Positions 1 through 64,000 of a DNA stretch of 64,000 bases are shown piece after piece (positions within the stretch are counted from its first letter, which is position 1; each line of letters begins with the position of its first letter). The position numbers and the translations under genes are program-made. A model generated the notes under the pieces. The model saw nothing but the letters and a program-made list of their open reading frames with translations, had not been told where the DNA came from and ran no database searches. The stretch is from Acidobacteriota bacterium. Lineage in GTDB: Bacteria; Acidobacteriota; Terriglobia; UBA7540. The stretch spans positions 1 through 64,000 of the forward strand of contig JAKCCV010000001.1 of assembly GCA_021838785.1 (NCBI GenBank). The letters are read 5' to 3'.

Positions 1-285
1 CTGGTGCGACCTGGAGCCTGCCCCGCGTCCGCCGGCAGCTCCTTGCACTGCTGATTAGACTCAGTGGACGTTGCGCGTGGTGCCTTACAGAGTTCACGGA
101 CACCTCGTAGAACTTAACCGAGTATTAATAGGGGTGTGTCGAAGTGTGCCGGAACCCCGCAGCGCAGAGGTTCGGATTGTGATGGTCTGCGGTTCTTTCC
201 GGCAGCACGAGCCGCAGAAGTTGAGAAGCGCAATCTGTGCTCTACCGGCCGGTGAACCAGCGGAGCGACGCGGCTCATCCCGAGC
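1..285. other. Non-coding or unassigned left edge
   Basis: I see no convincing gene here. A 72-codon open frame at 71-289 has an Arg/Val-rich composition with no domain signature. The frame of the downstream HTH gene is closed by TGA at 253-255. The stretch presumably holds the promoter for the gene starting at 286, but no clear -35/-10 pair was found. Confidence 0.4.
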
Positions 286-564
286 TTGAATCAAACCTTG
301 CTGCTCTTCGAGGATGAATCGAGCCGCCTCCGCATCGCCAACCTCGAACGCCTCGGCCTCACGCCGCGCCAGGCGGAGATTTTGGCCTGGGTCGCCCAGG
401 GCAAAACCAACCGCGATATCTCCCGGATTCTCGGCCTGAGCCTCCGCACGGTCGAGAAGCACATGGAACATGTTCTCGAACATCTCGGCGTCGAGACGCG
501 CACCGCCGCCGTGGCTCAGCTTTTCTCCCCCCCGCGGGCGTCGGCCCAGCCGGTGGAGGGCTAG
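286..564 (+). CDS. Solo LuxR-type HTH DNA-binding protein
   Basis: This is a 92-residue protein, read from a TTG start, that is almost entirely a LuxR/GerE C-terminal helix-turn-helix. The hallmark LTPRQAEILAWVAQGKTN lies at about residues 25-42, followed by the recognition-helix segment SLRTVEKHMEHVLEHLGV. In this family the domain binds DNA as a dimer, usually at the end of a response regulator, but no receiver or ligand domain precedes it. An in-frame TGA lies 33 bases upstream, so it is either a genuine stand-alone HTH protein or the tail of a decayed regulator. Its stop shares the tetramer CTAG (561-564) with the stop of the convergent GH127 gene. The family is secure; the start and the independence of the gene are less so. 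Confidence 0.75.
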   Translation: MNQTLLLFEDESSRLRIANLERLGLTPRQAEILAWVAQGKTNRDISRILGLSLRTVEKHMEHVLEHLGVETRTAAVAQLFSPPRASAQPVEG

Positions 565-2537
565 GCGCGGAGCGGCTTGCTCTTCCAATAGACAACGTAT
601 CGCTCGCCATGCACCTTGTAGAGCGGAATCATGGGGACGCGCCGACCGGCAACCATCGCCTGAAAGGTCAACGTTTGGCTCGGCACGGGTTCGACCCAGC
701 GCCTGGGGTCGGTTGAAAATCGCTCAATCTCCGGCACGCTCACCGGGACGCCACCGGGGCTTGTGTTGGAGCCAAGGTAGGTGTTTTTCTCGGTTAAGCC
801 TTGGCTGCCGAGCAACCCGGCGAGTACCAGCGGGCCGTACATGATGGCCGGCTGTGTATCGTCGCCCGGAATCGGGGCTACGTGGAGGCTCATAGGGAGG
901 CGAAGGTCCACGCGGTCGCCGTCCTTCCACTCTCGCGTCAGGCTCAAGTAGCTGGAGGGATTTGAAAACGCTGCTAGCCGTTCGCCGTTGATTTCTACCG
1001 AGCCGCCTTGGACCGCCCAGTAAGGAATGCGAAGATTGAGGGCCAACATCGTGGGGTGCTGAAGGCGCAAGGTAAGCGTGGTGCCTTCCTGCTCCGGGAA
1101 TTTGGTCTGTTGCGTCAGGCGGAGACCCTTTTCCGGCCAGTCCAGCTCCGAGGCGATAAACAGATTGACGTACACCCCAGCATCGTCGTGGAAATAGATG
1201 GTGTTGTTGAACTTTGAGAATTCTTCCGCGCCCGTTCCCGTGCAGCACCAGAAAGAATCCAACGGAGAATTGTAATACTTCCACCAGCCGCGCCCCAGGG
1301 GCAAAAAGTAACTTTTCAATCCATGAGGATCCTGCGTTCCGAGGCGGCTGTTGAAAAGCGTGCGCTCGTAGTAGTCCATGGCGCGCGGGTCCGCCGTCCA
1401 GCCAAAAATGTGGCGTGTCAGCTTCAGCATATTGTAGCCGCAGCAGCATTCCTCCATGTTCTGGCCAACTTCCTTGCCGAGCTTGCCGGGTTGACCCACC
1501 CAGTGCTCGTCGAAGCTCGTCCCACCGGTGCAGTAGGTCCGCCGCGACGTGACTTCCTCCCAGAAATAAGCGGCAATATGGCGGTAGCGCGGCTGCGCGG
1601 TCACTTCATATTGGCGGGCCGCGCCAATTATCTTGGGAATGTTCGTGTTGGCGTGCAAACCCGTCAGCTCGTCCTTGTAGTCGGCCAGCGGGTCAAAGAC
1701 CTGATGATGATCGAAGTGGCGCGCGGTCCACAGATATTGCTCTTTGCCGGTCACCGCGTAGAGGTTGCAGAGCACCTCCAACATGCCGCCTTGCTCAACT
1801 TCCAGCACGCGTTGCATCTGGTCGTCGCTCAAAGGCGCTACCCAGCGGCCGACCCAATCCGCCATGGCCTGGAGCGTCTGGAGCGCTTGTTCGTTGCCAG
1901 TGTGGGTGTACATGTCAAGATGGCCGGCCATGATTTTGTGGAGGGTGTAAAAGGGCGCCCAGACGGGCTTGCCATCTCGAAGGCGATCAAACAATTCTTC
2001 TGGAAAGGCGCTCAAATAGCCGTTGCCGTGGGCCTTCTGGCATTGAGCCAATGTGGCGACCAGGCGGTCGGCTTTCTCTTTCACGTCGGGGTCGCCGGTG
2101 GCCGCATAGAGGAGCGCAGACGCGGAAAGATAATGCCCTCCGCTAAAGTGGCCGCGTAATTCACAAGTTGGGCTTTCCCATCCTCCCAAAGGAACCGCCG
2201 ACGAGGGCAGTTTGGCCGTCAGGCGAAACATGTGAGCCAGGCGATTATTGGGCAAACTTTCCAGATAGCCTTGGTTGATTTCCAATTCCTGCTTGAAGAT
2301 TCCATCCAGCAGCCGAACCTGCTGGTTGGGGAAAGGCAGAACCTTCCACGGGACCGCTTCATGGGTGACGGGCTTTCCGCCCTCGAGCCTCGCATCCACG
2401 ACCGGGTTTTGCGGAGGGTCGGCGCGTAGCACCCGAGGAACCGCCGCCCCTGCCATGGTTCCCATCGCTACCCCCATGAATTTTCGCCGGGTCAGCTTTG
2501 CGTCGGTCGTCATAGGCCGTTCCCCCTTCCTCGCCAA
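561..2537 (-). CDS. Tat-exported GH127 beta-L-arabinofuranosidase
   Basis: This encodes a 658-residue glycoside hydrolase of family GH127 (formerly DUF1680), which releases beta-L-arabinofuranose from plant glycans or glycoproteins. The N-terminus carries a twin-arginine signal (TRRKFMGVA at about residues 16-24, then a hydrophobic Ala/Gly stretch), predicting export of a folded protein. The catalytic zinc-thiolate centre of the family is visible: an acidic SFDEHW segment near residue 344, MEECCCGYN at 361-369 and FWCCTGTG at 429-436. These correspond to the Glu/Cys zinc ligands and nucleophilic Cys described for HypBA1. A second ATG eight codons in (at 2513) would shorten the leader without losing the Tat motif. 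Exact substrate specificity within GH127 cannot be read from sequence. Confidence 0.9.
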   Translation of the reverse strand: MARKGERPMTTDAKLTRRKFMGVAMGTMAGAAVPRVLRADPPQNPVVDARLEGGKPVTHEAVPWKVLPFPNQQVRLLDGIFKQELEINQGYLESLPNNRLAHMFRLTAKLPSSAVPLGGWESPTCELRGHFSGGHYLSASALLYAATGDPDVKEKADRLVATLAQCQKAHGNGYLSAFPEELFDRLRDGKPVWAPFYTLHKIMAGHLDMYTHTGNEQALQTLQAMADWVGRWVAPLSDDQMQRVLEVEQGGMLEVLCNLYAVTGKEQYLWTARHFDHHQVFDPLADYKDELTGLHANTNIPKIIGAARQYEVTAQPRYRHIAAYFWEEVTSRRTYCTGGTSFDEHWVGQPGKLGKEVGQNMEECCCGYNMLKLTRHIFGWTADPRAMDYYERTLFNSRLGTQDPHGLKSYFLPLGRGWWKYYNSPLDSFWCCTGTGAEEFSKFNNTIYFHDDAGVYVNLFIASELDWPEKGLRLTQQTKFPEQEGTTLTLRLQHPTMLALNLRIPYWAVQGGSVEINGERLAAFSNPSSYLSLTREWKDGDRVDLRLPMSLHVAPIPGDDTQPAIMYGPLVLAGLLGSQGLTEKNTYLGSNTSPGGVPVSVPEIERFSTDPRRWVEPVPSQTLTFQAMVAGRRVPMIPLYKVHGERYVVYWKSKPLRA

Positions 2538-2827
2538 GAGCAGTGGCGTGAGCGCTCATTCTATCTCTCCGAGGTCGAGAATAGAAGCACCCTTTGGCTG
2601 GGAACTCGCTCTCAAGGCGCACCCGCTGCTCGGTTGTCTGGCTCCATCGTTTGGCGGACTACGCCCAGGCCAACCGCGAGCGGGTAGCGCTGAGGTGCGC
2701 GTTTTTTGCGCTCCTCAGCGGCTCTTCCGGTATTCAACCGCCGCCCGGCTCCGCCGCAGAGACTCGAGAACTGGTCCTGGGTCACCCTCCGGCAGCGGTT
2801 GGCGAAAGTTTTTGGTATCATGCACCG

Positions 2828-3421
2828 GTGCCTCTATCGTGGAATGAAATTCGGCATCGTGCCATCGCCTTCTCCAAGGAATGGACAGGCGTCCGAAGCG
2901 AACGAGCCGAAAAGCAGACCTTCTGGAACGAGTTCTTCAAAGTCTTTGGGATTCCCCGGCGGGCCGTGGCGAGCTTTGAGGAGCCGGTCAAGGGAATTTC
3001 GGGCAGATACGGCTACATTGACCTGTTCTGGCCGGGCGTGGCGCTCGTCGAGCACAAGAGCCTCGGGAAAGACCTCGGCAAGGCAGAGTCGCAAGCGTTT
3101 CGCTATATCCAGGATCTCGCGCGCGAAGGGCGGACTGATGAAATTCCCCGCTACGTCATCGTTTCCGACTTTGCCCGCATCGCTCTGCACGATCTCGAGC
3201 CCGAAGACCAGCGCCACCTGCCGCGCTTGGCTGGTTCGCGGACACCCCACCAGGTCCGGGTGAATATTTTTGAGAGGTACGTAAAGTCCGTGGACTTACT
3301 GTCATCCGTGATGATTCCATTGACTCGATGGGCAAAAGACCGCAAACGCATCTTCAAAAACGCTTCGGTGAACGAGTGCGTGAACTGCGGAAGCAGAAGG
3401 GGCTTTCACAGGAGTCGCTAG
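2828..3421 (+). pseudogene. N-terminal remnant of MmeI-like type IIG restriction-modification enzyme
   Basis: From the GTG at 2828 the frame opens with PLSWNEIRHRAIAFSKEW, the typical start of MmeI-like single-chain restriction-methylases. It then shows the PD-(D/E)XK-type nuclease site GYIDLFWPGVALVEHKS (D65, E75, K77 of this frame). Similarity continues through the segment ending HDLEPEDQRHLP, about residue 132 (near base 3225-3240), and then stops. The open frame runs on to 3421 through unrelated sequence and overlaps the controller gene. Intact enzymes of this family are roughly 900-1100 residues with methyltransferase and target-recognition domains, all absent here. The matching C-terminal tail lies at 5649-5882, on the other side of a complete RM cassette. 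Residual nuclease activity of the fragment is unlikely but cannot be excluded. Confidence 0.85.
3278..3303 (+). promoter_or_regulatory. C-box (controller-protein operator)
   Basis: The sequence TAA-AGTC-CGTG-GACT-TAC-TGTC (3282-3303) matches the C-box layout known from controller-regulated RM systems: AGTC and GACT tetrads around a CGTG centre, with a further outer tetrad TGTC. The left outer tetrad (TACG, 3278-3281) is degenerate. The inner arms form the inverted repeat AAGTCC-GT-GGACTT (3284-3297). It ends 24 bases before the ATG of the controller gene at 3328, the expected place for autoregulation of the C-R transcript. Confidence 0.75.
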
Positions 3422-3552
3422 CGCTGGCCTGCGATCTCGATCGCACGTACATCGGCGGCGTCGAGCGCGGCGAAAGAAATATCAGCCTCATCAACATTCA
3501 CAAGATTGCTGAAGCCTTGGGCGTGAAGGCGAAGGAACTGTTCAATGCCTGA
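3328..3552 (+). CDS. Restriction-modification controller protein (C protein)
   Basis: This is a 74-residue all-helical Xre/Cro-type HTH protein. It contains [20 protein letters not shown] (about residues 13-32), followed by the recognition region [19 protein letters not shown] and the C-terminal signature [14 protein letters not shown]. This is the classical size and sequence of dimeric C proteins, which bind C-boxes to activate and then limit endonuclease transcription. A C-box lies immediately upstream. The gene overlaps the following endonuclease gene by 8 bases (3545-3552), implying co-transcription and translational coupling. Such regulation lets the methyltransferase act before the nuclease builds up when the cassette enters a new host. 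Confidence 0.9.
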
Positions 3553-4468
3553 TACGCGGGAGGCCCTGGCTTCGGCATCACTCCACCTGCAAGGCTTGGC
3601 AGGGCATGTTTTCGATGTTTTGACAATCTCGAAACCGATTTCGCGGGGCGCCGCCGTAAATCTCGCAAAGGTGGTTTCCAAGCTTTCGCCGCTGCTTGGA
3701 AACCTGATTGAGTTCAACACCGTGGAGTTTCTGAACGACCAGCCGGAATATCAGGAGCTGGGCCGGTGGGAACGGCAAGACCCCGGCTTCCCTGACACGA
3801 TTTTTGTAGCGCCGACGATCAGCCCGACACCGGGCTTTGAAATCAAAGCCTGGTTCCCGCTGGCAACGGAAATCACGGCGCGTTTCAAAGGCAGCCAGAA
3901 TCACCTCAAGCACGACCAGACTAACGTTTGCATGTTGGCTTGGCTGCCGGATCAATTGATCTTCGGAAAGCCGAAAATCATCGACGTGTGCGTTGTCCCG
4001 GGGCTCTCGGTTGCGACGGCGCGGGACAACCACTATCACAACCCGCCTGATTACCTCGTGCTGGAGCCGGAGGACACGACGGCGCGGACGCGGAATCTCC
4101 AGCAGACGAACACGAACGGCTACAAGTGGCAGGGGACTCCGCCCCAGTTCAAGAAGGCCCAAAAAATCGTGGAAAGCTGGGGGGCGGACGGGCGAAAGTA
4201 CAAGCCCACAAGACAGTATCAAGGGCTCCTACATCAGCTTATCGAGAGGTTCCCCTATCGTCTGGATACCAACTTTGCAAAGATGGACCGCATTGTCCAC
4301 AGGGGAATCGAGGATTTCAAGCAGCGCGTGCTCGGCACGACGTTTCGCGGGCAGACTATCGCGCAGTGGGGCCGGTTGCTGTTCCAAGGCTCTGATGAGG
4401 CTATCCGTCAAGCGCTGGCAGAGCGTTTCGACATCCGGGAAGAAGATGTTGGCGAGATTCTTGAATGA
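3545..4468 (+). CDS. Putative type II restriction endonuclease
   Basis: This 307-residue protein is translated directly after the C protein with an 8-base overlap. A PD-(D/E)XK nuclease site is visible: GFPDTIF (D84) and, 15 residues on, GFEIKAW (E99, K101). I do not recognise the subfamily or target sequence. The call rests on the active-site pattern, the controller gene in front and the convergent DNA methyltransferase. The C-terminal part ([14 protein letters not shown]..., [14 protein letters not shown]) has no motif I can name. The last 68 bases overlap the 3' end of the methyltransferase gene on the opposite strand, so the two mRNAs are complementary at their ends. A methylation-dependent nuclease is a less likely alternative. 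Confidence 0.8.
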
Positions 4469-5573
4469 GGCGTTTGACCCCGTAGTGAAAGTAGGTGGGA
4501 TCGATCTCTGCGCCGAATGCCCGGCGTCCGCTGTTGCGAGCAGCAACGCAGGCAGTAAATAAGCCGCCGAAGGGCTCCCACACCACATCGCCCTCGTCCG
4601 ACGAAGCGGTGATTATCACTGTGATGAGATCGAGGGGCTTCTGATTCAGGTGGATTGCCCTGCCACTGTCGCCGTTGACCTTAAAGCGCTCTCGGCCTTG
4701 GAGGGCGTTGCGATCCCAAACGTTGGTGAAGCCATGTGGGCAATTGAATTTGGAACGCATGCCCGCCCACTGGTCGGCAGTGCCGGGCTGCCCTCCAACT
4801 ATCGAGAAGTAAGGCCGTCCGGCAGGGTCGCCGTTCTTGTTGGCGTACTCCTGCATCTTGACGAACATTTCCGGTGGTGGGAAGTACCACAAATGGCCTT
4901 GGTCTAAATATTTACGCGCGGCAGCGTCGGCAACGCCACAGGCTTCATTGGCCTCGCGAAGAGGTAGTCCGCTGCGCTTCCACTCACGAAGAAGCCATGC
5001 CTTCAGCGGAAGTCCATCGACCCGGGCCTCGTACACGTACTGGACGCACATTTCCGAGACAACAGGGAAGCGCCGAATTTTCGCGGTGTTTACGTTGCCC
5101 GCGATATGGCCCTTGCCCTTGTTCCAGATGTTCGCACCGATGTAGCGCCATCCGTGCTTTTCAAGGACCGGGTGGACCGCGGCCCACCCCACTTCCGAGT
5201 TCCAAAACCACAGAGTGGTCGACGGGGTTGCATGTTTCGACCAGGCCGCGATATGCGGCTCGTACCATTGGGGCAAACCGAGGTGGTCCGAGGTGTCGCC
5301 TTCAAAGCCAAGGACGCCGTAACCGCCGTCCGACACGATGACCGTTGGCGTTTGCCATTGCTCATAGTGCTCAAGGCTGTCGCCAAGCTGGACGGATATG
5401 AGCTCGTCCGACCACGCCTTCACATCGGAGATAGCGACCCCTTTAACGGCACGGCCACGGCCAACCGTGCTTGTTGGCGCGTGCCGTCTTTGGGTGGAAT
5501 TGCTAGGATGAGCGCCCATTCTCGTTTTGGTTCGCTGCTGCGGCGTTCGTCGTATTCCCTCATTCACCCACAT
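4401..5573 (-). CDS. Site-specific DNA methyltransferase of the first RM cassette
   Basis: This is an amino-methyltransferase (N6-adenine or N4-cytosine, N6_N4_Mtase fold). Near the N-terminus it has GDSLEHYEQW and the catalytic-loop variant VSDGGYGVLGFEGD in place of the common DPPY/SPPY. Towards the C-terminus WEPFGGLFTACVAARNSGRRAFGAEID supplies the FGG SAM-binding motif and an acidic ribose-binding residue. This catalytic-then-SAM order is the beta class. The frame is open back to 5711, but a promoter (5584-5612) and the MmeI-like tail (5649 onward) argue for a start inside. I chose the ATG at 5573, just after the -10; ATG 5519 is the alternative. The product should protect against the endonuclease at 3545-4468. 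Confidence 0.82.
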   Translation of the reverse strand: MWVNEGIRRTPQQRTKTRMGAHPSNSTQRRHAPTSTVGRGRAVKGVAISDVKAWSDELISVQLGDSLEHYEQWQTPTVIVSDGGYGVLGFEGDTSDHLGLPQWYEPHIAAWSKHATPSTTLWFWNSEVGWAAVHPVLEKHGWRYIGANIWNKGKGHIAGNVNTAKIRRFPVVSEMCVQYVYEARVDGLPLKAWLLREWKRSGLPLREANEACGVADAAARKYLDQGHLWYFPPPEMFVKMQEYANKNGDPAGRPYFSIVGGQPGTADQWAGMRSKFNCPHGFTNVWDRNALQGRERFKVNGDSGRAIHLNQKPLDLITVIITASSDEGDVVWEPFGGLFTACVAARNSGRRAFGAEIDPTYFHYGVKRLIQESRQHLLPGCRNALPALDG

Positions 5574-5583
5574 ACACACAGCC

Positions 5584-5612
5584 ATCATATCGGCGAAATC
5601 GCGCCCAGCCAA
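5584..5612 (-). promoter_or_regulatory. Promoter of the RM methyltransferase gene
   Basis: On the minus strand TTGGCT (5607-5612) and TATGAT (5584-5589) are separated by exactly 17 bases, a good sigma-70-type pair. Transcription would start near 5577, only a few bases before the ATG at 5573, so the mRNA may be leaderless or nearly so. The promoter is independent of the C-box, as expected if methylation must come first. Confidence 0.55.
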
Positions 5613-5648
5613 GAGGAAAAACATATCGAGCGGCGGCACCGCACTGAC

Positions 5649-5882
5649 AACTGCCCTTGGCCCGAAGCGCCCACCGCCAAACAACACGCCGCTGTGGAAG
5701 CTGTCGCGCAAGCGGTTTTAGACGCGCGCAGGCAGTTCCCCGAGGCGACGCTGGCCGACCTCTACGATCCGCTGGCGATGCCGCCCGTCCTGGTCAAGGC
5801 CCACGCCGCGCTCTATGAAAAGCTCACCGCTCCGCTCCTGCCCGCCGGCAGGAAAACGCGGTGCAGGAAACGCTCAAGCTAG
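5649..5882 (+). pseudogene. C-terminal remnant of MmeI-like type IIG enzyme
   Basis: In one forward frame this reads NCPWPEAPTAKQ, then AAVEAVAQAVLDARRQFPEA, then TLADLYDPLAMPPVLVKAHA. That is the highly conserved C-terminal tail of MmeI-like restriction-methylases (FPWP..., then AVLDAR, then LADLYDPLTMPP). The preceding codons in the same frame (back to 5106) are the antisense of the methyltransferase gene and have no family similarity, so the remnant begins abruptly at about 5645. The last 20 residues before the stop also diverge from the family. With 2828-3240 it brackets the C-R-M cassette. Confidence 0.8.
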
Positions 5883-5992
5883 TGTCCTGAGTCGTATGAA
5901 GGACTAATAATTCCGGGCCGTCAGCCCTCCCGCAAGTCCTTAGAGGAAGCCAACCCGCGGCTACCTTTGCGCTACCCCACTCCGCCATGCCT

Positions 5993-6021
5993 TTGCCAAG
6001 GCGGGCGGGCGCGGTTACAAT
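5993..6021 (+). promoter_or_regulatory. secA promoter
   Basis: TTGCCA (5993-5998) and TACAAT (6016-6021) are spaced by 17 bases. The predicted transcription start (about 6028) coincides with the tandem ATGATG at 6026-6031, and no Shine-Dalgarno site precedes it, so the secA message is probably leaderless. Confidence 0.6.
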
Positions 6022-6025
6022 AGGG

Positions 6026-9250
<3,225 letters not shown>

Positions 9251-9389
9251 GTCAACCCTCGACCGCTGGCCTGCTGCTCGACTGCGCCTTCCGAATCTCC
9301 TTTTGTTGGGAAGATGCTGAGAGAGACCGCGCTCACACGTTAAAAACAGAATCTTCCGCAAGGCACGTTGCCGCGGGAAGCCCGGAGTT

Positions 9390-9422
9390 GCGAAGGGCGG
9401 TCCTTAAATGACCGCCCTTCGC
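9390..9422. terminator. Bidirectional hairpin between secA and the HtrA gene
   Basis: A perfect 13-bp stem, GCGAAGGGCGGTC / GACCGCCCTTCGC, encloses a 7-base loop (9403-9409). It lies between two convergent genes, 140 bases after secA and 10 bases before the stop of the protease gene. No U-tract follows on either strand, so the terminating strength is uncertain. Confidence 0.65.
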
Positions 9423-9431
9423 GGCGCGCTC

Positions 9432-10970
9432 CTATTGTCCGCTATCGCCTGGTGAAAGCACCACATACATGCCTTCGCCCTGATGGATGACGCGGAGCAG
9501 GGTCTCGCCGGTCGCCTGTGCGGCCAAACGATTAAAGTCTTGCACGTTGTGGATGGGTTGCCGATTGATGCTGACGATGACATCGCCCGGGCTGAGCGCT
9601 CCGGACATGCCCGCCGGGCTAGCCGGATCTAAGTTGGTAATCACCACGCCCGTAGCATTATCGGGCAACCCCAGTTGCTGGCGGATATCGGGAGTGAGGT
9701 TCTGCACGGTGACCCCGCGCAGCGTGCCTTGGGAGGGGGGCTTACTGACGCCCGCAACAACGTTTAGATGCGAAGGTCGTTCGCCGAGCGTCACCCTGAT
9801 GGTCATCGGTTTTCCGTCCCGAAGGATGCCGAGCGTTACGACCTGACCTGGATTGAGAGTGGTAATGGCTTGGGTCAAGTCACCGCTTCCCTGCACCGGG
9901 TTGCCATTGAGCGAGCGGATGATATCGCCGTTCTTGACGCCTGCCTTGGCCGCCGGGCCATTCGGCTCGACGTCTTCAACGAGGGCGCCCTTGGTGTCGG
10001 CGGGTGCGCCAAAAGCCTTGGCATATCGGGGCGACATATCGCGGATTTCGACGCCGAGGTAACCCCGCTCCACTTTGCCGGTCTTAATGAGATCGGTCAT
10101 TACATGCTTAGCAACGTTAATTGGAATGGCAAATCCAATACCAATAAAGCTACCCTCTCCGCCCGGGCCGGCATTACCGCTCACAATGGCCGTGTTAATG
10201 CCCACCACTTGGCCTTGCACGTTGACCAAGGCACCACCCGAGTTGCCGGGGTTAATCGGGGCGTCCGTCTGAATAAAGTTCACTACATTCTGCGGCCCTT
10301 CGATGGCAACCCCGGAGCGTCCCAGCGCGCTCACGATGCCGCTCGTCATGGTGTAATCCAATCCAAAAGGATTGCCAAAGGCCATGACCTGGTCGCCCAC
10401 GTGAAGCTTGCTGGAATCGCCGAGCGGCGCCGTAGGCAGGTCCGTGGCATCAATCTTCAAGAGCGCCAAATCCGTATCGGGGTCCCGGCCGATAACTTTG
10501 GCCTTGAACTTTCGCTTGTCGTGAAGCTCCACCACAATCGAGGAGGCATTCCTAACCACGTGATTGTTGGTGAGAATGTAGCCTTGAGGGGAAACAATCA
10601 CTCCGCTGCCGAGGGCGTGTTCCACTTCCCTCTGAGGGACTTGGAACTGAGGGAACATGTTGCCGAAGAATTGGCGGAAGAACGGATCGCCGAAAAAGGG
10701 TGATTGGCGGACGTTCAGTACTTGGGTGGATTGAATGGAAACAATGGCCGGCGTAATGGTTTGGGCAATGCGTTCATAGGCTTTGTTCAAGTTTTCAAGC
10801 GCGTCAATGTCCGGACCATCGAGTCCCTGGCCATTGGCAAAGGCGAAATTCACAAAGCCCCGATGATTGAGATAGAGAATACCGCTCAAGGTCAAGCAGA
10901 GAACGCCGACCAAGGTCAAACTCAAACCGAGCAGGTTCTCCCGCAAAAATTGCTTGGTAATGGGCCGCAT
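9432..10970 (-). CDS. HtrA/DegP-type periplasmic serine protease with two PDZ domains
   Basis: This is an S1C-family protease/chaperone for misfolded envelope proteins, 512 residues long. A membrane anchor or uncleaved signal lies at about residues 14-37. The trypsin-like domain has the full triad: His137 in TNNHVV, Asp in DTDLALLKI, Ser244 in NPGNSGGAL. Two PDZ domains follow (starting near GYLGVEIRDMSP and LRGVTVQNLTP). The ATG at 10970 is chosen because AGGAG sits 8 bases upstream (GAAAGGAGCAAGTT-ATG). The open frame extends further up to 11228, but that part is Arg/Ser-rich and not protein-like for this family. It converges on secA across a strong hairpin. Confidence 0.95.
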   Translation of the reverse strand: MRPITKQFLRENLLGLSLTLVGVLCLTLSGILYLNHRGFVNFAFANGQGLDGPDIDALENLNKAYERIAQTITPAIVSIQSTQVLNVRQSPFFGDPFFRQFFGNMFPQFQVPQREVEHALGSGVIVSPQGYILTNNHVVRNASSIVVELHDKRKFKAKVIGRDPDTDLALLKIDATDLPTAPLGDSSKLHVGDQVMAFGNPFGLDYTMTSGIVSALGRSGVAIEGPQNVVNFIQTDAPINPGNSGGALVNVQGQVVGINTAIVSGNAGPGGEGSFIGIGFAIPINVAKHVMTDLIKTGKVERGYLGVEIRDMSPRYAKAFGAPADTKGALVEDVEPNGPAAKAGVKNGDIIRSLNGNPVQGSGDLTQAITTLNPGQVVTLGILRDGKPMTIRVTLGERPSHLNVVAGVSKPPSQGTLRGVTVQNLTPDIRQQLGLPDNATGVVITNLDPASPAGMSGALSPGDVIVSINRQPIHNVQDFNRLAAQATGETLLRVIHQGEGMYVVLSPGDSGQ

Positions 10971-11307
10971 AACTTGCTCCTTTCGATTTTGGGGAACCGT
11001 CCCGCCCCACGAGGAATGACGGCTTAAGTCATCTTGCCTCTGGTGGTATGATGTTCGCCGTGGCGTTTGGGTTGACTGGCGATAGGTTTCCTTCCCTTTC
11101 TGGGCCGACGTCCTTCTCCTTAGCGGGGACGATTTCCCTCCCGTTTGACTCGAAGTTGGACGCGCCGTCAGAATCCGGGTGAGCGGGCGTACCAGTCCAC
11201 ATCTGCCCGTGCCTCCGACCGGCAGCAATATTTTATGAACTTAGAATATCAACAAAATCGGCTTTGTAAAATCCCCGCCGCCGCGGTCGGGAGGACGCGA
11301 CTTGCGG
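10971..11307. other. Intergenic region between protease gene and pilin operon
   Basis: About 340 bases without a supportable gene, both neighbours being on the minus strand. It should contain the end of the pilin transcript and the promoter of the HtrA gene. I could not identify a convincing -35/-10 pair or a terminator. A/T-rich sequence at 11228-11270 stands out from the GC-rich surroundings. Confidence 0.4.
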
Positions 11308-13197
11308 CTACATCTTCTTACGCGAGTAAGCCGTTATGAGCGTCTGGCCGAGCGTTCCGCCGACGCGGCTCAGTTGGATGTCATAATGGATGGGATAACC
11401 TCCCTGGTCCACCACGTTATTGGCTTGCACGGAACCAATAAAGTACCCACTGCTTCCGCCGCCACCCAGCGTGACCGTGGCATTGGGAGCGTTGAGCACC
11501 GCCGTGACAGCTCCGTTGCCGCCAATGCTGACGCCATTTGTTCCCGCGTAGTTAATCGTTAACCAAGCTGGTGGAATGGCGGCGCCAATTCCATTCGTGA
11601 TGCCATTGCCGGTGATGCTGAGAGAACTCTGGATGTTCAGGACCACGTAACCGGAGATGGCAATGGTGGCGTTTCCGCTCTCGCTCAAACTGCCAATGTC
11701 ATAATAGACCGGGTTCTGCGCGCTGCTGCTGCCGACTAAGTCAAGGAAGGTGGATGAATTTCCGCTCAACGTTAGAGAGGAAATATCGTAGGGGTTGGAG
11801 GCGGAGCCATTGCAGGTCCCGCCGGAGACGCAAGGCTGGTTGGCGGAACCGATCGTGTTGCTGCCCCCCGAGCCGGGCGGCGCAAACGATGCCCCTACCG
11901 GCAGGATCACCGCGGATCCGGATACGGAATAAGAAGGCGCCGTGGACAAATTGGAGGGGAACGTGGGGGTGGGCGGAGGATTCACGTGCGGGCCGTTGAC
12001 GACCTGCCCGTTAATCGAGCTGGTACTGCCCGTGTAACCGCAGGCCGGATTGGAAGACGGGGTGCAGCAGGATGAGCCACCCGTGGGATTGTTGCCAATG
12101 GTGACGTTGCCGGCCACCGTCGGATTGCTGCTAATAGCTACGTAACCATTCGCGCCCACGCCCGCCCCTGAGCCAATAACGTTTGTGCTGCTGGAGTCGC
12201 AGGCGCCCGACGCCACGGAGGGGTTTCCACCCCCATACGGGCCGAGCGCGGAATTAAAGGCATCCGTGCACGTGCCGGAGCTTCCTTGCATGGTCACGGA
12301 GCAAAAACCGTACAATGCGTTGCCCCAGGTGGGAACAAAGATGGGCTGGATAATCGCCTGTTCCTCGGCAGTGGCCAACGTCTCCCCGCTCCCGCCGGTC
12401 CAGTGAGCCAGGGCGGTGAGTTTCCAGGTCTCCACGGGTTCTTGAGTGTAGGGAGGGCAGATTTGCGCCGGTGGACACACGTTGACGGTTTGGTAGTTGA
12501 GTAAATAGGCGTTCACGGAGAAGTCGCCGAGCGTGTTGCCGTTCGCATCGGTTATTGTCGTGTTGACCAAATCGTTGGCAAAGGCGGTGCTCACGGGAAT
12601 GGGGCTTGGCTCCGTGTTGTCAATGTCGGGAAAATTCGACGATCCCGTACCCGGGATGCCAATCAATTGCACGGGGCTATTCGTCGAGGGGCAACCGCCG
12701 CCCACGCACCAGACCGCCGAATTGTTGGAGGTGTAGAGGTTCAAAGGCGCGCCGCTGGAGGTGAGCGCGTAAAAGAACGACGGGGGTTCGGGCACACTTG
12801 AGTAAAGTTGCGGCTGTTCAACGGGTTGATAGTGATTGCTCCGAAACCAATTGGCGGCTTTCTGAATGCCAGCCTTCGCCAGATAGTCCGCTTCCGTATC
12901 CAACTGATAGTTGTAACTGGCAAAGGTTTCAGCACGTGCGGTCAGGACAATGGTCGCCGCAAGCACGGTGAGGATGAGCATGGCCAGTAAAACGAGGATA
13001 AGAGCAACCCCGCGGTCGCTCCGGGCCGCCGCTCCGCCCGCGCCCCTTGGATGTGAAAGCCGGCCTGCCTCCGCTCCCAGCAGGCCGCCGCGTCGAGGCC
13101 TGGGGTCACGGCCGCGCAGCTCTCGATGAGACGTGAGCCACGCTAACCGCCCCCGGTTCGATGTTGCTTCGTCCATGCACTGCCTCTTTGAGCTCAT
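11308..13197 (-). CDS. PilX-like minor pilin with large beta-rich C-terminal region
   Basis: A 629-residue type IV pilus assembly protein. After an Arg/Gly-rich leader, the prepilin-like site RSDRG^VALILVLLAM (about residues 60-75) begins the hydrophobic helix, in the style of PilX, which lacks the Glu5 of major pilins. The rest is unusually large: Gly/Ser/Asn/Thr-rich repeats with Cys pairs (CCTPSSNPACG). It ends in NAPNATVTLGGGGSSGYFIGS and a YPIHYDIQL segment, resembling the beta-helix domain (DUF7305-like) found on exported PilX-N proteins. It would be processed by prepilin peptidase and located at the pilus tip or base. AGGAGG lies 8 bases before the ATG and overlaps the TGA of the preceding gene (13210-13212), so it is the last gene of a tight operon. 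Confidence 0.8.
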   Translation of the reverse strand: MSSKRQCMDEATSNRGRLAWLTSHRELRGRDPRPRRGGLLGAEAGRLSHPRGAGGAAARSDRGVALILVLLAMLILTVLAATIVLTARAETFASYNYQLDTEADYLAKAGIQKAANWFRSNHYQPVEQPQLYSSVPEPPSFFYALTSSGAPLNLYTSNNSAVWCVGGGCPSTNSPVQLIGIPGTGSSNFPDIDNTEPSPIPVSTAFANDLVNTTITDANGNTLGDFSVNAYLLNYQTVNVCPPAQICPPYTQEPVETWKLTALAHWTGGSGETLATAEEQAIIQPIFVPTWGNALYGFCSVTMQGSSGTCTDAFNSALGPYGGGNPSVASGACDSSSTNVIGSGAGVGANGYVAISSNPTVAGNVTIGNNPTGGSSCCTPSSNPACGYTGSTSSINGQVVNGPHVNPPPTPTFPSNLSTAPSYSVSGSAVILPVGASFAPPGSGGSNTIGSANQPCVSGGTCNGSASNPYDISSLTLSGNSSTFLDLVGSSSAQNPVYYDIGSLSESGNATIAISGYVVLNIQSSLSITGNGITNGIGAAIPPAWLTINYAGTNGVSIGGNGAVTAVLNAPNATVTLGGGGSSGYFIGSVQANNVVDQGGYPIHYDIQLSRVGGTLGQTLITAYSRKKM

Positions 13198-13209
13198 GCT
13201 GCGGCCTCC

Positions 13210-14307
13210 TCACTGGTAATAATTCGTTGGGAAGGTCAACGGTAGGCTAGCCGGGAGCGGCGGCAAGTAGGGCGTGCCGCCGGCGTTATTTACCGCAATA
13301 GCCTCATTGATATTCAGGGGGCGAATTTGCGTGGCCAGGGAAAACCATTGAACCACGTTGGTCTCCAGGCTCTCGGGACTAATCGCCACGCAAAGCGTCA
13401 CCACAATCGTGCCCACCGCGGTCACCGCCGTGGGTATGAAAGCGATGGTTTGGGTGGAGTAAGCAAAGATCGGTTGACCCGTGGGCCCAGCTTTATTCGC
13501 TGCGTTGTAAAGCACGTTGGGGACAAAGAGGCTTGCAGGATTATTGGCGGGCGGGGTATAACCCGAGGGCACGGGCAGTGTGGTGAACTGAACCGGCGTC
13601 ACCGACCGATACATGTTGTAGAGCGTATAGACCGTCCCGTTGACCGTGACCGACCTCGGCGGAGAGGCTGGGTTCAAACTGTACACCACATAATCAACTT
13701 CCCCATCCTGATTGATGTCGCCAAAGAACTCCAGCCGCTGATCGTTCGACGTTCCCGTCGCCGCCAGAATCCCCGACCCGTAAGGAAGGTTGTAACTGAT
13801 GACGGGAACCGGGGAGGGAGACGGAGGAGTACACGAGGTCCCGTGGCACATTAAAAATCTCGCCTGGATTTGATTGGGTCCGCTGCAAGCCGGAAGGTAC
13901 ACGTTGGAGTTGGAGGTAGAAAGAACCTGGACCATCTCATAGTTGGGGCCGCTATCCACGGCCAGCCAATCGCCGGGATTGATGCCAGTAATGCTGTTCA
14001 AGGTGACGCATTGGGGCGTGCCACTGGGAGCCACAGCTTGAGCCAGCGTGGTGTTGGTGCTCGGGCTGGGATTGAAACCAGCCTGACCAATCTCTTGGGT
14101 CATCACCTCCATCGCGGCGCGCGCACTCTCGCTGGCTTCCGAGGACGCCTCGTTGCCTTGGAATCTTTTTTCAGATTCGGCAAGAAAAGGAAAGACGGCG
14201 GACATTAGCAGCACGATAATAGCCACCGCTACCAGGGTTTCAAGAAGCGAAAACCCGCCTGCCGAATCGGTGCGCGCCCGTGCGAGGCCGCGTTTCATGG
14301 AAAGCAT
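13210..14307 (-). CDS. PilW-like minor pilin / prepilin-type protein
   Basis: A 365-residue protein with a type III prepilin signal: SAGG^FSLLETLVAVAIIVLL at about residues 15-34, including Phe+1 and Glu+5. The helix is followed by a large domain with QEIGQAGFNP, characteristic of PilW family members (the MxxxIxQAGF segment), and Cys/Pro-rich loops. The ATG at 14307 has AGGAGGGGG directly upstream; a second ATG three codons in is possible. It starts 8 bases after the PilV-like gene. PilV, PilW and PilX types normally form a minor-pilin complex that primes pilus assembly. The major pilin and the assembly motors are not in the window. Confidence 0.82.
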   Translation of the reverse strand: MLSMKRGLARARTDSAGGFSLLETLVAVAIIVLLMSAVFPFLAESEKRFQGNEASSEASESARAAMEVMTQEIGQAGFNPSPSTNTTLAQAVAPSGTPQCVTLNSITGINPGDWLAVDSGPNYEMVQVLSTSNSNVYLPACSGPNQIQARFLMCHGTSCTPPSPSPVPVISYNLPYGSGILAATGTSNDQRLEFFGDINQDGEVDYVVYSLNPASPPRSVTVNGTVYTLYNMYRSVTPVQFTTLPVPSGYTPPANNPASLFVPNVLYNAANKAGPTGQPIFAYSTQTIAFIPTAVTAVGTIVVTLCVAISPESLETNVVQWFSLATQIRPLNINEAIAVNNAGGTPYLPPLPASLPLTFPTNYYQ

Positions 14308-14315
14308 GCCCCCTC

Positions 14316-14939
14316 CTAGTTCGGGTCGGACAAGTAACTGGTCAAGGTGACAATCGGCCGCGCCGCGCCCGTGTTGACGGAAAGCATCGAATAAACGGAA
14401 ACGGAAATTTGAATCATCGGCGGGCCGCCCGTTGGCGGCAGGTCAGTGATTTGCCACATGCGGACGTAACCCACCGAAGTTCCGGCGAGCGCCGAGCAGC
14501 CCGAGCCCGGCCCTCCGGCCGGCAGTTGAAGCCCGTCCACGCTCAAGAAGTCAATGTAGCCGACGGAGGAACCGGAGGACGGGCAAATGGGTTGTGGCAG
14601 CGGCCCTGTGCTTCCTCCGGCCAGCAAGCCTTGCTCCCAACCCGTGGCGTTCATGTTGGTGGTGTTGCAGCTTGCCGGCTGCAAGCCGGCGGCTTGCGTG
14701 CAGGCATTGAAATCAAGGGAAAGGAGCTTTTCCATTTTGTCCTGGGCGTAAATGGTGGCGCGGGTGACTTCGGTGCCTCGATTCTTGTTGGTGACGGTGG
14801 CCTCAAAGATCAAGCTGCCCAGCCCGAAAACGCCGATCAGGGCAATCACCACGGCGATCAAGGCTTCGATAAGCGTCGTTCCGCGGTCTGTCGAGCGGGT
14901 CATCTCCCGACCGAGCCCTGCCTTGTGTCCGACCGTCAT
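14316..14939 (-). CDS. PilV-like minor pilin
   Basis: A 207-residue prepilin-like protein starting at ATG 14939. Its signal region STDRG^TTLIEALIAVVIALIG is the usual type IV pilin/pseudopilin N-terminus with Glu+5. It is followed by GLGSLIFEATVTNKNR and the helix QDKMEKLLSLDF, as in PilV-type proteins. Two Cys pairs in the globular part could form disulfides. The open frame extends to 15149, but that would overlap the upstream FimT-like gene almost completely, so the shorter start is chosen (11 bases after that gene's stop). It is the second gene of the operon. Confidence 0.82.
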   Translation of the reverse strand: MTVGHKAGLGREMTRSTDRGTTLIEALIAVVIALIGVFGLGSLIFEATVTNKNRGTEVTRATIYAQDKMEKLLSLDFNACTQAAGLQPASCNTTNMNATGWEQGLLAGGSTGPLPQPICPSSGSSVGYIDFLSVDGLQLPAGGPGSGCSALAGTSVGYVRMWQITDLPPTGGPPMIQISVSVYSMLSVNTGAARPIVTLTSYLSDPN

Positions 14940-14950
14940 AACCTGTTCGC

Positions 14951-15565
14951 CTATTTTCCGTTCCACGCTGCACTCACGGGATTCCATAACCATGTTGAGA
15001 CTGCTCCTCCTACGGCAACCGTCACCGCCTCGACCATTTGAGCGGAGTTGGTGATATAAACCACATATCCGCCGTTGCTGGCAGGGCCTCCGGTGTTGTT
15101 CACCGGCGCGCCTCGGGTATTGAAGTAGATGTACAGCGGGTCGGGACAAGGATTCGGGTCAGCCTGAATTTCGCCCGGGTAAGATGTCACCGAGGTCGGT
15201 CGGCAGCTTGCAAAGCTATCGCCTTGGGAAATGTACTGCATGCCCCCGACGATCCGAGGCGTCGAGTATGAGTTGTAGGGCGAAGTGCAAGCGGGGTCAA
15301 CGGTGGCCGGAGTGTTTCCGCAAAGTTGCTCCTCCCAATAAAATCCCCCCGCGACGTCAATTCCCACGCGGTAAGGCGCAAATTGTGAAGCAGCCTGCAT
15401 TCGCGCGACGTTGAGCGTACTGGCCAGCGAGATGGAATCCTCGTTGAGTCGGTAATCCTTGATGGCGTTGAGGGCCTGCGGAAGCGCAATAGCGGCAACA
15501 ATAGCAAAAATCAGAATCACCACCAACATTTCCAGCATTGTAAAACCGGAACAGTGTTTCCTCAC
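14951..15565 (-). CDS. FimT/GspH-type minor pseudopilin
   Basis: The first gene of the minor-pilin operon, about 204 residues from the GTG at 15565, which has GGAGG 8-9 bases upstream. The prepilin motif CSG^FTMLEMLVVILIFAIVAAIAL starts at residue 5. It is followed by QALNAIKDYRLNEDSISLASTLNVARMQA, the family pattern of GspH/FimT (helix then LxxxLxxARxxA). It is thought to be one of the minor pilins capping the growing pilus. An upstream frame extension to 15712 is Arg-rich and lacks a plausible start signal. Confidence 0.8.
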   Translation of the reverse strand: MRKHCSGFTMLEMLVVILIFAIVAAIALPQALNAIKDYRLNEDSISLASTLNVARMQAASQFAPYRVGIDVAGGFYWEEQLCGNTPATVDPACTSPYNSYSTPRIVGGMQYISQGDSFASCRPTSVTSYPGEIQADPNPCPDPLYIYFNTRGAPVNNTGGPASNGGYVVYITNSAQMVEAVTVAVGGAVSTWLWNPVSAAWNGK

Positions 15566-15952
15566 CCGCTCCACCTCCGACCGGTTTCCGAAGATCCGCG
15601 CTCTGCCGCGGCGTGATGAACGAACGATGGACTTGCTTTGCTGGCGTCTCCGCGCCCGGCTTGATCCCCTACCGCTGGAATGTAATGTAAACCAGCCCAG
15701 GCTTAGAATCAAGCCCCAACTTGCGGGTTTACCCTCTGATTAACTTGCAATTTGGTGGCCGTGCCCTCGCACGCTATCCCTTTGATAATTCAGGCCACAA
15801 CCGCTTCCTGATTCCGAAATAATGACCGGAATTGGCGCCTAGCTGACGATTTTCGTCACTCTCCCCCGGCGCTGACTCCTTTCGAGCCAGGACACTAGAG
15901 GCGCCGTCCCCGCGCCCGTTCATTGAGCCTTGCAGCTCTTTCACCCTTCACT
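15566..15952. other. Intergenic region between M13 peptidase and pilin operon
   Basis: About 390 bases without a gene that I can support, between the stop of the M13 gene and the first pilin gene (both minus strand). It should contain the pilin-operon promoter. A sigma-54-like motif is noted separately at 15747-15761. A perfect inverted repeat TGACGA-TTT-TCGTCA lies at 15844-15858 and could be an operator. Confidence 0.4.
15747..15761 (-). promoter_or_regulatory. Possible sigma-54 (-24/-12) promoter of the minor-pilin operon
   Basis: On the minus strand CGGCCACCAAATTGC keeps the invariant GG and GC dinucleotides at the right spacing, and the TTGC box, of the consensus TGGCACG-N4-TTGC. It departs from the consensus in the middle of the -24 box. 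Pilin genes in several bacteria use sigma-54, which makes it worth noting. The predicted leader to the GTG at 15565 would be about 170 bases. Confidence 0.25.
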
Positions 15953-18055
15953 TCACCATATCTGACAGCGTTCGCCCGCCGGCCTCACCATGGGGCTACC
16001 GGCAGGGCACCCAAACGCCTTGGCAAAGGCCGGCATATTCGATGGCGCAGCGAATGCTCGGATAAATCCCAACGGGTGAGGGTCAACGCTTAATAACAGT
16101 CGAGCGAACTGAGGCCGTATATTGGTGGCCCAAATCTGGGCATAACTGATAAAGAATCGCTGATCGGGAGTGTAGCCGTCAATCTTGGGCGCATTGGCTC
16201 GGCCTTCGGGGGTCTTTTTGAACGCCTTGTACGCAATGGTCAGTCCGCCCAAGTCGGCGATGGCTTCGCCCAAAACTAGTTTGCCGTTCTCATGCTGATG
16301 GCCGATGGCCACATAGTGGTCGAACTGATTCACGATGCATTGGGCGCGCGCCATAAACCGTTTAAGGTCCTGCGGCGTCCACCAGTTCTTCAAATTGCCG
16401 TGGGCGTCAAATTGCCTGCCCTGGTCATCAAAACCGTGAGTCATCTCGTGACCGATGACGGCGCCAATCCCACCGTAATTGACCGCATCGTCGGCTTTTG
16501 GGTCAAAGAACGGCGGTTGCAGAATGCCGGCCGGAAACACAATTTCATTCATCTGAGGATCGTAATAGGCATTCACCGTTGGCGGCGTCATTTGCCATTC
16601 CGTGCGATCCACCGGCTTACCGATTTTGTTGACATCGTGACGGAAATCGAAGCGGTCGCCGTTAAGAAAATTCACAATGTAAGGGCCTTGGACCACATGA
16701 AAGGCGGAGTAATCACGCCACTTGTCGGGATATCCGATTTTCAGCATCATGGCGTCCAACTTGGCCAGAGCGGCCTGCTTTGTGCTGGGGCCCATCCAGG
16801 GCAAGGTCCGGATGTCTTGCCGAAGTGTGTCCTGCAAGTTATGAACCATTTGGAGGGCACGGGCTTTCGCCGAAGGCGGAAAATACTTCTTCACATATTC
16901 CTTCCCCAACGCGAAGCCGAGTTCACGGTCGGTAGCTTGAACGCAGCGTTGCCAGCGAGGCAGAATTTCCTCGGTTCCGCTTAGGATGCGGCCGTTGAAG
17001 TTGAAGTTTTCCTTGACGAAAGGTGAAGAAAGCGCCGGCGCCGCGTGGTTGATGAGATGCCAACGGAGATAGATTTTCCAGTCGGATAAGGGCAAAGAGG
17101 TCATCATCTGGTTGACGGTTTGAAGGAATTTCGGCTGCATGACGTCCAGGGTGGAAATGCCCGGCTTGCCAACCTTCGTGAAGAACTGCGGCCAGGAAAA
17201 ATGAGGCGTCAGCCCCCGCAATTGCTCAATGCCCATCTTGTGGTAGGTTGTGACAGGATTGCGAAGCTGAACGGGCGTCATTGAGGCCAGGGCCAGTTCG
17301 GTTTCCATTTTCATCACCGTGGCGGCTTCAGAGGCGGCTTTAGCCGAAGGGTCACCCAAAAGTTCAAACATTTTGGCGACATGGGCCACGTACTCTTGGC
17401 GTATCTTGACGGATTTCGGATCCGTCTTGGTGTAATAGTCACGGTCCGGCAAGCCCAACCCGCCTTGGCCAATTCCAGCAATCACCTGCGAGCTGTTCTT
17501 TTCATCCTGCGTTGAGCCAAAGCTGAACACCGCGTTGACTTCCATCCGCTGAAGGCGAGCAATCTCCTCTTGCAGGCTTTGGAGGTTGTGGATGGCGGCG
17601 ATGCGTTGGAATTCAGGCTCAAGGGGCTTGATCCCCGCTTGCTCGATAGCGGGCCGATCCATGCAACTGGCGTAAAAATAGCCGATTTTCTGGGTGTCCG
17701 ACCCCGGCGCCGCGGAATTGTCGCGAGCCGCTTGCTCCAAAATCTGATGCAGCTCTTCACGGTCTTTGATTTGCAACTCGTTGAACATTCCCCAGCTCGG
17801 GTACTGCGGCGGCACAGGATTGTTCTTGGCCCAATTGCCATCTGCAAACTGAAAGAAATTCGTGCATGCACTGACCTTGGTATCCATCATGCTGGGGTCA
17901 AACGCCCGCAGCTTGGGAATGACCGGCGTTGAGTTCGCGGCCTTCGTGCGAGCCGGGCTTCCCCAAATGGCAGCCTGCCGACCGCTCCTCAAAATGCCAA
18001 GCCCCACAACCGCCATGACCACCACACTGGCTGCGCCCTTCCAGGTTGTTTTCAT
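15953..18055 (-). CDS. M13-family (neprilysin/PepO-type) zinc metallopeptidase
   Basis: A 700-residue secreted or envelope endopeptidase for oligopeptides. An N-terminal hydrophobic segment (ASVVVMAVVGLGIL, residues 9-22) acts as signal or anchor. FDPSMMDTKVSACTNFFQFADGNW is the family start. The catalytic core contains VIGHEMTHGFDDQG (HExxH at about residues 536-540) and LVLGEAIADLGG (the third zinc ligand Glu, with Asp four residues later, near residue 597). The C-terminus SNMPAFAKAFGC...CQIW is the canonical neprilysin-type ending. Length is typical. It lies apart from the pilin operon (about 390 bases) and divergent from the penicillin-acylase gene. Confidence 0.95.
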   Translation of the reverse strand: MKTTWKGAASVVVMAVVGLGILRSGRQAAIWGSPARTKAANSTPVIPKLRAFDPSMMDTKVSACTNFFQFADGNWAKNNPVPPQYPSWGMFNELQIKDREELHQILEQAARDNSAAPGSDTQKIGYFYASCMDRPAIEQAGIKPLEPEFQRIAAIHNLQSLQEEIARLQRMEVNAVFSFGSTQDEKNSSQVIAGIGQGGLGLPDRDYYTKTDPKSVKIRQEYVAHVAKMFELLGDPSAKAASEAATVMKMETELALASMTPVQLRNPVTTYHKMGIEQLRGLTPHFSWPQFFTKVGKPGISTLDVMQPKFLQTVNQMMTSLPLSDWKIYLRWHLINHAAPALSSPFVKENFNFNGRILSGTEEILPRWQRCVQATDRELGFALGKEYVKKYFPPSAKARALQMVHNLQDTLRQDIRTLPWMGPSTKQAALAKLDAMMLKIGYPDKWRDYSAFHVVQGPYIVNFLNGDRFDFRHDVNKIGKPVDRTEWQMTPPTVNAYYDPQMNEIVFPAGILQPPFFDPKADDAVNYGGIGAVIGHEMTHGFDDQGRQFDAHGNLKNWWTPQDLKRFMARAQCIVNQFDHYVAIGHQHENGKLVLGEAIADLGGLTIAYKAFKKTPEGRANAPKIDGYTPDQRFFISYAQIWATNIRPQFARLLLSVDPHPLGFIRAFAAPSNMPAFAKAFGCPAGSPMVRPAGERCQIW

Positions 18056-18254
18056 GCCTGCTCACCTCATGAGGATTCATCCCGATAGCCAACCCAGCGT
18101 TCAAATGGCCGATTATAATTCGACGACGGATGCATGTGGCAAATAATTCGCCCGGCCACGATCTTTCGTTGCCCCCGCTCTGAAATTTGAGTACTATCGC
18201 CTGTCCGCTCGGCCTGTTTTCTCCATAACGCCGAGGCCGAGACGGAGTGCATGG

Positions 18255-20726
18255 ATGGACGCCACCGCGTCATACAGCCCTGAAAAACCTGTGCCGGCTC
18301 GTCGCAGCGGGCTCGGTCGAGCCATTACCACGGTTGGGTCGCTGCTGGCGCTCCTCCTTGCGGGAGCCATTGGCTGGTTCTATTGGCGGGCGCGAGTCAG
18401 CCTGCCCCAACTTGACGGAACCATTTACCTTGACGGCCTTAAGCAGCCGGCCGAAGTTTTGCGGGATATTCACGGCGTTCCTCATATCCGTGCCCAGTCA
18501 ATTTCCGACCTGATGTTCGCGCAGGGTTACGTCACGGCCCAAGATCGGCTCTGGCAGATGGACATGAGCCGCCGCATGGCTTTCGGCGAGCTGGCGGCCA
18601 TTCTCGGTCCGCGAGCGCTGCACAGTGATATTGAAAACCGCAAGCTCGGTTTTCGGGAGGTCGCCGAGCACGCCGTGCAGGAACTGGATCCCGGCTCTCG
18701 CCGCCTTCTGGCCTCCTATAGCGATGGCGTCAATGCGTTTATTTCAACCCACCTGAACCGATTGCCCATTGAGTTTGTCATCCTCCACTACCGGCCAAAG
18801 CCGTGGCGGCCGGCGGATTGTTTTGCCGTTGCGCTCAACATGATGAAGACGTTGAATTCTTCCTGGCGGCTGGACCTGATGCGGGAGTTGATCCTCGACC
18901 GCGTCGGCCCGCAGCTTTATCAGGACATGTTTCCTGACAGTTCGCCCCTCGACCACCCCGTTGCCGAGATGGTGCCAGGCCCGGTGCGGGCCGTCCAGCC
19001 GAGCGAGCAGGGAGTTTTGGCGGAGCGTCGCGAGCCCCTGGAGGTGATGGCGGAGCTTTCCTTGGGCGACTGGATTCAAACTTGGGGCGGAAGGAGCCTG
19101 GGGGTGGGCAGCAACGACTGGGTCGTTAGTGGCGCTCACACGCAATCCGGTATGCCGCTTCTCTCCAACGACCCGCACCTTCACCTGGGCGTTCCGAGCG
19201 TGTGGTATCAAATTCAGCTCGAGTCGCCGCAAGTGGACGTCATTGGCGTGAGCCTTCCGGGGATACCGGCGGTCATTATCGGGCACAATCAAAGCATCGC
19301 CTGGGGCATGACGAATACCGGCCCTGATGTGCAGGATCTATTTATTGAGAAATTCAATCCCCAGCACCCCAATGAATATCTCGACAACGGTCAATGGCGC
19401 CGCGCGGAGGTGCGCCATGAGGTGATCCAAGTGCGGGGCCGACCCGAGCAAATGCTGACGGTTCGCGTGACGCGGCACGGTCCCATTATCTCCCACCTGG
19501 GCGGGCGCGACTTGGCCCTCGAATGGACGGCTCTGCAGCCGCACGCTCTCAGCATTGACACATTCCTGAAGCTGGATGAAGCGCAAAATTGGCACGAGTT
19601 CAAGGCAGCGCTCCGAACCTTCAGCGGCCCCGAACAGAACATGGTTTACGCCGACACTCAAGGCAACATCGGCTATTACGCACCGGGCTGGGTGCCCGTG
19701 CGCAAGAAGGGCGACGGGTCGCTGCCGGTCCCCGGCGACACTGGGCAATATGACTGGGAAGGTTACATTCCCTTTCAAGACCTTCCCCACGCCTATAATC
19801 CGCCCTCGGGCATCATCGCCACAGCGAACAGCCGAGTGGTCCCGCGCGGCTATCCTTATTTCATTACCCATGACTGGGAAGCACCGTGGCGCACCGCTCG
19901 CATCTACCAACTGCTGGACGCAGGGCACAACCTGACCGTCGCCGACATGCTGCGAATTGATTCGGATATCTACTCGCTTGAGGACAAATGGATAGCGCGC
20001 TGGCTCATCCGGGCGGGAAAAGCCGAGCCCCCACAAAACGCTCAGGCACGGGAGGCGTTAGAAATTTTGGAAACATGGGACGGCCAGGCGCGCATCCATT
20101 CTCCGTCGCCCTTGATCTGCAAGTTTGCCCGGCGGGCGCTCTTGGAGCGGCTGCTACGCCCCAAGCTCGGCAACGACGCCCGATTTTACCATTGGGGATT
20201 GCGCTATACGTTTGTGGATAACGTCCTCCGCAACCAATGGACGCGCTGGCTGCCGCCGGGAGACGCCAACTTTAATGTGACGTTGATGAAGAGTCTCCAG
20301 GACGCCTTACGACGGATCACGCAGCTTACCGGAACAGCCAACCCGCAGCGTTGGCAGTGGGGCAAGACCATTCCCCTGCTCTTCCGCCATCCGCTGGACC
20401 GGCTGCCTTTGATGAGATACCTGTTCGATGTCGGGCCGTTCCCGCAGCGTGGCATGTCCACCACGATCAAGGCCACCACGCCAGACTTGGGCCCTTCCAT
20501 GCGAATGGTTGTTGACTTCGCCCACTTAAACCATTCAGTCAATAACCTTCCGCTCGGCGAGTCCGGTCAAGTTTTCAGTCCTTATTATCAGGACCAATTT
20601 TCGGCATGGTACCACGGCCGGAGCTTTCTCATGCCTTTTTCAGACCGGGCGGTGGATAAGGCAGCCATGCACAAGTTGACGCTGGAGCCGGCCGGCACTC
20701 AGCCTGAAAGGTCGCCCCATGAATAG
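18255..20726 (+). CDS. Penicillin acylase-family Ntn hydrolase
   Basis: An 823-residue precursor of the S45 family, which cleaves amide bonds of beta-lactam side chains, N-acyl-homoserine lactones or acyl peptides. A membrane segment (AITTVGSLLALLLAGAIGWF) lies at about residues 23-42. It is followed by the alpha-chain region LDGLKQPAEVLRDIHGVPHI and AQDRLWQMDMSRR. The autocatalytic site is VGSNDWVVSG, with Ser286 expected to become the N-terminal nucleophile of the beta chain after processing, followed by MPLLSNDPHL. The natural substrate cannot be inferred. Its end overlaps the start of the M61 gene by 8 bases if that gene begins at 20719. Confidence 0.92.
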   Translation: MDATASYSPEKPVPARRSGLGRAITTVGSLLALLLAGAIGWFYWRARVSLPQLDGTIYLDGLKQPAEVLRDIHGVPHIRAQSISDLMFAQGYVTAQDRLWQMDMSRRMAFGELAAILGPRALHSDIENRKLGFREVAEHAVQELDPGSRRLLASYSDGVNAFISTHLNRLPIEFVILHYRPKPWRPADCFAVALNMMKTLNSSWRLDLMRELILDRVGPQLYQDMFPDSSPLDHPVAEMVPGPVRAVQPSEQGVLAERREPLEVMAELSLGDWIQTWGGRSLGVGSNDWVVSGAHTQSGMPLLSNDPHLHLGVPSVWYQIQLESPQVDVIGVSLPGIPAVIIGHNQSIAWGMTNTGPDVQDLFIEKFNPQHPNEYLDNGQWRRAEVRHEVIQVRGRPEQMLTVRVTRHGPIISHLGGRDLALEWTALQPHALSIDTFLKLDEAQNWHEFKAALRTFSGPEQNMVYADTQGNIGYYAPGWVPVRKKGDGSLPVPGDTGQYDWEGYIPFQDLPHAYNPPSGIIATANSRVVPRGYPYFITHDWEAPWRTARIYQLLDAGHNLTVADMLRIDSDIYSLEDKWIARWLIRAGKAEPPQNAQAREALEILETWDGQARIHSPSPLICKFARRALLERLLRPKLGNDARFYHWGLRYTFVDNVLRNQWTRWLPPGDANFNVTLMKSLQDALRRITQLTGTANPQRWQWGKTIPLLFRHPLDRLPLMRYLFDVGPFPQRGMSTTIKATTPDLGPSMRMVVDFAHLNHSVNNLPLGESGQVFSPYYQDQFSAWYHGRSFLMPFSDRAVDKAAMHKLTLEPAGTQPERSPHE

Positions 20727-22719
20727 CCCACTCTCCCTAATTTCTCGCCCGCCGAGCCGACCGCTTACGGCATCGCGCGGCGCCGCTCAATTTTACGCTA
20801 CGCGGGTTTCGTCGCGCCCTCGGAAGGAACCTTTGAACTATCGTCATAAATGGCTGTGCCCGCTTTCGGCTCAGCCTGGGGCGGTGACCCTCCTTGTCTT
20901 GATGTCGCTCTTGTCAACCGCCGCATCGGCCGCCGCGCAGATTTCAGTGCCTCGGCCTTTAACGATTGCCTATCATCTCATCCTCAAACGCCCCACGGCC
21001 CACCTGATGCAAGTGGAGATCACGGTGGGCAACATTTCCACTCCCTCGGTAGAATTCGTTCTTCCTCGCTGGGCGCCCGGACGTTACGCAATTTACAATT
21101 TTGCCAAAAACGTGCAGCAGTTCGAAGCCACCAACGCGCAGCGCCAGCCTCTCCCTTGGAGCCAACCGGACGACACGTCGTGGAAAGTGAATACCCAGAA
21201 CGCGGGCGGAGAGGTGGAAGTTAGCTATCGCGTTTACGGCAACGACCTTACCGGCTCATTCTCTCAATTCGACACCACCCATGCCGCCGTCAATGGAGCG
21301 TCCGTCTTCATGTACGTGGCTGGCCACAAGCCGAACCCAGTCACGTTGACCGTCGAGGCGCCCGCCGGTTGGAAAATCGTCAGCGGCTTTTCCCTTTCTA
21401 CGAGCCAGAGCACCTTTCAGGTTCCGGATTATGACGTGCTGGTGGATACGCCGCTCGAAATTTCACCGCACTTGATGATTCAAGAATTCCACGACCGCGG
21501 GAAAACTTTTCGCGTGGCCGTGCACAGCTTCGATCCGCAAGACACCAACATTCAACCGTTAGTGGAGGGCGTCAAGAAGATTGTCGCCACGGAAATGGCC
21601 ATGATGCCCACGCCCGATTTCTCCAGCTACACTTTCATTTTCCACTTCGCTCCGGATATCCCGATGGGCGATGGCATGGAGCATCTGAATTCCACGGATA
21701 TTATCATTCCCGCCAGTTTATCGAACGGTGGGCTTAGCGAGGCTCTGGAAATTGCGGCGCATGAGTTTTTCCATCTCTGGAACGTCAAACGGCTGCGACC
21801 GGCGGGGCTGGGGCCGTTCAATTACCGCTGCCCGGTGTACACCCGATGCTTGTGGTTCGTGGAGGGCATCACGACCTACTATTCCTACCTTGTCCTTTTG
21901 CGTAGCGGTCTGTGGACGCGCTCCGAGTTCCTGCATCATCTGGGCCGCCAAATCCGCCGCCTGAGGCGCGATCCCGGCCGCCGCTTAATGTCCGCCGACA
22001 GCTCGAGCTTCCATGCCTGGTTCTACGATCGGGCGCCCGAAATGCAAGAGACCAACTTCGCCAACGACACCATCTCCTATTACACCAAGGGTGCCCTTCT
22101 CGGCATGTTGCTGGACTTGGAGATTCGCGCCGACACTGACGGACGGAAAACTCTGCTGAATGTCCTTCATCGGATGTATCGCCAGTTCTATGAATCGCCG
22201 GCGACCACCTACTATGGACCCGGTCGCGGCTACCACCAGCGGGATATCCTGAATGCGGTCAATCAAGTGGCAAGAAAAAACTTTGCCGGTTTCTTTGCCC
22301 GCTACGTTGCCGGAACCGCGCCTCTGCCTTACGATGCCGTGTTGGCCGACGCCGGCTTAAAACTCGAAACGGCCGTGGCTCCTGGCACACCGCCGAACCT
22401 GGGAGCCTCCGTCACACCGGTGGATACGGGGATGAAAATTGTCTCCATCCGTCCGGGCGGCCCCGCCGACCGAGCCGGTTTGAGCCGCGACGATATCCTG
22501 ATTGACTTGGACAATCGCTCCCTGGCGATTCATAGCTTGAAAAGGATGTTGGAAATTTATCCCCCTGGCGCGCGAGTTCCCTTCACCGTCCAGCGCCACT
22601 TGGCGCATCACATGATTTGGGTCACCTTGGGGCCGCCCAGGCCCAATGTTTACCGCATCGTCAACCTGCCCGGCGCCACCGCCGGCCAGATTGCCCTCCG
22701 CAGGCAATGGCTTCGTTGA
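20719..22719 (+). CDS. M61-family (glycyl aminopeptidase-like) metallopeptidase with PDZ domain
   Basis: A 666-residue exported peptidase. The N-terminal beta domain (YHLILKRPTAHLMQVEITVGN, FVLPRWAPGRYAIYNFAKNVQQF) is typical of M61. The zinc site is AAHEFFHLWNVKRLRP (H348, E349, H352 from the first ATG). A PDZ domain occupies about residues 565-640 (MKIVSIRPGGPADRAGLSRDDILIDLD). The ATG at 20719 overlaps the upstream stop but gives 38 non-signal residues. A TTG at 20833 with AAGGA just upstream (20824-20828) would start right at a clean signal peptide (NYRHKW..., TLLVLMSLLSTAASAAAQ) and may be the true start. It probably forms one transcript with the acylase gene. Confidence 0.92.
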   Translation: MNSPLSLISRPPSRPLTASRGAAQFYATRVSSRPRKEPLNYRHKWLCPLSAQPGAVTLLVLMSLLSTAASAAAQISVPRPLTIAYHLILKRPTAHLMQVEITVGNISTPSVEFVLPRWAPGRYAIYNFAKNVQQFEATNAQRQPLPWSQPDDTSWKVNTQNAGGEVEVSYRVYGNDLTGSFSQFDTTHAAVNGASVFMYVAGHKPNPVTLTVEAPAGWKIVSGFSLSTSQSTFQVPDYDVLVDTPLEISPHLMIQEFHDRGKTFRVAVHSFDPQDTNIQPLVEGVKKIVATEMAMMPTPDFSSYTFIFHFAPDIPMGDGMEHLNSTDIIIPASLSNGGLSEALEIAAHEFFHLWNVKRLRPAGLGPFNYRCPVYTRCLWFVEGITTYYSYLVLLRSGLWTRSEFLHHLGRQIRRLRRDPGRRLMSADSSSFHAWFYDRAPEMQETNFANDTISYYTKGALLGMLLDLEIRADTDGRKTLLNVLHRMYRQFYESPATTYYGPGRGYHQRDILNAVNQVARKNFAGFFARYVAGTAPLPYDAVLADAGLKLETAVAPGTPPNLGASVTPVDTGMKIVSIRPGGPADRAGLSRDDILIDLDNRSLAIHSLKRMLEIYPPGARVPFTVQRHLAHHMIWVTLGPPRPNVYRIVNLPGATAGQIALRRQWLR

Positions 22720-22721
22720 AG

Positions 22722-22746
22722 GGTAAGGCGCGAGCGTCGCCTTGCC
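22722..22746. terminator. Hairpin between convergent M61 and DedA genes
   Basis: GGTAAGGCG (22722-22730) pairs with CGCCTTGCC (22738-22746) around a 7-base loop, giving a 9-bp stem with one G-U pair. It sits in the 26-base gap and touches the DedA stop codon. There is no clear U-tract. Confidence 0.45.
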
Positions 22747-23366
22747 TATTGCGTGCGCCGCTTGCGCGCTTCGCGCAACCAAAAACCCGTGGCAACCGCA
22801 AGAATCACGATTCCGAAAAGCAGCAGGGTCAGTTGATCCATTCGCGCAAGCAGGTGAACGATCCGCGGCCATCGGTTGCCGATAGCGAACCCAATGCTTG
22901 TCATAACGATGGCCCACACCGTCGCGCCGCTTACATTGCAGATGAAAAACAAGCCATACGGCATCTGAAAGACGCCTGCTAAGATTCCCGCGAACACGCG
23001 CAGGCCGGCGACGAAGCGGCCTCCAAACACGGCCCAAGGGCCGTATTTCAGCACGGCGGTTTCAGAACGTTCAAAGGAGTGGGCCAGCCACGGCAGTCGC
23101 TGGAACAAGCCCGCCAGCAGATTCCGCCCTGCTGCCCGACCAATCCAATACCCGAGGTTATCACCCAGCGTCGCCCCGGCGATGCCAACCAGAATTGCCG
23201 GCACAAGCTGCAGGTGGCCTTCCCACGCGAGAAAACCCGCAAACAACAGAACCGTTTCCCCGGGAAGCGGGATGCCTGCGTTCTCCAGCATGACCCCAAA
23301 AAAAATCACCCAATAGCCGTAGGCGCTAAAGTCGTGCGCGAGGGTTGGATGAGCGACTTGTGCCAC
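22746..23366 (-). CDS. DedA-family (SNARE-associated/VTT) membrane protein
   Basis: A 206-residue integral membrane protein of the DedA/VTT family, several members of which act as undecaprenyl- or phospholipid translocases in the inner membrane. Seen: YGYWVIFFGVMLENAGIPLPGETVLL (a re-entrant helix with the conserved Glu and Pro), GATLGDNLGYWIGRAAGRN (the GD.xGYxxGR signature), and FGGRFVAGLRVFAGILAGVFQMP (F-x-G-R-[FIV]-x-x-x-R). Two further C-terminal helices follow. The start codon is GTG at 23366. It is divergent from the homocysteine methyltransferase gene. Confidence 0.93.
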   Translation of the reverse strand: MAQVAHPTLAHDFSAYGYWVIFFGVMLENAGIPLPGETVLLFAGFLAWEGHLQLVPAILVGIAGATLGDNLGYWIGRAAGRNLLAGLFQRLPWLAHSFERSETAVLKYGPWAVFGGRFVAGLRVFAGILAGVFQMPYGLFFICNVSGATVWAIVMTSIGFAIGNRWPRIVHLLARMDQLTLLLFGIVILAVATGFWLREARKRRTQ

Positions 23367-23513
23367 GATAAGTTGACGGGGTGGGGCCCCCGGGTTAGCC
23401 GATTATCATACCCCGAAGCGCGTGGTCGCCGATAAGTATTCCGAAGGCCCATCAGCCTACGACGGGCTTTTAATGTGGCCCTGCATTGGGGGCCGTGCTA
23501 AACTACGAATATT

Positions 23514-25400
23514 GTGCGGCTGCCCTTCATTGAGAAAATTCAGGAACGTGTTGCGGTGGGCGATGGGGCGATGGGCACCATGCTTTACGCCAAAGGCATT
23601 CCCCTGCACCGCTGCTTTGATGAGCTCAATCTCAGCGCGCCCCAATTGGTGAAGGAAGTCCATCTGGGCTATGTGCGCGCGGGCGCCGAACTGATTGAGA
23701 CCAATACCTTTGGCGCCAATCGCTATCGTTTGGGCAAATTTGATCTGGCCGAAAAAGTCCGCGAAATCAACCTCGCCGGTGCCCGCCTGGCGCGCGAAGT
23801 AGCCGGGGAAGAAATTTACGTCGCCGGCTCTGTGGGGCCGCTGGACATCCGCCTGGAGCCGCTCGGACCCACTTCGCTCGAGGAAGCACGCGCGGCTTTC
23901 CGTGAACAAATTGTGGCTTTGGTTGAAGGCGGCGTGGACCTCATCATCATTGAGACCATGAGCAGCATGGAAGAGGCGCATCAAGCCCTCCTCGCCGCCC
24001 GCGACGTCGCCAGCCTCCCGGTCATCGTGCAAATCACGGTGGGCGAGGACGGCAGCACACCCTCTGGCGCGCGGCCCGAGGATTTTGCCCGGCATCTGGA
24101 TGCATGGGGCGCTGACCTTATAGGCGTTAACTGTAGCCTCGGGCCGGCCATTGTCCTGGAAACGTTGGAACGCATGGCCGCCGTCACCACGAAAAAATTG
24201 ACGGCCCAACCCAATGCCGGCTTGCCCCAAATGATCGGTGGACGGAGCCTCTACCTCTGCTCGCCGGAATATATGGCAGGCTACGCGCAGCGGTTTATTG
24301 AAGCCGGCGCGAGGCTGGTCGGCGGTTGCTGTGGGACCACGCCGGAACACATCCGTGCCATGAAAACGGCGGTTCGCGCGCTCACCCCGCGGGGCGGACG
24401 CATCAGCGTGGAGAATCCCCCGCGGTCAGTCCAAGCCTTGCCGCCCGTGAACGTCGAAAGCCGCTCCCGGCTGGGGGCCAAGCTGGCGCAAGGCGAATTC
24501 CCCCTCATCGTTGAAATGACGCCGCCCAAAGGCTGGGACGCAGCCCGCGAACTCGAAGGCGCCGTTTACCTACGCGGGCAAGGCGTTGACGCTGTGAACC
24601 TTCCTGATGGGTACGGTTCCACAGTTCGGATGAGCGCGCAGAGCCTAGCGGTTCTGATCCTGCAGAAGACCGGCCTTGAGCCCGTGCTGCATTTCAGTTG
24701 TCGCGGGCGCAATCTGCAAAGCCTTCAATCGGATCTGTTAGGAGCCTATGCTGTGGGCCTACGCAATATTCATGCCGTCACCGGAGAGGTGCCTCCCTTC
24801 GCCACGCTCCCCGCCGGCACCACGGTTTTTGACATTGATTCGGTCGGTCTGGTCAACGTTCTTTCTAACCTTAACCGCGGACTCGACGCGGGTGGACATC
24901 CTCTGGGGGCGCAGACCGCGTTTCTGATCGGGGTCGGGCTGAATCCCTATGCGCTGAATCTTGACGAGGAGCTTCGGCGTTTCCGCTACAAAGTCGAAGC
25001 CGGGGCCAATTTTGCCCTCCTTCGGCCGGTGTTTGACGTTAATCGGGTGCGGGTCTTCTTGCAACGTCTCCAAGAAAGCGGGATTCCGCGAATTCCCTTG
25101 CTGGGCAACATTTACCCGCTCACCAGCTTTCGAAGCGCTGAGTTTATGAATAATGAAATGAGCGTCCCGGTTCCGGCCGCCTTTCTGGAGCGAATGCGCA
25201 AGGTGGACACGGGCGATCGCGCGCGAGCCGAGGGCGTCAAAATCGCCCAGGAGCTTTTGCTCGAGATGCGCGAACTGGTGCAAGGCATCCAGATTGCCGC
25301 TCCCTTTGGACGCTATGCGCTGGCGGTGGAAGTCGCACAGGTTTTGGGCACTGTCCCCCGTGCGGATGCGGCGCGCCCCGGACTGACGGCTGAGGTCTGA
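23514..25400 (+). CDS. Bifunctional homocysteine S-methyltransferase / methylenetetrahydrofolate reductase
   Basis: A fusion of two methionine-cycle enzymes (628 residues, GTG start). Residues 1-290 form the zinc-dependent homocysteine-binding domain: VGDGAMGTMLYAKG near the start, ELIETNTFGANRY, GVNCSLGP (first Cys ligand) and GGCCGTTPEHIR (the Cys pair). From about residue 325 a MetF-type TIM barrel follows (PLIVEMTPPKGWD..., ILQKTGLEPVLHFSCRGRN, EAGANFALLRPVFDV). It would reduce 5,10-methylene-THF and supply methyl groups for methionine synthesis. The architecture matches the YitJ-like fusion of Bacillus and other bacteria. No SAM riboswitch was recognised in the 147-base gap upstream. Confidence 0.92.
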   Translation: MRLPFIEKIQERVAVGDGAMGTMLYAKGIPLHRCFDELNLSAPQLVKEVHLGYVRAGAELIETNTFGANRYRLGKFDLAEKVREINLAGARLAREVAGEEIYVAGSVGPLDIRLEPLGPTSLEEARAAFREQIVALVEGGVDLIIIETMSSMEEAHQALLAARDVASLPVIVQITVGEDGSTPSGARPEDFARHLDAWGADLIGVNCSLGPAIVLETLERMAAVTTKKLTAQPNAGLPQMIGGRSLYLCSPEYMAGYAQRFIEAGARLVGGCCGTTPEHIRAMKTAVRALTPRGGRISVENPPRSVQALPPVNVESRSRLGAKLAQGEFPLIVEMTPPKGWDAARELEGAVYLRGQGVDAVNLPDGYGSTVRMSAQSLAVLILQKTGLEPVLHFSCRGRNLQSLQSDLLGAYAVGLRNIHAVTGEVPPFATLPAGTTVFDIDSVGLVNVLSNLNRGLDAGGHPLGAQTAFLIGVGLNPYALNLDEELRRFRYKVEAGANFALLRPVFDVNRVRVFLQRLQESGIPRIPLLGNIYPLTSFRSAEFMNNEMSVPVPAAFLERMRKVDTGDRARAEGVKIAQELLLEMRELVQGIQIAAPFGRYALAVEVAQVLGTVPRADAARPGLTAEV

Positions 25401-25465
25401 GTAGCCGGAAGCTTCTTTCCGTCGCGACCGTGAAGGAGATTTTTGGCCGCCGCCATCTGAGAATC

Positions 25466-25732
25466 ATGCACACGGGTTCAAAAGCTGCCAAACCGGACTC
25501 TTTTGAGAAAAACCTTGAGCGACTGGATGCCATCGTCCGCCAGCTTGAGGACGCTTCCCTGCCCCTCGAAAAAGCTCTTCAACTCTACGAGGAGGGAATG
25601 AAGCTTTCTGCGCTTTGCCATCAGCAACTCGAAGAGGCCGAAGGGCGCGTGCAAGCGCTCGTGAAGCGGGCTGACGGCAAAATCATCTCTCAGCCCTATG
25701 AGACGGGCGAGAAGGAGTCTGATTCCGAGTGA
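25466..25732 (+). CDS. xseB: Exodeoxyribonuclease VII small subunit XseB
   Basis: An 88-residue helical protein with the XseB signature SFEKNLERLDAIVRQLED, then SLPLEKALQLYEEGMKL and QQLEEAEGRVQ. It binds XseA to form a single-strand-specific nuclease. The large-subunit gene is not in this window. The frame is open from a GTG at 25430 that gives 12 extra residues; the ATG at 25466 matches family length better. The TGA stop overlaps the ATG of ispA by one base. Position in front of ispA-dxs is a widely conserved arrangement. Confidence 0.9.
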   Translation: MHTGSKAAKPDSFEKNLERLDAIVRQLEDASLPLEKALQLYEEGMKLSALCHQQLEEAEGRVQALVKRADGKIISQPYETGEKESDSE

Positions 25733-26625
25733 TGGCCTCGGCACAAATCCGTTCCACTTGGGAAGGGGTTCAAACCTCGGTCGAGCGTGAACTGGACCGC
25801 TTGCTTCCACGAGCTGACGTTTACCCTCCGTCCATCCACCAAGCCATGCGGCATTCCATTTTTGCCGGAGGCAAGCGGCTTCGGCCTATCCTGTGCATCG
25901 AATCAGGCCGTCTTGTTGAGGGGCCGGAAGCTTCGCTGGTTCGGATCGCTGCCGCGCTGGAGATGATCCACACGTACTCTCTGATTCACGACGATCTGCC
26001 CGCGCTCGACAACGATGATCTTCGCCGAGGCCAGCCGACCTGTCATGTAGCCTTCGGCGAGGCGACAGCGATTCTTGCCGGGGACGCGCTGTTGACCCTG
26101 GGCTTTCACGTGCTTACGGAACTTCCGGAAGTGCCGTCAGAAAGGCAGGTGCGAATCCTTCAAGAGATCTCCAAGGCGATTGGGACGCCGGACGGCATGA
26201 TCGCCGGGCAGGTGGCCGATTTGGAAGCTTCTCGGCAGGCCACGACGACCGCTTCTCTCGAGTTTATTCACCGCGCCAAGACCGGGGCCCTGCTGCGGGC
26301 TTCCGTCCGGGCGGGCGCTTTGGCCGGCCACGCTTCGGCCGACGACCTAGACCGCCTCACGCGCTACGGGGAAAGTGTGGGGCTGGCCTTCCAAATTGCC
26401 GATGATTTGCTGGATGTGCTTGGCTCAAGCGCGGAGCTTGGCAAGAAAACAGGCAAAGATAGCCGTCAGGGCAAGGCGACCTATCCCGCGCTTTACGGCA
26501 TCGAAGAATCGCGGCGCCGTGCCCGGCAGCTCGTTGAGGAAGCCTGTGGGTTGCTCGAACCCTACGGCGAGCGGGCGGAGCGGCTCCGCGAGATCGCTCG
26601 CTTTTTAATCGAGAGGACATCCTGA
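25732..26625 (+). CDS. ispA: Farnesyl/geranylgeranyl diphosphate synthase IspA
   Basis: A trans-prenyltransferase of 297 residues that condenses IPP with DMAPP/GPP to make the C15 (or C20) precursor of undecaprenyl phosphate, quinones and hopanoids. The first Asp-rich motif is LIHDDLPALDNDDLRRG, the second QIADDLLDVLG; GGKRLRPILC carries the IPP-binding residues. Chain length is uncertain, but the two residues before the first motif and the overall size fit FPP synthase best. It overlaps xseB (TGATG) and dxs (TGATG) by one base each, so the three are translationally coupled. Confidence 0.93.
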   Translation: MASAQIRSTWEGVQTSVERELDRLLPRADVYPPSIHQAMRHSIFAGGKRLRPILCIESGRLVEGPEASLVRIAAALEMIHTYSLIHDDLPALDNDDLRRGQPTCHVAFGEATAILAGDALLTLGFHVLTELPEVPSERQVRILQEISKAIGTPDGMIAGQVADLEASRQATTTASLEFIHRAKTGALLRASVRAGALAGHASADDLDRLTRYGESVGLAFQIADDLLDVLGSSAELGKKTGKDSRQGKATYPALYGIEESRRRARQLVEEACGLLEPYGERAERLREIARFLIERTS

Positions 26626-28547
26626 TGGAGTACCGATTCCTGCCCCAAATTGATTCGCCAGCCGACCTCAAGAAGATTCCCCGCGAGGATTTGCCGCGGG
26701 TAGCCGAAGAACTCCGTGATTATTTGATTTCCGTGGTTTCCAAGGTGGGTGGGCACTTGGCTTCGAGCCTCGGCGCCGTGGAGTTGACGTTGGCCCTGCA
26801 CTACCTTTTCGACACGCCCCAAGACAAAATCGTTTGGGACGTTGGACATCAAACCTATGGACATAAGGTTCTGACAGGCCGGCGCGACCGCCTTCCCACC
26901 ATTCGCCAGTACGGCGGCATTTCCGGCTTTCCGGTGCGTGATGAAAGCCCTTATGACGCCTTCAATGTGGCGCATGCCGGAACGGCCATTTCGGGCGCGC
27001 TCGGCATGGCCGTGGCGCGGGATTTGAAGGGAGAAGATTTCTATGTCGTCGCGGTGGTTGGCGATGCGGGTCTGACCGCAGGCGTGGAGCTTGAAGGCAT
27101 CAACAACCTTGGCAATCTTCAGAAAAAAGTCCTGGTCATCTTGAACGATAACGAGATGTCCATTTCCCCCAACGTCGGCGCGTTGGCTGGCTATCTGAAC
27201 CGCATTGTTCACGGACAAGCCTATCATCGGCTCAAAGAGGAAGTCGAAAAGATGATGTTGGCGGTTCCCCGCCTGGGCCCGCGACTGCTCCGTCTTTCCA
27301 AGGACATTGTGGAATCCGCCAAAGCCGTGCTGATCCCCGGCCTCGTCTTTGAGGAATTGGGGTTTGATTATGTCGGCCCTATCAACGGCCATAACCTGGA
27401 TGAACTTTTGGACGTCATCGCGCGGGTCAAGGACAATCCCACACCCACCCTGCTGCACATCGTCACGCAAAAGGGCAAAGGTTACCCCCACGCGGAGAAA
27501 CTGCCGGTCAAGTTTCATGGCGTGACGCAGTTTGATGTGGCGACGGGAGTCTTTCACAAGGCCCCGACCAAAGCCCCCGCTTATACGGCGGTCTTTGGCC
27601 AGGCTCTGACGGAGCTGGCGGCAAACGATGCGCGCATCGTAGCTATCACCGCGGCCATGGCCGAGGGCACGGGCCTGGTGGAATTCGCCAAGCGATTCCC
27701 CGACCGATTTTTTGACGTCGGCATTGCGGAGCAGCACGCCGTCACCTTCGCGTGTGGTCTGGCGTGCGAAGGGATGCGGCCGGTGGCGGCGATCTACTCG
27801 ACGTTTTTGCAGCGCGCCTACGACCAGGTCATCCACGATGTTTGCCTGATGCGGGCGCCGGTGGTTTTCGCGGCCGATCGCGCCGGCATTGTCGGTCAAG
27901 ACGGTCCCACGCACCACGGCCTTTACGACATCGCCTACCTTTCCGCCTTGCCCGGGATGGTCGTGATGGCCCCCAAGGATGAAAACGAACTCCGCCATAT
28001 GCTGTACACGGCCCTGCAATTAGACGGCCCGTCAGCCGTGCGCTACCCCCGCGGCAACGGCATCGGCGTCGCCATGGATTCAGAGTTCAAGAAACTGGAC
28101 ATCGGCAAAGGAGAAATTCTGCGGGAAGGCAGCGACATCGCCATCCTCGCCCTGGGCAGCATGGTTTATCCTTCGCTCGAAGCGGCGGAGCGGCTGGAAG
28201 AGGCTGGCATCCACGCCACGGTCATCAACGCCCGATTTGCCAAACCCCTCGACGAGGAACTCATCGGCTGCCTGGCATCGGAGAAGGAGTTCCTGGTGAC
28301 GGTCGAGGAAGGCACGGCATCCGGCGGCTTTGGCGCTCACGTCGCGGCTCTGCTCCAAGACCGAAAGATCCCGGCCAGCCTCCTGCGCATCGCCGTTCCG
28401 GATCGCATTATTCCCCATGGCGCCCCCAATCTTCTTCACGCCAAATACGGCCTGGATGCGGATGGCATCGTCGAGCGTGTTCAGAAATTTGCCAACGAGT
28501 CTCCAAGCCGCCCCCTGGTGAGGCACCGATCCTCGACGATCGGGTAA
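26625..28547 (+). CDS. dxs: 1-deoxy-D-xylulose-5-phosphate synthase
   Basis: First and rate-setting enzyme of the MEP isoprenoid pathway, joining pyruvate and glyceraldehyde-3-phosphate with thiamine diphosphate (640 residues, family length). Visible: GGHLASSLGAVELTLALH, IVWDVGHQTYGHK, and the cofactor-binding VVGDAGLTAGVELEGINNLG, where the usual GDG reads GDA. The second half has FFDVGIAEQHAVTFACGLA (catalytic Glu) and DRAGIVGQDGPTHHG. The transketolase C domain carries FLVTVEEGTASGGFG. It follows ispA with a one-base overlap, so supply of C5 units and prenyl elongation are made from one mRNA. Confidence 0.97.
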   Translation: MEYRFLPQIDSPADLKKIPREDLPRVAEELRDYLISVVSKVGGHLASSLGAVELTLALHYLFDTPQDKIVWDVGHQTYGHKVLTGRRDRLPTIRQYGGISGFPVRDESPYDAFNVAHAGTAISGALGMAVARDLKGEDFYVVAVVGDAGLTAGVELEGINNLGNLQKKVLVILNDNEMSISPNVGALAGYLNRIVHGQAYHRLKEEVEKMMLAVPRLGPRLLRLSKDIVESAKAVLIPGLVFEELGFDYVGPINGHNLDELLDVIARVKDNPTPTLLHIVTQKGKGYPHAEKLPVKFHGVTQFDVATGVFHKAPTKAPAYTAVFGQALTELAANDARIVAITAAMAEGTGLVEFAKRFPDRFFDVGIAEQHAVTFACGLACEGMRPVAAIYSTFLQRAYDQVIHDVCLMRAPVVFAADRAGIVGQDGPTHHGLYDIAYLSALPGMVVMAPKDENELRHMLYTALQLDGPSAVRYPRGNGIGVAMDSEFKKLDIGKGEILREGSDIAILALGSMVYPSLEAAERLEEAGIHATVINARFAKPLDEELIGCLASEKEFLVTVEEGTASGGFGAHVAALLQDRKIPASLLRIAVPDRIIPHGAPNLLHAKYGLDADGIVERVQKFANESPSRPLVRHRSSTIG

Positions 28548-28663
28548 TCCCGCGCCGCGAAGAGCTGCCATGCAAGGGTGGAGCCGGCCAGCCTCAACTC
28601 TCCGGCTCAAGTGACGAGCGGTCCTTAGCCGGTGCCATGATTTTTGTCGCTTATCCCTCCACA

Positions 28664-29434
28664 ATGTCCAAATTGCGGCATTCTAAAGTTCGTCTTGACC
28701 GCTTGCTCGTCGAGCGGGGACTGGCAGGCTCGCGCGAGAAAGCTCAGGCGCTCATCTTGGCAGGTCAAGTGTTGGTGGAAAACCAGAAGGTCGAGAAGGC
28801 CGGCGCGCAAGTCAACTCCGCTGCGAGGATCCAACTTCTTGGCGAACCGATGAGATTCGTCAGCCGCGGCGGCATTAAACTCGATGGGGCATTGGATTTC
28901 TTTCACGTCGAAGCGGCGGGAAAGGTCTGCCTGGATATCGGGGCCTCGACCGGCGGCTTTACAGATTGCCTGTTGCAGCGCGGCGCCCGCAAGGTTTATG
29001 CCTTGGACGTGGGTCAAAACCAACTGGCTTGGAAATTGCGCTGCGACCCGCAAGTAGTCTCGCTCGAAGGCGTCAACGCCCGTTATCTTGGCCCGAACGC
29101 GATTGGGGAAAAAATTGACCTGGTCACCATGGACGTTTCATTCATTTCCGCCACGCTGATTCTCCCCGTCGTCCCACCCCTTTTGGCCTCGGAGGCTGAG
29201 GTTATGATATTGGTCAAGCCTCAGTTCGAAGTTGGGAGAGAGCAAGTGGGCCGGGGCGGAATCGTTCGGGATAGTCGGCTGCATGCTCAAGCGATTCGGA
29301 AGGTGGCTGCAAAACTTGAAGAGCTTGGGTTTACTGGACTTGCAACCTCGGAAAGCGTCCTTCCGGGAGCCACCGGCAACCGCGAGTTTTTCTTACTTGC
29401 CCATTGGAGACAAAGAATTGAAACCCAGGATTGA
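28664..29434 (+). CDS. tlyA: TlyA-family rRNA 2'-O-methyltransferase
   Basis: A 256-residue protein with an N-terminal S4 RNA-binding domain (RLDRLLVERGLAGSREKAQA, then GQVLVENQKVEKAG) and a FtsJ-like methyltransferase (VCLDIGASTGGFTDCLLQRG as SAM motif I, DLVTMDVSFIS, ILVKPQFE with catalytic Lys). TlyA members 2'-O-methylate ribosomal RNA; some are annotated as hemolysins. Start chosen at ATG 28664, since family proteins begin a few residues before RLDRLL; the frame opens nine codons earlier. It lies 116 bases after dxs and just before nadK, a common order. Confidence 0.93.
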   Translation: MSKLRHSKVRLDRLLVERGLAGSREKAQALILAGQVLVENQKVEKAGAQVNSAARIQLLGEPMRFVSRGGIKLDGALDFFHVEAAGKVCLDIGASTGGFTDCLLQRGARKVYALDVGQNQLAWKLRCDPQVVSLEGVNARYLGPNAIGEKIDLVTMDVSFISATLILPVVPPLLASEAEVMILVKPQFEVGREQVGRGGIVRDSRLHAQAIRKVAAKLEELGFTGLATSESVLPGATGNREFFLLAHWRQRIETQD

Positions 29435-29549
29435 CCGTTGAATAATTCTGCTCGTAGGTCATCGTTCCACGACGCTCGTGAGCAGCCTGCTACAATACGG
29501 CAGCGTCACGAAGGAGCTAATCGTCTTCTAAGTTGAAAGGGGCACGTCC

Positions 29550-30413
29550 ATGTCCATTAAGAGAGTCGGAATTATCTCCAAACCCAAGAAAACCGAAATC
29601 CGCGACATTGTGCCAGGCCTTGTGGAGTGGCTGCGAGCGCGCCAGATTGAAGTGTTGATTGACAAGGAGACCGGAGCGATTTTAGACGACGCCGGTAAGT
29701 GCTTCACCCGCAACGAGTTGCCGAGCCGCGTGGATCTGCTCGTGGTGCTGGGAGGAGATGGAACGCTGCTCGCCGCGGCCCGTGCGCTGGACCGTAACAA
29801 CGTCCCCATTCTTGGAGTGAACCTTGGGGGGCTGGGCTTCCTTACCGTCATCTCGCGGGAAGAACTTTATTCTGCGCTCGAAGCCGTCCTGGCAGGCCGC
29901 TCCCGAAGCGAGAAACGGGTTCGTCTTGAGGGCCAATTGATTCGGGCCGACGAAGTTCTCTCCAACTTTCGTGCCCTCAACGACGTCGTGCTCAACAAAG
30001 GGGCTATCGCGCGGATTCTGGATTTCGACGTTTCGGTGGATGGAACCTTCATTTCTACCTTCAAATCCGACGGCTTGATTGTCTCCACCCCCACCGGCTC
30101 GACGGCCTATTCCTTGGCGGCCGGCGGTCCGATCATCGCGCCGGCGGTCGAATCGTTTCTGGTGACTCCCATCTGCGCCCACACGCTCACCTATCGCCCG
30201 TTAGTCCTTCCGGACACCTCCGTGATCGAAATCGTCGTCAAGAGTCAGCGCGAAGCCGCCTACCTCACCGTGGATGGGCAAATCGGATTTGCTACGCACA
30301 GCGAGGACGTTGTCCGGCTTCGCAAATCCGACTCCTTTGCCGAGCTCATCCAACCGGCGACAAAACATTACTTTGAAATCCTGCGTGACAAGCTCATGTG
30401 GGGAGAACGCTGA
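29550..30413 (+). CDS. nadK: NAD kinase
   Basis: A cytosolic enzyme phosphorylating NAD+ to NADP+ (287 residues). The family hallmarks are present: VVLGGDGTLLAAARAL (GGDG, with the catalytic Asp), GVNLGGLGFLT, the NDVVLNKG segment (NE/D motif) and SDGLIVSTPTGSTAYSLAAGGPI. A purine-rich GAAAGGGG lies about 10 bases before the ATG. It ends the xseB-ispA-dxs-tlyA-nadK run and is followed by a good terminator. Length and motifs are standard. Confidence 0.96.
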   Translation: MSIKRVGIISKPKKTEIRDIVPGLVEWLRARQIEVLIDKETGAILDDAGKCFTRNELPSRVDLLVVLGGDGTLLAAARALDRNNVPILGVNLGGLGFLTVISREELYSALEAVLAGRSRSEKRVRLEGQLIRADEVLSNFRALNDVVLNKGAIARILDFDVSVDGTFISTFKSDGLIVSTPTGSTAYSLAAGGPIIAPAVESFLVTPICAHTLTYRPLVLPDTSVIEIVVKSQREAAYLTVDGQIGFATHSEDVVRLRKSDSFAELIQPATKHYFEILRDKLMWGER

Positions 30414-30440
30414 CGAGCCGAAGGCCATGAAGCAAAATAA

Positions 30441-30472
30441 AAGGCCCTGGAACTGGGGATTTCCAGGGCCTT
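30441..30472. terminator. Bidirectional intrinsic terminator nadK / OmpA-like gene
   Basis: A perfect 12-bp stem AAGGCCCTGGAA / TTCCAGGGCCTT surrounds an 8-base loop. On the minus strand it is followed by TTTTATTTTG, a good U-tract for ending the OmpA-like transcript. On the plus strand it can also stop nadK readthrough, though without a U-run. Confidence 0.8.
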
Positions 30473-30495
30473 CGAGGTGAGGGGTAGGGTCAGAC

Positions 30496-32232
30496 TTACT
30501 CGTGAGCCTTGATGACGCGATACGGCGGCATTGGCCGCTCCCACAGAATATGCGCATCGGCGGCATCATGGGGGAAGTATGGCGTTGAGCGCTTGTTATC
30601 CGGCATGAGGACCACATCCACCCGGCGGTTGGTAGCCAGGTAGTCGTCGTACCAGAAGCGCATCTTCGCAGGTGCCTGCGGGTTCTTGGCTTCGAGAGCC
30701 TTCACGTCGCTGAGGCTAAGTTCCTTGGTTTTGCCGTAGGCTTTGATACTGATCGCATCGGCAGGGACTCCCTGCGACACCAAGTAACTCTTCACAACCT
30801 CGCCGCGCCGCTCGGAAAGGACCTTGTTGTAATAGAGCGGGCCACGAACATCGGCATGAGCTTCCAGGATCAGGCTGGCGTTGGGATTGGAATTGTGGTA
30901 GGCGATAAAGGTGCTGGCCAGCTTGTTCAGCTCTTCCCGCTGGCTATTCAGCAAGCCATCGTGAGGATGGGCAGGCGATGGCCAGTTGGTCGGGAAGAAA
31001 ATGCTGTACAGAGCGACCTCGTGGTGGGCTGCTTCAATCAGACCGGTAATATGGAGAGTCGCCGTTTCCGTCGCCGTTCCACCGCAGGCGTTGGTGGCGG
31101 TGAGAGTGTAAGTATCCGTCTCATCCACAGGGCCTGGGGTGGTCTGTTTGGGAGTCGGCGTGAGGGTTCGGCTGCCGCTGGTTGAAACCGTCCCGATGGG
31201 ATCAATCGTAACCGTCTGGGCGTTGGTCGTGGACCAGGTCAGCGTGGCGGAGCCTTGTTCAACCACCTTGTTGCCGATCTTATGGTAGCGAACTTCGCTG
31301 GGCTCGATGCTGATCGAGGCTTCAATCGCTTTGTTGACCTCCACGGTGGAGCTCGATTTCACGATGCCGCCCGGACCGGACGCCGTAAAGTCATAGGTCG
31401 TGGTTTCCTTCGGAGAAACCGACTGCGTGCCGGAGGTGGCCACCTGGCCGATGCTGCTAATCTCCGCTCCCACCGCATTGGTGGATGACCACGTAAGCTG
31501 GCTGGAATCGCCGCAGTTGATGCTCGTGGGGCTGGCAGAGAACTGAGCCTTGACGGGAGCCACGGCGACCGTCGCGCTGGCGAAGCCTGCCTTAAAGCGC
31601 GGCAGCGAGCTAACCTTCTTGCCTTCCGACCAGGGCCGGGTTGTGCTCGCTCCATTCTGATTCACATGCACGATGGTCATCTCGTTGGGATGCACCGTGA
31701 CATCGCCTGACCAGATGGTCTGCCCCCACCACGTGATGGTCATGTGCTGCGTCCCGGGGGGCATGACAAGCTGTTCTTTACCCGTCAAAAATTCATGGTC
31801 AAACTCGTCCACGTGGCCCACAAAATAGGCTGGCGTGCTCCCGTTCATTAACACGGCAGCGTGCGGCGGAGCACCTTTAATCTCAATCGCGCCCCAGGGA
31901 GGAGAAACTGGGCCGCCTTCGGGCTGCAACTTCACGCTCAAGTTGGTCACCTTGCCGGCATGAAGGTCCACCTTTTTGGTGACTGTTGTGTACCCGTAAT
32001 TATGCACCGAGACGGTGTGTTCGCCCGGCGAAAGCCAAATAGTGCAAAGATGAGACATGGTGCAGTTGCCCTCCTTCAAAGCCGCACCATCCACGAAAAC
32101 ATACGCCTGCGGCGGACTAACGTGAATCCTCAGCTTGCCTTGGCGACCGCGACCGAAGGCCGGGGAAGTCCCGCCAAGCACAACCAGAAGCGCGAGTCCG
32201 AGAAGGAACGATGAGCTGCGTCGCGATTTCAT
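30496..32232 (-). CDS. OmpA-type peptidoglycan-associated protein with PEGA and Ig-like domains
   Basis: A 578-residue exported envelope protein. A signal peptide (FLLGLALLVVLGGTSPAFG) is followed by a PEGA-like domain (KLRIHVSPPQAYVFVDG, then LSPGEHTVSVHNYGY). A second domain resembles it (AIEIKGAPPHAAVLMNG). Two Ig-like beta-sandwich repeats follow (FSASPTSINCGDSSQLTWSS and a related ATLTWSTTNAQTV segment). The C-terminal OmpA/MotB domain is SLILEAHADVRGPLYYNKVLSERRGEVVKSYL, with TNRRVDVVLMP near the end. The OmpA domain should bind peptidoglycan; the beta repeats may reach through the periplasm or outward. The ATG at 32232 has GGGAGG upstream; an earlier ATG (32283) lacks support. No beta-barrel is visible, so it is not a porin. 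Confidence 0.85.
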   Translation of the reverse strand: MKSRRSSSFLLGLALLVVLGGTSPAFGRGRQGKLRIHVSPPQAYVFVDGAALKEGNCTMSHLCTIWLSPGEHTVSVHNYGYTTVTKKVDLHAGKVTNLSVKLQPEGGPVSPPWGAIEIKGAPPHAAVLMNGSTPAYFVGHVDEFDHEFLTGKEQLVMPPGTQHMTITWWGQTIWSGDVTVHPNEMTIVHVNQNGASTTRPWSEGKKVSSLPRFKAGFASATVAVAPVKAQFSASPTSINCGDSSQLTWSSTNAVGAEISSIGQVATSGTQSVSPKETTTYDFTASGPGGIVKSSSTVEVNKAIEASISIEPSEVRYHKIGNKVVEQGSATLTWSTTNAQTVTIDPIGTVSTSGSRTLTPTPKQTTPGPVDETDTYTLTATNACGGTATETATLHITGLIEAAHHEVALYSIFFPTNWPSPAHPHDGLLNSQREELNKLASTFIAYHNSNPNASLILEAHADVRGPLYYNKVLSERRGEVVKSYLVSQGVPADAISIKAYGKTKELSLSDVKALEAKNPQAPAKMRFWYDDYLATNRRVDVVLMPDNKRSTPYFPHDAADAHILWERPMPPYRVIKAHE

Positions 32233-32322
32233 TCGAACTACCTCCCTCAATCTTGAGTTCCTGCGAACGTGCAAGCTTGACAATAACTAAAACTAAAAGG
32301 GGGTCCCACTATCCAATCCAGA

Positions 32323-32351
32323 AGACTAGCAAGATACTCGCCATAAGTCAA
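32323..32351 (-). promoter_or_regulatory. Candidate promoter of the OmpA-like gene
   Basis: On the minus strand TTGACT (32346-32351) and TAGTCT (32323-32328) are separated by 17 bases, in a locally AT-rich stretch upstream of the gene. The -35 is strong and the -10 moderate. The predicted leader is about 85 bases. The remainder of the roughly 300-base gap up to 32582 shows a C-rich run but no gene. Confidence 0.4.
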
Positions 32352-32582
32352 ACAAGATGATAGCACAAAAAATCAATCTCGGAGCCATGAGGCGACCCGG
32401 TTAGAGGAATTTTTTACACCCCCGCCCCCCAAATTTATCCTCCGATGTAGGCTCTACGGGTCAACCTAAAGGATGCTTTCGTCTGCCCCCTACCCCATCG
32501 GAACCGTAGAAGGGCCACCCGTAAACCGATGCAGACGGTACGCCACGTGGCCGGTTCGCGGCGCCCCCAAGCCCTCCAAAGC

Positions 32583-33761
32583 TCAAGCCGGTGGGGGTGG
32601 GTACAATCGGTCTTTCCAACGGACCCCCGTGCCGGCCAGCGTGAGAACTGCCGAAGTAACCGCAGCAGCGGAGTAAAACAAGGTCGCCAGCGGGAGCGCC
32701 AGAGCCCAAAGCGGCGAAAGACCTAGAAAGGTGACCAGCGGCGCATAAACCACCAAACTGACGGCAGCCGTGGCAGTAGCCAGCAGGAAGGGCGGGTCGT
32801 GCCGCAGTGGCGTTCCGTGCTTGAAGGCGCTCAGCAACAAAACGAGCGAGGCGGCCCAGGGCAAAACCGCAGCGCCCAGGCCAATGACGAGGCCGACCAA
32901 GGTGTTGCGGAGCGAAAAGCCCGTTCCCTCAAACGCCGTACGGGCCAAAGCCTCGAACATCTCCCGCCAGTCATCATACATGCGGGTGTGAAACAAGTCC
33001 TTGCCCACAGCCAGGTAAATCGTCCGCCCATTGCGCTTGAACATCTGGGCCATGCGAAGATCTTCGATCAGGGTTCCGCGCAACCGTTCATAGCCGCCCA
33101 AGGCGCGCAAATCTTCTCTCCGCATCAGGAGAAACGCGCCCACGCCCAGGGCACAGCGGGACTTGGGATGATTGACCAGGCGCAGCGGATACGCTAGAGC
33201 CAGCAAGAACGAAAAAATCGGAAGCACCGCACGTTCCGCCAAACAACCGTAGTCAAACTGTGGGGTAATGGAGACCAACCGGGCACCCGTCTGGGCTGCC
33301 AACGAAACGGCGACGCGAAGCAAGGCGGGGTGGGCAATGACATCCGCATCGGTGGCTAGCAGCCATTCGCCCGTGGCGGCTTTTTCCGCGAGACTGAGGG
33401 CATACACTTTGCCCCGCCAGCCGGGGGGTAATTCGTGATTGTGGATAACCCGCAGGCGACCTTGCACCTCCGGTCGGCGAGCATAGGCATCGGCGATGGC
33501 GGGGGTTCCGTCGGCGGAATCGTCGTCCACCAGGATGATCTCATAGTCTGGATAGTCCAAATTCAGCAGCGAACTCAGCGTGGCGCCGAGCGTCTTTTCC
33601 TCGTTACGTGCCGCCACCAGAATCGAAACTCGAGGGGCCGGCTGCGGCATGGGCAAGGACGTTGCCGGTCGGAGCACATTGAGGCCGCGCGCATTCCAGT
33701 AAAGAAACGCACCCGCTGTCAACCAGCCCAGCAACGCCAGCAGTAGAATCAGTTGAAGCAT
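32583..33761 (-). CDS. Membrane GT2 glycosyltransferase, HpnB-like
   Basis: A 392-residue family 2 glycosyltransferase similar to hopene-associated HpnB proteins. An N-terminal membrane helix (ILLLALLGWLTAGAFLYW) precedes the GT-A domain: RVSILVAARNEEKTL, IILVDDDSADGT, then LLATDADV (the DXD-type metal site) and GTLIEDLRMAQMF. The C-terminal third has several membrane helices (LVGLVIGLGAAVLPWAASLVLLL and following). It probably transfers a sugar to a lipid on the cytoplasmic face; donor and acceptor are unknown, and other hopanoid genes are not seen. The start is ATG 33761; the frame continues to 34427 only as antisense of marR. Divergent from marR. Confidence 0.82.
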   Translation of the reverse strand: MLQLILLLALLGWLTAGAFLYWNARGLNVLRPATSLPMPQPAPRVSILVAARNEEKTLGATLSSLLNLDYPDYEIILVDDDSADGTPAIADAYARRPEVQGRLRVIHNHELPPGWRGKVYALSLAEKAATGEWLLATDADVIAHPALLRVAVSLAAQTGARLVSITPQFDYGCLAERAVLPIFSFLLALAYPLRLVNHPKSRCALGVGAFLLMRREDLRALGGYERLRGTLIEDLRMAQMFKRNGRTIYLAVGKDLFHTRMYDDWREMFEALARTAFEGTGFSLRNTLVGLVIGLGAAVLPWAASLVLLLSAFKHGTPLRHDPPFLLATATAAVSLVVYAPLVTFLGLSPLWALALPLATLFYSAAAVTSAVLTLAGTGVRWKDRLYPPPPA

Positions 33762-33855
33762 CGTCCCTTCTCTAGCCCCTCTAAAGTATAGATAATCCGA
33801 AGCCTCCTCGACAAGCAGGAAGATTAAAGCCCAATAGCGCCCCGGAGGATAGCGG

Positions 33856-33886
33856 TTGCAAACAAAGAATCGTGTTGTGATATAAT
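33856..33886 (+). promoter_or_regulatory. marR-clc promoter with extended -10
   Basis: TTGCAA (33856-33861) and a perfect TATAAT (33881-33886) are 19 bases apart. A TG one base before the hexamer makes an extended -10, which can compensate for the long spacer. The predicted start of transcription falls at the ATG at 33894, so the mRNA should be leaderless. Confidence 0.6.
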
Positions 33887-33893
33887 GTTGGCC

Positions 33894-34325
33894 ATGGCCC
33901 CGAAACCCATTCAACGCGAGCGAACCGAGACCCTGGCGGCCTCTCTCCAACGTTTGGCGCTGTTTCGTTATGAAATGCGCCGCTTCCTGCGTTTCAGCGA
34001 GCAGGCGGCCCGCGCCAACGGCCTGACGCCGCAACAGCACCAACTGCTGCTCGGAGTCGCCGGATTCACCGGCCGCGGCTGGGCGACGATTTCCGAACTG
34101 GCAGAATTTCTGCAGGAGCGCCACAACGCCGTGGTGGGTTTGGTGCAACGGGCCGCGCGGCAGGATTTGGTCCAAAAGAAGAACAGCCTGGATGACCGCC
34201 GAGTGATGGAAGTTCGCCTGACGGTGCGCGGCCGCCGCCTGCTGAGAAAGCTCACGGAGATGCACCTCGACCACTTGCGCCGACAACGCGCGCCGTGGAA
34301 CCTGCGGCAAATTATCTTCCGATGA
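33894..34325 (+). CDS. MarR-family transcriptional regulator
   Basis: A 143-residue winged-helix regulator. Recognisable parts are FRYEMRRFLRFSEQAARANGLTPQQHQLLLGVAGF (dimerisation helix and start of the wing domain), TISELAEFLQERHNAVVGLVQRA (recognition helix) and the wing LVQKKNSLDDRRVMEVRLTVRGRRLL, with the conserved DxRR. Members usually repress neighbouring genes and respond to small phenolic or oxidative ligands. The ATG at 33894 is used because the ATG at 33885 lies within the -10 box. Only four bases separate it from the ClC gene, so it likely controls that gene. Confidence 0.9.
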   Translation: MAPKPIQRERTETLAASLQRLALFRYEMRRFLRFSEQAARANGLTPQQHQLLLGVAGFTGRGWATISELAEFLQERHNAVVGLVQRAARQDLVQKKNSLDDRRVMEVRLTVRGRRLLRKLTEMHLDHLRRQRAPWNLRQIIFR

Positions 34326-34329
34326 CGTT

Positions 34330-36135
34330 ATGAGCGCCGAAACAACCAACGCGCGCAAGCTCAAGATTTTTAATGTGTCCGGCTTGCGAAAATATCGGAA
34401 CTTCCTCGAAAAGGGCCTGGCGGCCAACTATTCTCGTGACCTTTACAAGTGGCTGCTGATTTCGCCGGTGATTGGCGTTTTGGTGGGACTGGTGGTGACC
34501 GGCATCACGGTGGTCATCCTGGGGCAATTGTGGCCGCGCCTGCTGCGCTATGTTTTGGCGCACCATTGGGCAATTGTGCCGGTGCTATTGGTGGGCTTTG
34601 TGCTGGCGGGCCTCATCATGCAATTCTTCACGCCCAATCCCAACGAGCACTCCACCGAAGAGATTGTGGACTCTTATCACGAATATCAGGGCGACATTCA
34701 AATGCGGCCGTTTTTCCCGAAGCTACTGGCCGCCATCGCCACGGTCGGCTTTGGGGGCAGCGCGGCTTTGGAAGGGCCGAGCATCTACGCCGGTGGAGCG
34801 ATCGGTTCCTGGTGCTGGGCCAAGTTGCGTCGCCTCGGAATCGAACCCCGCGACCGCCGTATCATGCTCATCAGCGGTGCCGCCGCAGGCATGGGGGCAG
34901 TTTTTCGCGCTCCTCTGACGGGGCTGGTGTTTGCCATCGAAATGCCTTACAAGGACGATCTCGCTCATGAAGCCGTCCTGCCGTCGCTCATCTCCTCGGT
35001 GGTGGCTTATGCCACGCTGGCGGCCTTTGTCGGATCGGGGACGCTGTTCAACTTTGCGAGCCACGCCTCTTATACCCGCAAAGACCTGCTTTGGTCGGCA
35101 TTGCTGGGGTTGCTGTGCGGACTGGTGGCGATGGTCTTTGTGCTGATTTATCGCCGCGCGCGCGCCCTGGCCATCCGCGCCCGCATCCCTCACTGGAGCA
35201 AACTGGCCATCGGAGGCTTATTGACCGGGCTGTGTGGCCTCGCCTTCGTCTCCCTCTATCATGGTTCATTAATCCCGCTCGGCCCAAACTACGAAGCAGT
35301 TGGAGAAATTCTCTATCACCAGCACTCGAGCGGCGAACTGGTGACCTTTGCCGTGTCAAAGATGGCCGCGACCCTGTTTTCCCTCGGCTCGGGCGGCGTC
35401 AGCGCCATGTTCGTTCCGTTGTTCCTAACCGGAGGATCGTTGGGCGTGGCGTTTGCTCAGTCGCTCGCCCACAGCCCCGCCATTGAGCTTTACGCGGCCG
35501 TCGGTATGGCGGCTTTTCTTTCGGCGGGCTACAAAGCTCCCTTAACCGCCGTGGTCTTTGTGGCTGAGGCCACCGGAGGTCACGCTTTTATCATTCCAGC
35601 GCTGATCGGCGCGGCTGTGGCCTACGCCGTGTCAGGAGAGGCTTCCGCTTCCGAAGCGCAGCGCGTTCACGAAAGCGTGAAGGTTCAGGAATTGACGAAT
35701 GTTTTGGTGAGTGAGGTTATGGAGCGACACCCCATCACGGTCCCGGCTTCAATGACGTTGCGGGAATTTGCCGACCGCATGGTGCCCCAACATCCTCACA
35801 GCACCTTTCCGGTCTATCAGAACCGCGAGCTGGTGGGCATCATCTCGGTGTGGTCGTTGAGCGAACAGCCGCCGGAGAAATGGGATCAAACTCTGATCCG
35901 TGAGGTGATTGACCCGGACGTCATCAAAATCGGGCCGGACTGCGACCTCATGGAAGCGCTGCGATTGCTGACCGCCCAGAAGCACCGCCAGCTTCTCCTG
36001 GTCGTGTCACCCACCGGAGAGCTGCAAGGGATTGTCACCAAAAGCGACATCCTCCGCGCCCTGCGCGCGGCCCGCGATAATGCCGTAGGCCACAAGCCCT
36101 CCCCGGAACCCGCACCAGCCAACGCCCCCCAGTAA
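34330..36135 (+). CDS. ClC-family chloride channel/transporter with CBS domains
   Basis: A 601-residue membrane protein. The ClC core has about ten or more hydrophobic helices with the anion-pathway motifs SAALEGPSIYAGGAIGSW (GxEGP-like, carrying the gating Glu), LVFAIEMPYK and GSGGVSAMFVPLFLTGGSLG, followed by KAPLTAVVFVAEATGG. The C-terminus has two CBS modules (VSEVMERHPITVPASMTL... and LIREVIDPDVIKIGPDCDLM...) that often bind adenosine nucleotides and regulate transport. Whether it is a channel or a Cl-/H+ antiporter cannot be told. It shares a transcript with the upstream MarR gene (4-base gap). Confidence 0.93.
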   Translation: MSAETTNARKLKIFNVSGLRKYRNFLEKGLAANYSRDLYKWLLISPVIGVLVGLVVTGITVVILGQLWPRLLRYVLAHHWAIVPVLLVGFVLAGLIMQFFTPNPNEHSTEEIVDSYHEYQGDIQMRPFFPKLLAAIATVGFGGSAALEGPSIYAGGAIGSWCWAKLRRLGIEPRDRRIMLISGAAAGMGAVFRAPLTGLVFAIEMPYKDDLAHEAVLPSLISSVVAYATLAAFVGSGTLFNFASHASYTRKDLLWSALLGLLCGLVAMVFVLIYRRARALAIRARIPHWSKLAIGGLLTGLCGLAFVSLYHGSLIPLGPNYEAVGEILYHQHSSGELVTFAVSKMAATLFSLGSGGVSAMFVPLFLTGGSLGVAFAQSLAHSPAIELYAAVGMAAFLSAGYKAPLTAVVFVAEATGGHAFIIPALIGAAVAYAVSGEASASEAQRVHESVKVQELTNVLVSEVMERHPITVPASMTLREFADRMVPQHPHSTFPVYQNRELVGIISVWSLSEQPPEKWDQTLIREVIDPDVIKIGPDCDLMEALRLLTAQKHRQLLLVVSPTGELQGIVTKSDILRALRAARDNAVGHKPSPEPAPANAPQ

Positions 36136-36205
36136 CTCAACGGGACATGGAAAACTCCGTCCCCCCCCTTAGTTTCAACCATCGGCCGCTCGATCCTGCT
36201 AAAAT

Positions 36206-37000
36206 GTGGAGGGGAGATTTGCGAAAGAACTTCCCAAGGGGGATGATCTGGTCGAAGTCGAAGCCTTGCTCACCGGAAATTGGCGCGGCGCAACCTCGGC
36301 CCTGATCTCGGACCGACGCCATTACTGGGTGGTGGATTCCGGAATGGCCCACGAGGCGCCTTTGCTCATGGAGGCCCTGAAGCGCAGAGGACTCCACCCC
36401 GAAGATATCACCGCCGTCATCAACACGCATTTCCACATAGATCACGTGCTCAACAATTCGTTGTTTCCCCAAAGTGAGATCTATGCCTCGCAGGAATCGT
36501 ATCAGTGGTGTTGCTCGCTCTATTCGGACCTGCGCGACGAAGCCAACTGGGAAAAGCTGACGCTCAAATATTATCCCGAGCTAAAAGATTATGAGGAAGC
36601 GGGAAGGCTCATGTCGCAGTTAAGAAAGTTGGCGTTGCGTTGGTGGGATGCCAAACGGTTGGGCGACCGTTCGCGGTTTCGGTGGCTGGAGACCACTTCG
36701 CTACCCGCTCCTATCGAAGTCATTTTTACGCAGGGCCACGTGCCCGGTCACGCTTCCCTCGTGGTCCATGACGGTGGGCCGCCCACCCTGATTGCCGGTG
36801 ACGCGCTGTTGGCCCGCGACGCCGATGCGCGTGTCCTGACGATGATTCCGCATAACCGCGAACAGTCCCTTGCGGATCGTGCCCGGTTACTGGCGCTCGC
36901 AGGCCGCGTCTTGCCGGGCCATGGAGAGGAATTTGTTGCCCGCGAGGCCGCCGCGCCCAAGGCGCCTGCGACCACCTCCCTGCCCTCTGAAAAGCCATGA
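36206..37000 (+). CDS. MBL-fold metallo-hydrolase
   Basis: A 264-residue metallo-beta-lactamase-fold hydrolase. The zinc motif NTHFHIDHVLNN (HxHxDH) is at about residues 72-83. Later ligands are in FTQGHVPGHASLVVHDGG and TLIAGDALLARD, and a final His in LPGHGEEF. The start is a GTG at 36206; no better in-frame ATG is present before the fold begins. Such proteins act as lactonases, thioesterases or sulfur-metabolism enzymes; the substrate is not deducible. The stop overlaps the start of the permease gene in an ATGA (36997-37000). Confidence 0.85.
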   Translation: MEGRFAKELPKGDDLVEVEALLTGNWRGATSALISDRRHYWVVDSGMAHEAPLLMEALKRRGLHPEDITAVINTHFHIDHVLNNSLFPQSEIYASQESYQWCCSLYSDLRDEANWEKLTLKYYPELKDYEEAGRLMSQLRKLALRWWDAKRLGDRSRFRWLETTSLPAPIEVIFTQGHVPGHASLVVHDGGPPTLIAGDALLARDADARVLTMIPHNREQSLADRARLLALAGRVLPGHGEEFVAREAAAPKAPATTSLPSEKP

Positions 37001-38268
37001 CGAACGGCACTGCCTCATCGGCCCGACCGTCTGGGCGCGCGGGATCTGATTCCACCTGGCCACTGATCGGGTGGGCCGAATTGCTTCGGCAAGGGATTGA
37101 AGACCTGGAGCGAAATCCCTCCCGCAGCGTCTTGACGATGTTGGGGTTGGTCATCGGCTCTGCGGCTGTGGTTGCGGTCACCTCGGTAGGGCTGGCGGGG
37201 CGCAATTACGCGATCCGACAGCTCAACAGTTTGGGAACCAATCTCATCTGGGTGTCTTACACGGGGCCGGCGGATCAAGGTGGCCGATTCTCCTCCGTTG
37301 GGCCGGAACTTGATGAGCGGGACTTCCGAGACATTCGGGCGCGCGCCACCGCGCTCTCGGTCGTTTCTCGCACGGAGGTCCTTTACACTTCCATTTTCAA
37401 AGGCGGGAAAACTTATCCCATCTCTCTGGTCGGCACCGACGGCCAATTTGCCCGCGTGCGAAATCTGAAGTTCGCCGAGGGGCGCGGCTTGGTGCCGGCC
37501 GACGTCGCCGAGCGCCGCAAAGTTTGTGTGGTGCAGCAATCACTGGCGCGGAAACTTTTCGGTCGCCGACCGGCCATCGGCCAGACCCTCAAAATCGAGG
37601 ATTTTGACTTCGTTGTGGTCGGTGTTTTTCGCGACGTTCATACCCCAGGGATCCAAACCGAAATCAGTCAGAATGCCATTCTGATCCCCATTTCCGTGGC
37701 CCGGTTTTTTACCGGCGACACCTCGCTCGACACCATTTACGCGCAGGCTGTGTCACCACGCTTGTTGCCCGAGGCCGTGACCCAAATTCGACGTATCCTG
37801 GCAGCCAACCATGGCGGGGCCCAATATTACTCGGTCAACGATCTCCATTACTTCATCGGGGTGGTAAAGCGTATCTCCGTGGGCCTAATGGTCGTGGTTA
37901 TTCTCTTAGCCGTGATTTCCCTTGTCGTGGGCGGTGTCGGCGTCCTCAACATCATGCTGATTTCGGTCAGCGAGCGGACCCGCGAAATTGGCACGCGTGT
38001 TGCCCTGGGAGCACGGCGGCTGGAAATCCTGCGGCTCTTTGGCCTCGAAGCCTTGATGATCAGCTTGGCCGGAGGAGTGGTTGGCACCCTGATTGGTTCG
38101 CTCGGTCCGCTCCTGGTTTCCCTGGTGTTTCGGTTTCCCATGCCGGTTTCCCGGACGAGCGTGGTGGTGGCTTTGGCAGTTTCTTTGGCGGTTGGCTTGT
38201 CTTTTGGCGTGGCCCCGGCGTTGCGGGCCGCCCGCATTGATCCGGCCGCCGCGCTTCGTTATGAATAA
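36997..38268 (+). CDS. MacB/FtsX-type ABC transporter permease
   Basis: A 423-residue permease of the MacB class. The N-terminal cytosolic/TM start ELLRQGIEDLERNPSRSVLTMLGLVIGSAAVVAVTSVG matches the MacB_PCD family. A large periplasmic domain is followed by three C-terminal helices (residues about 285-420) containing VVGGVGVLNIMLISVSERTREIGTRVALGA, the FtsX-domain hallmark. Partners (an ATP-binding subunit and a periplasmic adaptor) are not adjacent, so it is an orphan permease here. It is translationally coupled to the MBL hydrolase by ATGA. Typical roles are mechanotransmission for export of peptides or lipoproteins. Confidence 0.92.
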   Translation: MTNGTASSARPSGRAGSDSTWPLIGWAELLRQGIEDLERNPSRSVLTMLGLVIGSAAVVAVTSVGLAGRNYAIRQLNSLGTNLIWVSYTGPADQGGRFSSVGPELDERDFRDIRARATALSVVSRTEVLYTSIFKGGKTYPISLVGTDGQFARVRNLKFAEGRGLVPADVAERRKVCVVQQSLARKLFGRRPAIGQTLKIEDFDFVVVGVFRDVHTPGIQTEISQNAILIPISVARFFTGDTSLDTIYAQAVSPRLLPEAVTQIRRILAANHGGAQYYSVNDLHYFIGVVKRISVGLMVVVILLAVISLVVGGVGVLNIMLISVSERTREIGTRVALGARRLEILRLFGLEALMISLAGGVVGTLIGSLGPLLVSLVFRFPMPVSRTSVVVALAVSLAVGLSFGVAPALRAARIDPAAALRYE

Positions 38269-38372
38269 GCCGGCGGTCAGGGCACGCTTGACCCTCGCGC
38301 AGCGCTCGCTGCTCAAGTCTTCTCTTGAACGTTTGTAAGGTGCCGGCCGCCTCCCGAGCCCCACGAAAACAT

Positions 38373-41300
38373 TTAACGACGCTGTTGGCTTGGCGCCGGC
38401 TCAGCCACGCCGATCGGGGGAATGCCAGCGTGGCGAATCTCCGCATTAAGTGCGGGCAAGCTTTGCGTCCGAATCGTGCGCCACGCCGCGATGGAGCGCG
38501 CAAACCGGCGCTGAAGCGAGTCAAACTCCGTGTAGGACGCCTGGGTGGGCACGGCGTCGGCGCTTTCCACCACGTCTTCAAGCGCCACCCATTTGTAGCG
38601 CAGTTTGACGGGGTAATTCAGCGAGTCTTCGGATGATTTGATCTTCGGATCAACCAGTTGGTTTTCAAGCATTTTAAGCTGCGCGTCCACTTGCGCGGCG
38701 TGGGCGGCAATGGCATGGTATTTAGCGTCGTCGCCGAGCCGTTTTCCAAGGGCGGCCAGTTGCGCGCGCAGCGCTATCGTTTGATTGGCAATGTCCACGG
38801 CTTCGTTGACCCGCTTCTGAATCCGCTGGGCGAGCTCGAGCTGCTTCTCAAGGTCCGTCGGCGTCACATTTTTCACCCGCGGATCAAGCTTGACGGTGAG
38901 GGGTGCGGTATAGGTCTTGCCGGCCACGTTAAGCTCAACCTTGTAGGTTCCTGGAAGAACCCACGGCCCTTGGAGCGGCCAATCGGAAAATACCGCGCTC
39001 ATTCCCGGCACTTTCCTTGCCTTCGGATATCGCAAGTGCCACACGAAACGGTTGAGCCCCGCGTGCGCGGGCAACAAATTCTTCTCGTGCTTGGTTTTTT
39101 TCTTTTTTGATTCCGGGGGGAAGGGCGAGGCGGGTTTCGACGGCAAGCTTGAGAATTTGCGCACCAAGTTTCCGCGGCTGTCGAAGATTTGCAGCGTTAC
39201 GGCTTCGCCTTTCTTGGGCGCGGCGGCCAGCGTGTAATCGAGAATGGCGCCTGCCGGCGGATTCTTGCCCACGCCAACGACGTGCTTCGGGCTGCGCCAG
39301 CCGCGCAGCCGATAGGCGGGGCGCGGCTCGAAAAGGTGAGCCGGCGCGGCGGCAATCTGCGGAGTCATTTGGCGAAGCGGCGTGATGTCATCCAAAATCC
39401 AAAACGATCGTCCGTGGGTGGCGGCAATCAAGTCGCTGCCGTGAATCGCCAAATCATAGACAGGGCAAACGGGAAGGTTGAGTTGCAGCGGCTGCCAGTG
39501 CGCGCCGTCATCCAACGAAACATAAACCCCCAGCTCCGTGCCCGCAAACAACAAACCTTGCCGCACCGGGTCCTCGCGGACCGTGTGGACGTAAGCTCCC
39601 GTCGGAATGCCCTGGGTGATTTTCGTCCAAGTCTTCCCATCGTCGGTGGTTTTGTAGATGTAGGGCGCCATGTCCTCCAGTTGGTGGCGATCCACCGCCA
39701 TGTAGGCGGCGTGAGAGTCAAACGGCGAAGCGTCAATCATGCTCACCAAGCTCCAAGGCGCCAAATCCCGGGGCGTAACATCGCTCCAATGCAAGCCCCC
39801 ATCGCGCGTCAGGTGAACCAGGCCATCGTCGCTCCCCACCCAGATGACTCCTGGTTTGAGCGGAGAAGGCGCGACGGTAAAAATGGTGTCGTAATATTCC
39901 GTGCCGGTATCGTCTTTCGTAATGGGGCCGCCGGAATTGCGTTGCTTGGATTTGTCATTCCGGGTGAGGTCGGGACTAATAATGCTCCACGTGGTGCCGC
40001 CGTCGTCCGTCTTGAACAGCACATTGCCGGCATAGTAGAGCGTCTTCGGGTCTTCGGGCGAAGCGACAATCGGCGCCGTCCAATTAAACCGATATTTGAG
40101 CCGAGCCGCGCCTTCGCCATCGGTGACCTCCGGCCAGGGTGAAATCTCGCGCTGCTGCCCCGTGCGTTTATCGAAGCGTGTGATGACGCCCTCATAACTG
40201 CCCGCATAAACGATGTTGGGATCGGGCAAATAGGGCGCGATGTAGCCGCTCTCACCGCCTCCCACCTGATACCAGTTTTGCCGCGCAATGACGCCGTTGT
40301 CAGTGGCGCTGGCAATCGCCACCGTGCTGTTGTCCTGCTGCGAGCCATACACGTAGTAAGGAAAACGATTATCGGTCGTGACGCGGTAAAACTGCGCGGT
40401 CGGCTGGTTGTTCATGGCCGTCCAGGTGCGCCCGCCGTCGGTCGTAATCGTGGCCCCGCCGTCATTGCCCTCAATCATCCTTTGGGGATTATGAGGATCA
40501 ATCCAGAGGGCGTGATTGTCCGCGTGGGGTACGCGAAGTTTTTTGAACGTTTTCCCGCCATCGGTCGAGCGGTAGGCGCTGACGTTCAGTTCATAGACGG
40601 TATCCTCGGCTTGGGGATCGGCAAAAATACGGGTAAAGTACCAGGCGCGTTGGCGAAAGCGATGGTCGGAATTGACCAGCGACCAGGTTTTGCCCCCGTC
40701 GTTCGAGCGATAAAGTCCGCCCCGCTTCGCCTCCACCTGCGCGTAAATTCGCTCCGAATTAGCGGGGGAGACGGCTATACCGATTCTTCCCAAAATGCCT
40801 TTCGGCCATCCTTTGCCCTCAATTTTCTTCCACGTGGCGCCGGCGTCGGTGGTTTTGTAGAGGCCGCTGCCGGGGCCGCCGCTCACCAAACTCCACGGGG
40901 TCCGATGTGCCTGCCAGAGCGCCGCGTAAAGGATGCGCGAGTTGTTCGGGTCCATGACCAGATCAATGGCGCCGGTTTTATCGTCCTTGTAAAGAACCTT
41001 TTTCCATGTCTTCCCGCCGTCGGTCGTCTTAAAAACGCCGCGCTCATCGTTGGGCCCGTAAGCATGGCCCAAGGCCGCCACGTAAACGACGTCGGGATTC
41101 TTGGGATCAATGACAATTTGGGCAATGTGATGGGTGCTCTTAAGGCCAACGTTCGTCCAAGTCTTGCCCGCGTCGGTGGATTTATAGACGCCGTCCCCAT
41201 AAGAAATGTCACCGCGAATGCAGGATTCCCCCGTGCCGACATAAATCACGTTCGGGTCGGAAGGAGCCACCGCGATGGCTCCAATCGAGGCAATCGGTTC

Positions 41301-41567
41301 TTTGTCAAAGATGGGTTTCCAGGTGACGCCGCCGTCGGTGGTTTTCCACACGCCGCCCGCCACGGCGCCGAAATAGTAAAGGTTCGGTTGACCCGGCACG
41401 CCCGCCACCGCCAGCACTCGCCCACCTCGAAACGGGCCGATCAATCTCCACTTCATGCCGGCAAACAGTTTGGCAGAGTAAGTCTGCGCCACGAGTGGGC
41501 CACCCAACAAAATGATGGCTGCCCCCAGGGCGGCCGACCGCAACCAACATCCGGTTTTCTTATTCAT
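38373..41567 (-). CDS. Sortilin/VPS10-like beta-propeller exported protein
   Basis: A 1064-residue secreted protein. A signal peptide (AALGAAIILLGGPLVAQ) is followed by beta-propeller repeats with many Asp-box (BNR) turns of the form S/T-x-D-x-G-x-T-W, for example TTDGGVTW, STDAGKTW, TTDGGKTW, SNDGGKTW and TTDDGKTW. The early segment MKWRLIGPFRGGRVLAVAGVPG is characteristic of the glycosyl-hydrolase-like VPS10 proteins common in Acidobacteriota and Bacteroidota. A C-terminal region with coiled-coil tendency (LEKQLELAQRIQKRVNEAVD) follows. Despite frequent annotation as glycosyl hydrolase, no catalytic residues are identifiable. Probably periplasmic or extracellular binding. Confidence 0.88.
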   Translation of the reverse strand: MNKKTGCWLRSAALGAAIILLGGPLVAQTYSAKLFAGMKWRLIGPFRGGRVLAVAGVPGQPNLYYFGAVAGGVWKTTDGGVTWKPIFDKEPIASIGAIAVAPSDPNVIYVGTGESCIRGDISYGDGVYKSTDAGKTWTNVGLKSTHHIAQIVIDPKNPDVVYVAALGHAYGPNDERGVFKTTDGGKTWKKVLYKDDKTGAIDLVMDPNNSRILYAALWQAHRTPWSLVSGGPGSGLYKTTDAGATWKKIEGKGWPKGILGRIGIAVSPANSERIYAQVEAKRGGLYRSNDGGKTWSLVNSDHRFRQRAWYFTRIFADPQAEDTVYELNVSAYRSTDGGKTFKKLRVPHADNHALWIDPHNPQRMIEGNDGGATITTDGGRTWTAMNNQPTAQFYRVTTDNRFPYYVYGSQQDNSTVAIASATDNGVIARQNWYQVGGGESGYIAPYLPDPNIVYAGSYEGVITRFDKRTGQQREISPWPEVTDGEGAARLKYRFNWTAPIVASPEDPKTLYYAGNVLFKTDDGGTTWSIISPDLTRNDKSKQRNSGGPITKDDTGTEYYDTIFTVAPSPLKPGVIWVGSDDGLVHLTRDGGLHWSDVTPRDLAPWSLVSMIDASPFDSHAAYMAVDRHQLEDMAPYIYKTTDDGKTWTKITQGIPTGAYVHTVREDPVRQGLLFAGTELGVYVSLDDGAHWQPLQLNLPVCPVYDLAIHGSDLIAATHGRSFWILDDITPLRQMTPQIAAAPAHLFEPRPAYRLRGWRSPKHVVGVGKNPPAGAILDYTLAAAPKKGEAVTLQIFDSRGNLVRKFSSLPSKPASPFPPESKKKKTKHEKNLLPAHAGLNRFVWHLRYPKARKVPGMSAVFSDWPLQGPWVLPGTYKVELNVAGKTYTAPLTVKLDPRVKNVTPTDLEKQLELAQRIQKRVNEAVDIANQTIALRAQLAALGKRLGDDAKYHAIAAHAAQVDAQLKMLENQLVDPKIKSSEDSLNYPVKLRYKWVALEDVVESADAVPTQASYTEFDSLQRRFARSIAAWRTIRTQSLPALNAEIRHAGIPPIGVAEPAPSQQRR

Positions 41568-41714
41568 AGATTCTTCTTGCCCTCGAATTGCTTAAACCAC
41601 AGGTTCTTATCGCCTGCCGCTCCCTTGGAAAGGCAGATTGATGGCGGTGGTGGAAAATCGCTCGGTGGATTGTTTCCATGGGTCGCCAGGAGCGCCATGA
41701 AGAGCTTCCGCCGG

Positions 41715-42707
41715 TTACACAGCCACCTGACGCAAAAACTCGGCATTTTCTTCCGGCAGGGAAACGTTGATGAACATCCCTGCGCCCAGCTCAAAACCCG
41801 CCACGCGCGTCAACCGCGGGATAATGCTCAAGTACCAATGGTAGTATTTGACGCCCAGGTGGTCGGTTGGGGCGGTGCGAATGGTGTAATTAAAATCGGG
41901 ATCATGGAGCCCATGGTAGAGCTTGGCGAGGACGCGACGCAGAATCCGAGCCAAGTCGCTCGCTTCACCGTCCCGCATCTCGGAAAAAACCGCCATGTGA
42001 CGGCGGGGCATAATGAGCATCGAAAACGGGGTTAAGGCGGCGAATTGAACAAAGGCCACAAAATGCTCACTCTCCAGAACCAATCGTATCTTTTCCTTTA
42101 GCTCCATCTCCAGCACGCGGCAAAAGATGCACTCGCCGTATTCGTCGTAGTGCTCCACGGCATTGACCAGCCGGTCCCGAACCTGGGTGGTGACGACGGG
42201 AGTGCCAATGATTTGCGAGTGTGCATGCTCCAGGGACGTTCCCGCCGATTCGCCGTGATTCTTGAAGATGGTCACCTGCTCAACGCGCGGGTCGGCGGCC
42301 GCGAACCGGAAACGATGGAGATAAGTCTCGATAATCAGTTCAACCTGAGAATCCTCGAGCAGCGCCGTTGTCAGGTTGTGCGCGGGCGTCTCCACAATGA
42401 CCTCGTGGATGCCTACCCCGGAGACCATCCTTCGGATGCCCGCCGAAACGCGACGCCGCTCTCCCTCCCGAGAAAGCGCGGGAAACTTGTTCGTTGTCAC
42501 CCGCACCCGCCAGGCTCCATCGTCCGGAACCACATAGGTGGCCGGGGGCGTCAGATGTTCGTTGCCGGGACAGAACGGGCACGAGGGAGAAAAGTCCGGC
42601 AGGCGTTTCTTCTCCACTTGGCGCGCAAAGTCCTCGGGACGTTTGGCGCGCTCGGTCGCAATAATGACCCATTCTCTGGTCAGGATGTTGTGACGAAGCT
42701 CCGGCAT
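41715..42707 (-). CDS. galT: Galactose-1-phosphate uridylyltransferase
   Basis: A HIT-superfamily enzyme of the Leloir pathway exchanging UMP between UDP-glucose and galactose-1-phosphate (330 residues). Seen: MPELRHNILTREWVIIATER, the zinc motif CPFCPGNE (about residues 44-51), GIHEVIVETPAHN, the active-site region SLEHAHSQIIGTP and a second zinc or structural CIFCRVLEME. The catalytic triplet reads HAH rather than the common HPH. The nucleophile is the second His, so activity should be kept. The gene stands alone between the VPS10-like gene and a divergent acetyltransferase; no galK or galE is near. Confidence 0.92.
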   Translation of the reverse strand: MPELRHNILTREWVIIATERAKRPEDFARQVEKKRLPDFSPSCPFCPGNEHLTPPATYVVPDDGAWRVRVTTNKFPALSREGERRRVSAGIRRMVSGVGIHEVIVETPAHNLTTALLEDSQVELIIETYLHRFRFAAADPRVEQVTIFKNHGESAGTSLEHAHSQIIGTPVVTTQVRDRLVNAVEHYDEYGECIFCRVLEMELKEKIRLVLESEHFVAFVQFAALTPFSMLIMPRRHMAVFSEMRDGEASDLARILRRVLAKLYHGLHDPDFNYTIRTAPTDHLGVKYYHWYLSIIPRLTRVAGFELGAGMFINVSLPEENAEFLRQVAV

Positions 42708-42795
42708 CGGTCGGTTCCTCCATCCCGTTGACGTGCCATCTAATCCTAACCGCCGCCCGACGTCAACTAAAATCAGAAAGCGTTACAATGGCGTC

Positions 42796-43314
42796 ATGCT
42801 GACGCTCGAAAACGCAACGGTCAAGGATGTTCCGCTCATTCTTCAACTGATCCGCGAACTGGCCGAATACGAAAAAGCGGCCGATCAGGCGGTGGCCCAA
42901 GAGGAAGACCTCCGTCGCGACGGTTTTTCTGACCCGCCCAAATTTCGGGTTATCATCGCGCGCTGGAGTGGCAAACCGGCCGGCTTTGCTCTTTATTTGT
43001 ATCACTACTCCACCTGGCTGGGCCGCCCCACCCTGTATTTGGAGGATTTGTTCGTGCGGCCGCAGTTTCGCCGGCTCGGCATTGGCCGCAGCATGTTGAT
43101 CCATTTGGCCAAAATCGCACTGGCCGAGGGTTGTGGCCGTTTTGAATGGCAGGTGCTCGATTGGAACCGTTCGGCGATTGATTTCTACCAATCGCTCGGC
43201 GCCACCGTGATGAAAGAATGGCTAACACTACGCCTGACGGGCCAAGCGCTCCTGGCGTTGGCTGGCGAGCCGGACCATCCGGCGACCGACGGCAACCCTG
43301 GCCATGCCGGATAA
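42796..43314 (+). CDS. GNAT-family N-acetyltransferase
   Basis: A 172-residue acetyltransferase. LENATVKDVPLILQLIRELAEYEK opens the fold. LYLEDLFVRPQFRRLGIGRSMLIHLAKIA is motif A with the acetyl-CoA pyrophosphate loop (RxLGIG), and WQVLDWNRSAIDFYQSLGA is motif B. This combination resembles diamine/thialysine (SSAT-like) acetyltransferases. The ATG at 42796 is preferred over in-frame extensions to 42733. TACAAT at 42784-42789 ends six bases before it, suggesting a leaderless message. No operon partner. Confidence 0.9.
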   Translation: MLTLENATVKDVPLILQLIRELAEYEKAADQAVAQEEDLRRDGFSDPPKFRVIIARWSGKPAGFALYLYHYSTWLGRPTLYLEDLFVRPQFRRLGIGRSMLIHLAKIALAEGCGRFEWQVLDWNRSAIDFYQSLGATVMKEWLTLRLTGQALLALAGEPDHPATDGNPGHAG

Positions 43315-43412
43315 AGCAGTTTCGCCGATTCGGTATTTCTGGCAGACTGTAGGGCGGTTGGGGATTCTGTTATTGAGAATAGTTTGGACATCCACGGAGG
43401 AGGACAACCCTG

Positions 43413-44783
43413 ATGAGTCGTTCATCCATATCACGACGCGATTTTATGAAGAAAACGGGAGCCGCGAGCGCGGCGCTGGCGGGCAAATCGTACTTGCTGG
43501 AAGCCAATCCCATTCCGGTGCCGGCTCGTCCGACTGCGCCCAGCGATCGCATCCGCTTTGGCATGATTGGCATTGGAATGCAGGGATCAGGGCTATTAGA
43601 CCTCTCGATTCATCTTCCGGGCGTCGAGTGCGTTGCTGCCTGCGATCTCTACGACGGCCGGCACGTGCTGGCCAACTCCATTATTCAAAAAGCGACGGGC
43701 AAAACTGTTCCCACGACGCGCCGGTATCAGGATTTACTCGACAACCACGAGATTGATTGTATCGTGGCGGCCGTTCCCGACCATTGGCACGCCAAAATCA
43801 TCGAAGACACCTGCAACGCCGGCAAGGACATTTATTGCGAAAAGCCCATGACGCATCACCCCAGCGAAGGATTTGGAATCATTGACGCAGCCGAGAAAAA
43901 TCAGCGTATCGTGCAAATCGGAAGCCAACGGCGCAGCTCCATTGTTTATGCCAAAGCCAAGCAACTCATTGACAGCGGGGCCATCGGGGAGGTGCGCTTG
44001 ATTGAGGATACGATGGGGCGCAACAGCCCCTGCGGCGCTTGGGTTTACCCGCCACCGCCCGATCTTTCCCCTGAAAATCTCGATTGGAAAACCTGGCTCG
44101 GCGACGCTCCGCCGCATCCCTTCGATCCCATTCGCTTCGCCCGGTGGCGAGGCTTTAAGGACTACGGCGAAGGCATTCCTGGCGACCTCTACGTTCACTT
44201 GTTGACCGGAATTCACTACGTCATGGGGGTTCAGGATCCTCCCGAGCGCGCCTACTCGCTGGGCGGGATGTTCCAATGGGATGTGGATCATCGCGATTAT
44301 CCCGATCAAATGTCCACCCTCTACGAGTACCCGGGTTTTCGGGCTTTGGTTCGTGTTACGCTCAACAATCACTCCGATGAGGTGGTGCGCTTCATGGGAA
44401 CGCGCGGCACGGTGGAAATTCGAGACGAAAGCGTCACGGTTTCACACCAGGACGGCAAAAATCATGCGCCGTGTTATTACATTTCGAGCTATCCCCCCAA
44501 GTTGCACGCCGAGTTCGTCAAGGAGTGGGAAGCCAGACATCGTACTGAGCCGGGAACGGCCAAGGTGCTCGAATCGGCTACCTACTATGCCCCGCTCGGC
44601 TATGATGACGATCGCGAGCATCTGTGGAATTTCTTTCAATCGGTGCGAACCCGTCAACCATCGGTCGAAGGGCCGCATTTTGCGAATAACACCGCCCTCG
44701 GCTGTCACATGGCCAATTATTCTTACTTCCACCAGACTGCGGCTCGGTGGGACATGGCGACGAGGACCATCAAAAGCGCCTAA
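43413..44783 (+). CDS. Tat-exported Gfo/Idh/MocA-family oxidoreductase
   Basis: A 456-residue NAD(P)-dependent oxidoreductase-like protein. It begins with a twin-arginine signal (ISRRDFMKKTGAASAALAG). The Rossmann fold has FGMIGIGMQGSGLL, and the catalytic-type motif is DIYCEKPMTHHP (EKP). The C-terminal half contains the substrate region GIPGDLYVHLLTGIHYVMGV. Exported members with this signal are common in Acidobacteriota, where they are linked to sugar or glycan turnover; the reaction is unknown. A strong GGAGGAGG lies upstream of the ATG. It may work with the exported TIM-barrel protein at 49259, but they are not in one operon. Confidence 0.92.
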   Translation: MSRSSISRRDFMKKTGAASAALAGKSYLLEANPIPVPARPTAPSDRIRFGMIGIGMQGSGLLDLSIHLPGVECVAACDLYDGRHVLANSIIQKATGKTVPTTRRYQDLLDNHEIDCIVAAVPDHWHAKIIEDTCNAGKDIYCEKPMTHHPSEGFGIIDAAEKNQRIVQIGSQRRSSIVYAKAKQLIDSGAIGEVRLIEDTMGRNSPCGAWVYPPPPDLSPENLDWKTWLGDAPPHPFDPIRFARWRGFKDYGEGIPGDLYVHLLTGIHYVMGVQDPPERAYSLGGMFQWDVDHRDYPDQMSTLYEYPGFRALVRVTLNNHSDEVVRFMGTRGTVEIRDESVTVSHQDGKNHAPCYYISSYPPKLHAEFVKEWEARHRTEPGTAKVLESATYYAPLGYDDDREHLWNFFQSVRTRQPSVEGPHFANNTALGCHMANYSYFHQTAARWDMATRTIKSA

Positions 44784-44885
44784 ACACTGCTCGCTTGAGG
44801 AAACCCGTCGGCTTTTGGTGCGTTGGTAGCCGCCCGGCCACGGCAGCGGTGAGCCGTCGTCGGCGAAGGCATCCGGGAAGAAAAG

Positions 44886-44912
44886 CTTTAGGGCCAACCG
44901 CGAAGCCTAAAG
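44886..44912 (+). terminator. Possible terminator after the Gfo/Idh gene
   Basis: CTTTAGG (44886-44892) and CCTAAAG (44906-44912) form a 7-bp stem with a 13-base loop, followed by TGTTTG. It lies 100 bases after the oxidoreductase gene and before the sigma-factor gene. The remaining sequence between the two genes shows nothing else I can name. Confidence 0.3.
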
Positions 44913-45004
44913 TGTTTGACCATGCTTCAAAGGCGAGCAGGCCGAGCCGGGGGCGCGTTACTTCACATTTTCACCACTTGCCACAACGCCTCAACCACGT
45001 GCTT

Positions 45005-45586
45005 ATGAAGACCCAATCCACCGTGGCGGACCTTTTGACCCGCGTTGCCGGGCGCGATGAAAAAGCTTACGACCAACTGCGTCGGCGATTGACGCCCCAT
45101 TTATTCGCATGGGTGCGGGCGGTGGTCGGCAATTCCAAGGTATCCCGTCAGATACTGGATGAAGTTTGGGCAAGTTTTCATCGCGAAGCCCGGTCGCTCA
45201 GTCAAGCGCGCCGGAGCCCGGAAGTTTGGCTCGTGCTCCAGGCGCGCGCCCGCGGTGTGGACTGGATGCGCACCTGCCGAGGCGTTATGCCGCAAGCGCT
45301 GGCGCGGCTTCAGTCGTTGCCGACCGACGCCTCCTGGCTGCCTGATTTAGAAGACGCGGCTTCGCTCGACGAGCGGCATCGCCTGCTCTCCAAAGTTCTC
45401 GGCCAGCTTCCGCCCTCGCAGGCTCGCTTGCTGGATTGGGCCGTTTGCATGGGGCTCAGCGAAGCTGAAATCGCTCAAAGGCTCGGGGAACCGGAGGGTA
45501 AAGTTCAAAGTGAGCTGCGGGCAGCGTTCCGTTTTGTGCGGCACCGTCTGCGCGCCATGATGGGAGCATGGACAGCCGGCATTTAG
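45005..45586 (+). CDS. Sigma-70 family (ECF-type) RNA polymerase sigma factor
   Basis: A 193-residue sigma factor-like protein. Residues 1-75 form a region-2-like helical part (VADLLTRVAGRDEKAYDQLRRRLTPHLFAWVRAVVG...ILDEVWASFHREA). Residues about 130-185 are a region-4 HTH (LPPSQARLLDWAVCMGLSEAEIAQRLGEPEGKVQSELRAAF). Region 2 is more divergent than usual. The ATG at 45005 is used because the upstream frame extension (to 44747) is antisense-like and overlaps the previous gene. The following small gene overlaps it by 19 bases and looks like its anti-sigma factor. Confidence 0.78.
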   Translation: MKTQSTVADLLTRVAGRDEKAYDQLRRRLTPHLFAWVRAVVGNSKVSRQILDEVWASFHREARSLSQARRSPEVWLVLQARARGVDWMRTCRGVMPQALARLQSLPTDASWLPDLEDAASLDERHRLLSKVLGQLPPSQARLLDWAVCMGLSEAEIAQRLGEPEGKVQSELRAAFRFVRHRLRAMMGAWTAGI

Positions 45587-45795
45587 ATGACATTTATGAG
45601 CTTTACCTCTTGGACTTGCTAAGCCCAGAGGAATCTTCCGGCGTCACTGAGCATTTAGCGCGCCGATGTCCGCATTGCCTCGCCCGAATGCGCGAAGCGG
45701 CGCTCACGGCGTATGCGCTAACCCTTCTACCTCCTCAAAAAGATCCTCCCAGGCAGCGTGCTCCTGGGAGAAAACAAAAATCATCGCCGACTTAA
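45568..45795 (+). CDS. Small putative zinc-binding anti-sigma factor
   Basis: A 75-residue protein overlapping the end of the sigma-factor gene. LDDIYELYLLDLLSPEESSGVTEHLARRCPHCLARMREAAL resembles the N-terminal anti-sigma domain of ZAS-type proteins, in which a His-x(3-4)-Cys-x2-Cys cluster binds zinc (here H-x4-CPHC). The protein ends soon after, without a membrane helix or sensory domain, so it would be a soluble minimal anti-sigma factor. Overlap implies coupled, near-stoichiometric synthesis with the sigma factor. The amino-acid permease gene follows 15 bases later. Confidence 0.7.
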   Translation: MDSRHLDDIYELYLLDLLSPEESSGVTEHLARRCPHCLARMREAALTAYALTLLPPQKDPPRQRAPGRKQKSSPT

Positions 45796-45810
45796 TCGCT
45801 TTTACGGATT

Positions 45811-47175
45811 ATGGGAGACAAGGACCACAAACCGGGACTGCGGCGGGAACTCGGCTTCCTGCAGGCGACTTCGTTGTCCATCAACGACATGGTGGGCATC
45901 GGCCCGTTCATCACCATCCCGCTGCTCCTTTCAACGATGGGCGGCCCGCAAGCCATGTTGGGCTGGCTGATTGGCGCGGTGCTGGCCCTTTGTGACGGGT
46001 TGGTTTGGGCGGAACTCGGGGCCGCCATGCCCAAGGCCGGCGGGAGTTACTACTACCTGCGGGACGCTTATGGCCCGCAGTCGGCTGGCCGCTGGCTGAG
46101 TTTTCTGGTCGTCTGGCAGGTGATGTTTTCCGCTCCGCTATCGGTGGCCAGCGGAGCCATCGGATTTGCAAATTATTTTCATTATCTCGATCCTCGGCTC
46201 AGCGCCTGGGCGGTCCGCCTTTTGGCTTCCGTGGTTCCGCTCGCGTTGGTGTTGCTGCTCTACCGTCGGATTCGTATCGTTGGCAACCTCTCCGTGGTGA
46301 TGCTGGCGGGTGTGCTGGCGGGCTGCCTCTGGATTATCGTCTCCGGCTTGCCGCGCTTCAACCCGCACCGCGTCTTTGCCTTCCCAGTGGGGGCATTTCA
46401 CCTTAACTTGCTTTTCTGGGCGGGCCTTGGCCACGCCACGCTCTACGCGCTTTATGATTACTTCGGTTACTACAACGTTTGCTACTTGGCGGAAGAGATT
46501 CGCCATCCCGGCCGCGTCATTCCGCGCGCCATTTTGGCTTCTATCTTCGTGGTTGGCGCCATGTATCTTCTGATGAACACCTCGATTCTCAGCGTGGTTC
46601 CGTGGCGCGAAGCTGAGCGCAGCAGCTTCATCGCCTCCACCTATATTCAGATTCTCTACGGCCGCTGGGCCGGCCGCGCCATGTCCCTGTTGATGCTTTG
46701 GATCGCCTTTGTCTCAGTTTTTTCTCTTTTGCTCGGCTACTCTCGCATTCCTTATGCAGCGGCGGCGGACGGCAATTTTTTCAAAATGTTTGCTCGGCTC
46801 CATCCCACGGAAGATTTTCCCACCGTCTCCTTGGTTGTGCTGGGCGTGGTGGCCTCAGCGTTCAGCTTGTTGAAGCTGCCGGAGGTCATTGCGAGCCTTG
46901 TGGCCACGCGGGTTTTGCTGCAATATTTGCCGCAGGCGGTGGGATTTTTTGTCCTGCGAATTCGCCGACCAGAAATGCCGCGCCCCTTTCGCATGTGGCT
47001 CTATCCGCTTCCCGGACTGATTTCCGTTCTTGGCTGGATCTACATTCTGGTGACTTCGGCAGGCGGCTCGCTCGTGTTTGCGCTGGCAATTTTCCTGCTG
47101 GGCACTGCGGCTTATCTGATCCGCGCCCGCGCTCGCGGCGAATGGCCCTTCGCAGCTCCGGAAGCCGCCGGGTAA
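45811..47175 (+). CDS. APC-superfamily amino-acid permease
   Basis: A 454-residue inner-membrane transporter with about 12 hydrophobic helices. The beginning LGFLQATSLSINDMVGIGPFITIPLL is the broken TM1 of the APC fold (GxG substrate site). It continues with WAELGAAMPKAGGSYYYLRDAYGP (the conserved G-G-x-Y/Y-Y-L segment) and GYYNVCYLAEEIRHPGRVIPRAI (the E-E-x-x-x-P signature). Probable role is H+-coupled uptake or exchange of amino acids or polyamines; the substrate is unknown. It may be transcribed with the sigma/anti-sigma pair in front (15-base gap). Confidence 0.9.
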   Translation: MGDKDHKPGLRRELGFLQATSLSINDMVGIGPFITIPLLLSTMGGPQAMLGWLIGAVLALCDGLVWAELGAAMPKAGGSYYYLRDAYGPQSAGRWLSFLVVWQVMFSAPLSVASGAIGFANYFHYLDPRLSAWAVRLLASVVPLALVLLLYRRIRIVGNLSVVMLAGVLAGCLWIIVSGLPRFNPHRVFAFPVGAFHLNLLFWAGLGHATLYALYDYFGYYNVCYLAEEIRHPGRVIPRAILASIFVVGAMYLLMNTSILSVVPWREAERSSFIASTYIQILYGRWAGRAMSLLMLWIAFVSVFSLLLGYSRIPYAAAADGNFFKMFARLHPTEDFPTVSLVVLGVVASAFSLLKLPEVIASLVATRVLLQYLPQAVGFFVLRIRRPEMPRPFRMWLYPLPGLISVLGWIYILVTSAGGSLVFALAIFLLGTAAYLIRARARGEWPFAAPEAAG

Positions 47176-47215
47176 CCCCGGCGCACTACGGTCAGTTGTC
47201 TCTGAAGCCTCTCGG

Positions 47216-48016
47216 CTAGGGCGTTGCTCCCTCCGCCGGCGTTCGGGTCAGCAAAAACATTCCTTCATGGTGAACGATAATGAGGTCGCCGTCCTGCGGC
47301 CGCGGAGAAAAGCCGGCGAGGTCGCCTGCCATCGAGTCATCCATCAATTGCCGCGTTTCCTGATATTTTTTCTGTCTCGGCTCCAGTCCCGCTCGCAACA
47401 TCCATTGATTGAATGACCGCTCCCGCCGCCGTACCGCCTGACGAGTGACCGTGAGCTGACATTTTTCGAACAGCCGCAGAAACGTCGTCAGCCGCAGGCT
47501 GAGCGTGTGGGAGGGGTCGCGCAGGGCCTCAATCTTGTTGTGCAAATCAAATTTGGAGTCGGATTCCGGGGCCACTGTATCCACCACGAAACAGCGCCCC
47601 GACGGTTTGGTCACACGAATCATTTCCGCCAGGGCCAGTTCCGGCTTCGCCATGTGATGGAAGGCGAACTGGCAGGTCACCAGATCGAAAGACCCGTCGC
47701 CGTAGGGCAGATGTTCCGCCTCACCTCGCTCAAAGGTCGCATTGGTTAGACCGCGCTCCTGCTGAAAGGTTCGCGCCTGACGCAACATGCTTTCCGTAAG
47801 GTCAAGGCCGTGCGCCCAGCGTACCCTCGGCGCGATGGCCAGCACAAAGGAGCCCGGACCGCAAGCCACGTCCAGCGCCACCTCGTTCGGCTGGGGCCTT
47901 GCGAACTCCACCTTCTCCTTCAGCCATTCCGGCGTGTCGCGGACGGCGTATTTTGAAAAGGCTTCCGTCGTCTTCGTAAACTGCTTCTGCACAACCTCTT
48001 GGTGTTTCTTCCCCAT
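47216..48016 (-). CDS. Class I SAM-dependent methyltransferase (UbiE/Methyltransf_11 type)
   Basis: A 266-residue methyltransferase. SAM motif I is EVALDVACGPGSFVLAIAPR, followed by GLDLTESMLRQART, GEAEHLPYGDGSFDLVTCQFAFHHM and LALAEMIRVTKPSGRCFVVD. The order and spacing match the small-molecule/quinone methyltransferase group; the substrate cannot be named. It converges with the permease gene (40-base gap) and is divergent from the DapA-like gene. Confidence 0.9.
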   Translation of the reverse strand: MGKKHQEVVQKQFTKTTEAFSKYAVRDTPEWLKEKVEFARPQPNEVALDVACGPGSFVLAIAPRVRWAHGLDLTESMLRQARTFQQERGLTNATFERGEAEHLPYGDGSFDLVTCQFAFHHMAKPELALAEMIRVTKPSGRCFVVDTVAPESDSKFDLHNKIEALRDPSHTLSLRLTTFLRLFEKCQLTVTRQAVRRRERSFNQWMLRAGLEPRQKKYQETRQLMDDSMAGDLAGFSPRPQDGDLIIVHHEGMFLLTRTPAEGATP

Positions 48017-48041
48017 CAGCTCCCGCCGCGCGATTTGCGCT

Positions 48042-48072
48042 TGTTTACGTCTTCCTAGGGATGTTATACAAT
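48042..48072 (+). promoter_or_regulatory. Candidate promoter of the DapA-like gene
   Basis: TTGTTT (48042-48047) and TACAAT (48067-48072) are 19 bases apart, between the divergent methyltransferase and DapA-like genes. The leader to the ATG at 48127 would be about 48 bases. The spacer is long, so the -35 assignment is tentative. Confidence 0.35.
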
Positions 48073-48126
48073 CCCCGTTCGCTTGGGAACCGAAAATTCC
48101 GACTTCCGACGAGCGGAATCCGATTC

Positions 48127-49029
48127 ATGGGTTTGACACCTGCGGAACTGAAGTCCTGTTTGCGAGGCTTAATCGGCTTCGGCGTCACGCCGTTCCATGA
48201 CGACTTCTCGGTGAATTTCGATGCCTTGCGACAAAACGCCTCCTCGCTTGCCACCTCCTGCGAGGTGGTGGTGCCCCTGGCAGGCAACGGAGAGATTTAC
48301 TCGCTTTCGCCGGAAGAGCACCGCGCGGTCGGTCGCGCCGTGGTCGAGGAAATCCGTCGCCGCAAGCCCGTCATCGTTGGCGTGGGTCTGACGGCGCCGC
48401 TGGCCTCTCAGCTTGCCCAGGCGGCGGAAGCTTACGGCGCCGACGGTCTATTGATTCTTCCTCCCTACTTTGTCCATGCCAATGAAGATGGCCTGTTGGC
48501 TTACTACCGCTCCATTGCGAGCGCCACGCGCCTCGGGGTGATTGTCTTTCAAACCCCCTCCGTCCAGTTCAGCCCTTGCCTACTGCGACGCTTGGCCGAA
48601 ATTCCCAATCTGATTGGTCTCAAAGATGAGAACGGTGACTTGGACCTGTTTGTCCGACAATGGGCGGCTGTGGGCGAGCGCCTGGAGCTGTTATGCGGCG
48701 TGGGGGAAATTCTTGCCCCCAGTTATTTTGCGTTGGGTGTGAGGGCGTTCACGAGCGGGTTGGTCAACTTTATGCCGGCAAGCTGCCGCCGGATGCTCGA
48801 GTTGCTCGAGCGCAGAGAATTTGAATCCGCGGCGCGCCTGGTGGAGCGAGAGATGCTTGAAATCTACGACCTCCGGGTGAAGCGTCCCGGTTATCGCACG
48901 TTGGTCATCAAGGAGGCCATGAATCTCTGCGGCCTCAACGCCGGCCCCGTGCGGCCGCCGCTCGCGCCTCTTCCTGAATCCGACCGGGAACAGTTGCGGC
49001 GCATTCTGACGCGGCTTGGACTTGTTTAG
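48127..49029 (+). CDS. DapA/KdgD-family class I aldolase or dehydratase
   Basis: A 300-residue TIM-barrel lyase of the dihydrodipicolinate synthase superfamily. GFGVTPFHDDFSVNFDAL starts the barrel, VVVPLAGNGEIYSLSPEEHRAV is the substrate loop, and the Schiff-base lysine is in LIGLKDENGDLD. The pattern and the C-terminus (PVRPPLAPLPESDREQLRRIL) resemble 5-dehydro-4-deoxyglucarate dehydratases. The residue that is normally the catalytic Tyr (YN-x-P or YNR) is Phe here (VIVFQTP), so the chemistry may differ. Start at ATG 48127; an extension to 48061 runs through the promoter. Neighbouring exported sugar-active proteins suggest sugar-acid catabolism. Confidence 0.82.
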   Translation: MGLTPAELKSCLRGLIGFGVTPFHDDFSVNFDALRQNASSLATSCEVVVPLAGNGEIYSLSPEEHRAVGRAVVEEIRRRKPVIVGVGLTAPLASQLAQAAEAYGADGLLILPPYFVHANEDGLLAYYRSIASATRLGVIVFQTPSVQFSPCLLRRLAEIPNLIGLKDENGDLDLFVRQWAAVGERLELLCGVGEILAPSYFALGVRAFTSGLVNFMPASCRRMLELLERREFESAARLVEREMLEIYDLRVKRPGYRTLVIKEAMNLCGLNAGPVRPPLAPLPESDREQLRRILTRLGLV

Positions 49030-49258
49030 CCTGGGAAGCGAGTGGCGCGAAGAATTTCAGCTTTGAGGATGGAGCAACTCTGCCGCGCGATGGCGCATAT
49101 GAACCATGAGGGGGACGCTCGATGAGCTATCACCCGACGCGGCCGGCCCAGAAGATGCGGTCTCTCGAATAAAGCACCTTGTCAACGCTTTCAAGCGGAT
49201 GGTTTGGCCACAGGGAAGGTAAAGCAAAACGTAGTGATCTTAAATGAGAGGGAGGAAC

Positions 49259-50134
49259 ATGCTTACACGACGGGACTTCATGGGAAAACTTATCGGAGGC
49301 GTGGCCGCCGGAACCGCGGCGGCCAGCACGGACCTGTGGGCGGCAGGGCGGTTAGCTTGGCCCGGACCCATTGGCTTGGAGCTTTACACGGTGCGATTTA
49401 TGTTTGCCAAGCACCCTGCCACCACGCTCAAGGAGGTGGCGGCGATTGGTTACAAGGAAGTGGAAATTGCGCCGGGACTGAAACCTTCCACGCTAAACCA
49501 GGACCTGCGGAACGCCGGCCTGACGGCGCCGAGCGGCTACTTCAACGTGCCGAAAACGACGGACGGCTGGAAAGCGTCCGTCGAGCGGGCTCACCGCTAC
49601 GGCCTCAAATACATCGTGGTAGGCGACGCCGCTCGCCTGAGCGAGGAAGGCTGGAAGCGCCGCGCCGCGCTCTTCAACCAGTGGGGCAAAATCTCGCGTG
49701 ACGCCGGAATCCAGTTCTGCTACCACGCCCACTTCCCCGAATTCGAGCGCGTGGACCATACCAGCGGCTATGACATTCTCCTTACAGAGTGCGACCCTCA
49801 TTTGCTCAAAATGGAGATGGATATTTTTTGGACGGTTTATGCGGGCAAAGATCCGCTAACGTATTGGCGGCGTTACCCCGGACGCTTTCCTCTGCTCCAC
49901 ATCAAGGACATGCGGAAAGGCGTCAAGATTAACCGACACGAATTTCCCAAGCCCAACGGCCCCAACCCCTTCGTCTCGGTGGGCGACGGAATTATCAACT
50001 GGAAACGCATCTTCGCGCACGTGCATGAGGCGGGCGCCAAGTACATCTACGTCGAACAGGACCGATGCAATCGCCCACCCTTGGTGGCCGCCAAGAGCAG
50101 CTACGAGTACCTGCGCCACTTGCGGCTGGATTGA
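49259..50134 (+). CDS. Tat-exported xylose isomerase-like TIM-barrel protein
   Basis: A 291-residue AP-endonuclease-2/sugar-phosphate isomerase-epimerase fold protein with an N-terminal Tat signal (LTRRDFMGKLIGGVAAGTAAAS). Barrel motifs: IGLELYTVRFMFAKHPATTLKEVAAIGYKEVEI, FCYHAHFPEFE (metal-binding His), LKMEMDIFWTVYAG and LLHIKDMRKG. The ATG at 49259 has GAGGGAGGA directly upstream and is preferred over 49244. Exported members are common in Acidobacteriota and Planctomycetota and usually act with Gfo/Idh proteins on sugars. Exact function unknown. Confidence 0.9.
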   Translation: MLTRRDFMGKLIGGVAAGTAAASTDLWAAGRLAWPGPIGLELYTVRFMFAKHPATTLKEVAAIGYKEVEIAPGLKPSTLNQDLRNAGLTAPSGYFNVPKTTDGWKASVERAHRYGLKYIVVGDAARLSEEGWKRRAALFNQWGKISRDAGIQFCYHAHFPEFERVDHTSGYDILLTECDPHLLKMEMDIFWTVYAGKDPLTYWRRYPGRFPLLHIKDMRKGVKINRHEFPKPNGPNPFVSVGDGIINWKRIFAHVHEAGAKYIYVEQDRCNRPPLVAAKSSYEYLRHLRLD

Positions 50135-50449
50135 AAAGGAGTCCCTGCGGGTCGGTCACGCCCGGCTCGCAGAGATTAAACCTTTCAGCAGCCTGGGCAG
50201 ATTAGGGCCAACCGTGGTAGCCGGCGGGTGCCCCGCACGCGCCGGCTCCGCCCGAGCAAAACCCGCGCGCTTCGCGCCGGAGTACCAATTGCCACAGGAG
50301 GGGCACGTTGATCTGCGTAGGTTTTGTGGCCTGCGTGGCTGCATAGTTGTGCCCCTCTCGGGAACGCCAGCCCCCGGGGAGCCCTCTCGCACGCTGCGGT
50401 TATGACACCCGAAGTTGCTCCAGCTTACAGGTTGTGGTAATTATACGCC
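50135..50449. other. Intergenic region left of the second RM island
   Basis: About 315 bases in which I see no gene. The sequence is GC-rich with short inverted motifs (GGAACGCCAGCCCCCGGGG region) but no clear terminator. It becomes noticeably more AT-rich at about 50410, where a possible promoter for the following methyltransferase fragment lies. This may be the left border of transferred DNA. Confidence 0.4.
50415..50443 (+). promoter_or_regulatory. Candidate promoter in front of the second RM island
   Basis: TTGCTC (50415-50420) and TAATTA (50438-50443) are separated by 17 bases. The ATG of the methyltransferase fragment at 50450 follows after six bases, the same close spacing seen at other leaderless starts here. 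It could now drive the downstream endonuclease-methyltransferase genes. Confidence 0.4.
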
Positions 50450-50641
50450 ATGCCCATGGGCGCCCGATTTCCGCTCGACTCCGCTCCCGTCAGGGATTGT
50501 GACAGCAACAAGTTACTTCCTGAGGATCGCCCGGCGCATGATTGGTACCGGTTCGTGCTCTCGTTTCCCACACATTTTGTCCGCGAATACTTGCAGCGCT
50601 TTAGAATTAAACGGGGACACCTTGTCCCGGACCCCTTCTGA
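50450..50641 (+). pseudogene. N-terminal fragment of a DNA methyltransferase
   Basis: A 63-codon frame containing PAHDWYRFVLSFPTHFVREYLQRF and GHLVPDPF. In site-specific DNA methyltransferases this block (HDWYRFVLSFPPHLVRxYLxRF ... VLDPFCGTGTT) immediately precedes and begins the SAM-binding motif. Here the frame stops with TGA exactly where the Cys of DPFCGTG is expected, and the sequence then changes to the AccI-type endonuclease gene (ATG 50648). The methyltransferase core is therefore missing; the fragment is a remnant left at the junction of the second RM cassette. Confidence 0.75.
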
Positions 50642-50647
50642 GGACGG

Positions 50648-51601
50648 ATGACCTCTTTCGATAGCGCGCTATCTGTTCCGCAGGAAGACCTGACCATCGA
50701 ACTGCGCCCGGGCCGCCGCCTTCCGTGGGCGGACTTCCTCCTTAACCCGCGTCGCCTGCGTGGCAGCGACTTCCTGATGCGATGGTCGCAGGGACAATGG
50801 AGCGAGGAAAGGTTGATTCAGGCTGTAAACGAGACGGGTGCATACTTTGCCCTGCCTTACGGGCCGAGCGGCACAGCGCCCGACAGCGATGTGAGAGAAT
50901 TCGAGCTATACTTCGAGCGGCTGGAGAGGGCTGGCCTCGGAAAGCTCAAACGGCCCGACATGCTTATTTTTTCGGCGAAGAACGAAGGCCGAGCCCGAAA
51001 GATCGTTGAGTCCTTGGGCGGCAAGGAAGAGCTCCCTTTTACGCCGGAGGGCGAGCTTAGGATGCGGTCGCTTCTCGAGATGGCGTTCCTCGCTATCGAG
51101 TGCGAGAACAGCCTATGGAAGGCCAAGGCCATGCCGGACTTTGGCTCCCAGCTCACTCCGCAACGCAGGCTCGGCGGAAGGTTGGGTCTCAAGAAATCCG
51201 CGGTAGTCCCGACGGTTATAATAAAGGAAGAGGACCGCTCGCCGTTGCAACAATGGCAGAAGCAGCGCAGCATCCCGGTCCACGTTTGGCACGTTTTTTA
51301 CGATATGGCCGTGGGTATCTCTCTGGATGAGGCGGACCGCCTGATTGCAGCAGGGCTCATCGAGCCAACCGAGCAGGTCTTTCAGGCTCCGGGCGGCGCG
51401 ACCACCAAGAAGGTGATTTACAAAATTTACTACCAATATGCCTATGAGCTTGGCGCGTCCACATCCGAACCAACGCTCGTGGCGGATTACATCGCGGACA
51501 AGAACGGACGTATTCTGCCCTATGTGCGATTCCAGGGTGGCTCACTCGAGATCGCGGCTGAGGCTGTCGACGTGCTGCGCCGCGCTTCGGAGGGAAAGTA
51601 A
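50648..51601 (+). CDS. AccI-type type II restriction endonuclease
   Basis: A 317-residue protein that I recognise as a member of the AccI family. Typical stretches are LRGSDFLMRWSQGQWSEERL, GAYFALPYGPSGTAPDSDVR, VPTVIIKEEDRSPLQQWQ, IPVHVWHVFYDMAVG and VFQAPGGATTKKVIYKIYY. The nuclease site is of PD-(D/E)XK type: KRPDMLIF (D104) and, after a spacer, AIECENSLWKAK (E151/E153, K158 or K160). AccI cuts GT^MKAC; the target of this protein may be the same or a relative. Its stop (TAA) is followed directly by the ATG of the methyltransferase, so both are on one mRNA. The gene starts six bases after the truncated methyltransferase fragment. Confidence 0.85.
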   Translation: MTSFDSALSVPQEDLTIELRPGRRLPWADFLLNPRRLRGSDFLMRWSQGQWSEERLIQAVNETGAYFALPYGPSGTAPDSDVREFELYFERLERAGLGKLKRPDMLIFSAKNEGRARKIVESLGGKEELPFTPEGELRMRSLLEMAFLAIECENSLWKAKAMPDFGSQLTPQRRLGGRLGLKKSAVVPTVIIKEEDRSPLQQWQKQRSIPVHVWHVFYDMAVGISLDEADRLIAAGLIEPTEQVFQAPGGATTKKVIYKIYYQYAYELGASTSEPTLVADYIADKNGRILPYVRFQGGSLEIAAEAVDVLRRASEGK

Positions 51602-53233
51602 ATGCGCCGTGCGATAGGGTCGCCGGTCCAGCCTTTGCCACGGTCAGGCCCAGAGCGGGAGAATCTCCGTGAGAAGGGGCAGTTCTGGACGCCCGATTGG
51701 ATCGCCGACGCGATGGTTGCCTACGTTGTCCAGGAAGGGTGCGACCATTTATTTGACCCCGCGGTCGGCACTGGCGCCTTTTTCCTGGCATGGAAGCGGC
51801 TGAGGCGCTGGTTCGGCGGACGAAGAATCGAGATGCGTGGGTGCGAGATCGACCCGGAGCTTCTTCGGCAGGCAGTCATGGCCGGCCTTTCACCCGAGGA
51901 TCTGTGCCGGGTGGAGATTCGGGATTTCACGCTCGATCCGCCAAAGGCTCGCCAGACAGCTATCGTCGCAAATCCTCCGTACATTCGACACCACCGAATC
52001 CCTCCACACGCGAAGCGCGAACTTCGCGCTTTCGGGGCGCGCCTCATTGGCAAGGCACTGGACGGCCGAGCCGGGACCCATGTGTACTTTCTTCTAAGGG
52101 CTCTGGAATTGCTCGATACGAACGGGCGGCTCGCGTTCATCGTGCCGGCGGACACCTGCGAGGGGATTTTCGCTTCAGCGTTGTGGAACTGGATCACGGC
52201 AAGGTATAGACTGGATGGGGTAGTGACGTTCGCGGCGGAAGCTTCTCCGTTTCCCGACGTGGACACCAATCCCGTGATTTTCATGATCCGAAATTCCCCT
52301 CCCGAGGAGCGGTTCACCTGGATAAGGTGCTCGGCTCGCGGCGCGGGGGGCCTCATGACCGTCGTCGGGTCCGGCTTCCGACCGAGATCGCCAGCTTGCG
52401 GGGTAGAGGTGTTTAGGCGTGGGCTCGACGAGGCGCTGGCGACGGGACTGTCGCGGCCGCCGAAGGCGGGAGCGCAGCCCGAAGGGCCAGTGCTCGGCGA
52501 TTACGCCCGCGCCGTGCGGGGGATTGCCACCGGCGCCAATGAATTCTTCTTCATGACCAGGGCTCAGGCGCGAGATCTGCGGATTCCGGAAGGGCTTCTT
52601 GTTGCCGCCATCGGTCGGACGCGCGATGTAGGCGGCGATGAAGTGAGCGCCGAAACCCTGCGCAAGCTGGAGGCCAAGGGAAGGCCGACCCTGCTTTTTT
52701 CCCCCGATGGCCGCCCCAGGTCGCTGTTTCCCGGGTCTGTGCGAGATTACCTGAAGCACGGCGAGGAGCTTGGATTGCCCACGCGGCCTCTGATTGCAAG
52801 CAGGAACCCCTGGTACAAGATGGAAGTCCGCAAGCCGCCCCCTTTTCTTTTCGCCTACCTGGGACGCCGCAGTGTCAGGTTCGTCCGCAACGTGGCCGGA
52901 GTGGTCCCGCTCACCTGCTTTCTGTGTGTGTACCCGCTCGACGATTCGCCGGAATTCGTTGAAAAGTTGTGGAGGGTGTTGAGGCATCCACAGACGATTT
53001 CGAACCTGGCCTTGGTCGGAAAGTCCTATGGCGGAGGAGCAATCAAAGTAGAGCCACGGGGTCTCGAACGGCTTGCCCTCCCGTCGGCCGTGGTGTCATC
53101 CGTCGGATTGGAGCAGTCCCCCGTGACGCACCAAATGCAGCTCCTCTGGTCCAGGCCCGCAACGCGTCTCGGCATCTCGCCGCACACGTCGAAGGCTGGG
53201 AGCCAAACCGCAAGAGGAGGAGTGTTCTCGTGA
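51602..53233 (+). CDS. Gamma-class N6-adenine DNA methyltransferase of the AccI-type system
   Basis: A 543-residue Eco57I/TaqI-like methyltransferase. KGQFWTPDWIADAMV is the motif X region, HLFDPAVGTGAFFLAW motif I (residues 50-64), GCEIDPELLRQ motif II and IVANPPYIRHHRI the catalytic NPPY (residues 124-127), the order of gamma-class enzymes making N6-methyladenine. The C-terminal half is the target-recognition region (for example PLIASRNPWYKME, FAYLGRRSVRFVRN). It should protect the sites cut by the upstream endonuclease. ATG directly abuts the endonuclease stop; TGA overlaps the ATG of the next small gene by one base. Confidence 0.92.
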   Translation: MRRAIGSPVQPLPRSGPERENLREKGQFWTPDWIADAMVAYVVQEGCDHLFDPAVGTGAFFLAWKRLRRWFGGRRIEMRGCEIDPELLRQAVMAGLSPEDLCRVEIRDFTLDPPKARQTAIVANPPYIRHHRIPPHAKRELRAFGARLIGKALDGRAGTHVYFLLRALELLDTNGRLAFIVPADTCEGIFASALWNWITARYRLDGVVTFAAEASPFPDVDTNPVIFMIRNSPPEERFTWIRCSARGAGGLMTVVGSGFRPRSPACGVEVFRRGLDEALATGLSRPPKAGAQPEGPVLGDYARAVRGIATGANEFFFMTRAQARDLRIPEGLLVAAIGRTRDVGGDEVSAETLRKLEAKGRPTLLFSPDGRPRSLFPGSVRDYLKHGEELGLPTRPLIASRNPWYKMEVRKPPPFLFAYLGRRSVRFVRNVAGVVPLTCFLCVYPLDDSPEFVEKLWRVLRHPQTISNLALVGKSYGGGAIKVEPRGLERLALPSAVVSSVGLEQSPVTHQMQLLWSRPATRLGISPHTSKAGSQTARGGVFS

Positions 53234-53469
53234 TGAGAAATTATCATTTTAGCTGCGGGGATTCTACGCACGGGCCGGTTGGTTTGGCCGGGAGCGTACG
53301 CGCGCGAACCAAGTCCGAGGCCCTGCTCAAGGTCAGGCGAGCACTGAGCAAAGCCGTCGGCCCCTACGGTGAGGTCGCGGTTCCTTCGCGCGGGGCCTCT
53401 CTAAATTACTTAAACGTGTACCTGAGCCCCCAAAACATCCGGGCAACGGATATAGACTGCGAGCCGTGA
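53233..53469 (+). CDS. Small protein of unknown function coupled to the AccI-type methyltransferase
   Basis: A 78-residue protein beginning in the TGATG overlap with the methyltransferase stop. It has the appearance of a folded small domain: YHFSCGDSTHGPVGLAGSVRA, ARTKSEALLKVRRALSKAV, then YLNVYLSPQNIRATDID. Similar short beta-alpha-beta proteins accompany some RM genes, but I cannot assign a function. Tight translational coupling indicates it belongs to the RM operon, perhaps as an accessory or regulatory subunit. The next 170 bases contain no gene I can support. Confidence 0.6.
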   Translation: MRNYHFSCGDSTHGPVGLAGSVRARTKSEALLKVRRALSKAVGPYGEVAVPSRGASLNYLNVYLSPQNIRATDIDCEP

Positions 53470-53637
53470 AGTCAGCGAGGACGACCTTCGAGCCTACCGC
53501 CAGCGTGGTTCGGATTGAATCATCCCTCAATACAGCGGGATCGGCGACTGGGATGCGCTGCCGGAGCGTGAGAAAACCGGTTTTCCGGCCGCTGCCCGGC
53601 GGGACCGTCTGAAAGTTGTGACTCGGGCGAACAAGTC

Positions 53638-54096
53638 TTATTGCGGGCGGACGAGGGGCGGAACCTGAGCCATCTCCGTGGATTGCTTAGGCAAGCCGAC
53701 CACCTGGAGCCGAACGCGGGCAAGTCCGGCGCCGACAAAGCCGAGGCGTTTTGCTGCCAGCCGGGAAACGTCCACGATACGCCCTGGGATGGCTGGGCCA
53801 CGGTCGTTGACCGTTAACGTGACCGAGCGGGAATTGGCCAGGTTGGTAATCCGAACCTTAGTTCCCATCGGAAGGCTTGGGTGGGCACAAGTAAGCGCAT
53901 TCATATCATAGAGTTGGCCGCTCGCCGTATAATCCCCCATGCATTCCCTCCCGTACCAGCTTGCCACGCCAACCTGAGCCCTGAACAGCGGCGCGTTTGG
54001 AGCGCTCAAAAGCTTTTGCCGAGGGGAACGGGCTTCCGATCGGACGGAGAGGGCCACCATCCCCACGATTGCACAACCGAACATCAAGTTTCGCAT
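53638..54096 (-). CDS. rlpA: RlpA-like septal/lytic transglycosylase
   Basis: A 152-residue exported double-psi beta-barrel protein. After a signal peptide (MFGCAIVGMVALSVRSEA) the RlpA core is clear: GVASWYGRECMGDYTASGQLYDMNALTCAHPSLPMG, VRITNLANSRSVTLTVNDRGP (conserved Asp) and IVDVSRLAAKRLGF. RlpA proteins cleave denuded glycan strands of peptidoglycan at septa or act as envelope scaffolds. No SPOR domain is present, and no lipobox Cys is obvious. GGAGG lies 4 bases upstream of the ATG. It is separated from queG by 112 bases and borders the RM island on its other side. Confidence 0.9.
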   Translation of the reverse strand: MRNLMFGCAIVGMVALSVRSEARSPRQKLLSAPNAPLFRAQVGVASWYGRECMGDYTASGQLYDMNALTCAHPSLPMGTKVRITNLANSRSVTLTVNDRGPAIPGRIVDVSRLAAKRLGFVGAGLARVRLQVVGLPKQSTEMAQVPPLVRPQ

Positions 54097-54208
54097 TCAA
54101 CCTCCAGATGCTCCTGTTCACCATCACGAGCAAGCCCGAGTCAGAAGTTCCTAATTGCGCTTTGGGATATGGGTAAAAATTACACGATTCAGGGGTGGTT
54201 TGTCAAGC

Positions 54209-55438
54209 TTAATTGCCGAGCATGGGTGGTTGGGCGGTGGCGGGGGCACACTCGACGGCGCTTTGGTTGGCCTCGACTCTTCGCAAGGCCCAAAGAGCGT
54301 GCTCTTGCACGAGCGCGTCAGGATAATGCAGCAACCGCCTGAGCCAAGGTACAAACCGGGTGTCGCCGCTGTTTCCAACCGCAATGCAGAGATTGCGAAG
54401 CCAGCCGCGATATTTGGCGCGCTTAATCGGAGAATTCCTAAACGCCGTTTGGAAATCCTCGGCGGTTAGCGCCGTAAGGTTCTCGAGCGAAGGGTTGAAA
54501 AGAGAAAAAGAGTCTCCGAAGCCATTCAAGCCTTGGCCTGCAGGGTGAGGAATCGTTAAACGAAGCGGCTGAAATTCGGGGATTTCGGTGGTTGCCGGAT
54601 GTTGATGGGTCAGTCGCGTCTCTCCTTGACGTGGGCTCGTTGAGTTCCAGGGGCACACATCCTGGCAGATATCGCACCCAAACACGTTCCGTCCCACCGC
54701 CGGCCTCAGCTTTTCAGGGATGGCCCCCTTGAGTTCTATCGTGAGGTAGGCGATGCAGCGTGAAGCGTCCATCACGTAAGGCTGGACCAGGGCTCCTGTG
54801 GGACACGCATCCAAGCAGCGAGTGCAGGAGCCGCAACGGTCCGGAGCGGGCCCATCCGGCGCCAGCTCAAGACTGGTCAGCACCACCCCGAGGAAAAACC
54901 ATGAACCCTTCTGCTGATTGATAATCAATGTGTTCTTGCCCATCCATCCAATACCCGAAGAGCGAGCCAAGGCTCTCTCGTTGACCGGCCCCGTATCCAC
55001 GTAAACACGGGTTTCAGCGCCGGGAGCGAGCGCCACGAGCGCCTCCCGCAGCCGCTCCAGGCGCTCACGCATCACCGAGTGATAATCGCGGCCCCAAGCG
55101 TAGCGAGAAATCCAGGCCCGCAGGCCGTCCGATGGATGCGGAGGTTGCCCGGCTTCCCTTCCCTGCGTTCCAGCCGTCTCCTTGCCGACGCACTCTGTCG
55201 AATAAGGCAAGGAGGTGTTATAGACCAGCCCAACCAAGATGGCGGACCTTGCCGATGGAAGAACAAGCCGCGGGTCCTCTCGCTTCGGGTTGCGGAGATA
55301 ATGCATTTCCCCGCCAAAGCCCTTCTGGAGCCAGCGCCGCGCAAATTCGGGACCCTCGGCCACCGGAAGCGAAGTAATGCCCACCAGGTCAAAACCACAT
55401 TCAATAGCGCGGCGCTTGATAAGGTCGCCCGGGATCAC
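54209..55438 (-). CDS. queG: Epoxyqueuosine reductase
   Basis: The cobalamin-dependent enzyme of the last step of queuosine synthesis on tRNA, about 409 residues from the GTG at 55438. IKRRAIECGFDLVGIT begins the family fold. Two [4Fe-4S] clusters are visible: CGSCTRCLDACPTGAL (Cys202, 205, 208, 212) and, with Cys228, FGCDICQDVCPWN (Cys255, 258, 262). A C-terminal HEAT-like stretch (WLRRLLHYPDALVQEHALWALRRVE) is typical. The frame opens at ATG 55525, but a TATCAT -10-like hexamer ends 6 bases before the GTG, so the shorter, leaderless start is favoured. Confidence 0.92.
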   Translation of the reverse strand: MIPGDLIKRRAIECGFDLVGITSLPVAEGPEFARRWLQKGFGGEMHYLRNPKREDPRLVLPSARSAILVGLVYNTSLPYSTECVGKETAGTQGREAGQPPHPSDGLRAWISRYAWGRDYHSVMRERLERLREALVALAPGAETRVYVDTGPVNERALARSSGIGWMGKNTLIINQQKGSWFFLGVVLTSLELAPDGPAPDRCGSCTRCLDACPTGALVQPYVMDASRCIAYLTIELKGAIPEKLRPAVGRNVFGCDICQDVCPWNSTSPRQGETRLTHQHPATTEIPEFQPLRLTIPHPAGQGLNGFGDSFSLFNPSLENLTALTAEDFQTAFRNSPIKRAKYRGWLRNLCIAVGNSGDTRFVPWLRRLLHYPDALVQEHALWALRRVEANQSAVECAPATAQPPMLGN

Positions 55439-55561
55439 CGTTCCATGATAACGCAATGCGGGCCGCTGAAGGGCCGTCGGCTCGGCTTTGGACGAGGCGC
55501 CGTCGCACGGCAGTAGCACGCACAAAAAACAAGATAGGCCGCAGCTCAGGCTGAACAGAAG

Positions 55562-56113
55562 CTATTTGGACGCCGGATTTGAAATTTTCTCAGCGGCTTT
55601 GGAGGAGTTGGGCTTGGGACGACGGGAGATTCGGTGGAATGAGCGCCAATAGAGCAGCACCCCGATGGCCAGAACAACGACAGACGTAGGCAACGCCCAG
55701 CTTTCATCATATTGGGCCCACGGTAAACCCACCATGATGCCCCAGTGCTGGACGGCGACGTAGGTCCAGAAAATGTAAATGCCGACGGAAAAGATGAGAA
55801 CCAAAAGGGATGTGTTGACGATACGATTGCGCTGGCGGCGGGCGTCACTGAGCGTACAAACGCCACGTCGCCGGAAGTAGAACACAAGCGCCAAGGCCAA
55901 AAACAGCAGCCCTCCCAGGCGAAAATACAAACGGTAGTCGCCGTAAAGCATGTCTCCCAGGCTGGTGGCTGTGGAAATACTCGCCAAACCCAGCAGCACC
56001 AAGATCACGGGTGACAGGCAACATAGGCCGGCAATCACGCCCGCCAGCGTCGAAATGAGGAAGATGCCCTTCCGGTCGGTTGAGACCTGAACCGGCTGGT
56101 CGGAATGGTTCAT
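55562..56113 (-). CDS. MerT-like four-helix membrane protein of unknown function
   Basis: A 183-residue inner-membrane protein with about four hydrophobic helices. Helix 1 contains the Cys pair in AGLCCLSPVILVLLGLAS, reminiscent of the metal-binding first helix of MerT-type transporters and related small membrane proteins. Helices 2-4 are RLGGLLFLALALVFYF, TSLLVLIFSVGIYIFW and TSVVVLAIGVLLYW. Neither the MerT second Cys loop nor a partner MerP is seen. Start at ATG 56113, with ATG 56137 also possible. It follows treT by 69 bases on the same strand and may be the last gene of the trehalose operon. Function unassigned. Confidence 0.65.
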   Translation of the reverse strand: MNHSDQPVQVSTDRKGIFLISTLAGVIAGLCCLSPVILVLLGLASISTATSLGDMLYGDYRLYFRLGGLLFLALALVFYFRRRGVCTLSDARRQRNRIVNTSLLVLIFSVGIYIFWTYVAVQHWGIMVGLPWAQYDESWALPTSVVVLAIGVLLYWRSFHRISRRPKPNSSKAAEKISNPASK

Positions 56114-56205
56114 CAAGAGTGCTTTCCGTTCCCGCATTATTGGATGCGGAACCTATAGCGAAGGATACACAATTTTTTGCGCCGGCGCCCCCAGACCCCC
56201 ATCGG

Positions 56206-57438
56206 TCAATGCGCTCTGAGCAGATGATGGAAAATGGTGAGGTAACGCTTGAGGTTGCTGGTCATCAAGAAATTCTCCCGCACGTGCTCGTGACCTTGCT
56301 CGCCCAGCTGGGCGGCGAGGGCTGGATTGGAAAGCAAGAAGCGGATCTGATAAGCGGCGCCTTCCACCGAATGCACCAACAATCCTGTGTGCTTGTGAAT
56401 GACTTGAATCGGAATGCCTCCGACGGCGGAAGCCACAACCGGTTTTTTCTTCCATAACGCTTCCGTCACCGTAAGGCCGAAGCCCTCGCGCAGGCTCTTT
56501 TGGATGATGACCGTGGAGGCGCGCTGCAGGGCGTTAATTTCAAGGGCGCTCCAAGGGGGCAGGTCGAGAATGTGAATGTCGGCGTCCGGCCCGGCAGCCT
56601 CGCGCACCTCAGCCAGCACAGCGCCGCCTTCGGGATCATCCGCGGCGCCCCCGCCGGCCAGCACCAACTGGCAATCAAAGTAATTTCGTACCAACCGATA
56701 GGCCTTCACCACCCCCAACGGATCTTTCAGTCGGTCGAAGCGTGAAATCTGAGTGAGAATCGGCCGGTCAGGGTCGATTCCAAAGCGCTCGATGACAGCG
56801 CGCACCTGGCTCGGGTCGAGGTCCTGATTCTTGGTCGAGAGAGGGTCAATGCAGGGGTAAGAAAGATATTGTGGGATCGGGAGCTGATGCGTAAAGGAGG
56901 GCGAAGAAAAAATCGCGCCGTCGTATCGGGTGACCAGGGGTTCCAGGAAATTCCAAACCAGCGGGTTGGGCTGGGAAAGATCAATGTGGCAACGCCAAAG
57001 CCAGCGTGCCCCGTGAGGGGGCCGCGCCGTAATGAGGGCCACCGGTTGAGGATCATGAATCACCACGAGGCTGGAGTCAAACGATAACCGGCGGCGATTC
57101 TGCTCGTTGTAACTCAAAAAAATCTCAAAGTTTTCGGGACGATTGTCATAGGGCCCACCGTGCAGCGCATTGTGAAAGGCCTTGGTGACCTCAAAAAAGT
57201 CGTTGCCTCCCGTGATGACGTCCCACCGGATGGGCAACCCAAGGTCTTGGAACATGGGGACCATGCAGTTGAGAATCTCCGCAACCCCGCCGCCGACGGC
57301 GGTGGAATTGACCATCTGAATCGTTTGCCCCGACAAACCGGAGGCCAGGGCGCGGAGTTCCTCGATTTCCGGCTCACCGACAACGGGGATGTAATCGTCC
57401 AGATGAATTACGCGCTGCGCGGAGGGGTCGGGGGCCAT
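56206..57438 (-). CDS. treT: TreT-like trehalose glycosyltransferring synthase (GT4)
   Basis: A 410-residue GT-B glycosyltransferase. The N-terminal half has VIHLDDYIPVVGEPEIEEL, VNSTAVGGGVAEILNCMVPMFQDLG (the loop typical of TreT) and a VIHDPQPVALI segment. The GT4 C-domain shows PILTQISRFDRLKDPLGVVKAY and SLREGFGLTVTEALWKKKPVVASAVGGIPIQV (EX7E and nucleotide binding). TreT joins NDP-glucose and glucose reversibly to trehalose. Finding it beside otsA and otsB gives two trehalose routes in one operon. AAGGAG lies five bases before the ATG, and the gene overlaps the DUF5752 gene by 31 bases. Trehalose phosphorylase-like activity is an alternative. Confidence 0.85.
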   Translation of the reverse strand: MAPDPSAQRVIHLDDYIPVVGEPEIEELRALASGLSGQTIQMVNSTAVGGGVAEILNCMVPMFQDLGLPIRWDVITGGNDFFEVTKAFHNALHGGPYDNRPENFEIFLSYNEQNRRRLSFDSSLVVIHDPQPVALITARPPHGARWLWRCHIDLSQPNPLVWNFLEPLVTRYDGAIFSSPSFTHQLPIPQYLSYPCIDPLSTKNQDLDPSQVRAVIERFGIDPDRPILTQISRFDRLKDPLGVVKAYRLVRNYFDCQLVLAGGGAADDPEGGAVLAEVREAAGPDADIHILDLPPWSALEINALQRASTVIIQKSLREGFGLTVTEALWKKKPVVASAVGGIPIQVIHKHTGLLVHSVEGAAYQIRFLLSNPALAAQLGEQGHEHVRENFLMTSNLKRYLTIFHHLLRAH

Positions 57439-58082
57439 GAAGCTCCTTGTTGAGCGATGAGTTCCAGCAATGTTTGTTTTACGTCATCCAGAGTCTGCGT
57501 ATAAATATCAATCCGGTTGCACTGGTCCGCCAGGGATTTGAGGCCCAGGCTTCCCTCCAGCCAAACGGAAAAATCGTTCGTGCGAAGGTGCAGCCGTAAG
57601 CGCGAAGCGATGAAGTGAAAATAAATGGAGGCTCGAGGGATACGCGCCAGCACCGAGGCAAATTCCTGAAGATTCGTCGCCACCAGCCCCAACGGTACGG
57701 CCACCTCAATCGCCTCGAGGAAATAGAACGGCTCGAAGGCGGGTGCTTCCGCACGCTGAGGGCGAGCCTCGCAGGCCTCACGAACCGCCTGGTAAAAGTC
57801 ACGGCGCAAATCGTTGAGCGAGACGTAATCCCGAATGTCAAAGGAGGCCAGCCGTTCGGCTAACTCGTAGTGGTTGCAGGCGGAGAGCACCCATTGCGCA
57901 AAATCATTGGAGTAACCTTCGGTCAGAAAATGGTGACGACGCAGGGTCTGAAAGGTGTGATAGAAGATCGAGGCATCGCTCGATTGCTCAAGCCCTGCCG
58001 CCAATTCGCACAAGTTGCGGGCGACGAGCGGACAAACTTGGGTAACGTAAGACGCCGTGGAAAAGCGAAAGGGTTCATTCAT
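57408..58082 (-). CDS. DUF5752-family protein of the trehalose operon
   Basis: A 224-residue helical protein beginning MNEPFRFSTASYVTQV, with HTFQTLRRHHFLTEGYSNDFAQWV, then FDIRDYVSLNDLRRDFYQAV and FIASRLRLHLRTNDFSVWLEGSLG. It corresponds to the DUF5752 family, whose members sit next to trehalose genes in several bacteria; no biochemical role is established. The two internal segments HHFLTEGYSNDFAQWV and RLHLRTNDFSVWLE look like repeats of one motif. The ATG at 58082 overlaps the otsB stop (ATGA), so it is coupled to otsB, and its end overlaps treT. Perhaps a regulator or scaffold. Confidence 0.75.
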   Translation of the reverse strand: MNEPFRFSTASYVTQVCPLVARNLCELAAGLEQSSDASIFYHTFQTLRRHHFLTEGYSNDFAQWVLSACNHYELAERLASFDIRDYVSLNDLRRDFYQAVREACEARPQRAEAPAFEPFYFLEAIEVAVPLGLVATNLQEFASVLARIPRASIYFHFIASRLRLHLRTNDFSVWLEGSLGLKSLADQCNRIDIYTQTLDDVKQTLLELIAQQGASWPPTPPRSA

Positions 58083-58888
58083 CCGAGAGCGCGCTCCATT
58101 TCTTTTAAGAAGCGTATAACTTCTGAGGGGTTGCGGGCAAGCCAACGCGCCCTCGTTCGACGAAAGCTTCCCACGCGCACGGTGATGCCCGAGGGTAGGG
58201 CGCGAAAGGCATCTTCATCCGTCGTATCATCACCCATATAAATGGTGAGCGAGCCGCGCGGGAACCGCGCCCGGAGTTTTTTGACCGCGGCTCCTTTGCC
58301 CCGGTTGAGGCGTGGCAGGACCTCCCAAATCTTCTTGCCTTCCATCACGCGAAGTTGCCGCTCGAAGGGCCGAAGCAACCGCTTCAATCGCCGGCGCGCC
58401 TGACGAATGGCCTCCCGCCGGGCGCCGCGAAAATGAAGGGAAAAGGCTTCACCCTTGTTTTCAAGGCGCAACCCGGGGATGACAAGAATCTCGCGCCGCA
58501 CGGCCCGACGCAATTGGGCCAGGGCTGTCCGCGAGGGCCCATCGAGGCGTGCCCCCGGCAACCCTTGCCATCCGTGCAAGCCGAGACAACGAACGTTCGG
58601 CAGCCCCACGCGGGCCTTCAAGTCCGCCAAAGTTCGCCCGCTGATGATGAAGAGCGCCACCCGGGGCTGGCGCGCAAGACGGCGTAGCAGGTTGCGCGCC
58701 GAAGGCGCAAGCCGAACCTGTTCCGGCCGCGGCCGCAACGGGGTCAACGTGCCGTCAAAATCAAGGAAAAGCAGCACCTCGGGCGCCCGGCGGATCCTTT
58801 CCAGAATGTCAGGCACGTGGCCTCGGAGCGGCTTGGCCCGATTCCGCGTTGGAAGTTCCCTGTCAGGCGCGGCGCTTGGATATTCCAT
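58079..58888 (-). CDS. otsB: Trehalose-6-phosphate phosphatase
   Basis: A HAD-superfamily phosphatase of 269 residues converting trehalose-6-phosphate to trehalose. The nucleophile motif is LLFLDFDGTLTPLRPRPEQV (D43, D45). Motif II is FIISGRTLADLKA, the substrate cap region has LGLHGWQ, and motif IV is IYMGDDTTDEDAFRALPSG (about residues 216-234). It follows otsA by nine bases and ends in an ATGA overlap with the DUF5752 gene. Length and motifs are complete. Confidence 0.95.
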   Translation of the reverse strand: MEYPSAAPDRELPTRNRAKPLRGHVPDILERIRRAPEVLLFLDFDGTLTPLRPRPEQVRLAPSARNLLRRLARQPRVALFIISGRTLADLKARVGLPNVRCLGLHGWQGLPGARLDGPSRTALAQLRRAVRREILVIPGLRLENKGEAFSLHFRGARREAIRQARRRLKRLLRPFERQLRVMEGKKIWEVLPRLNRGKGAAVKKLRARFPRGSLTIYMGDDTTDEDAFRALPSGITVRVGSFRRTRARWLARNPSEVIRFLKEMERALG

Positions 58889-58897
58889 TCGAGTTGT

Positions 58898-61156
58898 TTA
58901 GAGGGCGCCGACCGGCCGCGGCTCTTCCGTTCGAATTTCGGTTAACTCTGCAATCAAGTTCGCGGCCCAGCGATAGACATTGTGTTCGGCGACCACGCGG
59001 CGCATCGCTTGCATGCGAAGGGTTTCTTCTTCCGGCGTCATTTCCAAGGCGGCGCGAATCGCCTCCGCTAATTGCTCCGTGTCATACGGATTGACGATCA
59101 GGGCGTCGCGCAGTTCATACGCGGCGCCCGCGAACCGGCTCAGAATCAGAACGCCGCGCTCATCCTCGCGCGCCGCCACGAACTCCTTGGCCACAAGATT
59201 CATCCCGTCATGGAGCGCCGTGACCATGCAGAGGTTGGCGGCGCGGTAATACCGTGCCAGTTGCGCGTGCGAGTGGAGGGTCTGAAGGTAAACGATCGGC
59301 TTCCAGTGCGGCGTGGCAAATCGGGCGTTCACGCGGTCCGCTTCCGCTTTGACTTCGGCCAGCAGGTCGCGGTAGCGCTGGATGGTGGAGCGGCTGGGCG
59401 CGCCCACTTGGAGGAAGGTGAAGCGGCCCTGATAGTCCGGATATTTCTCAAGGAATCGCTCAACGGCGCGGAACCGTTCCGGAATGCCCTTGGTGTAATC
59501 CACGCGATCCACTCCCACACCCATCAGGACCGCATCCACTCCGTGCTCCTTAAGGAGGGCCACACGGTCCACGGGGGGCGGTTTCGTTCCCTCCGGCGGA
59601 GCGAGTTCGGCGGGATTCACGCTAATGGGAAAGCGGCGGACGTGCGTCCGATGGCCGCGACGATTCACCACGAAGCGATCCCAGTCAATGCGGGATTCGA
59701 GCGCTTGATCCACCGTCTCCAGGAAATGGTTGCAATGGGCCTGGATGTGAAAACCGATCAGGTCAGCACCCAGCAAGCCATCGAGCAACTCGCGTTGCCA
59801 GGGGCAGATGCCGAAGGCTTGGGGGTTCGGCCAAGGAATGTGCCAAAAGATGGCGACGCGGGCTTCGGGACGCTCCGTCTTAATCAGGCGGGGAAGCAAA
59901 GCAAAGTGATAGTCCTGCACCAAAACGACCGGTTCCTCCGTCCCCTCCATTTCTTCAAGGGCGGCCTCCGCGAATTTGCGGTTGACTGTCTGGTAGGCTT
60001 CCCAATCGGAAGCGCGAAAGATCGGTCGCATGTGGGCGATGTGGCACAACGGCCAAAGACCTTCGTTCGAGAAACCGTAATAATAGCCGGTCTCCTCTTC
60101 GGGGCTGAGAAAGACGCGCCGCAAGGTGTAATGAGGGTTGTCGGGTGGAACACGAAGGCGGTCGCCCGGCCCGACGGTCTCACGGTCGGCGTCGCCGGCT
60201 CCGTGGGCAATCCAAGTGCCCTCGCAAGCCAGCAAGACGGGCTCAAGCGCCGTGACCAAACCGCTCGCCGGCACGACCACCTGCACGCTTCGGCCATTCT
60301 TGATGTGAACATATGGCTCACGGTTGGAAACCACGAAGAGCGGCCTTTCCTGGAGCTTGCCTTTGACGTGGACGCGCAAGCGCTCAGGCGTCCATAAGGA
60401 TTCTGCCGATTCTCGCAGTTGCGCTTCCTTTTCCGCGGCGGCCCGCGCCGCCGCCAGCATGGCCGTCATGTGGCGAACTTCTTCGGCCAGCGGCTTGAAG
60501 AGATCGTCGTCAGGAAGCGGCGGCGCGGCGTGGGAACTACCGCGCCGCCATTGGCGCATCCACTGGGCCATGCGGGTGATGTTGCCGGTCAGCGCCCAAC
60601 GAATGACGAGGATCGTAATGAGGACGATAAAGAAAATCTCAACCACCAGCGTCCAGAAGGTTGTCCGCCAGATGCGCGCGATTTCTGCGTCAATGTAGCT
60701 GGCATCATAAAACATGCCCACCGCCCCGGTCACGGAAGGGCCACGATGCAAGGGCAAGGCGTAGAGGTAGAGCAGCGTGGGACCGACGTCAATGAATCGG
60801 CCGCGTCCGCCATTTTCGGAAATCGCGCGCGTCACAACGGAGGGAAGAAGTTTGAGAGCGCCGACAAGGCTCGGCGTGGCCGCCAGCTCCGTACCGAGGT
60901 CGTTATAAACGGCGATGCCGTAGAGGCTGTCGCGATTCTCCACCTGGCTCAAATAGTTGGCGAGGGCCGTCGGGTCGGGCGAACTCAGCAGCGCCTCGAC
61001 GTGGTCCTGTAGCGTCTCGCCGAGTGCCTGGGCACGGCCTTCCAATTCGTTCCGCAAAGCGCGCTTTTCAGCCTTCGCCTGGAAGAAGGCGAAAATCAGA
61101 GTGACCGTGACGGTCACCGCGACAAGCGCCAGAATCCATCGGAGCGCAACCCGCAT
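58898..61156 (-). CDS. otsA: Membrane-anchored sensor-fused trehalose-6-phosphate synthase
   Basis: A GT20 synthase (UDP- or NDP-glucose + glucose-6-phosphate to trehalose-6-phosphate) at residues about 271-745, preceded by an uncommon membrane module. TM1 spans residues 7-24, an extracytoplasmic domain of about 140 residues follows (with [21 protein letters not shown] and [12 protein letters not shown], as in Cache/CHASE-like sensors), TM2 is at 167-188, and a HAMP-like/coiled linker lies at 189-255. The catalytic part has [58 protein letters not shown] and [14 protein letters not shown]. Typical OtsA is about 470 residues. The TATAAT at 61165-61170 lies 8 bases before the ATG, so the message is likely leaderless. 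Confidence 0.93.
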
Positions 61157-61164
61157 CGTGCTTC

Positions 61165-61170
61165 ATTATA
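61165..61170 (-). promoter_or_regulatory. -10 element of the trehalose operon promoter
   Basis: A perfect TATAAT on the minus strand, with the first codon of otsA beginning 9 bases after its last base. A matching -35 is not evident at 16-19 bases, so an activator may be needed. Confidence 0.5.
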
Positions 61171-61264
61171 CAACTCGAACGGAGCGCATCGCTCAGTGGC
61201 GATGATTATTCTTCGTCGCATGACGAACGCCGTGCACGCGCGCTGAGGAGACGCAGAGGTCAGA

Positions 61265-62560
61265 TCAGAGGTCGGATAATCTGCCGGATGCCCACCACCA
61301 CATCGCCCCGGGAAGGCACATGGCCAAGCCGAGCGCAGCCGCAAGTTCGCGCGCCGAAAACCCCCATCGGTCAAGCCCCACGCCCACCAGGTAATTGGAA
61401 ACAGAAACCGTCAGCATCCAGACACCGAAGTCGAGTGCAAAGACGCGGCCTCGCAAAGGCTGAGCGGTGTGAACTTGAAGCAGCGTGGAAGACATGACCC
61501 AAATGTTACTCCCCGCGAGGGAAGCCACGAGCAACGCGACGAGAGCGAGCGTCAGCGTGGGCGCGCCACTCAGGGCTAAGAAAGCCGCCGCGCCCAAAAA
61601 GAAAGATGCCGTCATCCATCGCCACATGGCCGCCTCAACGCCGCGCGTCAAACGATCCCCCGCCACCGGACCGATGGTCGAGCCCACGCCCCGCGCCGCG
61701 TACAGCAGCCCTAAAACCAATACCCCGTGCCCGGCAATCGGAAAGATCCGCTCCGCATAAACCACCAGAATCACCCACGAGCCGCCGAGCAGGCCCGTGC
61801 CCATCTTGGCCAGAAGCAGAGTGAGAATTTTGGGGCGCTGAAGAACATAGTCCAGGCCTTCCTTGAGCGACGCAGCGGAGCGGACAGCCGCGCGCTTGGC
61901 AGCCGGAGCCAGATGCCTCTCGCTCACGACAATGCGACCGACCAGCATCGCCGAGACAAAATAAGAGGCGGCGTTGGCGATGACGGCAACGTCCCGGCCC
62001 AGAAAGAACGTGACTACCCCGCCCAACCCGGCTCCCATCATAAGCGCGACCGACCAAGTGGCCGAAGCTAAGGCGTTTGCAGGAAGAAGTTCTTCCGTGG
62101 AAACCAGATCGGGCAAAAGCGCCGAACGGGCAGGCTCAAAAAATGAGGCAAAGATAATCTCGAGTCCCAGCAGCAAATAGATCAGCCATATCTGCGAGCG
62201 GGCATGGACGGAGAGCAGTCCCAACACCACCACGCCTTGCAAAATGTCGGTCACAATCATCAGGCGGCGGCGCGAAAAACGGTCCACCACCGGGCCGGCC
62301 AGCGGCGTCATCAACGCCCAGGGAAGGGTTTGAATAATCACCGCCCAGGCCACCGCCTCGCCACTGTGAGTCATTTTGTAGAGGAGGTCATAGACGGCCA
62401 GGCTATAAAACCAGTCGCCGGTTTCGCTGACGAGTTGCGCGAGCCAAAGGCGTCGAAAATTTCGATTGGAGCGCACCAACCTCGCGTAGCGGCCGAGGAA
62501 CCCGACCGCCGGCAAACCCTCCGCCGGACCGAATGAGGCGCTCGTAGGCTGGTCTTCCAT
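61265..62560 (-). CDS. MFS transporter (MFS_3 / EntS-type exporter)
   Basis: A 431-residue major-facilitator protein with about 12 helices. NFRRLWLAQLVSETGDWFYSLAVYDLLY is the typical MFS_3 opening. LMTPLAGPVVDRFSRRRLMIVTDILQGVVVLGLL contains the loop 2-3 motif (D-R-x-x-R-R). The duplicated second half begins near LKEGLDYVLQRPKILTLLL. Members export siderophores, macrolides or other small molecules; the substrate is unknown. Start at ATG 62560; the open frame further up has no family similarity. It stands between otsA and the TonB-dependent receptor on the same strand. Confidence 0.9.
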   Translation of the reverse strand: MEDQPTSASFGPAEGLPAVGFLGRYARLVRSNRNFRRLWLAQLVSETGDWFYSLAVYDLLYKMTHSGEAVAWAVIIQTLPWALMTPLAGPVVDRFSRRRLMIVTDILQGVVVLGLLSVHARSQIWLIYLLLGLEIIFASFFEPARSALLPDLVSTEELLPANALASATWSVALMMGAGLGGVVTFFLGRDVAVIANAASYFVSAMLVGRIVVSERHLAPAAKRAAVRSAASLKEGLDYVLQRPKILTLLLAKMGTGLLGGSWVILVVYAERIFPIAGHGVLVLGLLYAARGVGSTIGPVAGDRLTRGVEAAMWRWMTASFFLGAAAFLALSGAPTLTLALVALLVASLAGSNIWVMSSTLLQVHTAQPLRGRVFALDFGVWMLTVSVSNYLVGVGLDRWGFSARELAAALGLAMCLPGAMWWWASGRLSDL

Positions 62561-62628
62561 GCGGTGAGGCGAGATTGTAGCACGCGGCAACCCGACAATG
62601 GCGAGGGCCGCCCGACCTCTCAAAATTT

Positions 62629-64000
62629 TCAGTAAATGATATCCACCGATACGTCGTAGGTTCGGTGCTCGAAACCCACAAAATGTCCAAAATACGGCGA
62701 GGTGATGTTGGAATATACATCGCGAGGGTTGAAATGGTTGGTCACATTGAAAATCTCCAGGTTGCCCCGCAGCGTGTGTTTTTTGAGCCAAGGAATCACT
62801 GGGAAGTGGAAATCCTTCATCAACTTCATGTCCAAAGAGAGGAAGGTGGGAAAACGCAAGCGGTCCGGCGAGCCCACGTAATTTTGCTGTGCGTCCACAA
62901 CCGAATAGGGGAACCCGGAATGAACGTCCAACAGTGGGCTAACGGTCGTCCGCCAAGGAAGGCGGAAACGACCCCAGGTCACCACCCGATGTGGAATGTC
63001 GGAAGGCAACGCCGCGAAAAAATTCGGACGGATAATCGGCTGCTCGAAGGGGACATAGATTTCCGACAAGGTATTGAGGTCGCCGCGCGTGCGGCTGTAA
63101 ATATAGGCCACATTGACGTCGGCGTTGCGGCCGGCCCGGTAGCGCAGCGTGGACTCAAATTCATGGTACCGCGCGCGGCCGGTGTTGCTGAGCAAAAGCA
63201 GCCCGCTCGAGGGGCCGGTGAGGCGAGGGCTGACCACAAATTCATCGTAGGTGCGGCTGGCAAGAAAGCTCAGGCGGAGAAGTAAATTGGGGGTGATTTC
63301 CTGGTCCCATTCGGCGTTCCAGGTGAGATTGTACGGCGTGCTCGCCAAGTGATGACCGGAGGGCACGATGGTTCCGTTTTCTCCCACCCGCTCATAAAAG
63401 TTTTGATAGGCGATGGGCGGCCCGAGCGGCACGCCCGAGGAATTAAATTCTGTGATGCGGCGAACAGGGTTATGAGTGAAGTCTCCCGCCAGCAGCGGCA
63501 CGCGGTCATAAAACACCCCAAAGCCACCCCGCAAGACGGTACGACCTTGCGAGCCGGGCGTATAGACGATGCCCAAGCGCGGTGAAAAGGCCGCGGCATC
63601 GCCAATCGTTTGCCCGCCATAGCGCAACCCCGTCTCAATGGCCCAGCGGTTGGCTAAAGCCCAATGGTCCTCCGCGAACGCCGCCAGTTCGGTATCCTCG
63701 GCATTGAGAGGCGCAGGCCCGGTAAAGTCAATCTGCTCGGCCAGTGACCCGTCCTGCCGTTGAACGAGGACCGGATGAGAGATGCTCACGCCATCGTAAG
63801 CGCGATGGACAAAATCATCTCCGATGGTCAGCAGATGCCTTCCCCAGCCGCGCCAACGCGGGAATTCATAAGTCTGCATGATTTCCTGCTGATTGCTCGA
63901 ACGGTTCCAAGCGTTAAAATAGTTTCCACCCCAGCCTTCCGGCGTCACCAGCATATCGCGCGGCCCTTGCCCGTTCGCATAACTGGAGAAGAGTGTCTCT
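62629..64000 (-). CDS. TonB-dependent receptor, C-terminal beta-barrel (5' end outside window)
   Basis: The 3' part (about 456 codons) of an Oar/CarO-like TonB-dependent outer-membrane receptor. The frame stays open to the window edge, so the plug and the N-terminal carboxypeptidase-regulatory-like domain expected for this group are not visible. The barrel has alternating strands: HWALANRWAIETGLRYGGQTIG, FSPRLGIVYTPGSQGRTVLRGGFGVFYDR, YNLTWNAEWDQEITPNLLLRLSFLASR. It ends in ...TYDVSVDIIY, with the terminal aromatic used for BAM insertion. LRGNLEIFNVTNHFNPRDV is a typical last-strand motif. Probable ligand: oligosaccharide or other polymer; not determinable. Confidence 0.9.
   Translation of the reverse strand, partial: ETLFSSYANGQGPRDMLVTPEGWGGNYFNAWNRSSNQQEIMQTYEFPRWRGWGRHLLTIGDDFVHRAYDGVSISHPVLVQRQDGSLAEQIDFTGPAPLNAEDTELAAFAEDHWALANRWAIETGLRYGGQTIGDAAAFSPRLGIVYTPGSQGRTVLRGGFGVFYDRVPLLAGDFTHNPVRRITEFNSSGVPLGPPIAYQNFYERVGENGTIVPSGHHLASTPYNLTWNAEWDQEITPNLLLRLSFLASRTYDEFVVSPRLTGPSSGLLLLSNTGRARYHEFESTLRYRAGRNADVNVAYIYSRTRGDLNTLSEIYVPFEQPIIRPNFFAALPSDIPHRVVTWGRFRLPWRTTVSPLLDVHSGFPYSVVDAQQNYVGSPDRLRFPTFLSLDMKLMKDFHFPVIPWLKKHTLRGNLEIFNVTNHFNPRDVYSNITSPYFGHFVGFEHRTYDVSVDIIY

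Follow-up and report, generated by a model that had tools for sequence, protein, structure and literature searches.

In lambda cI and Tn1721 tetR, autorepressors are translated from leaderless mRNAs, with an operator lying over the gene's own promoter and the start codon at the 5′ end of the transcript. The marR gene considered here, from a member of the Acidobacteriota, differs from them in that its product belongs to the MarR family and in that the arrangement is held across a bacterial family, autorepression being in this case proposed from sequence.

Leaderless genes of the TA-led type form a well-established class in bacteria (PMC3160421, PMC9581028, PMC10783764). In the parts of their work cited here, Zheng et al. 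(2011) predicted leaderless genes in 3/3 Acidobacteria genomes, with an average of 13.3% and a range of 9.7–19.4, and computed a rate of switching between Shine-Dalgarno (SD) and TA signals in Actinobacteria and Streptococcaceae (PMC3160421). Six genes of the window (the whole stretch of DNA analysed, 64,000 nucleotides) are like their TA-led genes in having a TANNNT-type -10 box about 12 bp upstream and no SD site, and in being mixed with SD-led genes (PMC3160421). According to the GeneMarkS-2 classes, 21.6% of bacterial species are predicted to use leaderless transcription, and genomes of the leaderless class, like the present one, hold leaderless and leadered genes together; Acidobacteria are unmentioned in the portion of that account used here, while the present genome is acidobacterial (PMC9581028).

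Materials and Methods

The window corresponds to positions 1–64000 of contig C38 in an assembly of 3.42 Mb (38 contigs, 98% complete, 59% GC in the stretches analysed). In a quick SecA tree, the genome fell within Acidobacteriota, its own family lying in a clade that contains Acidobacteriaceae, Solibacteraceae and Acidiferrales. The genome-wide sample consisted of 988 genes from 80 stretches (L082–L121 and L152–L191; 1.53 Mb), all outside the window. The gene caller under-calls: it returned 1028 genes in 1.53 Mb and, in the window, missed marR and the MmeI-like gene. Expected hexamer counts were taken from spacings 13–50, so that they are spacing controls, not shuffles.

Orthologs were searched for in 26 genomes (G000–G025) with both strands read. 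The secA search covered 41 genomes and was scored on 22 loci (L122–L143, own genome plus family), the class-level loci L144–L151 being left out of the scoring. The criterion was a one-mismatch -10 box ending 5–10 bases before an in-frame start, and windows of six bases from 12 to 53 were used as decoys. The own-genome rows (L122, L192, L222, L250, L280) are not independent evidence, because the window genes were chosen for having the motif. Two places are repeated (L278 = L269 in queG, L246 = L243 in otsA); L192/L193, L280/L281, L310/L337 and L382/L391/L386 are close copies, and L388/L392 overlap. Binomial values overstate conservation because the orthologs are related.

Loci with no aligned N-terminus (secA 5/22, otsA 2/26, GNAT 1/20) or no usable start (one each for marR, htrA and the methyltransferase) were left out, and so were the lower-ranked matches of marR (L214–L221), otsA (L247, L248), queG (L271–L277, L279), GNAT (L299–L301, L303–L309), htrA (L331–L336, L338, L339) and the methyltransferase (L343–L359). 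The open reading frames starting at 13197 and 14307 were taken as PilX and PilW.

Results

Motifs and Shine-Dalgarno sites at the seven starts

A preliminary description of the window had listed seven genes with a -10 box 6–10 bases before the start codon and no SD site. All seven motifs and spacings are exact in the sequence, and the seven upstream regions contain no GGAGG-type site. Of the genes it had named as having strong SD sites, HtrA (10970), Gfo/Idh (43413) and the frames starting at 13197 and 14307 do carry sites of GGAGG/AGGAG type. Family scans of six genes agreed with the identities given (MarR, MmeI N-terminus, otsA-type, GNAT, methyltransferase, QueG).

The same kind of motif occurs at position 15542 (minus strand), where TACAAT-N7-ATG lies inside a reading frame whose in-frame FTMLEM we take to be a prepilin-like N-terminus. 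Therefore, the motif alone is no proof of a leaderless start. Compared across orthologs, six of the seven starts held as leaderless-type (marR, GNAT, queG, otsA and the MmeI-like gene, with secA at the genus level), while the methyltransferase did not. SD sites were found in 0/21 orthologs of marR, 0/19 of GNAT, 0/17 of secA, 1/22 of queG and 4/24 of otsA. The SD-led gene htrA, taken as a control, had an SD site in 20/21 orthologs and a -10 box at 5–10 bases in 0/21:

9432–10970, minus strand: htrA, SD-led control gene

The marR promoter and its overlapping dyad

33894–34325, plus strand: marR-family gene with a leaderless-type ATG at 33894 (PF12802 MarR_2, 3.2e-08, over the cut-off)
33878–33886, plus strand: TG-extended -10 box of marR, TGATATAAT
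33881–33886, plus strand: -10 box TATAAT of marR, 7 bases before ATG 33894
33869–33881, plus strand: imperfect dyad ATCGTG-T-TGTGAT overlapping the marR promoter, proposed MarR operator (family consensus ATCRCR-N-TGTGAT)
34330–36135, plus strand: CLC-type chloride channel with CBS domains (PF00654, PF00571), 4 bases after marR

A leaderless-type architecture is strongly supported for marR by its family orthologs, 19/21 of which have a -10 box at 5–10 bases (decoys 0, 0, 0, 0, 1, 1 and 2). One of the rows scored as a miss, L199, has too short an upstream flank, and it carries TGATATAAT 6 bases before a GTG. In the 19 promoters with a match, the TGn extension is present in every case and the spacing to the start is always 6–9 bases. 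Aligned on the -10 box, these promoters share ATCRCR-N-TGTGATATAAT, with TC at -11/-10, GTGATA at -4 to +1 and the final T of the -10 box invariant.

The shared dyad is probably a MarR autorepression operator, although a putative one. It is perfect (8+8) in the orthologs L197 and L211 and has 7 of 8 pairs in L202, L206 and L210. The dyad of the window is weak: the best one found there automatically has 4 of 8 pairs, which is at chance level, and is located elsewhere. The pattern ATC[AG][CT][AG]NTGTGAT matches at a single place in the window, and the 1.53 Mb sample contains one further match (L155); a looser operator pattern gave many scattered matches.

The conservation of the marR promoter is confounded by the operator. 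It could be argued that the operator is what has been conserved, that TATAAT is incidental and that the real promoter lies elsewhere, as the invariant TC...GTGATA and a conserved stretch reaching well upstream of the -10 box would allow. For marR, we consider this improbable. The last T of the -10 box lies outside the symmetric core and is kept in 19/19 promoters while its dyad partner is mixed (A9 G5 T4 C1), so that the operator alone does not explain the -10 box. Moreover, TGn-TATAAT is a full extended -10 box, and its distance to the start is confined to the narrow range given above.

marR and its neighbour, the CLC channel gene, are probably co-transcribed. We read marR-CLC as an autorepressed operon in which promoter, operator and translation start would all lie within about 30 bases. 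A CLC match is present in 20/22 marR loci, 11 at 64% identity at least and 9 at about 28–32%; the latter suggest that the type of channel was swapped beside a conserved regulator.

On the other side of marR lies a divergent glycosyltransferase gene (32583–33761, minus strand). Its most probable start is ATG 33761, which has a GAAGGGA site. A longer open frame of this gene runs antisense through marR and misled the automatic gene calls.

GNAT, queG and otsA

42796–43314, plus strand: GNAT acetyltransferase gene (PF00583, 8.5e-20)
42784–42789, plus strand: GNAT -10 box TACAAT, 6 bases before ATG 42796
54209–55438, minus strand: queG, epoxyqueuosine reductase, with a leaderless-type GTG start (PF08331, 7.5e-20)
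55445–55450, minus strand: queG -10 box TATCAT, 6 bases before GTG 55438
58898–61156, minus strand: otsA-type glycosyltransferase family 20 gene (PF00982, 8.4e-120)
61165–61170, minus strand: otsA -10 box TATAAT, 8 bases before ATG 61156

Concerning GNAT, a -10 box at 5–10 bases was found in 14/19 orthologs (decoys 1, 1, 0, 0, 0, 0, 0); 12 of these 14 have a spacing of exactly 6. Without any selection of hexamers, columns -12 to -7 (consensus TACAAT) are the most conserved block of the 32 upstream bases. For queG, the box was present in 13/22 rows, or 12/21 distinct orthologs (decoys 1, 2, 1, 0, 0, 0, 0). These comparisons strongly support a leaderless-type architecture for both genes. The support is moderate for otsA, with 8/24 rows or 8/23 distinct orthologs (decoys 0, 0, 1, 0, 0, 1, 0); the four otsA orthologs with SD sites are other ones. 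In the ortholog promoters of these three genes, -35 boxes were not above shuffles, and the TGn extension occurred in few of them (GNAT 3/14, queG 1/13, otsA 0/8).

Predicted secA transcripts with and without a leader

6029–9250, plus strand: secA; the name given agrees with its matches, the six nearest nearly full-length ones in other genomes being 77–91% identical
5993–5998, plus strand: secA -35 box TTGCCA, 17 bp spacer
6016–6021, plus strand: secA -10 box TACAAT, 4 bases before a first ATG (6026) and 7 before a second one (6029)

The -35/-10 pair is identical in the 3/3 same-genus orthologs found, own genome included, all of which have TTGCCA-N17-TACAAT-N7-ATG. The first ATG (6026) is absent from the two other species of the genus, and ATG 6029 is conserved. 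In other genera, the best promoter lies 31–40 bases upstream of the start in 10/14 orthologs and at 85 in one, and was found in none of the remaining three; several of these promoters have the same TTGCCA/TTGTCA-N17/18-TACAAT. Family-wide, the leaderless-type spacing (3/17) was not above decoys, with a binomial P of 0.17 that ignores kinship. So, the leaderless-type architecture of secA is supported at the genus level, in its own genus, and the simplest reading is that the leader was lost in that genus while the promoter was kept.

It might be thought that the boxes of these genes are not promoters but AT-rich, unstructured stretches: transcription would begin at more distant upstream promoters, and the stretches would assist ribosome binding to the resulting mRNAs, which would have a leader but no SD site. 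AT-rich signals of SD-less genes have been described in other groups (PMC3160421), and the lack of a -35 excess in GNAT, queG and otsA goes in the same direction. Against it stand the specific hexamer and its fixed spacing, best seen in GNAT, the absence of a peak for AT-swapped hexamers (ATNNNA), the TGn extension of every matched marR promoter and the -35 box of secA at 17 bp. On balance, we hold this explanation to be unlikely and prefer the reading of the boxes as promoter elements.

The MmeI-like remnant and the methyltransferase gene

2828–3421, plus strand: MmeI N-terminal remnant, 197 aa (PF20464)
2816–2821, plus strand: MmeI-like -10 box TATCAT, 6 bases before GTG 2828
4401–5588, minus strand: N6/N4 DNA methyltransferase gene (PF01555)
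5589–5584, minus strand: TATGAT in the methyltransferase gene, 10 bases before ATG 5573

MmeI-like restriction genes move between genomes. TATNAT ends 6 bases before the start in 9/9 rows with a complete start, representing 6 distinct flanks, which strongly supports a leaderless-type architecture of this gene. The remnant is 99% identical over 132 aa, with an identical 60-base upstream region, to the start of an MmeI-like match at G000:C38:125340 (L391), which falls within an open frame of 993 aa, at a distance of about 122 kb along this contig. The remnant is accordingly described here as a recent duplication, its predicted promoter included.

The methyltransferase was rejected as a leaderless example. 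TATGATG itself holds two in-frame ATGs (5588 and 5585), and ortholog L341 (84% identical, the sole one with a comparable start region) keeps both of them and not ATG 5573. It seems more likely that the gene starts at ATG 5588 or 5585, within TATGATG.

Frequency of -10 boxes close to starts

The four hexamers of the preliminary description ended 6–10 bases before the called start in 16/988 genes against 4.6 expected (Poisson P 2.7e-5). With a wider set (all one-mismatch TA...T hexamers), 23 genes were found against 8.6 expected; when any plausible start was allowed, the counts were 28 against 15.8 for the four hexamers and 45 against 28.4 for the wider set. In the sample outside the window, neither the reverse-complement nor the AT-swapped control hexamers gave a peak at spacings 5–9, and the loose TANNNT pattern alone was without excess at those spacings (40 against 37.2 expected). 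In a small sample of a sister genus (G012, 194 genes), there was no -10 excess (1 against 0.9 expected).

A strong SD site precedes 233/988 starts, compared to about 57 at control positions. The spacing peak is therefore genuine yet small. Taken together, these counts bear out the earlier statement that the organism uses both initiation modes, while the statement that leaderless starts are frequent was overstated genome-wide.

Before allowing for missed cases, the excess at 6–10 bases amounts to 1.2–1.7% of the 988 genes. Because the gene caller under-calls, we roughly corrected this, without a formal computation, to an estimated 2–5% of genes, guided by the recall of the automated rule given below, which misses marR and the MmeI-like gene in the window. 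Either figure is far under the 9.7–19.4% predicted for Acidobacteria in the cited parts of Zheng et al., a comparison between different methods in which the present one uses strict hexamers and imperfect start calls (PMC3160421). Under one automated rule, the window had 4/37 genes (secA, GNAT, queG, otsA) compared to 28/988 elsewhere (Fisher P 0.025), so that it is richer in leaderless-type starts than the genome.

That the boxes are chance matches, picked while scanning many starts for loose hexamers, is very improbable: some 1.6% of genes (15.8 of 988) do match randomly at some candidate start, and the look-alike in the prepilin-like frame and the failed methyltransferase case also speak for it, but the conservation of marR, GNAT, queG and the MmeI-like gene and the ortholog comparisons in general largely refute it for six of the seven genes.

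Other observations were made on the same sample. Further candidates with a -10 box at 6–10 bases were found, for instance at L168:16850–17551, L105:17174–17800 and L085:5893–9381; a Crp-type regulator, an ECF-like sigma factor and the DNA polymerase III alpha subunit are among the products of the genome-wide candidates. The -10 hexamers were also raised 20–38 bases before starts (L082–L121, L152–L191), which fits many short-leader promoters. Counting ATGs 3′ of TATAAT without gene calls was rejected as too noisy to decide. In the assembly, some stretches of which may be missing, no 16S rRNA gene was found with RF00177 despite the 98% completeness, and hence no direct view of the anti-SD tail was obtained. 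A 13-base anti-SD tail pattern gave two matches and was dropped, neither locus being rRNA by Rfam.

Discussion

We consider it highly probable that marR, GNAT, queG, otsA, secA and the MmeI-like gene have sigma-70-type -10 boxes producing mRNAs with little or no leader. RNA polymerase would start on the initiation codon or a few bases from it, as set by the position of the -10 box, and the ribosome would recognise the initiation codon at the 5′ end, with no SD site involved. Among the other genes of the genome in which a signal can be recognised, the majority use SD sites. Both the transcript 5′ ends at start codons and the mode of ribosome recruitment are inferred from the DNA sequence. In marR, the -10 box overlaps the putative dyad to which MarR would probably bind; one element may therefore set the transcription start, the translation start and the autorepression of marR-CLC.

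No transcript mapping of leaderless mRNAs in Acidobacteria appeared among the matches listed from one literature collection. What is new here is the gene-by-gene conservation and the proposed loss of the secA leader; they are additions to a known class and not a new kind of start.

Some practical consequences can be pointed out. Start calls are corrected to the second ATG of secA, to ATG 33894 of marR and, for queG and the MmeI-like gene, to GTG. In a GC-rich genome, in which the motif by itself says little, true leaderless starts can be told apart from look-alikes by comparing orthologs. secA constitutes a natural pair in related genera, the promoter type being shared and the leader present in one member and absent from the other.

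As to the wider meaning, selection may have preserved leaderless starts in individual genes of this acidobacterial family (marR, GNAT, queG, MmeI-like) in spite of their being rare genome-wide, with secA having lost an ancestral leader of 31–40 bases in one genus and kept its promoter. Leaderlessness would then have been selected in certain genes and would not be the outcome of genome-wide drift, a proposal for which we see the balance as even. If it is true, natural pairs of leadered and leaderless orthologs would be available for testing leaderlessness as a selected, gene-specific trait.

Follow-up and report, generated by a model that had tools for sequence, protein, structure and literature searches.

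The window analyzed here, a stretch of 64,000 nucleotides from an Acidobacteriota genome, contains a gene predicted to code for a trehalose-6-phosphate synthase fused to the sensory part of a transmembrane receptor, and the activity of this enzyme is likely to be set by an external cue through the connecting relay. The earlier note described an open reading frame (ORF) at this place with two transmembrane (TM) segments and an outer domain of about 140 residues; the frame lies exactly there, on the minus strand, and residues ∼26 to 166 stand between the two TMs. Hydropathy identifies exactly two strong TM segments, at residues ∼5 to 25 and 167 to 185, in 98 of 103 distinct homologous proteins, and a chance TM or composition artifact is rejected for this reason. 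A pseudogene or dead enzyme is also rejected, as both the frame and the active site are intact. Coordinates of the features are as follows.

Table 1. Features of the synthase gene and of the genes that follow it in the window
Feature	Positions	Strand	Basis and remarks
−10-like box TATAAT, 8 nt upstream of ATG	61165..61170	(-)	Read in the sequence; TANNNT enriched in homologs
Whole gene: Cache-like sensor, TM, HAMP-like segment, GT20	58898..61156	(-)	752 aa, ATG start; ∼100 full-length homologs
TM1, residues 7-25	61082..61138	(-)	Hydropathy 2.5; kept in nearly all of 103 homologs
Predicted extracytoplasmic Cache/PDC-type sensor domain, residues ∼28-163	60668..61075	(-)	AlphaFold model, WalK match, sCache_3_2 in relatives
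TM2, residues 167-185	60602..60658	(-)	Hydropathy, homologs
HAMP-like relay, residues 188-237 (P192, W199, R204, variable connector, PL 222-223, E226)	60446..60595	(-)	Alignment to kinase HAMP
Helical linker, residues 238-254, running on from HAMP helix 2	60395..60445	(-)	Consensus ARAAAEEEARLR; P222-W255 spacing
Enzyme N-terminal helix WTPERL..., residues 255-270; fusion junction ∼254/255	60347..60394	(-)	Starts of soluble relatives; W255-N278 spacing
GT20 catalytic domain, residues 274-739	58940..60337	(-)	Pfam 401 bits; conserved active site
OtsB, trehalose-6-phosphate phosphatase	58079..58888	(-)	9 nt after synthase; TIGR00685 135 bits, cutoff 68; Pfam Trehalose_PPase
DUF5752 protein	57408..58082	(-)	ATGA overlap with OtsB; PF19027 189 bits
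TreT-like GT4 trehalose synthase	56206..57438	(-)	Overlaps DUF5752; TreT_GT1 170 bits; NF041139 372 bits, cutoff 775

The segment between the two TM helices is predicted to have a Cache/PDC fold. An AlphaFold model of the N-terminal part, a monomer prediction built on a 50-sequence alignment, has a mean pLDDT of 84 (∼90 in the sensor and ∼62 to 68 in the HAMP connector) and runs from a long helix into a second one, then through a sheet of five strands and TM2 to a pair of helices with a loop between them. WalK ranks first when this model is compared with known structures (Foldseek, VIA-align 2); the crystal structure of the WalK Cache domain matches with a Z of 15.1 and 2.5 Å over 135 residues, and the integrative WalK model matches residues 1 to 270 with a Z of 15.7 at 6.2 Å, and so loosely. 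Sporulation kinase D, DctB, CitA, and DcuS also match the sensor model (Z of 12.7 to 13.8), and a 50-sequence profile has weak PDB matches to the outer Cache domain of WalK and to the HAMP domains of a chemoreceptor and of AF1503.

The search for Cache, CHASE, and HAMP domains proposed in the earlier note gives nothing over the Pfam cutoffs in the window protein, where the only Cache-type match is to CHASE8 (E of 0.13, 12.9 bits, cutoff 27) and HAMP (PF00672) has no match, but relatives do match, with sCache_3_2 in 10 of 50 (best 1e-8) and HAMP in 11 of 50 (best E of 2.9e-4). SMP_2 and other scattered weak Pfam matches in relatives are regarded as noise, to which a helix-TM-Cache layout gives rise. 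The HAMP form is present after TM2, as a helix with the conserved P192, a connector of 16 to 21 residues, and a second helix with the conserved E226. A HAMP-like linker is right in kind, by homology to kinases and by the model, although its sequence signal in the window protein is weak, and we use the term HAMP-like because a Pfam HAMP match is present in 11 of 50 relatives and not in the window protein.

The earlier comparison with chemoreceptors and histidine kinases, with an enzyme in place of their usual output, is borne out in detail, as the first 250 residues and the sensor-HAMP portion of genuine histidine kinases are homologous. In a search of 297 Acidobacteriota genomes with the N-terminal profile, ORFs of ∼490 to 540 aa (and one of 621) without GT20 match profile positions 1 to 250 with E values of 1e-20 to 1e-33. 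The two that were scanned with Pfam, L115 and L117, both contain HAMP (53.1 and 37.8 bits, respectively; cutoff 25), HisKA, and HATPase_c, and hhalign aligns window residues 1 to 268 with L117 at 98.8% probability, running through TM2 and HAMP. HisKA and HATPase_c are absent from the window protein by Pfam, and the sequence comparison shows that the kinase output is replaced in it by the enzyme; the putative HAMP assignment draws on the over-cutoff HAMP of the kinases at the same residues and on the predicted model. Histidine kinases with the sensor-HAMP module of the window protein are L113, L115, L116, L117, and L118, and an ORF of ∼450 aa lies directly after L117 and L118. Should the stimulus of these kinases come to light, it would be a clue to the signal of the window protein.

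The receptor-type synthase is an old and widespread family and not a one-off. A homolog search used one genome per species, and nearly all of the 80 loci taken, the best of 570 passing stretches, align from residue 1 to ∼745 at 46 to 84% identity; the nearest named record among the matches listed is an Acidobacteria metagenome-assembled genome (84% identical). The survey of genomes suggested earlier finds the fusion in ∼100 relatives, which span at least 11 named phyla and keep both TMs and the whole N-terminal part. Among the matches listed, 39 loci are from Acidobacteriota, 13 from Elusimicrobiota, 5 each from Nitrospirota and Omnitrophota, and 4 from Bacteroidota, with one or two each from Methylomirabilota, Myxococcota, Edwardsbacteria, Daviesbacteria, Verrucomicrobiota, and Gemmatimonadota; most are metagenome-assembled genomes, and the single-locus phyla could be binning errors. 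Within the window's own phylum, the scope of these frequencies, ∼29 of 103 sampled GT20-bearing Acidobacteriota genomes have the receptor type, and ∼9 of the 103 have ORFs of 900 to 1,440 aa of a second, antiporter type.

In a maximum-likelihood tree of 69 GT20 domains, the receptor-type and antiporter-type enzymes and a few soluble ones form one clade (100/100), set apart from E. coli-like OtsA and from OtsA-OtsB fusions. Receptor types with recognizable and with divergent sensors cluster together at 86/71, and thus not firmly. The divergent fusions of this clade (L120, L121, L129, L130, and L132) have a strongly drifted sensor and relay, with some matching the N-terminal profile only up to TM2, and are a natural set for comparing relay designs. 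N-terminal extensions of 250 to 420 aa precede TM1 in L120 and L121 and the exchanger domain in L123 to L128, and probably reflect start codons that were chosen wrongly in GC-rich frames. Four members of the clade (L136, L139, L140, and L143) have no sensor, so that the sensor is not needed for catalysis.

The geometry of the relay, counted as spacings between landmark residues in ∼103 proteins, is constrained. The spacing is 12 from D151 to W163, 29 from W163 to P192 (via TM2 into HAMP helix 1), and 12 from P192 to R204, each in 102 of 102 proteins; it is 33 from P222 to W255 (HAMP helix 2 and the linker helix) in 100 of 103, and 23 from W255 to N278, into the enzyme, in all 103. In contrast, R6 to W163 in the sensor ranges from 146 to 174 and R204 to P222 in the HAMP connector from 16 to 21, and almost all indels fall within the sensor or the connector loop. 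Per column, conservation is 2.2 to 2.6 bits in the relay, 1.7 in the sensor, and 3.1 in the enzyme. Because a loose tether would tolerate linker indels, the fixed lengths favor a mechanical relay over a tether or anchor, and we regard them as the strongest, if indirect, argument for signal transfer. The HAMP/linker helix continues directly into the first helix of the enzyme, and the full-length model (mean pLDDT of 85.8) has both halves confident and a junction helix at residues 257 to 268. Soluble members of the clade start with M(I)W (MWTKQDL in L136, MIWDRQEL in L139, and MIWNKDSL in L140) and align with W255-T256, indicating that the receptor part was added right where a soluble synthase had its start codon.

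Anchoring without signaling is the main rival to the receptor-enzyme reading, although we consider it unlikely; the N-terminal part would then only place the synthase, perhaps dimerizing it, for example beside OtsB. Such a role fits a sensor whose sequence diverges fast and in which the family alignment has few conserved polar residues and no standout ligand site, and this scarcity, the lack of a Pfam HAMP or Cache match over cutoff in the window protein, and the sensorless relatives are all counted against the receptor reading. An anchor, however, needs neither a folded Cache domain of ∼140 residues nor a HAMP-like segment, nor does it need the fixed relay lengths that are kept in ∼100 proteins from 11 phyla, and the sole variable part of the relay is the connector, as in true HAMPs.

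The antiporter-type enzymes bear on both readings. In this sister clade (L119 and L122 to L128, from genomes G072, G216, G160, G224, G106, G337, G085, and G135), GT20 is located behind ten to twelve TM segments and begins ∼20 to 30 residues after the last of them. The four proteins scanned with Pfam (L122, L123, L125, and L127) match Na_H_Exchanger with 67 to 76 bits (cutoff 26); the membrane parts of L122 and L127 showed no ND or DD pair, and the membrane domain may be a sensor-like, non-transporting antiporter. The presence of two unrelated membrane modules on one enzyme clade suggests that membrane or envelope coupling matters for the clade, but it also keeps the anchor alternative alive, as a quite different domain ties the sister enzymes to the membrane and location there may be what matters. 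We tentatively propose, as a possibility, that the clade is one of membrane-coupled synthases, with a receptor type (Cache-HAMP-GT20) and an antiporter type (Na+/H+-exchanger-like-GT20) each putting protectant synthesis under direct extracellular or ionic control; if true, these would be the biosynthetic counterpart of osmosensing transporters.

In the receptor-enzyme reading that we favor, a Cache-type sensor outside the membrane would bind or feel an envelope or environmental cue, and TM1, TM2, and the HAMP-like coiled-coil relay would pass the change as a rigid helix movement into the first GT20 helix. Enzyme activity would thereby be altered, probably via the dimer arrangement, with no kinase, response regulator, or second messenger, and the trehalose 6-phosphate would pass to OtsB, the product of the next gene. 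Regulation of the synthase, its dimerization, and the direction of control are what we infer, and for the cue we can offer just the plausible guess of osmotic or drying stress.

HAMP relays are able to signal in both directions, and the GT20 enzymes of some species respond to ions. An inside-out or two-way device, with the state of the enzyme (trehalose 6-phosphate, UDP-glucose, or ionic strength) as input and an outer domain that meets an envelope partner or mainly sets the oligomeric state, can thus be envisaged, and bidirectional transmembrane signaling is reported for GacS (PMC12148439). We consider it improbable here, as no conserved envelope partner gene is seen beside the synthase among the homolog neighborhoods, in which the neighbors are trehalose genes.

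The GT20 match (PF00982) spans profile positions 4 to 472 of 473 and far exceeds its cutoff of 32.5 bits, and this is the sole GT20 gene in a 3.4-Mb, 98% complete genome. Residues R279, G299, Y359, W368, D415, and H439 correspond to E. coli OtsA R9, G22, Y76, W85, D130, and H154, and R551, K556, R589, D650, and E658 correspond to R262, K267, R300, D361, and E369; their roles are presumably those known from OtsA structures, and all eleven are invariant in the 34 family members of the tree. The score to the OtsA equivalog TIGR02400 is 429.2 bits, below the cutoff of 564.85, and the glucosylglycerol-phosphate synthase model scores 297 bits. By these comparisons we place the enzyme in a distinct clade of GT20 trehalose-6-phosphate synthases, formally outside the OtsA equivalog. 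A GT20 enzyme with another product, such as glucosylglycerol phosphate, and hence no control of trehalose, would accord with scores that stay under the curated cutoff of every GT20 equivalog, also that of OtsA (429 of 565 bits), but is very improbable given that the OtsA model beats the glucosylglycerol-phosphate synthase model by 132 bits, that the glucose-6-phosphate contacts R9 and R300 (OtsA numbering) are conserved, and that OtsB is encoded by the next gene.

The synthase gene heads a tight operon with OtsB, DUF5752, and TreT genes, grouping two routes to trehalose in one transcription unit, and this context of trehalose genes supports trehalose as the product. Among the 76 homolog loci that extend 1 kb or more downstream, 48 have OtsB nearby, in 39 cases immediately downstream on the same strand, and OtsB, DUF5752, and TreT occur together in 26 of the 60 that extend 3.8 kb or more. 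DUF5752 adjoins TreT in ∼40 of 76 homolog loci, across phyla, and is probably a TreT partner or regulator. The TreT-like GT4 protein falls far under the Thermococcales TreT equivalog cutoff (372 of 775), and its donor or product may differ.

A start near residue 260, giving a soluble enzyme, had been named as what would overturn the long form; such a miscalled start, with translation from near residue 255 to 260, draws on the soluble GT20 relatives that begin exactly at the position of residue ∼255, but is practically excluded, as the long form is supported across ∼100 homologs by conserved amino acids, by the positions of the TMs, and by start signals. Homologs align from residue 1 and share the start M(R/K)hxhRhhhxL, and among 102 homologs, Shine-Dalgarno-like motifs peak 4 to 11 nt and TANNNT peaks 5 to 8 nt before the long-form start codon. 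A −10-like box 5 to 8 nt before the start codon is present in ∼20 of the 102 (including L003, L014, L017, L028, L084, L085, L092, and L094); this suggests that some family members transcribe the gene as a leaderless mRNA, and the mRNA of the window gene probably starts at or very near its start codon. The window TATAAT is absent from the output of a two-hexamer sigma-70 promoter scan, and we therefore limit the claim to a −10-like box.

The window protein resembles OtsA (CAZy GT20; E. coli OtsA; PDB 5jij and 6jbi) in its catalytic domain, the checked active-site residues, and OtsB in the operon, but the E. coli enzyme is soluble and has no sensor, and the window protein belongs to a separate GT20 clade (100/100). 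Its TM1, Cache-type sensor, TM2, and HAMP-like relay are homologous end to end with those of WalK and of the Acidobacteriota kinases L115 to L118; unlike sensor histidine kinases, it has a sugar-building enzyme as output and can do without a phosphorelay. Receptor and enzyme are also combined in one chain in transmembrane adenylate and diguanylate cyclases and in HAMP-PP2C phosphatases, but these yield a second messenger or changed phosphorylation, whereas the window protein yields the precursor of a bulk metabolite. The osmosensory transporters ProP, BetP, and OpuA, which join compatible-solute sensing and delivery in one protein, are a conceptual parallel only, as they import solute and share no homology with the window protein.

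Bacterial transmembrane receptors usually drive kinases, cyclases, phosphatases, or chemotaxis proteins, and we know of no characterized Cache-HAMP receptor that drives a biosynthetic enzyme of primary metabolism. No description of a Cache-HAMP-GT20 or antiporter-GT20 fusion was found in the open literature searched, and domain databases may already list the architecture. Geobacter sulfurreducens GSU2337 is described in a genome paper as having "a domain" like the mycobacterial enzyme, with an adjoining phosphatase gene, and may share the architecture, although the paper does not discuss the N-terminal part (PMC2700814). A 2005 census of bacterial signaling counted kinases, cyclases, and phosphodiesterases and states that it left enzymatic outputs of other kinds out of account (PMC1183210).

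If regulation of the synthase is confirmed, no path from an outside cue to a stress protectant could be shorter, and the synthase would also offer a clean assay for the working of a HAMP relay, read as sugar phosphate formed, and a ready part for engineered sensors. Soil and groundwater bacteria, which often meet drying and salt stress, commonly have the receptor-type synthase, and through it a signal from outside may turn on the making of a stress protectant directly.
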